Positions 1-31,677 of a stretch of 31,677 nt of DNA are shown here, piece after piece. The notes below the pieces were generated by a model. It worked only from the letters and a program-made list of their open reading frames with translations. It did not search any database and was not told where the DNA came from. Source of the DNA: a virus. The stretch is taken from the IMG/VR virus record IMGVR_UViG_3300025120_014927, positions 1-31,677 of that record; one strand, given 5' to 3'. The first letter of the stretch is position 1. Every line of letters begins with the position of its first letter. The translations under genes and the position numbers were made by a program.

Positions 1-361
1 ATTTACCTTTATAATCTACAGTAGCAAGTTTATCATATACTGTTAAGTTTTTATAACCTTTAAGAATACTTAAACTATTAATTTCTGATGTATCTTTATA
101 CCATGCATCATGATTACCAGTTATCATAGTAATATTAAAATCCTTAAACTTATCTAATAAATCTTTAGCAAAATTTAAAGTCTTAACTGAAATTTCATCT
201 CTATAATGAAAAAAGTCACCACAAAATATAATATCTTTAATACCCTGAGACTTTAAATTGGTAATATACCAATCAGCCCATTTATTAGCTATACCTAACC
301 AGAAATCATTATTCTGGTGTACACCTAAATGTATATCAGAAAATATAGCTACTTTATTCAT
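1..361 (-). CDS. 47: gp47/SbcD/Mre11-like recombination nuclease subunit (partial, C-terminus outside window)
   Basis: Reading leftward from an ATG at 361, the first 120 codons encode a calcineurin-type metallophosphoesterase. Visible motifs are FSDIHLG (residues 7-13), GDFFH (48-52) and GNHD (82-85), the metal-binding motifs of the Mre11/SbcD family. In T4, gp47 pairs with the SMC-like gp46 to resect DNA ends for recombination-dependent replication; that role is inferred from family and context. The start overlaps the end of the gp55-like gene by 8 nt, and gene 55 next to gene 47 is a T4-like arrangement. The gene continues past the left edge, where gp46 would be expected next. A generic phosphoesterase is the alternative, but the neighbourhood favours gp47. 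Confidence 0.85.
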   Translation of the reverse strand, partial: MNKVAIFSDIHLGVHQNNDFWLGIANKWADWYITNLKSQGIKDIIFCGDFFHYRDEISVKTLNFAKDLLDKFKDFNITMITGNHDAWYKDTSEINSLSILKGYKNLTVYDKLATVDYKGK

Positions 362-827
362 TCGGTTCTGTATCTATATCATCATACATCGGTTTAATAT
401 AAACCCGACCATCCATTGAATTTAACATTTCCTGTTCATAAATTTTCTCTTTATATTGGCTTAAGGTCTCGGCATGTTTCTTTTCCTTTTTAATTCTATT
501 AATAAAAGCATGGAATGCAATAGTAGTAAAATATGAAAATGGATTGTATTCAGAATCTACATTGAATTTTTTATTAGTAACTGCTGTATACATCTTAACC
601 AAAGCATCCCCTACCATTTCATCTCGATAAGTGTAGTTAATAAAATTAGATGAATAACTTAAACCATGAGCAATTTTATGAATCATTTCACCTAATTTAG
701 GTGTACAATCTTCACATTCATAATATGCAACTAGTTCAGCTTTTAATTCTCGTGGATCTACATAGTATTCAGTCTTTTTTGGTTTTGGACCTCTACGCTT
801 ACCAGTAGTTTTTTTAGTATTAGCCAT
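354..827 (-). CDS. 55: gp55-like sigma factor for late transcription
   Basis: The 157-residue product has a basic N-terminus (KKTTGKRRGPKPKK) followed by a sigma70 region-2-like core at about residues 65-118. The core includes YRDEMVGDALVKMY and NPFSYFTTIAFHAFINRIKK, which resemble T4 gp55, the sigma factor that directs host RNA polymerase to late promoters with the sliding clamp and gp33. It is slightly shorter than T4 gp55 (185 residues). It overlaps the gp47-like gene and lies downstream of uvsW. A sigma70-like promoter sits immediately upstream, inside the 3' end of uvsW, so the gene can be expressed before late genes. The late boxes elsewhere in this window are its likely targets. Confidence 0.88.
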   Translation of the reverse strand: MANTKKTTGKRRGPKPKKTEYYVDPRELKAELVAYYECEDCTPKLGEMIHKIAHGLSYSSNFINYTYRDEMVGDALVKMYTAVTNKKFNVDSEYNPFSYFTTIAFHAFINRIKKEKKHAETLSQYKEKIYEQEMLNSMDGRVYIKPMYDDIDTEPNE

Positions 828-833
828 ATAATA

Positions 834-861
834 ATTATAGCATATGAATACTACTTTTCAA
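834..861 (-). promoter_or_regulatory. sigma70-like early promoter for the gp55-like gene
   Basis: On the minus strand TTGAAA (861-856) is followed by a 16-nt spacer and TATAAT (839-834). Six nt separate TATAAT from the ATG at 827, so +1 would fall on the start codon. The -35 box lies within the last codons of uvsW. Confidence 0.7.
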
Positions 862-2269
862 CTATATCAGTCAATGTAAAATTAATTTTTTCAGATTTAT
901 AAATTTCTTTTCTTTTTTCTGAATGACGGGTACCATATTTTAATTTATCTGCAAGATCTATAATAATTAATTTATTTTTACTTTCATGCAATCTTAAACC
1001 TCTACCAATCGATTGTATTGTTCTTATAAAACTTTTACCCCCTGATGCAAACATAATCATATGTATATTTTTAATATTAACCCCGGTACTAAAAATAGAA
1101 CTCATTGCAATACATATAACGTCATTATTAGTTTCCATTATCTTTTTAATTTTATCTCTTTCTTCTACATCAACTTCACCTTTAACGAAATAAACTTTCT
1201 TATTATCAATTTGAGATAAGTTATCAAATAATGCATCTCCATGTGCTAAATGATTAACCAAAATAAGAGAATTATTATTAAATTTAGAACATATATTTTT
1301 AATAACATTATTTCTATAATTATTAGTATATATAAAATCTAATTCTGCTTTAAAATTATTACCACCACTTACTACAAGAGGTTTATCTTTATAGCCTATA
1401 TTGATAACCTTAATGTCTACGTTAGTTAGATAGCTCTCTAACCTAAGTTCATAACTATCCTTATCGTATATCACTTTACCCAATTTACCAATGACATTCC
1501 ATTGCTCTGGTTTATCATCCGGTAATGTACCAGTTAAACCAAATTTATTAAAAGTATGTATTTTATTTACCATCTTACTAATTTTGTTTGATTTTTTTAT
1601 CGTATGACATTCATCAACCACTAAAACATCGATATATTGTATCCAATCATTATCATCAAACTGACTCTGCAATATACCCCGATTAGCTATAATACAATTG
1701 GCAGTTAAATCAGGTTTTATTTTACCAGTCCATCTGGTAAATTTAAATAATACATTATATTCTATAAAATCATTAAATGTTTGATTAACTAAACCGAGAT
1801 CAGGTACCAATATTAAAATTTTAACTTTTGGATTATTAGAATAAAGACTCATTAACAATGAAGCAATTGTTAAAGTTTTACCTCCACCAGTACCTAGTTT
1901 TATAATACCTCTTCCAAATTTTAATGCTTCTTTTACTGAATCTAATTGATAATCTCTCAATGGAAACTTTAAATTATCATATGCCCTTTCTTCTTTATAT
2001 GTTGGTTTAATAATAGGTAAAATATCTTGGTCTATTTGATAATCTGTATTAGGGTATTCTAGCTTTATATGACTTAAAATATCGAAAAAAAGACCTGGTT
2101 CAAAGAGACCTGTAGGTGTTATACAATATACTCTAGAGTTAGAATAAAATCTCGCCCTCCCTCTCATTCTAAAACGAGCTGTTTCATCCTTTACACTAAA
2201 ATGTTCTCGTATATCATCTAAATCATCTGTTATTAATCTAATTTTTTCTTTAACTAATTCAAATTTCAT
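851..2269 (-). CDS. uvsW: UvsW-like superfamily 2 helicase
   Basis: The 472-residue product has the full SF2 motif set: Walker A GTGGGKT (126-132), DECH box (219-222), motif III TGT (246-248) and motif VI QSIGRGLR (419-426). About 100 N-terminal residues precede the helicase core, as in T4 UvsW (503 residues), and the core is entered at FPLRDYQLDSV, a Q-motif-like segment. T4 UvsW unwinds R-loops and branched DNA, helps the switch from origin-dependent to recombination-dependent replication, and rescues stalled forks. Its ATG overlaps the uvsY stop codon by one base (TAATG on the minus strand), so the two genes are probably cotranscribed and translationally coupled. Confidence 0.92.
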   Translation of the reverse strand: MKFELVKEKIRLITDDLDDIREHFSVKDETARFRMRGRARFYSNSRVYCITPTGLFEPGLFFDILSHIKLEYPNTDYQIDQDILPIIKPTYKEERAYDNLKFPLRDYQLDSVKEALKFGRGIIKLGTGGGKTLTIASLLMSLYSNNPKVKILILVPDLGLVNQTFNDFIEYNVLFKFTRWTGKIKPDLTANCIIANRGILQSQFDDNDWIQYIDVLVVDECHTIKKSNKISKMVNKIHTFNKFGLTGTLPDDKPEQWNVIGKLGKVIYDKDSYELRLESYLTNVDIKVINIGYKDKPLVVSGGNNFKAELDFIYTNNYRNNVIKNICSKFNNNSLILVNHLAHGDALFDNLSQIDNKKVYFVKGEVDVEERDKIKKIMETNNDVICIAMSSIFSTGVNIKNIHMIMFASGGKSFIRTIQSIGRGLRLHESKNKLIIIDLADKLKYGTRHSEKRKEIYKSEKINFTLTDIVEK

Positions 2270-2664
2270 TATAATTGTTCCATTTTCATTATTTCAATAA
2301 TATTCTTAATATCGAAACCTACAGCACTAAATGTTTTTTCAGTTTTTTCTAAAAACTCAATAATTAATTCCTCATTACTAATTTTTTCAGATATTTCTTT
2401 CATTTTTTCATGTCGGTAACTTGCTTTTTCTGCTACCGGTATAGTGACTTTAACAGGGCTTTCTTCTATAATTTTTTGAACCACTTCTTTCTTTACTGAA
2501 TCTCTAAGTATTCTAAGTTTTAATAGATTTTGTTTATGTCTTATTAATTTAGATACCCAATAATGCTTACGTGCTGGTGCTTTCATCGATGAATCTTTAA
2601 GATTAAATTCATTAATTTGTAAATCTTTTTCTATTTCATCTATATATTGGTCTAATAAACTCAC
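2269..2664 (-). CDS. uvsY: UvsY-like recombination mediator
   Basis: The product is 131 residues (T4 UvsY is 137), mostly helical and charged. The segment HYWVSKLIRHKQNLLKLRIL corresponds to the YSKWLNKHSSIKKEMLRIEA-like part of T4 UvsY. The C-terminal IEFLEKTEKTFSAVGFDIKN matches the conserved T4 tail with ..SRGFAIKHI. UvsY loads the UvsX recombinase on ssDNA displaced from gp32. The assignment rests on these two segments, the length and the position directly before uvsW. The start is GTG at 2664, chosen because a TATAAT box lies exactly 6 nt upstream and no ATG near the start is in frame. Confidence 0.82.
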   Translation of the reverse strand: MSLLDQYIDEIEKDLQINEFNLKDSSMKAPARKHYWVSKLIRHKQNLLKLRILRDSVKKEVVQKIIEESPVKVTIPVAEKASYRHEKMKEISEKISNEELIIEFLEKTEKTFSAVGFDIKNIIEIMKMEQL

Positions 2665-2670
2665 TTATTA

Positions 2671-2698
2671 ATTATAAATACTAATATGAAGAAAACAA
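2671..2698 (-). promoter_or_regulatory. sigma70-like early promoter for uvsY-uvsW
   Basis: On the minus strand TTGTTT (2698-2693), a 16-nt spacer and TATAAT (2676-2671) stand 6 nt before the GTG of uvsY. The -10 box overlaps the plus-strand late box TATAAATA (2673-2680). Confidence 0.6.
2673..2680 (+). promoter_or_regulatory. late promoter box TATAAATA
   Basis: This is an exact copy of the T4 late-promoter consensus. Its last A lies 6 nt before the ATG at 2686. It overlaps the minus-strand TATAAT of uvsY by four bases. Confidence 0.75.
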
Positions 2699-2955
2699 CT
2701 TTATTTGAAAAAGCATTTAAAAGAAGCCTTAAAAGAAAAAAGACCCCAGAAGAAGATGAAAATACAGTTGGGGGAGGCGCTCTAGGTTCTGCAGCAGCAA
2801 CAGGATATGGTACGACAGTCAGTGGTACACCAGGTACAGATGCTTACGCCCCGGGGGATTTTAGAAGACCGACAGCTTTAGGTGCAATGTATTCCAGAAA
2901 AGGTAAAGTAGGTAAAAAGAAAAGAAAAACTAGAAAATCGAAGAATAAAAAGTAA
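2686..2955 (+). CDS. small basic late protein, function unknown
   Basis: I do not recognise this 89-residue protein. Both ends are strongly basic (FKRSLKRKK near the N-terminus; KVGKKKRKTRKSKNKK at the C-terminus), flanking a Gly/Ala/Thr/Pro-rich middle with no predicted globular core. It lies directly behind a perfect TATAAATA late box, which suggests a virion or DNA-condensation role. Its TAA stop is part of the next late box (AGTAAATA). Low-complexity composition makes homology detection hard. Confidence 0.65.
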   Translation: MKKTTLFEKAFKRSLKRKKTPEEDENTVGGGALGSAAATGYGTTVSGTPGTDAYAPGDFRRPTALGAMYSRKGKVGKKKRKTRKSKNKK

Positions 2956-2958
2956 ATA
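2951..2958 (+). promoter_or_regulatory. late promoter box AGTAAATA
   Basis: The last A lies 6 nt before the ATG at 2964. The TAA at 2953-2955 is also the stop codon of the upstream gene. Confidence 0.45.
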
Positions 2959-2963
2959 TCATA

Positions 2964-3398
2964 ATGGATACAGGTATATGGGAGGTATATAAACCAATAC
3001 CGGAAGGAACTTTCGGTTTTATATATGAAATTATTAACACTATTAATAATAAAAAATATATCGGTAAAAAACAAATGGTACGTAAAATAAAACGTAAACC
3101 ATTAAAAGGTAAAAAACGTAAACGGATCGATTTTATTGAAAGTGACTGGAAAACCTATACCGGTTCGTCGGATGCCCTCAATAATGATATTTCTTTACTT
3201 GGTTTAGATAAATTTAACTTTAAAATTTTAAAATTTTGCAATAGTAAATTTGAATTATCATATTTTGAAACTAAAATGCAGTTTGAAAAGGATGTTCTAT
3301 TGAGTGAAAATTATTATAATGGTATTATAAACTGTAGAATAGGTAAAGCACCTAAATTGTTTTTGGAACAGTACTATAATAAAAGTGATGATGGCTGA
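2964..3398 (+). CDS. GIY-YIG-like nuclease family protein
   Basis: The 144-residue product has a GIY-like strand GFIYEI (18-23), a YIG strand KKYIGKK (30-36), a WKTYTGSS segment (62-69) and a candidate metal-binding Glu at 102 (YFETKMQ). The order matches a minimal GIY-YIG nuclease fold, and related phage proteins carry the same KYIGKK...DWKTYYGS pattern. A very basic insert (KIKRKPLKGKKRKR) lies between the YIG strand and the WKTY segment. It could be a homing-type or repair endonuclease; no DNA-binding C-terminal domain is visible. It overlaps the next gene by 14 nt and has its own late-type box. Confidence 0.65.
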   Translation: MDTGIWEVYKPIPEGTFGFIYEIINTINNKKYIGKKQMVRKIKRKPLKGKKRKRIDFIESDWKTYTGSSDALNNDISLLGLDKFNFKILKFCNSKFELSYFETKMQFEKDVLLSENYYNGIINCRIGKAPKLFLEQYYNKSDDG

Positions 3399-3948
3399 TT
3401 TGCATATAGAAAACTATGATTTTACTATAATTGACTTCAATGAGTTATTAATAAACGAAATACAACCACAAATAATTAATTCTTTACATGAATTTAACTT
3501 ATTAGAAAAAAGTATTAACAATCTACAAGTTAAAAAGTTTATATACCACTATACTATATACAATATATGTCAAAAATTGCTTACTAGTAAGTCAAAATCT
3601 ATTATTTACTTTAATAATACACAGTTAGATGACTGTGAATTAACAAAATACTATAAGGAAAATGAAATATTAGTATTCTTTACTAATTTTTTACGTAAAG
3701 TAGATAGAATACTACCTATAAAAATATTCATTAGTAAATATTCGATATTATATCTTGATCACCTTATAGATATAAACGATGGTAAAGCTCAAACTACTAT
3801 AAATTCAATGATAAGCAAGATTAATAATATGGATATAGGTAAGTATACGTTTTCCGGTGTTAAGAAATTTACTAAACGGTATGAATTAACTTTTTTGAAT
3901 AAAGATTACTTTAATAGACTATCTACAAAACTACTTCTAATTAGATAA
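3385..3948 (+). CDS. hypothetical protein
   Basis: I do not recognise this 187-residue protein. It is rich in Ile, Leu, Tyr and Lys with alternating hydrophobic segments and no signal peptide or clear membrane span. It opens with three consecutive ATG codons (3385, 3388, 3391). The third gives MADLHIEN and may be the true start. It overlaps the GIY-YIG-like gene by 14 nt, so translational coupling is likely. Its TAA stop is embedded in the late box of the next gene. Confidence 0.7.
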   Translation: MMMADLHIENYDFTIIDFNELLINEIQPQIINSLHEFNLLEKSINNLQVKKFIYHYTIYNICQKLLTSKSKSIIYFNNTQLDDCELTKYYKENEILVFFTNFLRKVDRILPIKIFISKYSILYLDHLIDINDGKAQTTINSMISKINNMDIGKYTFSGVKKFTKRYELTFLNKDYFNRLSTKLLLIR

Positions 3949-3951
3949 ATA
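3944..3951 (+). promoter_or_regulatory. late promoter box GATAAATA
   Basis: The last A is 6 nt before the ATG at 3957. The upstream stop codon TAA (3946-3948) lies inside the box. Confidence 0.5.
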
Positions 3952-3956
3952 ATAAT

Positions 3957-4829
3957 ATGGACATGTTTAACCAGCTAGCTAATAGTACCTTGAGAAAGAT
4001 AGATAGAAATACTATTAAAGAAAATAATGAAATAATGAGTCAAATGCAATCTGGTAAATCTTTTGGTGATTTTTTGAGAAGTCTTGTAGGTAAGTCTAGA
4101 AAAGATATTTTAGATTCTGGAAGTTTTGCTAGATTATATTCTATGAACGTTCACGGTATAGGTGGTAATAAGAACTCTCCGGATTCACCTGAAGTACTAT
4201 TAAGTAGATTTTTAACTAAATTTGGTGATTATGTTAATCATGATATTACAAACCTACGTTCAGGAGCAGCCGAAACTGATGAGTTTAAAAAGAAGCATGA
4301 CTATTATGGTCACCTTGAAAGAGAAAAAGAACGTAAAGATTTGTTTCGTTTAATAATGACAGAAAAAGATCCTGAAAAAAAGTCAGAATTAAGACAAAAG
4401 ATGAATGCTTTTAGAAATAACAGTGAATATGCCGAAGCAAGAAGAGCTCTGTATAAGAAAGAAGATGTAGTAGTAGACGATTACCATAATAGACCTATCG
4501 AACAAGGTGAATTGGTTAACGATGGTGGGGATGAATTTAAAGAACTCGAAAATATGTATAATAAAATTAATTCTATGAGGGGTAGTAGTATTGAAGATCA
4601 AGAAAGCTCTCAAGTTGATCTGGATAGTGCAGAAAAAGGTCTCGCAGCTTTAGCAGCTAAAGCAGATGACCCTAATTTAGGTCCTCTAGCTAGATATTTT
4701 CAAGGAGCTCCAAAAAAAGCACAAAAAGCTATAAAGAAACGTAATCAAGTATATGTAAAAGCAATACCAGCTTATAATGCACTAACTAAAAAGCTTGAAA
4801 AACAATATGCTGCATTAGAAAAAAGCTGA
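3957..4829 (+). CDS. hypothetical late protein, possibly virion-associated
   Basis: The 290-residue product is hydrophilic and mostly helical, with long charged stretches (about residues 120-170) and an Ala/Lys-rich C-terminal third containing AEKGLAALAAKADDPNLG and likely coiled coil. I see no enzymatic motif. Its late box and its place before a run of leader-bearing virion-type genes suggest a structural or internal head protein, but this is inference from context only. Confidence 0.7.
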   Translation: MDMFNQLANSTLRKIDRNTIKENNEIMSQMQSGKSFGDFLRSLVGKSRKDILDSGSFARLYSMNVHGIGGNKNSPDSPEVLLSRFLTKFGDYVNHDITNLRSGAAETDEFKKKHDYYGHLEREKERKDLFRLIMTEKDPEKKSELRQKMNAFRNNSEYAEARRALYKKEDVVVDDYHNRPIEQGELVNDGGDEFKELENMYNKINSMRGSSIEDQESSQVDLDSAEKGLAALAAKADDPNLGPLARYFQGAPKKAQKAIKKRNQVYVKAIPAYNALTKKLEKQYAALEKS

Positions 4830-4845
4830 GCTGAATTGCACTAAC

Positions 4846-4853
4846 CTTAAATA
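4846..4853 (+). promoter_or_regulatory. late promoter box CTTAAATA
   Basis: The box lies in the 30-nt gap before the ATG at 4860, with the last A 7 nt upstream of the start codon. Confidence 0.45.
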
Positions 4854-4859
4854 TATAAA

Positions 4860-5168
4860 ATGAAAAAATTTATAAAAGCATACAACAATATCTTAGAACA
4901 AGATGATATAGAAATGGAAGTCCCGGTTGATGAACCTGAAGCGGAGCCAGTAGCAGAACCTGAACCAGAAGTTCAACAATTATCCCCTGAAGGGGAAGTC
5001 TTACTTATAAGATTAATTAAAAAAGCTTTAGTTACCAAAATAGATTCAAGCGATGTTGATACACTAAGTGAATTATCAGATATTAATGAAATAAATGCAA
5101 AATCTTCTTTAGAACAATTAATTAATATAATGAAAAAATATTCACGAGATATTGACGTTGCAACATGA
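4860..5168 (+). CDS. small acidic protein with a capsid-targeting-like leader
   Basis: The 102-residue product begins MKKFIKAYNNILE|QDD, a short leader ending in Ile-Leu-Glu. This resembles T4 gp21-type prohead cleavage sites (hydrophobic-x-Glu, cleavage after Glu). It is followed by a very acidic Pro/Glu repeat segment (EPEAEPVAEPEPEVQQ, about 26-41) and a helical C-terminal half. Acidic composition plus the leader fit a prohead core or scaffold-like protein; this is inference. Its stop overlaps the next start (ATGA). Confidence 0.65.
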   Translation: MKKFIKAYNNILEQDDIEMEVPVDEPEAEPVAEPEPEVQQLSPEGEVLLIRLIKKALVTKIDSSDVDTLSELSDINEINAKSSLEQLINIMKKYSRDIDVAT

Positions 5169-6247
5169 GCTGGAAACCATTAGATCAAGTATACTTAAAT
5201 GAATCTGCTAATAAAAAAGTAGAAAAACTGCCTCGTCAAAAGATAAATTTGTTTTATGAAAATACAAACTTGTTTAGAGGTGATCAAGATAATAATTATG
5301 AATTTGTAGGTGCTGTAGATGATAAAGACTACAGAAAGATAGTTAATATAGTTAAAAAGGAAGGCGATAAATCTATCGAAGACCTTGTTAGACAATCTGG
5401 TTTTGAAGACCAAACTCGCTATATTAAGAATTATTTTGCAGATTTTGATGTTAATTATGGTGAAATAGAGATGTTATCCCAAATCAAGCAAAAATTAAAT
5501 AGTATTACCGGTAAAATAAACGGGGTTCAAGGCGAGTTTAGTTTACATGAAGCTGTGTTTCCGGTCTTAAGAAAAATATTAGCTAACGAAACCCCAGAAA
5601 AGTTAGAACAATTTTATAATTCATTATTTGTAAAAAGTTTTTCTGAAGGTAATGTTAGTGTTGGTGATGGTGAGTTGTTATTGAGCTTATTTACTGAATG
5701 TTTTAAAGGAGATGTTGGTGATTTAAAGACGCCTAGCGGTTTAAACGTTGAATTAAAGGTAGGTAAAGGTAGAATTATTAGTGCTAGAGGCGGAGGCTTT
5801 AAAAATGATCTCAATAAACTTAAAGGGTTTGCTGCTAAACCTGATTTATCTATTGAAGATTTACAACAGGCTAAGTTTACCGGCGATGTAATGAAAAGAG
5901 CTTTTAATAATAGTTCTATTTTACAACAGTTTATTGATCAAAATATTACAGACCCAGTTAAACGAATGCAGCATTTTGCTGGTATAATGTTAAATGAATA
6001 TGGTAATGAAGGTTTTGATATAGTATTATATGTCTATCAAAAAGGTTTTACTAGGAAGGCAGGAAGCGTTGCTGGGGATGGTACATTTGACAAAGCACGT
6101 TATTTAAATGTTAATAGTTATTCTAATATTGTAAATGCTATCAAAAACAACTTTATAGCTTTTGATTTTGATGGAGATGGAGTTTATATAGGTTATCCAG
6201 GAAGTAATGTAAATGCAAAATTTAAAAAGGATTTAAAATTATCATGA
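5165..6247 (+). CDS. PD-(D/E)XK-nuclease-like protein with a capsid-targeting-like leader
   Basis: The 360-residue product starts MSWKPLDQVYLNE|SAN, a leader ending Leu-Asn-Glu. At about residues 165-205 it has GDGELLLSLF, then GDLKTPSGLNVELKVGKGRI. The Asp-x(n)-Glu-Leu-Lys arrangement after a conserved upstream Glu is the classic PD-(D/E)XK core, with D followed by ELK about ten residues later. The C-terminal region contains FDFDGDGVYIGYP. A DNase role is inferred from this motif only; many proteins of this fold act in DNA repair or restriction. It is coupled to both neighbours by ATGA-type overlaps. A virion-packaged nuclease would be unusual. Confidence 0.6.
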   Translation: MSWKPLDQVYLNESANKKVEKLPRQKINLFYENTNLFRGDQDNNYEFVGAVDDKDYRKIVNIVKKEGDKSIEDLVRQSGFEDQTRYIKNYFADFDVNYGEIEMLSQIKQKLNSITGKINGVQGEFSLHEAVFPVLRKILANETPEKLEQFYNSLFVKSFSEGNVSVGDGELLLSLFTECFKGDVGDLKTPSGLNVELKVGKGRIISARGGGFKNDLNKLKGFAAKPDLSIEDLQQAKFTGDVMKRAFNNSSILQQFIDQNITDPVKRMQHFAGIMLNEYGNEGFDIVLYVYQKGFTRKAGSVAGDGTFDKARYLNVNSYSNIVNAIKNNFIAFDFDGDGVYIGYPGSNVNAKFKKDLKLS

Positions 6248-8241
6248 TGAACTTTAAACAACACCATACAGTACTGTTAGAATTCTTTGATGCAATAGAT
6301 GGAGCAGTAAAGCATATCGATCATTTAGAAGAAAATATACTTAATAAAGGTAAGCAAGGTGTTATAGAAGCTATTAACCAAATAGAATCTTCTATATCAT
6401 ATTTTGTAGACGAATCTGATTATAAAATATCTACTAAGTTTGATGGGGCACCTGCTATCGTTGCAGGTATAGATACTAATAATAAATTTTTTGTAGCAAG
6501 TAAATCAGCTTTTGCTAAAAATCCTAAAATTAATTATACAGAGCAAGATATTACCACAAATCATGGTACCGGTGGGTTAGCAGATAAATTAAAATTAGCT
6601 TTACGTTATTTACCATCTTTAAATCTTAAAGGGATTTATCAAATGGATTATATGTTTGACCCTCAAATGAAAACATTTGAAACCCCTGAAACTATTGATG
6701 GTGTAAAAAATGAAAATAAATTTTTAACTTTTACTCCAAATACTATTAAGTATGCTGTTACAGAAAATAGCCCCTATGGTGATCAAATAGCTAGATCCAA
6801 GATAGGAGTTGCAGTTCATATTGAGTATATGGTTCAAAACGGTATATTGAAAGTTAAAAAATATACTTCTTCAACAGATGAATTTACCCCATCTAATACA
6901 GTGTTTGTTTTTAATGTATTGGCAAATAAACCTAAAAACAATAAATCATCTTTTAGTAAATTACTTTTAAAGGATGTTAAAACAAAAAAGAAACAATTAC
7001 TTAAGTTGGCTGATAAAGTCGATTTTAGTGCATTAGATGATTATACTAGTACTTTAAAATCTTATATTAACTCTGAAATAAGATCTGGAAGATTTTTGCA
7101 AGATACAGCGATGTCTACAGAAGAATATGTCGGCTATATTTCGAATCGTTTTACAAAAGAATTAGAAAAGCTAAAGAGTGAAAAAGGTAAAGCTAAAAAG
7201 ACTGAGCAAATGAAAGTAACTTTAAAAACCTTACAAAAGCTTAAACCTTCAATAAAAAATGCTTTTGAAATTACTAAAATCATAGCTAATTTAAAAAATA
7301 ACCTTATTAAAATTTTTAATGAAATAACTAAAAATGATCTATTAGGTACATATCTTGAAGAAAGTCCTAATAATTGGCAAACTACTGCCCCTGAAGGTTT
7401 TGCACTATCTAAAGTTACTGCAGCAGGTGCAGAAATTACTAAATTAGTTGATAGAGAAGAATTTAGTCGGGCTAATTTTGGTACTGGTAAACCTACATCA
7501 CCAGAAAACCAAGAATCATATATTACTAATCCCCCGGTATTTAATAGAGGTGAAGGTACAAGATTACAATCTAATCCAACAGGAGGTAGAAAAATTGGAG
7601 CTTTTAATGAGATGTATGAAATGTTAAATGAATTTGAAGATGCAGAAGATTTAACAAAAACGGTAGTAATTTACCCGGGTAGATTTCACCCGTTCCATAA
7701 AGGTCATGCATCAGTATATAATAAATTAAAACAAGAATTTCCTACAGCTGATGTATTTATTTCTACATCTGGTAAAACTAATGACACTAATTCACCTTTT
7801 GAATTTGAAGAAAAGAGAATGATGATACAAAGTGCTGGTATTGATCCGAGTTTTGTTGAAATGACAAAAAATCCTTATTTAGCAAAAGAAATTATCGATA
7901 ATTATGATTTAGAAAAAACTAAACTTATATTTGCTGTATCTGAAAAAGATATGCAAGGAGATAGACCTAGATTTGCTTTTGGTTTAAAGAAAGATGGTAA
8001 GCCTAGTTATTTCCAACCATATGATAAATCTAAAAAATTAACTAGTGGTAATAAACATGGTTATATAGCAACATTACCTACTATGGATTTTAGTATTCTC
8101 GGTAAAGATATTAGAAGTGCATCCCAAATAAGAGAATTATACAAAGGTTTAGATGAAAAGGAAAGAAGAGATCTTATTCAAGATCTCTACGGTTCAATGG
8201 ATGAGGAAGTTAAACGTATATTCGATAATAAACTGGTTTAA
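6244..8241 (+). CDS. ligase-like nucleotidyltransferase fused to an HxGH adenylyltransferase-like domain
   Basis: The 665-residue product has two domains. The N-terminal one resembles the phage family annotated DUF6267 and carries KFDGAPA (Lys65-x-Asp-Gly). This matches the nucleotidyl-lysine motif of ATP-dependent ligases; YQMDYMF and VHIEYMV look like later motifs. The C-terminal domain (about 470-665) is NMNAT/cytidylyltransferase-like: YPGRFHPFHKGH has the HxGH motif at 485-488 and DIRSASQIRELY (622-633) matches the ISSTxIR-type motif. The N-terminus, MMNFKQHHTVLLE|FFD, is another leader ending in Leu-Leu-Glu. The start may be the second ATG (6247). The substrate is unknown; NAD-linked or nucleic-acid end repair is possible. 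It is coupled to the PD-(D/E)XK-like gene by a 4-nt overlap. Confidence 0.72.
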   Translation: MMNFKQHHTVLLEFFDAIDGAVKHIDHLEENILNKGKQGVIEAINQIESSISYFVDESDYKISTKFDGAPAIVAGIDTNNKFFVASKSAFAKNPKINYTEQDITTNHGTGGLADKLKLALRYLPSLNLKGIYQMDYMFDPQMKTFETPETIDGVKNENKFLTFTPNTIKYAVTENSPYGDQIARSKIGVAVHIEYMVQNGILKVKKYTSSTDEFTPSNTVFVFNVLANKPKNNKSSFSKLLLKDVKTKKKQLLKLADKVDFSALDDYTSTLKSYINSEIRSGRFLQDTAMSTEEYVGYISNRFTKELEKLKSEKGKAKKTEQMKVTLKTLQKLKPSIKNAFEITKIIANLKNNLIKIFNEITKNDLLGTYLEESPNNWQTTAPEGFALSKVTAAGAEITKLVDREEFSRANFGTGKPTSPENQESYITNPPVFNRGEGTRLQSNPTGGRKIGAFNEMYEMLNEFEDAEDLTKTVVIYPGRFHPFHKGHASVYNKLKQEFPTADVFISTSGKTNDTNSPFEFEEKRMMIQSAGIDPSFVEMTKNPYLAKEIIDNYDLEKTKLIFAVSEKDMQGDRPRFAFGLKKDGKPSYFQPYDKSKKLTSGNKHGYIATLPTMDFSILGKDIRSASQIRELYKGLDEKERRDLIQDLYGSMDEEVKRIFDNKLV

Positions 8242-8257
8242 CCACCAAAACCAGTTT
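8230..8257. terminator. bidirectional stem-loop terminator between convergent genes
   Basis: A perfect 10-bp inverted repeat (aaactggttt at 8230-8239, aaaccagttt at 8248-8257) encloses an 8-nt loop. It spans both convergent stop codons (plus 8239-8241, minus 8238-8240). The U-runs after the stems are short (TTTCTTT on plus), so termination is likely but not certain. Confidence 0.6.
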
Positions 8258-8783
8258 CTTTAGCAGTTTTAGTCATATCATCGACATCTAGTTCCAAATC
8301 ATCATCTTCAGGGTCTTGTTCATCTTCTATATCTGCATCTAAATTATCATACTCTAATGCATGGTAAACTGATGATAGATAATCAGCAGCTTTAGTTATT
8401 TTGGAAGCTGTCCAACCTTCTAAATTATCTAAATTTTCAAGATGGTTAAATAATTTAGTTGCATATTCTGCAGCTTTAAGTAATTCAGATCTTGCCATAT
8501 CTAATTCACCATCATAATCATTATTGCAGTCGTCGCAATCGCAATCACTTTGACACTCATCTTGGTCACCAGCTTGAATAAAAACTGTTTCTTCTTCTTT
8601 TTCAGCATCTTCACAATCTGCTAAACCTTCTTTATCACCAATTTTCATTACCACTACTTTAGAAGCAGTATTTTGCGAACCTGGTCCAGGTACATTTACC
8701 ATTTTACCCATCGCACGATTGAGGCCGCTCATTTCATTTAATGATTTATATTGCTCAAAAATTAAATTAGATTCGTTATCCAT
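8238..8783 (-). CDS. acidic Cys/Asp-rich late protein with leader-like N-terminus
   Basis: I place the start at ATG 8783 (181 residues) rather than the in-frame ATG at 8813, because a late box ATTAAATA ends exactly 6 nt upstream of 8783 and the longer form would overlap the divergent gene. The N-terminus MDNESNLIFEQYKSLNE|MSG contains two hydrophobic-x-Glu sites. A cluster around DECQSDCDCDDC could bind metal. The C-terminal half is helical, then very acidic (DIEDEQDPEDDDLELDVDD). Acidic composition suggests a prohead core-type or DNA-mimic protein; neither is proven. It converges on the ligase-like gene with a 4-nt overlap. Confidence 0.65.
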   Translation of the reverse strand: MDNESNLIFEQYKSLNEMSGLNRAMGKMVNVPGPGSQNTASKVVVMKIGDKEGLADCEDAEKEEETVFIQAGDQDECQSDCDCDDCNNDYDGELDMARSELLKAAEYATKLFNHLENLDNLEGWTASKITKAADYLSSVYHALEYDNLDADIEDEQDPEDDDLELDVDDMTKTAKETGFGG

Positions 8784-8788
8784 ATTAA

Positions 8789-8801
8789 TATTTAATAAAT
8801 A
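8789..8801. promoter_or_regulatory. bidirectional late promoter TATTTAATAAATA
   Basis: On the minus strand ATTAAATA (8796-8789) ends 6 nt before ATG 8783. On the plus strand AATAAATA (8794-8801) ends 6 nt before ATG 8807. The two boxes overlap back to back, forming a near-palindrome. Confidence 0.65.
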
Positions 8802-8806
8802 ATTAA

Positions 8807-9118
8807 ATGACATTCGATAAACTATATACTTCTCTTATGGAAGCATTCGATGAAGACGCAGAATATAAAGGTAGAAAAGTAACTCTTAATAAACCTACTA
8901 GAGGAGATGTTAAAAAGTTTAAGGTGTATGTAAAAAATCCTAAGACTGGTAATGTAAAGAAGGTTAATTTTGGACATGGTGGTACATCTGCTAAAAGGAA
9001 AACAATGAGAATACGTAAATCTAACCCAGGTGCTCGTAAATCTTTCAGAGCACGTCATAAATGTGATCAGAAGAAAGATAGAACAACCGCAGGCTACTGG
9101 TCATGCAAAAAATGGTAA
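8807..9118 (+). CDS. small basic protein with capsid-targeting-like leader
   Basis: The 103-residue product begins MTFDKLYTSLME|AFDED, a leader ending Leu-Met-Glu. The rest is a compact basic domain with VYVKNPKTGNVKKVNFGHGG, SNPGARKSFRARHKC and a C-terminal YWSCKKW. I recall this NPKTGNxKKVxFG...NPGARKSFRARHxC pattern in other T4-like marine phages, where it has no assigned function. Two Cys and several His/Lys suggest metal or nucleic-acid binding. The leader suggests packaging in the head. It is followed by three more leader-bearing genes at close spacing. Confidence 0.7.
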   Translation: MTFDKLYTSLMEAFDEDAEYKGRKVTLNKPTRGDVKKFKVYVKNPKTGNVKKVNFGHGGTSAKRKTMRIRKSNPGARKSFRARHKCDQKKDRTTAGYWSCKKW

Positions 9119-9124
9119 TTTATT

Positions 9125-9673
9125 ATGAAAACATTTAAAATATTTTTTGAACAATCAGAAATTGAAAGTTTAAAAGTTTTAATTTCTAATCCAGACCCTC
9201 AAAGGGTTAAGGAATATGGAGGTACTGCATATGTTGATATGCTTAAGAGAAAACTTGAAAAAGCTCAAAAGGTAGCTGCTATTTACGATCACCTTAAAAA
9301 ATCACCATTAAGCCCAGAAAGTGAAGAAAATGGTGAAGATTATATTGGTAAAAATATAGTATATGCAACTAAAGACTCATCAGGTGGAGGTACAACAAAT
9401 TTTAAATTAAAAGGTAAAGTTGTCGACCACAACAAACAGTATGATGTAATTACACTCGATAATGGGTTAAGAATTAATACTAATTTACATTATCGTGAAG
9501 ATGGTAATCTTTACCATAAAGGTGACTTTTATATTGATAGTTTAACCTCCACTGAAGATGCCGAAGATAGATGCAAGAGAAAAGCTGATAGTGCATATGG
9601 TAAAAAGACTTCAGCCTATAAATCAGGAGCTATTGTAAGGTGTAGAAAAGGTAAAATCTGGAAAAAGAAATGA
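9125..9673 (+). CDS. leader-bearing protein with basic C-terminal module
   Basis: The 182-residue product begins MKTFKIFFE|QSEIE, nearly identical in style to the T4 internal-protein leader (MKTYQEFIAE). A helical segment (about 15-65) is followed by a beta-rich middle (KNIVYATKDSSGGGTTNFKLKGKVVDH) and a basic tail with two Cys (DRCKRKADSAYGKKTSAYKS...VRCRKGK). The CKRKAD...SAYxSGAxVxCR tail recurs in phage proteins that I remember only as uncharacterised. It probably binds DNA or forms part of the head contents. It overlaps the next small gene by 4 nt (ATGA). Confidence 0.68.
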   Translation: MKTFKIFFEQSEIESLKVLISNPDPQRVKEYGGTAYVDMLKRKLEKAQKVAAIYDHLKKSPLSPESEENGEDYIGKNIVYATKDSSGGGTTNFKLKGKVVDHNKQYDVITLDNGLRINTNLHYREDGNLYHKGDFYIDSLTSTEDAEDRCKRKADSAYGKKTSAYKSGAIVRCRKGKIWKKK

Positions 9674-9831
9674 ATAAATTTGATACAATATTAGAAAGTC
9701 TTTGGGCTAACATTAATAAGAAAAGAAAATCTGGACGCAAATCAGCTAAGAAAGGTTCAAAGGCTTACAAGGCTGCTAAAAAATCAGGTGATAAATTGCA
9801 TTCTAATAAGATGCGTAAAGCTGGTAAATAA
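9670..9831 (+). CDS. 53-residue Lys/Arg-rich protein with leader
   Basis: This short gene lies between two leader-bearing genes and overlaps both (ATGA at 9670-9673; TAATG at 9829-9833). The translation begins MNKFDTILE|SLWANIN, a 9-residue leader ending Ile-Leu-Glu. It continues as an almost histone-like basic chain (KKRKSGRKSAKKGSKAYKAA...KMRKAGK). Cleavage after Glu9 would leave a 44-residue polycation suited to DNA condensation in the head. It resembles small internal head peptides in type, not in recognisable sequence. Confidence 0.7.
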   Translation: MNKFDTILESLWANINKKRKSGRKSAKKGSKAYKAAKKSGDKLHSNKMRKAGK

Positions 9832-10106
9832 TGAATTTTGATGAACTATATGAGTTTTATGTAAATGAAGCTAGTGATAACCTTCATCAATGGTTCAAAC
9901 GTGGTGGTAAAGATCCAAAAACAGGTAAAAAATTTAGTGGTTGGATAAATTGCAAGACTGGAGGACCTTGTGGTAGAAAATCTAAAAAATCAGGCGGAAG
10001 TTACCCTGCATGTAGACCTACAAAAGCAGCTTGTAATAAAATAAAAGGTAAAATGTATCAAAAGAAAAGCTCTAAACGGGTAACCTGGAAGAAAAAGGAT
10101 AAATAA
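9831..10106 (+). CDS. small Cys/Lys-rich protein with leader (DUF5872-like pattern)
   Basis: The 91-residue product begins MNFDELYEFYVNE|ASDN, a leader ending Val-Asn-Glu. The mature part has WFKRGGKDPKTGKKFSGWIN, CKTGGPCGRK and YPACRPTKAACN, with four Cys that could bind zinc, then a basic tail. The GWxxCxxGGPCGRK...YPACRP pattern occurs in many phages and some large viruses and may correspond to DUF5872; I am not certain of the family name. Function unknown. It starts on the stop codon of the preceding gene (TAATG). Confidence 0.72.
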   Translation: MNFDELYEFYVNEASDNLHQWFKRGGKDPKTGKKFSGWINCKTGGPCGRKSKKSGGSYPACRPTKAACNKIKGKMYQKKSSKRVTWKKKDK

Positions 10107-10113
10107 TTAAATA
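10098..10113 (+). promoter_or_regulatory. tandem late promoter boxes GATAAATA and ATTAAATA
   Basis: Two boxes lie head to tail (10098-10105 and 10106-10113). The second ends 6 nt before the ATG at 10119. The first contains the start of the preceding stop codon. Confidence 0.55.
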
Positions 10114-10118
10114 ATAAT

Positions 10119-10892
10119 ATGGCAGTAGATGATAGTACAGCACCAAAAGGTATACCAGAATCAGGTGAAGTTAGCCCTGGAAATACAGGTGCTAATAGAA
10201 GTATAAATTTACTTAAAAATATAAAACATGGTACTGGTCGAACTGAGGTTAATACTAGTGTAAATGCTTTAAGAGATTGGTTTAAAACATACGTCGGTGT
10301 GACAGGTAATTTTAGCAATGCAAGTAATACCGGTCAACAAGTTAATTTTAGTGATTTCCATGGAACAACAATTCTTGGGGTTATAGCTACCGCGGTAAAT
10401 GAAACACATTCAACGTATGGTACTAATAATAATGCAAAAGTCTCACTACAAGGTATATTTAGTGATAAATTCTCGTACATATTTAGTATGAATGGTCAAA
10501 CAAAAATTGCTCTTCATGGTAGTTTGGTCGACTTACCCGGTCCAAAAGTTGTAGAGTTCACCGGTTTACAAGGTGGTAAAGATGGTCAAACTGGTACTGA
10601 ATATACTGTTACAGTTAAAGCTTTAAAAGATGAACTGAGCGGTGGGTTCGCTAATCGCGGAGTTAATGCTCAACCGGAAGCAAAATTTAGAATAACACCT
10701 GGATATGGGGGAGCTGCAAAGGTTAGAGGTATGAATACAACAGGTGTAGGCTCATTTGGAGATACTACGTCTATTAATTTTACATATGCTAATGGTGCTG
10801 GTAAAGGTAAAACGTCTAACGCATTATATTTACTACAGGGTAAACAAGATCCTAGCGGTCGAACCTATGGACCTTCAATGTCCTACCCATAA
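10119..10892 (+). CDS. probable virion structural protein (fibre or decoration type)
   Basis: The 257-residue product is Gly/Thr/Ser/Asn-rich and probably beta-rich, without signal peptide or transmembrane segment. It contains NTSVNALRDW...NFSDFHGTTI, resembling the SxxxIxFSDFYG motif common in tail-fibre and appendage proteins of T4-like marine phages. The C-terminal part (FANRGVNAQPEAKFRITPGYGG) is loop-rich. GC content looks higher than in the following island. It has its own tandem late box and immediately precedes the glycan island, making it one candidate for a modified virion protein. Its exact role is unknown. Confidence 0.6.
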   Translation: MAVDDSTAPKGIPESGEVSPGNTGANRSINLLKNIKHGTGRTEVNTSVNALRDWFKTYVGVTGNFSNASNTGQQVNFSDFHGTTILGVIATAVNETHSTYGTNNNAKVSLQGIFSDKFSYIFSMNGQTKIALHGSLVDLPGPKVVEFTGLQGGKDGQTGTEYTVTVKALKDELSGGFANRGVNAQPEAKFRITPGYGGAAKVRGMNTTGVGSFGDTTSINFTYANGAGKGKTSNALYLLQGKQDPSGRTYGPSMSYP

Positions 10893-10895
10893 ATA
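10888..10895 (+). promoter_or_regulatory. late promoter box CATAAATA at the island's left edge
   Basis: The last A lies 6 nt before ATG 10901. The TAA at 10890-10892 is the stop of the upstream gene. It probably drives the 10901-16823 operon. Confidence 0.55.
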
Positions 10896-10900
10896 AGTAA

Positions 10901-11770
10901 ATGGATAGCGTAACTAAAAATTATATCGTTGAACAACTATCTAATAATATATGTTTCTTAAAGATCGAAGGAATAAGTAAACCATATACTACTTTTAAAG
11001 ATGTTTGTCATATAACAATAAAAAACACAGATAAAATTGATAAAATAAAGGTGTATAATCTTTTATCAAAAAAAGTTGTAAATTTATTTTATGATGAAAT
11101 TGAAGAAATAACTATCCATGAGAAGGACAATAATATAGAAATTAATTTAGGCTATATTAATACTATAAATTCAGATTTAAATGATTGTAGTTTAGAATAC
11201 ATATCTAAAGATGAATTAGAAGATTATTATTTAAAAAACGAGGTTTATTTAGTTAATTCAGAAAAAGAAATATTTGATATATGTAAAAAATTTGAATTTA
11301 CTATAAGAGACTATGAAATAAAAGCGAATACTATTTCTAATATTAATAATATTAAAAATGTATGGAATAAAATAATAAAAATTAAAGTTGATGAAAATAT
11401 TAATGAACTAAATGAAATAAAAAATGAAACTGATGATGAAGAAGACATTGAAGACATTGAAGATATTATAGAAATGTTTAACGATACAATCTCTGAAATA
11501 GATTTCAGTGATTGTAAAAATTTAATAGATATAATCGATACATACCCACCACTACTCTTACCATTACCTGAGGAATTAAAAAGTATTAAGGATTTAATTA
11601 ATTGTACTAATGATAGTACCTTAGATGCTGCTCTTTTACTGGTTGAAACGATGACATTTAATGAACTTCAAGAAATTTATGATGAAGTATCTGAAATAAA
11701 AGATACAAATTATGTTGTTACAAAGGTGACAGACAAAATAAAAGAAATTCTTGGTAAAGCAAATCAATAA
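10901..11770 (+). CDS. hypothetical acidic protein, first gene of the accessory island
   Basis: I do not recognise this 289-residue protein. The first 120 residues look beta-rich. A repeated acidic segment (DDEEDIEDIEDIIEMF, about 182-197) is encoded by a short DNA tandem repeat around 11440-11470. The last 90 residues are helical. No Cys clusters or catalytic motifs are evident. Base composition shifts to very AT-rich here. It is followed 12 nt later by the first radical SAM gene, so it may be a partner or substrate of that operon, but nothing in the sequence proves this. Confidence 0.65.
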   Translation: MDSVTKNYIVEQLSNNICFLKIEGISKPYTTFKDVCHITIKNTDKIDKIKVYNLLSKKVVNLFYDEIEEITIHEKDNNIEINLGYINTINSDLNDCSLEYISKDELEDYYLKNEVYLVNSEKEIFDICKKFEFTIRDYEIKANTISNINNIKNVWNKIIKIKVDENINELNEIKNETDDEEDIEDIEDIIEMFNDTISEIDFSDCKNLIDIIDTYPPLLLPLPEELKSIKDLINCTNDSTLDAALLLVETMTFNELQEIYDEVSEIKDTNYVVTKVTDKIKEILGKANQ

Positions 11771-11782
11771 AATTAAGCTACC

Positions 11783-12808
11783 ATGGATATTAATAAAATT
11801 AGTATCAATAGATTTAATGTTGATTATACCACTAAAAGAAACAATAGAGCAAAGTTAGATACTGGGTTTCATTGTAACTATCACTGTGAGTTTTGCTATT
11901 ATCTAGATAAACTGGATCAGAAAACGTCATATGATACCATTAAAGAGCGTATAGATATTTTACACTCATACGGTATAGATGAAGTAGACTTATCAGGAGG
12001 AGAAAGCTCTATACATAAAGATTGGTTTAAAATATTAGACTATTGTAATGGTAAATTTAAAAATATAAGCTGTTTAAGTAATGGTTCGGCATTTTCTAAT
12101 GAAAAGTTTTTATTAAAATCAAAAGAACATGGATTAAAAGAAATTTTATTTAGTTTACATGGTTACAATGAAAAGGTTCATGATGATATAGTGGGAAGAA
12201 AGAATGGTTGGAAGAAAATTAATAAAGCAATAGATCTATGTAATAAACATGATATACGGGTTAGAATAAACTGTACAGTTTACCAAAAAAACTATACAGG
12301 TTTAATAGCTTATGCTGATATTATTAAAAAAATTAAACCTTTTCAAGTAAATTTTCTTACTTTAAACTACTGGGATGATAATAAAACGTTTGAACCTATA
12401 GATGATTATAATAAACTAACCGATAATATAAAAAGATGTATAGATTTAATAGTTAATGATGTAAAATATATTAACGTTAGATATACACCTTATTGCTTTA
12501 TGAAAGGTTATGAAAAATATGTATGTAATCAATATCAACATGTATATGATGTATATGACTGGAATAAAGAAATATATGACTATGATATTGATGTAACTAA
12601 AACATATACACATAATCAAAAAATAGAATTAGGATATGCTAAAGCTAGACATGATAGACTCACTGATTATAAAAAATCTTTAGCCTGTTTTAAGTGTAAA
12701 TATTTTTATATTTGTGATGGTATTGAAAAACAATTAGATATGGAAGTTTATCCTGAGCCTGGTGATAAAATACGGGATGTTAATCATTATAGGAAAGATT
12801 TTTACTAG
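11783..12808 (+). CDS. radical SAM protein with SPASM-like C-terminal cysteines
   Basis: The 341-residue product has the radical SAM cluster motif C31-x3-C35-x2-C38 (HCNYHCEFCYY) and the SAM-binding SGGESS segment (71-76, equivalent to GGEP). A C-terminal group CFKCKYFYICDG (about 300-311) could bind an auxiliary Fe-S cluster, as in SPASM or twitch proteins. Such enzymes generate a 5'-deoxyadenosyl radical and modify peptides, sugars or cofactors; the substrate cannot be read from sequence. Its TAG stop shares a base with the GTG start of the next gene. Confidence 0.85.
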   Translation: MDINKISINRFNVDYTTKRNNRAKLDTGFHCNYHCEFCYYLDKLDQKTSYDTIKERIDILHSYGIDEVDLSGGESSIHKDWFKILDYCNGKFKNISCLSNGSAFSNEKFLLKSKEHGLKEILFSLHGYNEKVHDDIVGRKNGWKKINKAIDLCNKHDIRVRINCTVYQKNYTGLIAYADIIKKIKPFQVNFLTLNYWDDNKTFEPIDDYNKLTDNIKRCIDLIVNDVKYINVRYTPYCFMKGYEKYVCNQYQHVYDVYDWNKEIYDYDIDVTKTYTHNQKIELGYAKARHDRLTDYKKSLACFKCKYFYICDGIEKQLDMEVYPEPGDKIRDVNHYRKDFY

Positions 12809-13773
12809 TGAGATATTTAAAATTAGATAAAAGTTATGATTTATTCTTAACAATGACATGGAATAATGATAATAATCATGGAATATCTGGTCATTTGTAT
12901 GAAATATTAGAATATTACTTGGTCCTAAGCCGGCATATGAAAATTGGCATATTAATATGCGAAGATATGAATTGGAATACAATTGAAAAAGCAATTAAAT
13001 CAAAATATAATATAAAAAATAATATAATTAATGAAATTAAAAGTAATACTATTTTTTATAATCGGCCTAAGTTTGTATCAGGTAAAAATATATTATTTGT
13101 TGATGGGGGATTTACTAGAACCTCGTTAAGGGACGGTATAGTTTTATCTTTTGATAATATATTTTCATTTAGATGTTCTAATAAAGATCACCACTATAAT
13201 TTACCTTATAAAAATATAACTTTACTACAAGATCAAAGAGTTTATAATGATAAAGATAATGAAATAGCTATAGATTATAAGAAAAAAATAAAGTTTAACA
13301 TTTATAATGATATTAAAAAGGTACAAACTGAAACTGCACTGTTATATATAACCACAAACTGTAGAAAACTGTGTAGTAATTATTTACTTGATGTAGTTAT
13401 GCAGTATAAGTTTAAAAATTATATAATTCTAACTAATCAGCCAGAATTATACAAGGAACAATTTAAAAATATAAAAAATGTAACTTTCCCTGCTATGCCT
13501 TTAGATAATATATTTGAAAAGTTTGATACTTATATATATACTCCAACTTATTCGGTAACTAAACAAGAATTAGGTTGTTTTGACTGTAGTCCAAGATTTA
13601 TAGCAGAATGTAAGTATTATAATAAAGATGTTGTATACCATAATATAGATAAAAAATATTTAGACATAGATACCGGATTAAAATATAGAAAATTAGATAT
13701 AAAAAATAATTTTGAAAGTATTTTTTTAAATGAAAACGATCAACTAATTAATATTTTAAATGGCAGAATTTAA
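12808..13773 (+). CDS. putative glycosyltransferase-like protein
   Basis: The 321-residue product starts at GTG on the last base of the previous stop. It appears to have two alpha/beta halves: an N-terminal one with NHGISGHLYEILEYYLVLS, and a C-terminal one with LLYITTNCRK, YIILTNQPELY and a helix-loop FDCSPRFIAECKYYNKDVVYH. The latter resembles the donor-binding end of GT-B glycosyltransferases, where a conserved acidic/Ser-Pro-Arg segment is followed by a helix and a short strand. Context (glycan genes on both sides) supports this, but no diagnostic motif is definitive. It overlaps the next radical SAM gene by 14 nt. Confidence 0.5.
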   Translation: MRYLKLDKSYDLFLTMTWNNDNNHGISGHLYEILEYYLVLSRHMKIGILICEDMNWNTIEKAIKSKYNIKNNIINEIKSNTIFYNRPKFVSGKNILFVDGGFTRTSLRDGIVLSFDNIFSFRCSNKDHHYNLPYKNITLLQDQRVYNDKDNEIAIDYKKKIKFNIYNDIKKVQTETALLYITTNCRKLCSNYLLDVVMQYKFKNYIILTNQPELYKEQFKNIKNVTFPAMPLDNIFEKFDTYIYTPTYSVTKQELGCFDCSPRFIAECKYYNKDVVYHNIDKKYLDIDTGLKYRKLDIKNNFESIFLNENDQLINILNGRI

Positions 13774-14782
13774 AGAAAAAATAAATTCATTTGAAATAAT
13801 AAAAACAAATGAATGGCCAGAATATGATTTAAAAGTAACTCTAAAACCGTGTTTTAGGTGTAATCATAAATGCTGGTTTTGTGAAGAATATAACAATAAT
13901 ACCAAAACGTGGACAAAAGAACAATGTGATCAAGTTTTAGAAAAAATCAAAGATATTCCTGTAAGTAAGAAAAAAATATTTTTTTATTTTTATGGTGGTG
14001 AACCAACTTTAAGTAAACACTGGGAGTATTTAAATTATAAACTGGTAGAAATTTTTAAAGATAGGGAACTTTTTATACAAACTCAAACAAATTTAAGTAT
14101 TAATAAAAAAAGATTAGAAAACTTTTTAATAAAAATTAATAAAATTAAACAATCAAATCATAATATAGATATATGCAGTAGTTATCATTTAAACAAACAA
14201 AAAGTTCAAGATTTTATTGAAAAAATGCATATTTGTAAAAAATATGATAGTTTAGGTCTATGCTTTTTTAGTACTGAGTTACCTAAAAAAGAACAAACTT
14301 TAAAAGAATTATATAAAATTCTAGATGTATTCCCTAATAAATTAAAAATGAGATTTACTGAAACTGAAAATTTGGTTAATAAAAATATTAAAGGTTATGA
14401 AGAATATTTAAAAGATAGTTTTCTCGTAAATGATGATAAAGGTAAAAGTCTAGAATTTAGATATTGGTTAAAAAATTACCCTGAATTAAAAAAATATTTT
14501 GAAATTGGCTGGAATTTTAATGTTAATGATAAAGTATTTAATTTTTCTGAAGTCACCGGTTATAATATACATAAAAAATTTAAATTTATGAAGTGTGACT
14601 GTGGTATCAAAAATATGGTTATAGATCATAACTTAAATACATACCACTGTAATGATGATTTTTATAATGGTATTAATATAGTTAAGTTGCAAGATTTAAA
14701 TATTAGTACATATTTGAATAAATCATTAAGATGTTTAAATAATCATTGTTATGATGGTTTAGATCATAAAAAATATCGATGA
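13760..14782 (+). CDS. radical SAM protein
   Basis: The 340-residue product has C34-x3-C38-x2-C41 (RCNHKCWFCEEY) and the SAM-binding YGGEPTLSKHW. The C-terminal region carries further Cys (KCDCGIKNM, TYHCNDDF, RCLNNHCYDG), consistent with an auxiliary cluster domain. It is clearly a different subfamily from the tandem pair that follows. A 14-nt overlap with the preceding gene and an ATGA overlap with the next indicate tight operon coupling. Substrate unknown; sugar, peptide and lipid-linked substrates are all possible. Confidence 0.84.
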   Translation: MAEFKEKINSFEIIKTNEWPEYDLKVTLKPCFRCNHKCWFCEEYNNNTKTWTKEQCDQVLEKIKDIPVSKKKIFFYFYGGEPTLSKHWEYLNYKLVEIFKDRELFIQTQTNLSINKKRLENFLIKINKIKQSNHNIDICSSYHLNKQKVQDFIEKMHICKKYDSLGLCFFSTELPKKEQTLKELYKILDVFPNKLKMRFTETENLVNKNIKGYEEYLKDSFLVNDDKGKSLEFRYWLKNYPELKKYFEIGWNFNVNDKVFNFSEVTGYNIHKKFKFMKCDCGIKNMVIDHNLNTYHCNDDFYNGINIVKLQDLNISTYLNKSLRCLNNHCYDGLDHKKYR

Positions 14783-15738
14783 AATTATTAGAAACAGGTT
14801 TTAAAGATCATAAAGATATTACATTTAGCTGGGAATTAACCGATCAATGTCAGTATAGATGTAGTTATTGTTATGTGAGAGAAATCTTGAAAAATAAAAT
14901 TGATGAGAAGGATATATTAAAATATAAAAATGTATTAAAAAAATTTAAATTAAATTCAATACCTGGGTTTAGAGTTGAAATTTTAGGTGGTGAACCTACT
15001 ACCCATCCTTTTTTCTTAGATATATTAGATGATTTAGAAAAAAATGATAAATGTAAGTTTCTTTCTGTTAATACAAACTTAGCAAAACCAGCATCTTATT
15101 ATAAACAATTTTCTGATAAAACAAAATATAAAAAATTAGAATTTAGTATATCAGTTCATATTGAATATATAAAAAATGTTAATAAATTTTGCGATAAAAT
15201 TAAAGAAATTTATAATGCTGGTGTTAAATGTTTTGTTAATTTAAATTTACATAAAGATATAAATAAAATACCAATTTATAAAGAAATACTTAATCAATGC
15301 TGGGATAATAATATTAATGCTGGTGTTAACTATCTTTTTTCGACTGATAATTATGATAGTAAATTTACTGATGAATATCATGAAACGATTGATAGAGAAT
15401 TAATAGAACCGTTAAAACATAAGTTAGGTAATAAAGAAAAAATTTATATTGATCATGAAAAATTCCCTTTTGTATATGATAATGGTGAAACGAAATACTA
15501 TGACTTACATGAAATAAATAAATATAAACTTAAAAGTTTTAAAGGTTATAATTGTAGACCAAAATTATGGTATATAACAAAAAATGGGGTTTTTAAAAAC
15601 TCTTGTACTGGTGAAATAGCTGATTTTTTATTTAAAAATTTAAATAAATGTGTAAAATGCCCATTAACAGAGTGTGCATGTGATTTTATGTTTTATTACC
15701 ATAAAACAGCTCCCGGCCAACTCAAACCTAAAGAATAA
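14779..15738 (+). CDS. radical SAM protein, tandem paralogue A
   Basis: The 319-residue product has C24-x3-C28-x2-C31 within FSWELTDQCQYRCSYCYV and the SAM motif EILGGEPTTHP. A SPASM-like C-terminus has six Cys (YNCRPKLWYITKNG, NSCTGE, KCVKCPLTECACDF). It is closely similar along its whole length to the next gene, which indicates duplication and divergence. The GVFKNSCTGE segment is typical of SPASM proteins, where a Cys follows a turn. It follows the previous gene with an ATGA overlap. Substrate not identifiable. Confidence 0.85.
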   Translation: MKLLETGFKDHKDITFSWELTDQCQYRCSYCYVREILKNKIDEKDILKYKNVLKKFKLNSIPGFRVEILGGEPTTHPFFLDILDDLEKNDKCKFLSVNTNLAKPASYYKQFSDKTKYKKLEFSISVHIEYIKNVNKFCDKIKEIYNAGVKCFVNLNLHKDINKIPIYKEILNQCWDNNINAGVNYLFSTDNYDSKFTDEYHETIDRELIEPLKHKLGNKEKIYIDHEKFPFVYDNGETKYYDLHEINKYKLKSFKGYNCRPKLWYITKNGVFKNSCTGEIADFLFKNLNKCVKCPLTECACDFMFYYHKTAPGQLKPKE

Positions 15739-15743
15739 AAAAA

Positions 15744-16823
15744 ATGAATTTAGATAAAACTTATAGTGATTTTACTGATACTAATATAGATGAAATAATA
15801 CATTTTACTAAAAACAAAAATAATTTTATTTTTAGTGATTATATTGAATCAGGGGATGAAGAAGATAAAGAACCTGTTAATTTTAGTTGGGAATTAACAT
15901 ATTACTGTCAGTATAGATGTACTTATTGTTATGCCTTTGAACAGTTAACTAAAAAACCAGATCCAACACTATTAAAAGCATACCCTATAATTTTAAAAAA
16001 ATTAAAACTTAGATCAATTCCTGAATTTAATATAGAATTACTAGGTGGTGAACCAACCACCCACCCTAATATTTTTGAAATAATTGAAGAACTAAATAAA
16101 AACGAAAAATGTAAAAGTATAGAATTAGTAACTAATATTGCTAAACCGGTATCGTTTTATAAAAAGTTTGACGATAAAAAATATAACAAACTTATAATTA
16201 GTGCTTCTTACCACAATGAATACGATAAAAATGATAGGTATTTAAAAAAATGCATTGAGTTAAATAAATTTAAAAACGTAAGATTTTTTAGCAATATTAA
16301 TTTTGCACCAGAAAAAGAAAAGTGGTCTAAAACGTTTAAATTAATAAAAGATTTAAGTAAAAATAATGTAATGTCTCATTTTAATTTATTGCATTCAACA
16401 AAACAATATGAAGGATTTGATTTCGGTTATGATTATAAAACTGGCAAATCATGCTCAGAAAACAATACAGACCAAATGATGAGTATGGTATTGGAATTTT
16501 TAAACTTTTGTAAAGTTAATTCTGAAGAAAATTTTGATATTTTTAAAAATACTATTCAAAGAAATATAAGATATAAAGATAAAAAGGGTAGAGAAGTTTA
16601 TATTCCAGAACTATTAATTAGAGCTTTAAAGCTTGATAGATTTTATGGGTGGAAGTGTAGTGCAAAAATGTGGAGTATAACTCCTTTAGGTAATATTCAT
16701 AATGATTGTACAAACGAAAATCTTGATATATTAAATAAAAAATTAACGAACTGTGTGACATGTCCCCTTAAAACCGGTTGTCAGTGTGATCTAATGCTTA
16801 ATTATAAAAAAATAAGGCAGTAG
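15744..16823 (+). CDS. radical SAM protein, tandem paralogue B
   Basis: The 359-residue product has C55-x3-C59-x2-C62 within FSWELTYYCQYRCTYCYA, then ELLGGEPTTHP and a six-Cys C-terminus (WKCSAKMWSITPLG, NDCTNE, NCVTCPLKTGCQCDL). It aligns with the preceding paralogue but has an extra 30-residue N-terminal extension and an insert of about 35 residues around 230-280 (SENNTDQMMSMVLEFLNF). Retention of all cluster ligands in both copies suggests each is active, perhaps on different positions or substrates. It ends one base before the stop of the convergent minus gene. Confidence 0.85.
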   Translation: MNLDKTYSDFTDTNIDEIIHFTKNKNNFIFSDYIESGDEEDKEPVNFSWELTYYCQYRCTYCYAFEQLTKKPDPTLLKAYPIILKKLKLRSIPEFNIELLGGEPTTHPNIFEIIEELNKNEKCKSIELVTNIAKPVSFYKKFDDKKYNKLIISASYHNEYDKNDRYLKKCIELNKFKNVRFFSNINFAPEKEKWSKTFKLIKDLSKNNVMSHFNLLHSTKQYEGFDFGYDYKTGKSCSENNTDQMMSMVLEFLNFCKVNSEENFDIFKNTIQRNIRYKDKKGREVYIPELLIRALKLDRFYGWKCSAKMWSITPLGNIHNDCTNENLDILNKKLTNCVTCPLKTGCQCDLMLNYKKIRQ

Positions 16824-16832
16824 TTATTTTTT
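16807..16832. terminator. AT-only stem-loop between convergent island operons
   Basis: A 9-bp inverted repeat (AAAAAATAA at 16807-16815, TTATTTTTT at 16824-16832) encloses the 8-nt loop ggcagtag. It covers the adjoining convergent stop codons. An AT-only stem is weak, so terminator function is tentative. Confidence 0.4.
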
Positions 16833-17564
16833 AAAAAAAATATTGCAATTGTTTATTTTTATAATTTTATAATTTTCTAATATATTATTTTTTAAATCAG
16901 AGTTATAAATAAATTTAAAAATATCTGAATATTTATAACCTCCACAATCTACAATTAAATTGCAATTAGTAAATCCAAATTTATGTTGGGTTTTATAGGG
17001 AATTATTTTAAAATCGATTATTTTTTTATTTTTCTTTAAAATGTAAATATTATTTAAATCTATATCACTTAAAGATAATATTGAAAAATTATCAAATAAA
17101 ATTTTTATTTTTATGTTGAATTCCTTTTCAATAATACTATTTAATTTCTCGAATGTATCACTATTAATTCCATCTGTATATATCTTTAAAGCACTATCAT
17201 CGTTTATTATATTAATAGAATTTACTATTTTATAAAATAAATTATTTGGATTAAAAAAATGATATTTTTTCTTATTAGTTTTTAATATTTTGTTAAACAA
17301 ATAACTTAGCTTACCTTTATTATTAATTAAATCAGTAAATTTAACTTTTTCATAATTAATAAAAGTTTCAATATAAATTTCATCATTTTCTGTAATAATA
17401 TTGGGTAAAAAATCGTATCTATTAAAACTTTGTACTACTAATGGTATTGAATTAACTATTTTATCTGACCAAATTAACGGGTCTATTTTAAAAGAACCGT
17501 ATTTTATAAAAAATTTACCATCTTTTATAAAATATTTTTCTTTATTTAAAATATATTCTTTCAT
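16824..17564 (-). CDS. hypothetical island protein
   Basis: I do not recognise this 246-residue protein. It is very rich in Ile, Asn, Lys and Phe, with an N-terminal beta-rich part (YFIKDGKFFIKYGSFKIDP) and a C-terminal alpha/beta part ending in CNLIVDCGGYKYSDIFKF. That last segment faintly recalls the end of fucosyltransferase-like domains, but the upstream RxGD-type motif is missing. It overlaps its upstream partner by 23 nt, so the two are cotranscribed. It may be a glycosyltransferase accessory domain; confidence in function is low. Confidence 0.6.
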   Translation of the reverse strand: MKEYILNKEKYFIKDGKFFIKYGSFKIDPLIWSDKIVNSIPLVVQSFNRYDFLPNIITENDEIYIETFINYEKVKFTDLINNKGKLSYLFNKILKTNKKKYHFFNPNNLFYKIVNSINIINDDSALKIYTDGINSDTFEKLNSIIEKEFNIKIKILFDNFSILSLSDIDLNNIYILKKNKKIIDFKIIPYKTQHKFGFTNCNLIVDCGGYKYSDIFKFIYNSDLKNNILENYKIIKINNCNIFFKK

Positions 17565-18384
17565 TACGATTTAATATTACTCTTCCACTGTCTACTAAAA
17601 CAGTATTTATATTATTGTATAAATAAGTATTCATTTCTATTGCAGCTTTAGAAAATCCTGAATCTTCAACACAAACTAAATTAACAGCCATTATTAAGTT
17701 AATAAAGTCAATATCCGGGCCGTTGGAAGATATATTAATATCAATCTTTTTGTATTTTTCAATCTTGTTAAAAAAATATTTTAAATAGTTTATACAATTT
17801 TCAATTTTTACTCCAGTTTTTATATAGTCATCATTTGATAAATTATAATCTTTACTATCAAATTCTAAATATTCTTTATTTATAGTATTCATTTTACGTA
17901 ATACATTTATATAACCCTTTCCATGGAAATGAAATGACGTTACTATTTTTATTGAATCTATATTTTTATGTTTTTTTAAAAAATTAATTACTTCATTAGA
18001 TGAGTCAACTATATGATCACCACATCTTAAATTTACTACGAGTTCGTTTTTATTACGGTAAAAATTTAAATTATTTTCTTTTAAAAAATCATAAATTGAA
18101 CATTTTAATACTTCTTTTTGAATTTTACTTAAATTAGGTCTTTTTAAATTACCAAAATTAATTTTTCTACCATTTTCACGTTTAAGTCCGTTTGCATGTA
18201 TTTTATTTAGGTAATTAAAAAGTAAACTTTTATTGTATATATCATGATTTAAAATTTTTTTTATTATTTTTTTGTAGTCAAATATTTGATACAATATATC
18301 ACCATATCGATATATTTTATTTTTAGGTAATACTGTAATATTAAAATTGTTAAATTTTATTACATCGTAATCAACTTGACTCAT
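17542..18384 (-). CDS. putative fucosyltransferase-like (GT11/RxGD-type) glycosyltransferase
   Basis: The 280-residue product contains NELVVNLRCGDHIVD (about 123-137), resembling the VHIRRGDY nucleotide-sugar-binding motif of alpha-1,2/alpha-1,6 fucosyltransferase-like enzymes. Near the C-terminus, INISSNGPDIDFINLIMAV and VCVEDSGFSKAAIEMNTYL match the FYSND...D...LM..C...I.SNSTFSWW region in layout. This is a family-level resemblance; donor and acceptor are unknown. The island gene at 25505 shares the RLGDHIVNW variant. The start at 18384 is 6 nt from a late box on the minus strand. Confidence 0.6.
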   Translation of the reverse strand: MSQVDYDVIKFNNFNITVLPKNKIYRYGDILYQIFDYKKIIKKILNHDIYNKSLLFNYLNKIHANGLKRENGRKINFGNLKRPNLSKIQKEVLKCSIYDFLKENNLNFYRNKNELVVNLRCGDHIVDSSNEVINFLKKHKNIDSIKIVTSFHFHGKGYINVLRKMNTINKEYLEFDSKDYNLSNDDYIKTGVKIENCINYLKYFFNKIEKYKKIDINISSNGPDIDFINLIMAVNLVCVEDSGFSKAAIEMNTYLYNNINTVLVDSGRVILNRNERIYFK

Positions 18385-18389
18385 TAAGT

Positions 18390-18403
18390 TATTTAACTAA
18401 ATA
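18390..18403. promoter_or_regulatory. bidirectional late promoter TATTTAACTAAATA
   Basis: On the minus strand GTTAAATA (18397-18390) ends 6 nt before ATG 18384. On the plus strand ACTAAATA (18396-18403) points at ATG 18421, 18 nt away. The shape is nearly the same as at 8789-8801. Confidence 0.55.
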
Positions 18404-18420
18404 CAGTCATTATTCAATTA

Positions 18421-19089
18421 ATGAAACTTATAATTTGTTTACTAACACATAATAGACCTAGGTCTTTTAAACGATCAATACAAAGTATTATTGATAGTTA
18501 TAACTATAGAAAAAGAAACTTTGATATGGAAATTATTGTAAATAATGATAGCAATGATATTAAAGAATTATATTATGATAATATTAAAACTAGTTATTAT
18601 TATAGACAATATAAATGTTTAAGTGAATCTTATATAGATTTTTTTAATATGGTTGGTGATAATTTTATATATTTTTTTGAAGATGATGATATTTTAACCA
18701 ATAATTTTTTTGATAATATAAATTTAAATTTTGATGTAAATTTAGTTGATTATAAAATTCATAAAGAGTTTTTAAAATTAGAATTAAAAGATACAAAACA
18801 TAACGAAATAATTAAACAAAGAAAATTTAAAAATTATAAAATATTAAAAGATTTTTTAAAACATAATAAATTAAAATTTTTACAAATGAGTCAATTTGTT
18901 TTAAATTGTAAAAAATTCAATTTAAAATATTTTATAGATAATAAAAGTAAATACCAATTACGGGAATTAGACGAATTATTTTTATTGTGTATGAATAAAA
19001 AAAGTAGTGTAAATGTAATTAATAAAAAATGTTATATACAAGGATATGATGGTAGTAACTTAACTTTCGTTTTACCTGATTACTATTAA
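18421..19089 (+). CDS. family-2-like (GT-A) glycosyltransferase
   Basis: The 222-residue product begins MKLIICLLTHNRPRSFKRSI, the typical first strand and helix of GT2-type GT-A enzymes. NNDSND follows, then FIYFFEDDDILTNNFF (about 81-96), whose EDDD supplies the metal-binding DxD equivalent. It is short for the family and may lack an acceptor-binding C-terminal region. It is first in a plus-strand run of glycan genes that extends to 26239. The product is probably a glycan transfer step in the cytoplasm or at the membrane face; no membrane segment is visible. Confidence 0.75.
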   Translation: MKLIICLLTHNRPRSFKRSIQSIIDSYNYRKRNFDMEIIVNNDSNDIKELYYDNIKTSYYYRQYKCLSESYIDFFNMVGDNFIYFFEDDDILTNNFFDNINLNFDVNLVDYKIHKEFLKLELKDTKHNEIIKQRKFKNYKILKDFLKHNKLKFLQMSQFVLNCKKFNLKYFIDNKSKYQLRELDELFLLCMNKKSSVNVINKKCYIQGYDGSNLTFVLPDYY

Positions 19090-19090
19090 A

Positions 19091-20140
19091 ATGAATATTA
19101 TTATTACAGGTAGTGGTGGTTTAGTCGGGTCGGAAGCTGTAGAGTTTTTTTGCGCTAAAGGTTATAACGTTATAGGTATAGACAATAATTTTCGGAAAAA
19201 ATTTTTTGGTCATGACGGTTGCAATTTTAACAATTTAAAAAATTTAGAAAAAAAATTTAAAAATTTTAAAAATTATAAAATAGATATTTCTAATATAAAA
19301 AAGTTAGAACCAATTTTTAAAAAAGTAAAAAATATTTATACTATTATACATGCTGCTGGTCAACCGGCACATGATTTTTCAAATATACAACCTTATATGG
19401 ACTTTAATTCCAATGCTCTAGGTACCCTTAATTTATTAAATTGTACAAAAAAATATCATCCAAACGCATCATTTATATTTGTTTCAACAAACAAAGTTTA
19501 TGGTGATTTAATAAATTACTCCAAAATAATTGATATAAGAGAAGAAGAATTAAGATTTGAAGGATATAAAAATAATAATAAAACTAGTATTAATGAAAAA
19601 ATGAGTATAGATCAAAGTACACATTCATTATTTGGTGTTTCAAAAGTATACGCAGACTTATTATGTCAAGAGTATAGTAATTTATATAATTTAAAAACAG
19701 GTATTTTTAGATGCGGTTGTATAACAGGTAAAAAGCATAACGGTGTCGAACAGCATGGTTTTATGTCTTATTTTATTAAATGTTTAAAAAATAATTATGA
19801 CTATACAATATACGGTTATAAAGGAAAACAAGTTAGAGATAATATTCATTCAATAGATTTAGTAAACGCATTTTTTGAATTTATAAAAAAACCTAAAAGC
19901 GGAGCAGTTTATAATTTAGGAGGTGGTAGAAATAATAATATATCTATATTAGAATTAATTCAAATTTTTAAAGATAAAAAATCTAATATTGAAAAAAATA
20001 TATTGTATGATAACAAACCTAGAATTGGTGACCATAAATGGTATATCAGCGATAATACTAAATTTATTAATGACTACCCTAACTGGAGTCAAAAAAATAA
20101 TATATTAAATATTGTAGATGAAATATATTACAATAGTTAG
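19091..20140 (+). CDS. NAD-dependent nucleotide-sugar epimerase/dehydratase (CDP-paratose 2-epimerase-like)
   Basis: The 349-residue product is an extended SDR enzyme with the Rossmann motif GSGGLVGSE (7-15), VSTNKVYGDL (131-140) and RCGCITGKKHNGVEQHGFMS. YGYKGKQVRDNIHSIDLVNA and YNLGGGRNNNIS follow and are typical of CDP-paratose/CDP-tyvelose 2-epimerase-like proteins. The usual YxxxK is FxxxK here (Phe181-Gly-Val-Ser-Lys185). I recall the same HSLFGxSK form in related bacterial proteins, so it may be a subfamily trait, not a defect. It likely supplies an activated sugar for the island's glycosyltransferases. Confidence 0.82.
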   Translation: MNIIITGSGGLVGSEAVEFFCAKGYNVIGIDNNFRKKFFGHDGCNFNNLKNLEKKFKNFKNYKIDISNIKKLEPIFKKVKNIYTIIHAAGQPAHDFSNIQPYMDFNSNALGTLNLLNCTKKYHPNASFIFVSTNKVYGDLINYSKIIDIREEELRFEGYKNNNKTSINEKMSIDQSTHSLFGVSKVYADLLCQEYSNLYNLKTGIFRCGCITGKKHNGVEQHGFMSYFIKCLKNNYDYTIYGYKGKQVRDNIHSIDLVNAFFEFIKKPKSGAVYNLGGGRNNNISILELIQIFKDKKSNIEKNILYDNKPRIGDHKWYISDNTKFINDYPNWSQKNNILNIVDEIYYNS

Positions 20141-20145
20141 TAGTT

Positions 20146-20859
20146 ATGCATAATAAATTATGTGAAATAATAAATTTATCATTTGATAATAAATGGAGCC
20201 ATATACCTTCTGCCTTGTCAATGTTTGATTATGTTTCGACTATTTTTGAAAATAAATTTATAGACCCACATAATGGAGATTTTATCGTATTAGGAAAACC
20301 TCACGGTGGTCAAGCATATTACATACCTTGGAAGAAAGCTGGTTTAATAGATACATATTCAAATTTAACAACAGTAGTAAAAGAAGAAAATCATTGGTTT
20401 GTAAATTATTCATCAGATATTTTAGGTGATGCTTTAGGTGTCTCTATAGGTATTTCTTTAGTTAATAAAGATAAAAATATTTGGGTAAACATTGGAGATG
20501 CTGTATTACAAATGGGTAATACATTAGAAGCAATACAATATATAGGTCACCATAATCTTAATAATATTATTTTAACTATTGACTATAATAATGCTCAGAG
20601 ATGCGGAGTTACAAATGAAATACTAAATATAGAACCTGTTTTTAAATTTTTAAAAAATTATGGTTGGGATTTAAATATTATAGATGGTCACGATAAAAAA
20701 TTAATTAAAAAAATATGGAACGAGTGTAATTTTGATAAACCAACATGTTTTGTATTTAAAACTTTAAAAGGTAAAGGTTATCCAAAAATTTTAAATAACA
20801 TTGCTGAATGGCATTATAAAACTTTAAATGAGACAGACATTAGACAGTTACTTGAGTAA
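20146..20859 (+). CDS. transketolase-like subunit, TPP-binding (N-terminal) half
   Basis: The 237-residue product matches the N-terminal domain of transketolase/DXS-type enzymes: HIPSALSMFDYV near residue 19, DILGDALGVSIGISL (91-105), and the TPP/Mg motif GDAVLQMGNTLEA...DYNN (117-149). The canonical motif is GDG...NN; here the third residue is Ala119. It pairs with the next gene, which overlaps by 32 nt and carries the pyrimidine-binding half, so the two form a split enzyme. Such split transketolases in glycan clusters often act on activated or branched sugars rather than in central metabolism; this is inference. Confidence 0.82.
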   Translation: MHNKLCEIINLSFDNKWSHIPSALSMFDYVSTIFENKFIDPHNGDFIVLGKPHGGQAYYIPWKKAGLIDTYSNLTTVVKEENHWFVNYSSDILGDALGVSIGISLVNKDKNIWVNIGDAVLQMGNTLEAIQYIGHHNLNNIILTIDYNNAQRCGVTNEILNIEPVFKFLKNYGWDLNIIDGHDKKLIKKIWNECNFDKPTCFVFKTLKGKGYPKILNNIAEWHYKTLNETDIRQLLE

Positions 20860-21316
20860 ACTAAACGACCCAGATATCTATTTTTTACATGGTGATATGT
20901 GGCATTTCTTTGATCTTTTACAAAAAAAACCTGAAAACGTTTTAAATTGCGGTATACAGGAACCTAATATTGTAAATATTGCAAGCGGTTTAGCATATTG
21001 CGGTAAAACTGTATTTGTTTATGGTGTTGCGGGGATGATTATACATAGAGGTTATGAACAAATTAAATTAAATGTAAAGGGCTGGGCAGAAAAAAATGGT
21101 AAAATAATTTTTATAAATTCTGGTCATAATAACTGTTACGAAATGGTTGGTAGGGGTCATTTAATAGATGATGATGATAAATTATGCCATGCATTAAAAA
21201 TGCCATTATATACACCAGAAACCAAAGGAAAACTTTTAAAAACAGTTAGTAATATTTTAAGAGGAAAAAATGGATGTTTTTTTATAAGATTTGGCTATGA
21301 TAATTGTAATTGGTAA
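20828..21316 (+). CDS. transketolase-like subunit, pyrimidine-binding half (no C-terminal domain)
   Basis: The 162-residue product has GIQEPNIVNIASGLA (42-56), the segment holding the catalytic Glu45 that activates TPP, then FVYGVAGMIIHRGYEQIKLNV, matching the FxxFxxxRxYDQI helix. The usual second subunit is about 300 residues, so the C-terminal transketolase domain is missing here. That domain is structural in transketolase and often dispensable for TPP binding. The gene begins 32 nt inside its partner and ends on the start of the next gene (TAATG). Together the pair should form a minimal TPP enzyme. Confidence 0.8.
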   Translation: MRQTLDSYLSKLNDPDIYFLHGDMWHFFDLLQKKPENVLNCGIQEPNIVNIASGLAYCGKTVFVYGVAGMIIHRGYEQIKLNVKGWAEKNGKIIFINSGHNNCYEMVGRGHLIDDDDKLCHALKMPLYTPETKGKLLKTVSNILRGKNGCFFIRFGYDNCNW

Positions 21317-23118
21317 TGAAAAATAAAATTAATATTTATACTTCTCAGTTTGCTAATACAGATCACATACCATATACAATCGGAGTTCTAGTTTCCCATT
21401 TAACACAATTTGATTATATAAAAAAATCTTGTAATTTTCATAAAACATTTGTTAATAAAAAATTATTAGAAGATAATATAAAACAATGTAAAAATGCTGA
21501 TATTTTATTATGTTCTTGTTATGTATGGAATTGGAATATATCAAAACTATTAGCTGAAGAGGTTAAAAAAATAAACCCTAAATGTCTTATTGTATTTGGA
21601 GGCCCTCAAATACCTAATAACGATAATATTTTTTTTGAAAAACATGATTATATAGATATAATTGTACATGGTGAAGGAGAAATGATTTTAAAAAACATAT
21701 TCGATCATTTTTTTACTGATAAAAATTATTCAAAAATTAAAGGCATACAAACGAAAAATTTTAAGAACGAACCATCGTTAGAAAAAATAAATATTGAAAA
21801 TTTATCTTCTCCTTACACCGATGGTACGATTGAAAGATTAGTGGGTGATGATTTAAAAAATAGTATAGGAATGTTGGAGACGTTAAGAGGTTGTCCTTTT
21901 TTATGCACTTTTTGTGATTGGGGTAGTTTAACATATACAAAAATGCGGAAGTTTAGTATAAAACGAGTTAAGGACGAATTAAAGTTTTTTTCTGATAAAG
22001 AAATTAGTTCTTTTTATGTTGCAGATTCAAATTTTGGAATTTACAAAGAGAGATATATAGAAATTGCAAATATCTTAAAAAATATAAATGAAAAACGGAT
22101 TAAAGAAGGTAAAGAATCAATAAAAGCAATTATAACTGGTTGGGCAAAAATACCATTCTACAAGTTAGCTGATATTGTATATCTAATGAAAGATTCTCTT
22201 GGTCAAGCTGTTGGTATTTCAATTCAGTCGGTGAGTGATAAAGTTTTAAAAGCTATAAAACGTAAAAATATGGTTGATGTAAAAAATAAAGGAGAACTAG
22301 ATATAATTACTAATACTTTAAAAAAATCAAACAAAAAAGGCTTTATTGAAATAATAATAGGGTTACCTGGCGAAAATCTGAGTGAATTTAAAACTAATTT
22401 TCAAAATTTACTTGCAGATAAAAATGTTGGCTCAAATGGAATTTATGATATTAGAGCATACGGTGCTCAACAGTTAGTTAATGCTGAATTAAATGACCCT
22501 GAATATGTAGAAAAATATAAAATAAAAACTTTAAATATACAGCAAAAATCTATATCTATTAATAATCGTTTTAAAATTTCTGAAAGTGAACGTTTAGTAG
22601 TTTCTTCTTCTACATTTAATAAAAAAGAATTTGAAGAAATGATATTATATTATTGGATTATTAAATTTATGCATTTAAGTGGATTAACTTTCAATTTATC
22701 ACATTTTTTAAATGACAATAATATTGTAGAAATTTGGAAATTTTACGATGATATACATAATTTTTGTAAAAATATAAAAAATAATTTTATTCATAAAGAA
22801 TACTGTTTAGCTAAAGAATTTATTAATGTTGGTTCTTCAGGGGGTGATTGGGAAGATTGTGATTATGCATACGAAACTAAAAATAATACAAATGAATGGA
22901 CATTTGCTGATTTTAGTGAAATAATTACAAAAGGTACATACGACAGATTAAACAAAATGAAACAACAAGAAATGGTTATAGGTAAAATTAAGTTAATAAA
23001 ATTTTATGAAAAAAAATATAATTTTAAATTAGATATAAAATTTAAAAACGAATATTTGAAGGAAATGAAACTAGAAGGTAGTGATTTTTCTAGTGATTGG
23101 TTTGCTCATAACGGTTAA
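21316..23118 (+). CDS. B12-binding-domain-type radical SAM protein
   Basis: I start at ATG 21316, which overlaps the previous stop by one base (a TTG six nt upstream is less likely), giving 600 residues. The N-terminal Rossmann-like domain (about 1-145, with CSCYVWNWNIS, VFGGPQIP and VHGEGE) matches the B12-binding domain of class B radical SAM proteins, although no DxHxxG is visible. The radical SAM motif is C193-x3-C197-x2-C200 followed by DWG. A long C-terminal region (about 400-600) is unassigned. Class B members methylate unreactive carbons or rearrange sugars and cofactors. Here a sugar or glycan substrate is inferred from neighbours. Confidence 0.82.
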   Translation: MKNKINIYTSQFANTDHIPYTIGVLVSHLTQFDYIKKSCNFHKTFVNKKLLEDNIKQCKNADILLCSCYVWNWNISKLLAEEVKKINPKCLIVFGGPQIPNNDNIFFEKHDYIDIIVHGEGEMILKNIFDHFFTDKNYSKIKGIQTKNFKNEPSLEKINIENLSSPYTDGTIERLVGDDLKNSIGMLETLRGCPFLCTFCDWGSLTYTKMRKFSIKRVKDELKFFSDKEISSFYVADSNFGIYKERYIEIANILKNINEKRIKEGKESIKAIITGWAKIPFYKLADIVYLMKDSLGQAVGISIQSVSDKVLKAIKRKNMVDVKNKGELDIITNTLKKSNKKGFIEIIIGLPGENLSEFKTNFQNLLADKNVGSNGIYDIRAYGAQQLVNAELNDPEYVEKYKIKTLNIQQKSISINNRFKISESERLVVSSSTFNKKEFEEMILYYWIIKFMHLSGLTFNLSHFLNDNNIVEIWKFYDDIHNFCKNIKNNFIHKEYCLAKEFINVGSSGGDWEDCDYAYETKNNTNEWTFADFSEIITKGTYDRLNKMKQQEMVIGKIKLIKFYEKKYNFKLDIKFKNEYLKEMKLEGSDFSSDWFAHNG

Positions 23119-23124
23119 TAAATA
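23117..23124 (+). promoter_or_regulatory. possible late promoter box AATAAATA
   Basis: The last A is 9 nt before the ATG at 23133, just after the stop of the radical SAM gene. Spacing is looser than at the other boxes. Confidence 0.35.
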
Positions 23125-23132
23125 TTAAAATT

Positions 23133-23708
23133 ATGATAAATTTATTTACAGGTGCTGAAAGAGGTTTTTTAGGTAGTAATATAAAAAAAAATATTAATGG
23201 TATAACTTTAGATTACGGTAATATTTTAGATAAAAAAATAATTAATTGCGATAGACTATTTCATTTTGCAAGTCCTAGTGATGATTTTGATTTTTCAAAT
23301 AATAAAAATACAATTAATACAATTGTTAATGGTACTTTAAATATGGTAGATATTATAAACGAAAATAAAGGTAAGATTATATTTGCAAGTAGTATAGGCG
23401 TTGAAAAGCCAGATAACTTATATCGCCAATGTAAGTTATTAATGGAAAAATATATTCAAGATAATTGTAATAACTGGATAATATTAAGAATACCTAGGAT
23501 ATATGATAAAAGTCGTAAAAAAGGGTTAATGAAAAAATTAAGGTTAAATTTAGTACCAGAAAAAGATATGAATAATCAAATTGAATTTTTAACTTTAAAT
23601 GATTTTATAAAACAAACTTTAGAAGTTGTAAATGAAAGAAATATAATATATAATTATAGAAATTTAAAGTGCAATACAATCGCTAATATTAAAAAATTAT
23701 ATACATGA
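23133..23708 (+). CDS. short NAD-dependent epimerase/dehydratase (SDR)
   Basis: The 191-residue product has a Rossmann start FTGAERGFLGSNI (5-17), FHFASP (43-48), ASSIGV and the catalytic YRQCK (YxxxK) with LRIPRIYD after it. It lacks most of the C-terminal substrate-binding domain of full epimerases (about 300 residues or more) but ends cleanly with a conserved-looking FLTLNDFIKQTLEVV. It may be a trimmed but active sugar epimerase or reductase. It overlaps the PIG-L gene by 4 nt (ATGA). Confidence 0.72.
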   Translation: MINLFTGAERGFLGSNIKKNINGITLDYGNILDKKIINCDRLFHFASPSDDFDFSNNKNTINTIVNGTLNMVDIINENKGKIIFASSIGVEKPDNLYRQCKLLMEKYIQDNCNNWIILRIPRIYDKSRKKGLMKKLRLNLVPEKDMNNQIEFLTLNDFIKQTLEVVNERNIIYNYRNLKCNTIANIKKLYT

Positions 23709-24355
23709 AAAAAATTTTAATAATTGCGGCTCACCCAGATGATGTAGAGTTAGGCATGGGTGGCACTGTCAGTAAGTTATCTAAAAATAATGATATAACT
23801 CTATGTATATTATGTAAAGGTAATAAACCAGGAAAAGAATACGTAGAAAATAAAAGAATAAAAGCTTTACATAAAAATATAAAAACTTTAGGTATTAAAA
23901 AAATATATATGAATAGTTTTAATGATGTTAGTTTAGATACCGTACCTCATATAGAACTTACTTCCTACTTAAATGAAATCATTAATAAAGTTAAACCACA
24001 AATAGTTTTTACAAACCATGAAAACGATGTACATATTGACCATTATACCCTATCAAAAGCAGTAAAAGTAAGCTGTAGACCGAGAAATAATAGTACAATT
24101 GAAGCTTTATATGAATTTCCAATACCAGGTAGTACGGAATGGTCATTTAAAAATATAAATTATAATACTTTTATAGATATATCTAAACACTCAAAAAATA
24201 AATATAAATGTATAAAAAGATATAAAACAGAAATTAATAACTTACCTGATCCTTTGAATGTAAATTTTATTAAATATAGAGATAATTATTTTGGTAGTAT
24301 ATCAGGTAATAAAAAAGCAGAACCATTTATTTGTATATATAAAAAAGATATTTAA
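23705..24355 (+). CDS. PIG-L/LmbE family N-deacetylase
   Basis: The 216-residue product has the zinc-binding motif AAHPDDVELGMGG (8-20) and the distal H110-x-D-H113 (HENDVHIDH), diagnostic of the PIG-L/LmbE family. Members remove N-acetyl groups from GlcNAc-containing or related substrates. In glycan clusters they typically act on nucleotide- or lipid-linked amino sugars. It sits between an SDR and a CE4 deacetylase, so two different deacetylation steps are encoded back to back. It ends one base before the next ATG. Confidence 0.88.
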   Translation: MKKILIIAAHPDDVELGMGGTVSKLSKNNDITLCILCKGNKPGKEYVENKRIKALHKNIKTLGIKKIYMNSFNDVSLDTVPHIELTSYLNEIINKVKPQIVFTNHENDVHIDHYTLSKAVKVSCRPRNNSTIEALYEFPIPGSTEWSFKNINYNTFIDISKHSKNKYKCIKRYKTEINNLPDPLNVNFIKYRDNYFGSISGNKKAEPFICIYKKDI

Positions 24356-24886
24356 ATGAAACCTATTTTAATGATCCATGAGTTTAAAAAAGATTTTTTA
24401 AACTTAAATTTAGAAGATTATATTTTAACATTCGATGATGGTTTATATACTCAATATCTATTTTTAGATGAGTTGTTAAAAATTAATACCGATAAATATT
24501 TTTTTATTAGTAGTGGTATAGTTTGTGAAGAAACTACAAAACAAGATAATACTTATATAACTTCTTATAATGCTCATAAAAAAGCTTTTAAAGGTAATTT
24601 TACTAATTATATGAAATGGTCTCAAATAAAAGAAATTTTTAATAAACCAAATTGTTATATCGGTTGCCATAGCCATTACCATAAATTGAAGACAGCTGAT
24701 TGTGTTGAATGTATTATTGAAGATAATAAACAAATGCATTATGAATTTATAAAAAATTTAGATTTTATACCTGATAATTTCTGTTTTCCATATAATTATG
24801 AAACCCCTCTTTATAAAGAAATATTAAACTTAAAAGGTTTTAAAAATTTTTACAGTGTTGAAAGGATTGATATAAATGATATATAA
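24356..24886 (+). CDS. CE4 (NodB-type) polysaccharide deacetylase-like protein
   Basis: The 176-residue product has motif 1 TFDDG (25-29, with the catalytic base Asp and metal Asp), motif 2 HSHYH (105-109, zinc His residues) and a motif-3-like FCFPYN. No signal peptide is visible, so it would act in the cytoplasm, unusual for polysaccharide deacetylases but fitting for a nucleotide- or lipid-linked glycan. It is at the short end of the family. The gene overlaps the GT32 gene by 11 nt. Confidence 0.78.
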   Translation: MKPILMIHEFKKDFLNLNLEDYILTFDDGLYTQYLFLDELLKINTDKYFFISSGIVCEETTKQDNTYITSYNAHKKAFKGNFTNYMKWSQIKEIFNKPNCYIGCHSHYHKLKTADCVECIIEDNKQMHYEFIKNLDFIPDNFCFPYNYETPLYKEILNLKGFKNFYSVERIDINDI

Positions 24887-25508
24887 AACAATTCATCAAA
24901 GTTGGTCTACTGAAACATTACCAGCTAAATATTTAAAAATAAAAATACAAAATAAAAAATTTTTTAAAGATTGGAACTATAAACTATGGACAGATGATGA
25001 AAATGATTTTTTTATAAAAAATAAATACCCATCCTTTTATAAAATATATAAAAATTACAATCATTATATTAATAGAGTTGATGCAGTTAGATATTTTTAT
25101 CTCTATGAATATGGTGGTTTGTATTTAGATTTAGATATTATTTTTAAAAAAGATATTACTAAATTATTATCTAAAGGTAAGTGCTGTCTTTTTTCTCAAA
25201 AAGCTATAAATGATTATTTTTCAGTTAAAAAATATGAAAAATATATAGACCCTATGATTATGTATTCATCTCCAAAAAATAAATTTTTAGAAAAACTTAT
25301 TAAAAAATTACATACCAATGGTAATAATAAGAAATATAATAATATATATGATAATATGGAAGTTGCAGGTCCTGCATTTTTAACAAAAACTTTTAATATT
25401 GGAGATGATGTCGATATTATTAGTGATAAAATAGTAACTGAAAAAAATTTAAAATACTATGATGATGTTTATGGTATACATCTATGTGATAATAATTGGG
25501 TAAAATGA
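24876..25508 (+). CDS. GT32-family (OCH1-like) glycosyltransferase
   Basis: The 210-residue product has IHQSW (6-10), YKLWTDDEND (35-44), RVDAVRYFYLYEYGGLYLDL (67-86) and the metal-binding DLD (85-87). Together these form the signature of GT32 and related DxD glycosyltransferases that transfer hexoses. C-terminal VAGPAFLT and a final HLCDNNW also match the family. It overlaps the CE4 gene upstream and the next gene downstream (ATGA). The sugar donor cannot be read off. Cytosolic; no membrane segment. Confidence 0.86.
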   Translation: MIYKTIHQSWSTETLPAKYLKIKIQNKKFFKDWNYKLWTDDENDFFIKNKYPSFYKIYKNYNHYINRVDAVRYFYLYEYGGLYLDLDIIFKKDITKLLSKGKCCLFSQKAINDYFSVKKYEKYIDPMIMYSSPKNKFLEKLIKKLHTNGNNKKYNNIYDNMEVAGPAFLTKTFNIGDDVDIISDKIVTEKNLKYYDDVYGIHLCDNNWVK

Positions 25509-26239
25509 AAAAAAGCGAAGAATTATTTAATAAAATAAAAATTACTGAAGATATGTTAGATTATAATGTAGCTAATATATTGATTGGTGATTTCAACAAA
25601 ACTTATGACCCATATACTAAAATAAATAGAAAAAATTTAGCATATAATGAGAAATATAAAAATACTATTTTAGGTATATATTTTAGACACCCATATATAT
25701 TAAAAAAATTATATGAACCAGGTTATTCAGGACCTTTACTTAAATTATCTATCGACAAATATATAAAAAAAAATATAGATAATTTGAAACTTCCAGAAAA
25801 GAATGAATTAGTAGTTTATTTTAGATTAGGTGACCATATTGTTAATTGGTATAATAAATATAATTTATTTTTTGATTATAAAAAACTTATAGATAAAAAA
25901 ATAAAGAATAATAACTTTAAAAAAATAACAATCGTAACTAATTTGGCTTTTTGTGGTACTAAAAAACATAAAAAAATTATAACTGACGATATTAAAAAAA
26001 GTTATTTTTATAAAATATTTCAAGAAAAAAATTCCTTTACTTTAAATAAAGCAAACTTAAATATTAATAGAAAAGTATTTATACCTATTTTAGATGAAAT
26101 TACCAACTTATATAAAGATTATGAAATTGATATTGTTTCAAATTATAATCCCGATTACGATATATGTTATTTGTATAAAAATGGTTTTTTAGGAGATTAT
26201 AGAAACTCGTGGTATGGTATTTTTAACTATAATGGTTAA
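25505..26239 (+). CDS. RxGD-type glycosyltransferase-like protein
   Basis: I start at ATG 25505, in an ATGA overlap with the GT32 gene (a TTG nine nt upstream is less likely), giving 244 residues. ELVVYFRLGDHIVNWYN (about 99-115) mirrors the NLRCGDHIVD motif of the minus-strand gene at 17542, suggesting a shared nucleotide-sugar-binding fold of the fucosyltransferase-like type. IDIVSNYNPDYDICYLYKNG near the C-terminus resembles the FYSND...D..LM segment. It is the last gene of the island. Its TAA stop lies inside the next late box. Confidence 0.6.
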   Translation: MKKSEELFNKIKITEDMLDYNVANILIGDFNKTYDPYTKINRKNLAYNEKYKNTILGIYFRHPYILKKLYEPGYSGPLLKLSIDKYIKKNIDNLKLPEKNELVVYFRLGDHIVNWYNKYNLFFDYKKLIDKKIKNNNFKKITIVTNLAFCGTKKHKKIITDDIKKSYFYKIFQEKNSFTLNKANLNINRKVFIPILDEITNLYKDYEIDIVSNYNPDYDICYLYKNGFLGDYRNSWYGIFNYNG

Positions 26240-26242
26240 ATA
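26235..26242 (+). promoter_or_regulatory. late promoter box GTTAAATA
   Basis: The last A is 8 nt before ATG 26250, and the TAA at 26237-26239 is the stop of the island's last gene. It marks the right edge of the island. Confidence 0.45.
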
Positions 26243-26249
26243 GATTATT

Positions 26250-26438
26250 ATGAATGAAGAAAATATTAAAAATATAACTGAGCAGTTTAATTCTTTTGAT
26301 GAAGAAATTCAAAAATTTAACGAAAAGGGTGTTGCTGCTGCAGGTACAAGAGCAAGAAAAGCATTATTAGAAATAGCTAAACTAACAAAAGCTATTAGAA
26401 AAGATATACAAGATGTAAAGAATGCTGATAAAGCATAA
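26250..26438 (+). CDS. HC1 histone H1-like small protein
   Basis: The 62-residue product is helical, with EEIQKFNEKG followed by AAAGTRARKALLEIAKL and TKAIRKDIQDVKN. This matches the pattern of bacterial histone H1-like Hc1 proteins, especially the Bacteroidetes type (EKGNxAAGTRVRKxMQEL...IRxxVQ), which bind and compact DNA. It could help package or protect phage DNA, or alter host nucleoid structure. It is flanked by late boxes on both sides and lies just outside the glycan island. Composition returns toward that of the phage core genes. Confidence 0.75.
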   Translation: MNEENIKNITEQFNSFDEEIQKFNEKGVAAAGTRARKALLEIAKLTKAIRKDIQDVKNADKA

Positions 26439-26441
26439 ATA
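26434..26441 (+). promoter_or_regulatory. late promoter box CATAAATA
   Basis: The last A lies 6 nt before the GTG at 26447. The stop codon of the HC1-like gene (26436-26438) is inside the box. Confidence 0.5.
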
Positions 26442-26446
26442 ATAAT

Positions 26447-26878
26447 GTGATTACTTTTAAAAAATTCTTTGAGTCTAATAAACCTCTCGGTTTAATAGAA
26501 ACTATAACATTTGAAGAATTAGGTCCCATTGAAGCTAAAATCGATAGCGGCAATGGGGCTTATAATGTCTTGCATGGTGTTAATATTCAAGACAATAATC
26601 AACAGGTAACTTTTGATACAGTTAATGATAAAACTATTACCAAACCTATAAAAGAATATATTGATATCAATGTAGGTTCAGGTCCAGATGGAGAGCCTAC
26701 TATTGATAACCGCCCTGTTGTTGAATTTGATATTGAAATCGGTGGTAAGACATACCCTAATACTAAATTTTCTATAGGTTCAAGAGAAGATAATGAATAT
26801 AAAATACTCGTAGGTAAAGAGTTTATAGAACAACTTGGTGGTGTGATCGATGTAAGTAAAGAAGGTAATTTAGATTGA
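26447..26878 (+). CDS. retropepsin-like aspartyl protease (ATP-dependent zinc protease family) with leader
   Basis: The 143-residue product starts at GTG and begins MITFKKFFE|SNKPLG, a leader of the same type as those at 4860-10106. The body has KIDSGNGAYNVLHG (31-44), with the DSG active-site triad as in aspartyl proteases, and VVEFDIEIGGKTYPNTKFS plus ILVGKEFIEQLGG. This is the layout of the family called putative ATP-dependent zinc protease (RimK-associated). A single DSG means it should dimerise. The leader suggests it is carried in the head; a target could be prohead or host protein. The start is chosen by the late box 6 nt upstream. Confidence 0.75.
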   Translation: MITFKKFFESNKPLGLIETITFEELGPIEAKIDSGNGAYNVLHGVNIQDNNQQVTFDTVNDKTITKPIKEYIDINVGSGPDGEPTIDNRPVVEFDIEIGGKTYPNTKFSIGSREDNEYKILVGKEFIEQLGGVIDVSKEGNLD

Positions 26879-26882
26879 ATGA

Positions 26883-27725
26883 ATGTTAAAAAACCCGTAT
26901 ATATTATTTCATTTAAATAAAAAATTTAATTTAAAAGATAAAAAAATAAAATGTATAAATGAAAATGTTTTATTATTTGATAAAAAAATTATTAAAGCAG
27001 AAAGTCAAATTTTTAAAATATTAATTGATGATATAAAAAAAATCTATAAAATTTATAATAATAAATTTTTACCTAATTATAAATTTTTATGTAAAGAAAA
27101 TATATATTATTATGATTTAACCTCAGGTAATCTTTTATCACACCACAAATGTAATTTTTTAAATAAACGAAAACTTTATAATAATATTATAGAATTTATA
27201 AAAAAAACTAAAAGTATAAAAACTAAAAATTTTAATAAAATATCAAAAAATCAAACAGAAATAAAAAGTGATAATATTTCTTTTATTTTTTTAGAAAAAC
27301 AATATATACAACAGTTTAGTAAAAAAAATATAAAATTATACAATGACATTATAATTTTGTATAACTCAATAAAAGGTAAAAAATTAAAAAGTCATAAAAA
27401 AATGCTGTTTTACATTGACTTTAATTATCATAATTTTATTATTGATGAAAAATATAATATAACAAGAATTGATTTATCAGAAGGTTTATCTTTTTATGAT
27501 TATTTACAAGTTATACCATACTATATTGCATTACTCTGGAAAACTAATGATATTAATTTAGTAAAAAAGGGTATAATAGAATGCAATTTAAAGCGTGAAA
27601 AAGATATAATTTTAAAAATGTCTTTTATATTATATTGTTTATATATGTTTCGTAGTTTTAAAAAATCACCTAAAGATTTAAAATTTAATAGAAATATATT
27701 TAAAACAATAAAATCTTTATCTTAA
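26883..27725 (+). CDS. kinase-like (APH/choline-kinase-type) protein, possibly catalytically altered
   Basis: The 280-residue product is very AT-rich in coding and Lys/Asn/Ile-rich. FYIDFNYHNFIIDEKYNITR (177-196) followed by IDLSEG resembles the phosphotransferase core HxDxxxxN...hDhS: Asp179, Asn184 and Asp197 are present, but the His position is Ile178. Hence it may be an aminoglycoside-phosphotransferase-like kinase of a small molecule or sugar, or a degenerate relative. Its composition and character match the glycan island, so it may be a displaced island gene. It converges on folE2 with a 9-nt overlap. Confidence 0.58.
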   Translation: MLKNPYILFHLNKKFNLKDKKIKCINENVLLFDKKIIKAESQIFKILIDDIKKIYKIYNNKFLPNYKFLCKENIYYYDLTSGNLLSHHKCNFLNKRKLYNNIIEFIKKTKSIKTKNFNKISKNQTEIKSDNISFIFLEKQYIQQFSKKNIKLYNDIIILYNSIKGKKLKSHKKMLFYIDFNYHNFIIDEKYNITRIDLSEGLSFYDYLQVIPYYIALLWKTNDINLVKKGIIECNLKREKDIILKMSFILYCLYMFRSFKKSPKDLKFNRNIFKTIKSLS

Positions 27726-28769
27726 ACCAGTAGTTTCAAATACATCTCTTGCAACACCTGCTGAAAAGCCTCCTTCAACACCTTTAACTATAACTGATAT
27801 AGCATTATGACTATGTAGACTTTCATTATGAGATGCTACAATCTTAAAGTCTTTAATACGAGACTCACTACTAAGCTTTTCATACATTAAACGTACCGCA
27901 TCTTCAACAAACTTTAGATTAGAACCATTTAGTTCAGCAAACGCTTGCTCATCTTCTCTCTTAACCATAACTTGAGTCTCAGTTTGTAAAGCAGCTAAGC
28001 ATAACTCTTGTATATCTTCTACCCATAACATATCGTCAAACTTAACACTAACTCTTGCAACACTTCGTTGGCTATGAGGTACAGTAGCACGGTTACGATA
28101 CTTCTCAGCATGCTCACTCAATTCAAAGCTACAAGGACATGCAGATGAATATACAAAGTCAAAGTGAATATACTTCTTAAATTCTCCATCCTTAGTTACA
28201 TCACCTTCAAATACTACATCATAATATTGATAACCTTCTAACCCACTACGTAAACTAGTTTGCTTAATAGGATATGAAATTTTAAGCATAATTCTTGAGT
28301 CGAAGCATTTAAGATTCTCTCTATACGACTCTAATACATCTTTAATATTATTAATACTAAAAATATCATCCTTATGGTCATAAAAACTTCTCATTATACG
28401 AGACATATTAATGCCTTTCTTATGAGCTTCTAAACTAACACTACCAGTTACACTAGTTTCAAGATTAATGGTCTTACCATCTCTCTTCTTATATGTTAGA
28501 GGTAACTTAAAATTATGTATACCTACTTGTTGAATAGGTACTGCAGCCCCTTGAATTAAACTTGATGGTCCATTCTGTAGGTCAGGTAGCGATGAAATAT
28601 ATTTTCTATCAGCTTTAACCTTATTATCATAAACTCTAATAGGTGGAAAATAACCCTTACTATATTCTTCACCCATTAATTCTTTTGCAATAATATCTTT
28701 TTCACCAGTAAGTTCACTTTCACTTACATCATCACCTAACCACTCATAATTATTATTTTTATCGGACAT
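27717..28769 (-). CDS. folE2: GTP cyclohydrolase FolE2 (type IB)
   Basis: The 350-residue product shows the FolE2 motif set: VGIHNFKLPLTY (82-93), KGINMSRIMRSF (118-129), SACPCS with the active-site Cys (209-214), HSQRS (232-236) and ESLHSHNA (316-323). FolE2 makes dihydroneopterin triphosphate from GTP, the first step of both folate and 7-deazaguanine (preQ0) synthesis. With QueD 1.3 kb away, a phage 7-deazaguanine DNA-modification or queuosine pathway is plausible; QueE and QueC are not in the window. A sigma70-like promoter with -10 exactly 6 nt upstream drives it. About 60 extra N-terminal residues precede the conserved core. Confidence 0.92.
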   Translation of the reverse strand: MSDKNNNYEWLGDDVSESELTGEKDIIAKELMGEEYSKGYFPPIRVYDNKVKADRKYISSLPDLQNGPSSLIQGAAVPIQQVGIHNFKLPLTYKKRDGKTINLETSVTGSVSLEAHKKGINMSRIMRSFYDHKDDIFSINNIKDVLESYRENLKCFDSRIMLKISYPIKQTSLRSGLEGYQYYDVVFEGDVTKDGEFKKYIHFDFVYSSACPCSFELSEHAEKYRNRATVPHSQRSVARVSVKFDDMLWVEDIQELCLAALQTETQVMVKREDEQAFAELNGSNLKFVEDAVRLMYEKLSSESRIKDFKIVASHNESLHSHNAISVIVKGVEGGFSAGVARDVFETTGLR

Positions 28770-28775
28770 ATATCT

Positions 28776-28803
28776 ATTATACCGTATAGATTAAATATTT
28801 CAA
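28776..28803 (-). promoter_or_regulatory. sigma70-like early promoter for folE2
   Basis: On the minus strand TTGAAA (28803-28798), a 16-nt spacer and TATAAT (28781-28776) stand 6 nt before ATG 28769. A plus-strand late box (28790-28797) lies inside the spacer. Confidence 0.72.
28790..28797 (+). promoter_or_regulatory. late promoter box ATTAAATA
   Basis: The last A is 6 nt before ATG 28803. It overlaps the spacer of the folE2 early promoter on the other strand. Confidence 0.55.
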
Positions 28804-29963
28804 TGACCGATAAAGAATTATTTGAGAAAGTTGAAAACAAATTTTTACCTGAAAAATCTCTTAAATTAGAAAGATTTAATAAAACAAAATTTCAAAAAGT
28901 TTTAAACGAAATAAGAGGACCATCTTCTCCAGGCAATGTAGGTGCAGGAGTAGGTAGTTTTTTAAATAGAGCTGCTGCAGCTATTCCTGGTACAAGAGGG
29001 TATAGAATGAGAAGTGCAGAAGCTAGAAAACAAGAAGCTTTAGCAAAACAAGAAGAATTAAAAGCTCAACAATCTGAAAAAGATTTGCAAGGTGGTGGTT
29101 CAAAAAAAATGAGTGAAACTACTGCTAAATTTTATGAAGCCAACCCTCAATTTGCTACAGCCTATGATTTAGCTAAACAAGGTAAAACATTATCATCTGA
29201 ACAACAAAGACTTTATAATAAAATTTTAAAACAAATTGATACTATTGAATCAGGTAAAGTGCAAAAAGCTGGTAAGCAAGAAGCTCAAAAAGAAAATAAA
29301 AATATAGCTGGTGAACGTATACTTAAAAGATTGAGTGCAACTGCCCCGAATATAACTAAATTTTTAATTGATCCAAAGAATAAAGCAACAAAAGATTTAT
29401 ATATAAAATATATTCTACAAGATGATGCATTAGGTATACCTACTGAAAAAGAAATAGTACAACTTGCACAAAATTTAACTAAAATATTGCAAGCTAATGT
29501 TACTGAAATTAATAACTTTAAAAGATTTATTAGGGATCAATACTCGCTCCAAGATAAAGGAGCTGGTCTAATTAAATTATTACCAAGTGCTCCTAGTAAA
29601 GATAAGGGTACAGGTAAAACTAAAAAAATTACCTTAAGACCAGAAACTGTTCAACATTTTATTAAAAAAGATATTGAAAAGTCAGGTAGAACAATAGCAG
29701 ATCAAATGAAAGAAATGGTAAGACAAGCTAATAAAAAATATAAAGAAGGTAATTTAGTCAAAGGTACTGGTAAACCACCAGCAAATTATAAAATTATGGA
29801 TATTAATAATGAAACCGGTCTTATAACAGTACGAAGTGTAAACGATAATAGACCGTATTATAAATTTGCAAAAGATTTAGGTGAAGTAATAGAAAAGGGT
29901 GCACGACAACCAGAACTAAATTTACCGGAGAGCTTCGACCAAGTTATAAAAAGATATAGATAA
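28803..29963 (+). CDS. hypothetical late protein, possibly virion-associated
   Basis: The 386-residue product is not recognised. It has a helical N-terminus with KTKFQKVLNE (about 27-36), which resembles the packaged-protein leaders but sits internally. A Gly/Ala-rich segment (GNVGAGVGSFLNRAAAAIPG) and a coiled-coil-like Ala/Glu/Lys stretch (SAEARKQEALAKQEELKAQQ) follow. The C-terminal half is basic. No enzymatic motif is visible. The late box and composition resemble the genes at 2.7-10.9 kb, suggesting a head-interior or structural role by inference. Confidence 0.66.
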   Translation: MTDKELFEKVENKFLPEKSLKLERFNKTKFQKVLNEIRGPSSPGNVGAGVGSFLNRAAAAIPGTRGYRMRSAEARKQEALAKQEELKAQQSEKDLQGGGSKKMSETTAKFYEANPQFATAYDLAKQGKTLSSEQQRLYNKILKQIDTIESGKVQKAGKQEAQKENKNIAGERILKRLSATAPNITKFLIDPKNKATKDLYIKYILQDDALGIPTEKEIVQLAQNLTKILQANVTEINNFKRFIRDQYSLQDKGAGLIKLLPSAPSKDKGTGKTKKITLRPETVQHFIKKDIEKSGRTIADQMKEMVRQANKKYKEGNLVKGTGKPPANYKIMDINNETGLITVRSVNDNRPYYKFAKDLGEVIEKGARQPELNLPESFDQVIKRYR

Positions 29964-30018
29964 TTATCTCGTCCCTTCTCTCTTATCTAAAGATATTATA
30001 AATTTTTTTTTTATAGAG

Positions 30019-30046
30019 TCAACTATTATTTAAAAAAAAGTTGATT
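30019..30046 (+). terminator. possible stem-loop terminator after the 28803 gene
   Basis: TCAACT (30019-30024) pairs with AGTTGA (30039-30044) across a 14-nt A-rich loop and is followed by TTTT. The stem is short and overlaps the queD -35 region, so this is tentative. The rest of the 111-nt gap (29964-30074) is AT-rich with a run of ten T at 30003-30012. Confidence 0.3.
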
Positions 30047-30068
30047 TTCATTAAATTGTTATCATAAT
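30041..30068 (+). promoter_or_regulatory. sigma70-like promoter for queD
   Basis: TTGATT (30041-30046), a 16-nt spacer and CATAAT (30063-30068) stand 6 nt before ATG 30075, the same geometry as the three minus-strand early promoters. Confidence 0.6.
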
Positions 30069-30074
30069 AATAGT

Positions 30075-30728
30075 ATGAGATATGTATCAACAAAAATTAT
30101 ACCGATGGGTAGTACAGCCTTTCGTCAGTGGAGAGCAGATAGTCATTGTAAATTAATTCATGGCTATAGATTGCAATGTAAGTTATGGTTTACAGCAGAT
30201 GAATTAGATCAAAAGAATTGGATTTATGATTTTGGTGGTTGTAAAGAGATTAAAAATCTTTTAGAGAAGCAATATGATCATACAACTGTAGTAGCTGCTG
30301 ATGACCCAGAGTTAGATACATTTAAGTTAATGTCTGAAAAGGGTATGATTGATTTACGTATTGCTGATAAAGGTGTTGGTATTGAAAGAACTGCTGAATG
30401 GGTATATGAAAATGCAAATAAGCTTGTAACCGAACAAACTAATAACCGTGTAAGAGTTATTAAAGTAGAAGTTTGGGAGCATGAAGGTAATAGTGCTATA
30501 TATGAAGAATTATTGAATACAATTAAAGATGAAGGTCATCTTCAAAATGTAGATACTGCTAAAAGTCTCCATGAACTAAAAGAACAGGAAATAGAAGCCT
30601 CAGCTATTATTAATGATGAAGTTAGAAATGAACCGGTAGAAGATCAAGGTCCGAAAACACCTCCTCTATATAACCAAACATCAAAAGGTATTGGTAACCC
30701 ATTCGCTGGTACTTCATGGGGTAACTAG
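30075..30728 (+). CDS. queD: QueD-like 6-carboxytetrahydropterin synthase (HGY variant)
   Basis: The 217-residue product has AFRQWRADSHCKLIHGYRL (15-33), WIYDFGG (49-55), DHTTVVA (68-74) and KVEVWEHEGNSA (130-141), the segment order of QueD/PTPS enzymes. The zinc-binding HGH is HGY here (His29-Gly-Tyr31), a variant I associate with some alphaproteobacterial and phage QueD-like proteins. A C-terminal extension of about 60 residues is poorly conserved. It would convert dihydroneopterin triphosphate (from FolE2) into 6-carboxytetrahydropterin toward preQ0. It lies 2 nt upstream of the next small gene. Confidence 0.85.
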   Translation: MRYVSTKIIPMGSTAFRQWRADSHCKLIHGYRLQCKLWFTADELDQKNWIYDFGGCKEIKNLLEKQYDHTTVVAADDPELDTFKLMSEKGMIDLRIADKGVGIERTAEWVYENANKLVTEQTNNRVRVIKVEVWEHEGNSAIYEELLNTIKDEGHLQNVDTAKSLHELKEQEIEASAIINDEVRNEPVEDQGPKTPPLYNQTSKGIGNPFAGTSWGN

Positions 30729-30730
30729 TA

Positions 30731-31000
30731 ATGGATATAGGGGACGTTTATCAAAATAATGTAAACAAAAACCCTGTTATACAAACTGGTATATCTAGCG
30801 GTATACCTTCTACTAGAGAACGTGACCCACAACAAGTTAAACTAGAACAGGATGTGTTTAGTAAGATGGTAGAGGTATCTCAACCTCAAGAACAGGAACA
30901 AAAAAAAGACCTACCTAATATTAATTTACAACAGGTAGGTCTTGCTCAAGCTATGAAAGAATTATTGGATAGTGTTGAGTCTTCCGACGATAAATCTTAA
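30731..31000 (+). CDS. small hypothetical protein overlapping the phoH terminator
   Basis: The 89-residue product is hydrophilic, Gln/Glu/Asp-rich and not recognised. It follows queD by 2 nt, so it is probably cotranscribed. Its 3' part contains the minus-strand terminator of phoH (30901-30943), where the stem-loop encodes KDLPNINLQQVGLA. It also overlaps the end of phoH by 39 nt in convergent orientation. The reading frame has a normal phage composition, so I treat it as real. Confidence 0.6.
   Translation: MDIGDVYQNNVNKNPVIQTGISSGIPSTRERDPQQVKLEQDVFSKMVEVSQPQEQEQKKDLPNINLQQVGLAQAMKELLDSVESSDDKS
30901..30943 (-). terminator. intrinsic terminator of phoH, inside a convergent gene
   Basis: On the minus strand an 11-bp perfect stem (AAGACCTACCT / AGGTAGGTCTT, 30943-30933 and 30916-30906) with a 16-nt loop is followed directly by seven U (30907-30901 as A on plus). 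It lies 19 nt beyond the phoH stop. Confidence 0.75.
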
Positions 31001-31677
31001 AATTTTACTTCTAACAATATCTTCTTCATCAAATTTAAACGTCGATATACCTTCATCTTCACATACCGGGTCATTAAAAGCTTTTAATATGCTTTTAAAC
31101 CCACTTTTTACACCGATATCAGCTTGCTGTGTATCTCCAACCACTAGATATTTACTATCCTCACCAAAACGTGTTAAAATAGTAGTTAGTTCGGAATTTG
31201 TCATATTTTGCGCTTCATCAATAATAACGCAAGCATTTTTAAATGTAAGACCTCTTGTAAAGTTAACCGGTATACACTTAATATAACCTTTATTCATTAG
31301 ATTACCACCAGCCCCTGCAGTTGTTATTTCTTCAAGTTTATCAATCAAAGGCATTGACCATGGAGCAAATTTTTCTTCTAACTCACCTGGTAACGCACCC
31401 ATACTTCTAGAAGCACTTTCAACAATAGACCTAATATAAATTATATTATCTATTTGTTTTCTATTTAGCATTTTTAATGCTGTTAATACAGCCAGATATG
31501 TTTTTGCTGTACCTGCTGGACCGTCGACCATACACATTCGGGTATCTTGATTTAAGGCTTTAACTAAAAAATCTACCTGATTTGGTGTCAATTTATAGTC
31601 TTCATTTATTTTGAAGTCTAAATCCCAATTTACATTTGGTTGTTCGACTGTACTATCAGAGACTGAATCTATATAAT
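30962..31677 (-). CDS. phoH: PhoH-like ATPase (partial, N-terminus outside window)
   Basis: The reading frame stays open to the right edge, so the gene is cut there; a TTG at 31591 is unlikely to be the start. The visible 238 codons hold Walker A GPAGTAKT, a SIVESASRSMGALPGELEEK segment typical of PhoH, the Walker B-like VIIDEAQN and VVGDTQQADIG. PhoH-like proteins are common in marine phages. They are ATPases, some with helicase or RNA-associated roles, and their phage function is unsettled. A strong terminator follows on the minus strand. Confidence 0.9.
   Translation of the reverse strand, partial: YIDSVSDSTVEQPNVNWDLDFKINEDYKLTPNQVDFLVKALNQDTRMCMVDGPAGTAKTYLAVLTALKMLNRKQIDNIIYIRSIVESASRSMGALPGELEEKFAPWSMPLIDKLEEITTAGAGGNLMNKGYIKCIPVNFTRGLTFKNACVIIDEAQNMTNSELTTILTRFGEDSKYLVVGDTQQADIGVKSGFKSILKAFNDPVCEDEGISTFKFDEEDIVRSKILRFIVGRLNTIQ

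Follow-up and report, generated by a model that had tools for sequence, protein, structure and literature searches.

Interlocked, putatively leaderless early and late promoters between uvsY and a divergent gene in an uncultured clade of marine T4-like phages

The late promoters of bacteriophage T4 consist of an 8-bp TATA box at the place of the -10 element with no -35 element, and transcription from them depends on gp55, gp33 and the replication clamp (PMC2988020). Phage phi29 offers a different arrangement, in which the early promoters A2c and A2b and the late promoter A3 lie next to each other in one region and are switched by p4 and p6 (PMC3100819). Among bacteria, the Deinococcus-Thermus group is known for -10 elements that are adjacent to ORFs and give leaderless mRNAs (PMC12340547). 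We describe here a phage locus at which a predicted sigma70-type early promoter and a predicted T4-type late promoter face away from each other, each placed at a start codon, and use some of the same bases.

The DNA analysed, hereafter the window, is one virus record, 31,677 bases long, with a GC content of 26%. Matches to PHROG and Pfam place gp55, uvsW, uvsY, folE2, PTPS and PhoH genes in it, and the calls of UvsY (PF11056), gp55 (phrog_234) and folE2 (PF02649) made in a previous sequence-only reading were correct. The product of ORF 2686 has no match in PHROG or Pfam, and that of ORF 28803 has no significant family match in either. A tRNA search of the window found none. A search with uvsW turned up relatives of the gene in 98 viral-contig stretches, and 80 loci were retrieved; gp55 is encoded in all 11 of the relatives checked for it (contigs of 34-197 kb). 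A DNA-level search among isolates returned no relatives of the window, and protein searches found no phage-collection isolate at 60% identity, all cultured phages being below 60%. The window belongs to an uncultured clade of marine T4-like phages. Coordinates of the features under discussion are collected in Table 1.

Table 1. Genes and predicted promoter elements at the two divergent sites of the window.
Feature	Position	Strand	Remarks
gp55-like late sigma factor	354..827	-	downstream of uvsW; phrog_234 6.9e-29
uvsW helicase	851..2269	-	downstream of uvsY; phrog_16 4.6e-70
uvsY recombination mediator	2269..2664	-	GTG start; PF11056 4.5e-5, phrog_231 3.6e-10
uvsY early promoter (predicted), -10 TATAAT	2671..2676 (2676-2671)	-	plus strand ATTATA; 6 nt before GTG
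T4-type late box TATAAATA of ORF 2686	2673..2680	+	5 nt before ATG at 2686
ORF 2686, 89-aa basic protein	2686..2955	+	late box upstream; relatives in most loci
uvsY promoter (predicted), -35-like TTGTTT	2693..2698 (2698-2693)	-	spacer 16 nt; within codons 3-5 of ORF 2686
folE2 (GTP cyclohydrolase)	27717..28769	-	PF02649 7.9e-73
folE2 promoter (predicted), -10 TATAAT	28776..28781 (28781-28776)	-	6 nt before ATG (28769)
Late box ATTAAATA of ORF 28803	28790..28797	+	inside 16-nt folE2 spacer; 5 nt before ATG; predicted +1 = 28803
folE2 promoter (predicted), -35 TTGAAA	28798..28803 (28803-28798)	-	spacer 16 nt; takes in A of opposing ATG
ORF 28803, 386-aa protein	28803..29963	+	late box upstream

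The sequence-only reading had proposed that the -10 element of uvsY shares four bases with the late box of the divergent gene, and this is borne out, since positions 2673-2676 belong to both. Only 21 nt separate the start codons of uvsY and ORF 2686. If the +1 of a T4 late promoter is counted as 13 bases from where its box begins, and that of sigma70 as seven bases past the -10, the distances of the boxes put both predicted start sites on a start codon: 2664, the G of the GTG of uvsY, and 2686, the A of the ATG of ORF 2686. Both transcripts would then be leaderless, with predicted start sites that diverge and lie 22 bp apart.

It should be said that the strings themselves carry little weight. 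In the window TATAAATA occurs 10 times against 19 expected, and the 10-bp composite TATTTATAAT once against 2.45 expected, so the over-representation of the composite that we tested for is not seen. Since such strings are not rare in DNA of 26% GC, the evidence must rest on position, gene class and conservation. What is beyond chance is the exact placement of the boxes relative to start codons and, at the uvsY site, their conservation.

The placement is a feature of the whole clade, and it is the part that the previous reading missed: it saw both overlaps in the window, but not the leaderless layout that produces them. Many genes in the window have a late box ending 5 nt ahead of their ATG, and a TATAAT ending 6 nt ahead of the start codon is found at gp55, uvsY and folE2, so that late boxes sit 13 nt and TATAAT 12 nt upstream of start codons, both abutting them. 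The gp55 gene thus has a leaderless-spaced TATAAT of its own, 6 nt upstream of its ATG. In the relatives, position was examined with a simple caller of the longest ATG-started ORFs that is blind to promoters. TAAATA stands exactly 11 nt before the ATG in 39 of 113 upstream hits in a 185-kb relative (G001; p=1e-47), in 30 of 85 in a 197-kb relative of 37% GC (G003; p=2e-37), and in 26/53 and 17/51 in two others (G002 and G006), with p-values of the peak from 1e-21 to 1e-47 over the four. TATAAT lies 11-13 nt before the ATG in 20 of 87 hits in G001 and 17 of 61 in G003 (over these four genomes, p ranges from 1e-6 to 3e-12). The exactness of the position, together with the peak in the 37%-GC genome, rejects A/T-richness by chance as the cause. 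Spacings of 14-15 nt are enriched as well, which makes leaders of 0-2 nt likely. Shine-Dalgarno-like tetramers precede only 4-10% of the genes in the clade, as against 73% in T4, 65-69% in Melnitz, 66% in Mosig and 24% in P-SSM2, and no start-codon box peak appears in the stretches of these phages that were examined (T4, 70-120 kb; Melnitz, two 50-kb stretches; Mosig, 1-50 kb; P-SSM2, 80-130 kb). A promoter at a fixed short distance, with no Shine-Dalgarno sequence, is the sequence signature of leaderless genes, and we infer both the start sites and leaderless translation in the clade from it.

The two boxes also go with different kinds of genes. Gene classes in G001 and G003 were taken from the annotated T4-like proteins that each gene resembles. 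Among virion genes for which a promoter was called, 22 had the late box and 3 TATAAT, whereas among genes of replication, recombination and nucleotide metabolism the numbers were 3 and 16 (Fisher p=1.7e-6). The caller used here gives preference to starts that have a promoter; this raises the totals but should not of itself produce the split. The late class resembles the T4 late promoters in its TATAAATA-like box at the -10 place of the predicted start site, in the gp55 gene that accompanies it, and in the virion genes downstream. As a side observation, there is a second class of TATAAT promoters, in which AGGAAC precedes the -10 by about 5 nt. This class makes up 28 of 80 early-type promoters and includes that of the DNA polymerase gp43. 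Examples in G001 (L085-L094) are found at 27723-, 42131-, 66675-, 97182+ (gp43), 173071+, 173680+ and 177558+, and the class is present also in G002, G003, G006, G007 and G009. AGGAAC is a candidate middle-promoter element with a putative activator.

Conservation was followed at the uvsY site over 76 loci, amounting to 47 distinct sequences, in which the identity of uvsY goes down to 40%. Read toward uvsY, they have in common TTGWTT-N16-TATAAT-6 nt-start, a conserved pair of -35 and -10 hexamers whose spacing falls within the 15-19 bp of sigma70-type promoters. The composite TATTTATAAT is perfect in 41 of the 47 and has one base changed in the other six (two with one C in the late box, four with TATACT); there are no indels at the composite, and the one departure in layout is a subgroup in which 3 nt more separate the late box from the opposing start codon. 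The TTG of the -35 is kept in 47/47. This element lies within the opposing coding sequence, where the wobble positions -33 and -30 inside it are 100% and 94% conserved, compared with 49-72% for the neighbouring wobble positions -36, -39, -42 and -45, which points to a constraint on the DNA rather than on the protein. The uvsY interlock is essentially invariant in the relatives checked.

The second overlap is of a looser kind. A late box of the 28803 gene had been placed within the spacer of the folE2 promoter, and it is indeed there, as ATTAAATA at 28790-28797, an imperfect match to the consensus. A TTGA...TATAAT promoter is found near the ATG of folE2 in nearly all of 49 distinct upstream regions. 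What varies is which gene lies opposite and where its late box falls: the box may be in the spacer, over the -35 (TATTTATTGA), or just upstream of the -35. A conserved register of overlap was tested for at folE2 and rejected, since both the register and the late partner gene differ between relatives; a facing late box nevertheless recurs.

Head-to-head arrangements of this sort are common in the clade. On seven contigs, divergent pairs less than 150 nt apart with both promoters called comprise 48 early/late, 15 late/late and 2 early/early pairs, in counts for which the caller again favours starts with a promoter and several contigs have orthologous pairs in common. For G001 and G003 together, 24 of 34 pairs are early/late against 16.3 expected from label shuffling (p=0.005); taken singly, G001 gives p=0.12 and G003 p=0.034. 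The early/late excess over expectation is modest, and part of it may come from early genes lying mostly on one strand, as they do in G003. Gaps of 60 nt or less separate 21 of the 26 divergent pairs in G001. An early promoter called opposite ORF 8807 (ORF 8238-8813) is probably spurious.

The best explanation of the uvsY site, which we favour with some reserve, is a pair of divergent, leaderless and mutually exclusive promoters, at which the late polymerase should displace early initiation at uvsY-uvsW. Its computed part is made up of the anatomy, the positional enrichment, the class split and the conservation; from these we infer the start sites, leaderless translation, the occlusion and its regulatory effect. 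A host-type holoenzyme would use TTGWTT-N16-TATAAT to transcribe uvsY from its GTG, along with uvsW and probably gp55 by read-through, and a gp55 holoenzyme would use TATAAATA to start ORF 2686 at its ATG. The 5' ends of both transcripts would coincide with the start codon or lie no more than about 3 nt from it, and for this reason boxes pinned 12-13 nt from start codons that are 21 nt apart must share DNA. The sizes of polymerase footprints are established. With start sites 22 bp apart and diverging, the two footprints would overlap almost fully, which makes simultaneous occupancy implausible; one bound polymerase would exclude the other, and mutual exclusion of early and late polymerases at this site is physically expected. 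As the gp55-clamp polymerase builds up during replication, it would displace early initiation at uvsY-uvsW. Any feedback on gp55 through uvsY would be only partial, because gp55 has its own early promoter.

The sequence-only reading had gone one step further and proposed a built-in early-to-late switch. By position, gene class, conservation and the gp55 gene next door, both boxes appear to behave as real promoters, the geometry of neighbouring early and late promoters that would exclude one another is present at uvsY, and the exclusion predicted from it is well founded. The proposal is partly supported to this extent, for the promoters and the exclusion; the step from exclusion to a switch is a conjecture. 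The strict overlap at uvsY fits a constraint, but it is also what two leaderless promoters at fixed distances would give in a gap of 21 nt. Two essential promoters of this type would freeze the uvsY geometry even if occlusion had no value, and the variable register at folE2 and the modest pair excess also speak against a regulatory reading. An extension to the whole lineage is tentative: sigma70 early and gp55 late promoters would have moved onto start codons, most operon heads would be leaderless, and the many interlocked early/late pairs would amount to a distributed switch by which the late polymerase shuts early genes, including the operon leading to gp55.

A rival that we regard as possible, though doubtful, accepts both promoters as real and leaderless and takes their overlap as a by-product of packing two fixed-distance promoters face to face in a very short gap, with shut-off achieved by another mechanism and occlusion having no regulatory role. 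It draws support from the commonness of short gaps noted above, from overlaps that involve now the -10, now the spacer, the -35 or the AGGAAC element, no register being preferred, from the varying partner and register at folE2, and from the 15 late/late overlapping pairs, for which an early-to-late switch is impossible. It does not account so readily for the excess of early/late pairs, or for an interlock at uvsY that was never resolved in any of the 76 loci. That only one of the two overlapping boxes is functional and the other an A/T-rich coincidence is very unlikely: chance alone would yield either string a few times in DNA of this composition, but every element is conserved, including the late box and the -10 beyond the bases that they share, and the -35. 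The least credible alternative, that TAAATA and TATAAT before the ATG are translation signals in A/T-rich, unstructured start regions and not promoters at all, can appeal to the need for some start signal where Shine-Dalgarno sequences are missing and to A/T-rich translation starts known in other groups, but founders on the two distinct boxes that split virion from replication genes, on the placing of each box such that the +1 of its sigma falls on the start codon, and on the -35 conserved at a fixed 16-nt spacing inside the opposing gene.

Several observations on gene content may be recorded here. The nearest cellular relatives of folE2 are mostly from marine Flavobacteriales (59-67% identity), three MAG contigs aside. 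These three (L207-L209), labelled 'Planctomycetaceae/Rhodopirellula', carry relatives 79-82% identical, the other cellular ones being at 26-67%, and are possibly phage contigs binned into MAGs. The affinity to Flavobacteriales is no firm guide to the host, because the TTGA/TATAAT promoters are unlike those of Bacteroidota. A run of radical SAM genes at 11783-16823 of the window (phrog_27238, 24890 and 13987 twice, with one gene of unknown function between) has its last two radical SAM genes alike at the DNA level and, with folE2 and PTPS in the same window, is compatible with a possible modified-nucleotide or peptide pathway. The 197-kb relative G003 encodes a tmRNA (L095, 15777-16193) with the tag AANKVVDFVLPQAEPQFALAA.

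Should the favoured reading of the uvsY site and its layout hold, leaderless mRNAs would be the templates from which a marine phage lineage translates many operon heads, an uncommon trait among T4-like phages that would call for a host, or for phage factors, capable of loading ribosomes with no leader. Exact start sites could then be predicted for many genes from the sequence alone, and the uvsY interlock would be a small system, open to experiment, in which host and phage sigma factors compete directly for the same promoter bases. In the literature searched, the coverage of which was incomplete, we found no report of leaderless promoters in T4-like phages or pelagiphages, including a clade-wide layout of this kind for both classes.

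A close likeness is to the late promoters of T4 (gp55/gp33/gp45), with which the clade has in common the 8-bp TATAAATA box at the -10 place, a gp55 homologue and the use for virion genes. In the T4 stretch examined, however, the box mostly stands 17-47 nt upstream of the ATG, and a Shine-Dalgarno-like sequence lies in the interval, whereas in the clade the distance is exactly 13 nt and no such sequence intervenes. The cultured SAR11 phage HTVC008M (L122), a Pelagibacter phage, comes nearer in spacing, with eight late boxes exactly 13 nt before an ATG in its first 50 kb (p=3e-11), at 6280, 7562, 11972, 16007-, 18916-, 18943, 19456 and 31132; it also has a divergent late/late pair in a 26-nt gap. 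It is distantly related and differs in that only some late genes are so arranged, there is no leaderless TATAAT class, and about 50% of its starts are Shine-Dalgarno-like. Deinococcus-Thermus genomes likewise have a TATAAT-like element upstream, within a few bases of the start codon, but they are cellular, and the phages described here have -35 elements and a second box, for a phage late sigma, placed in the same way. Phage phi29 resembles the uvsY site in having early and late promoters side by side, with a switch between them at one site (PMC3100819) such as would operate at uvsY; in phi29, however, it is made by the DNA-binding p4 and p6, whereas here two sigma specificities would compete for shared bases, at many sites per genome.
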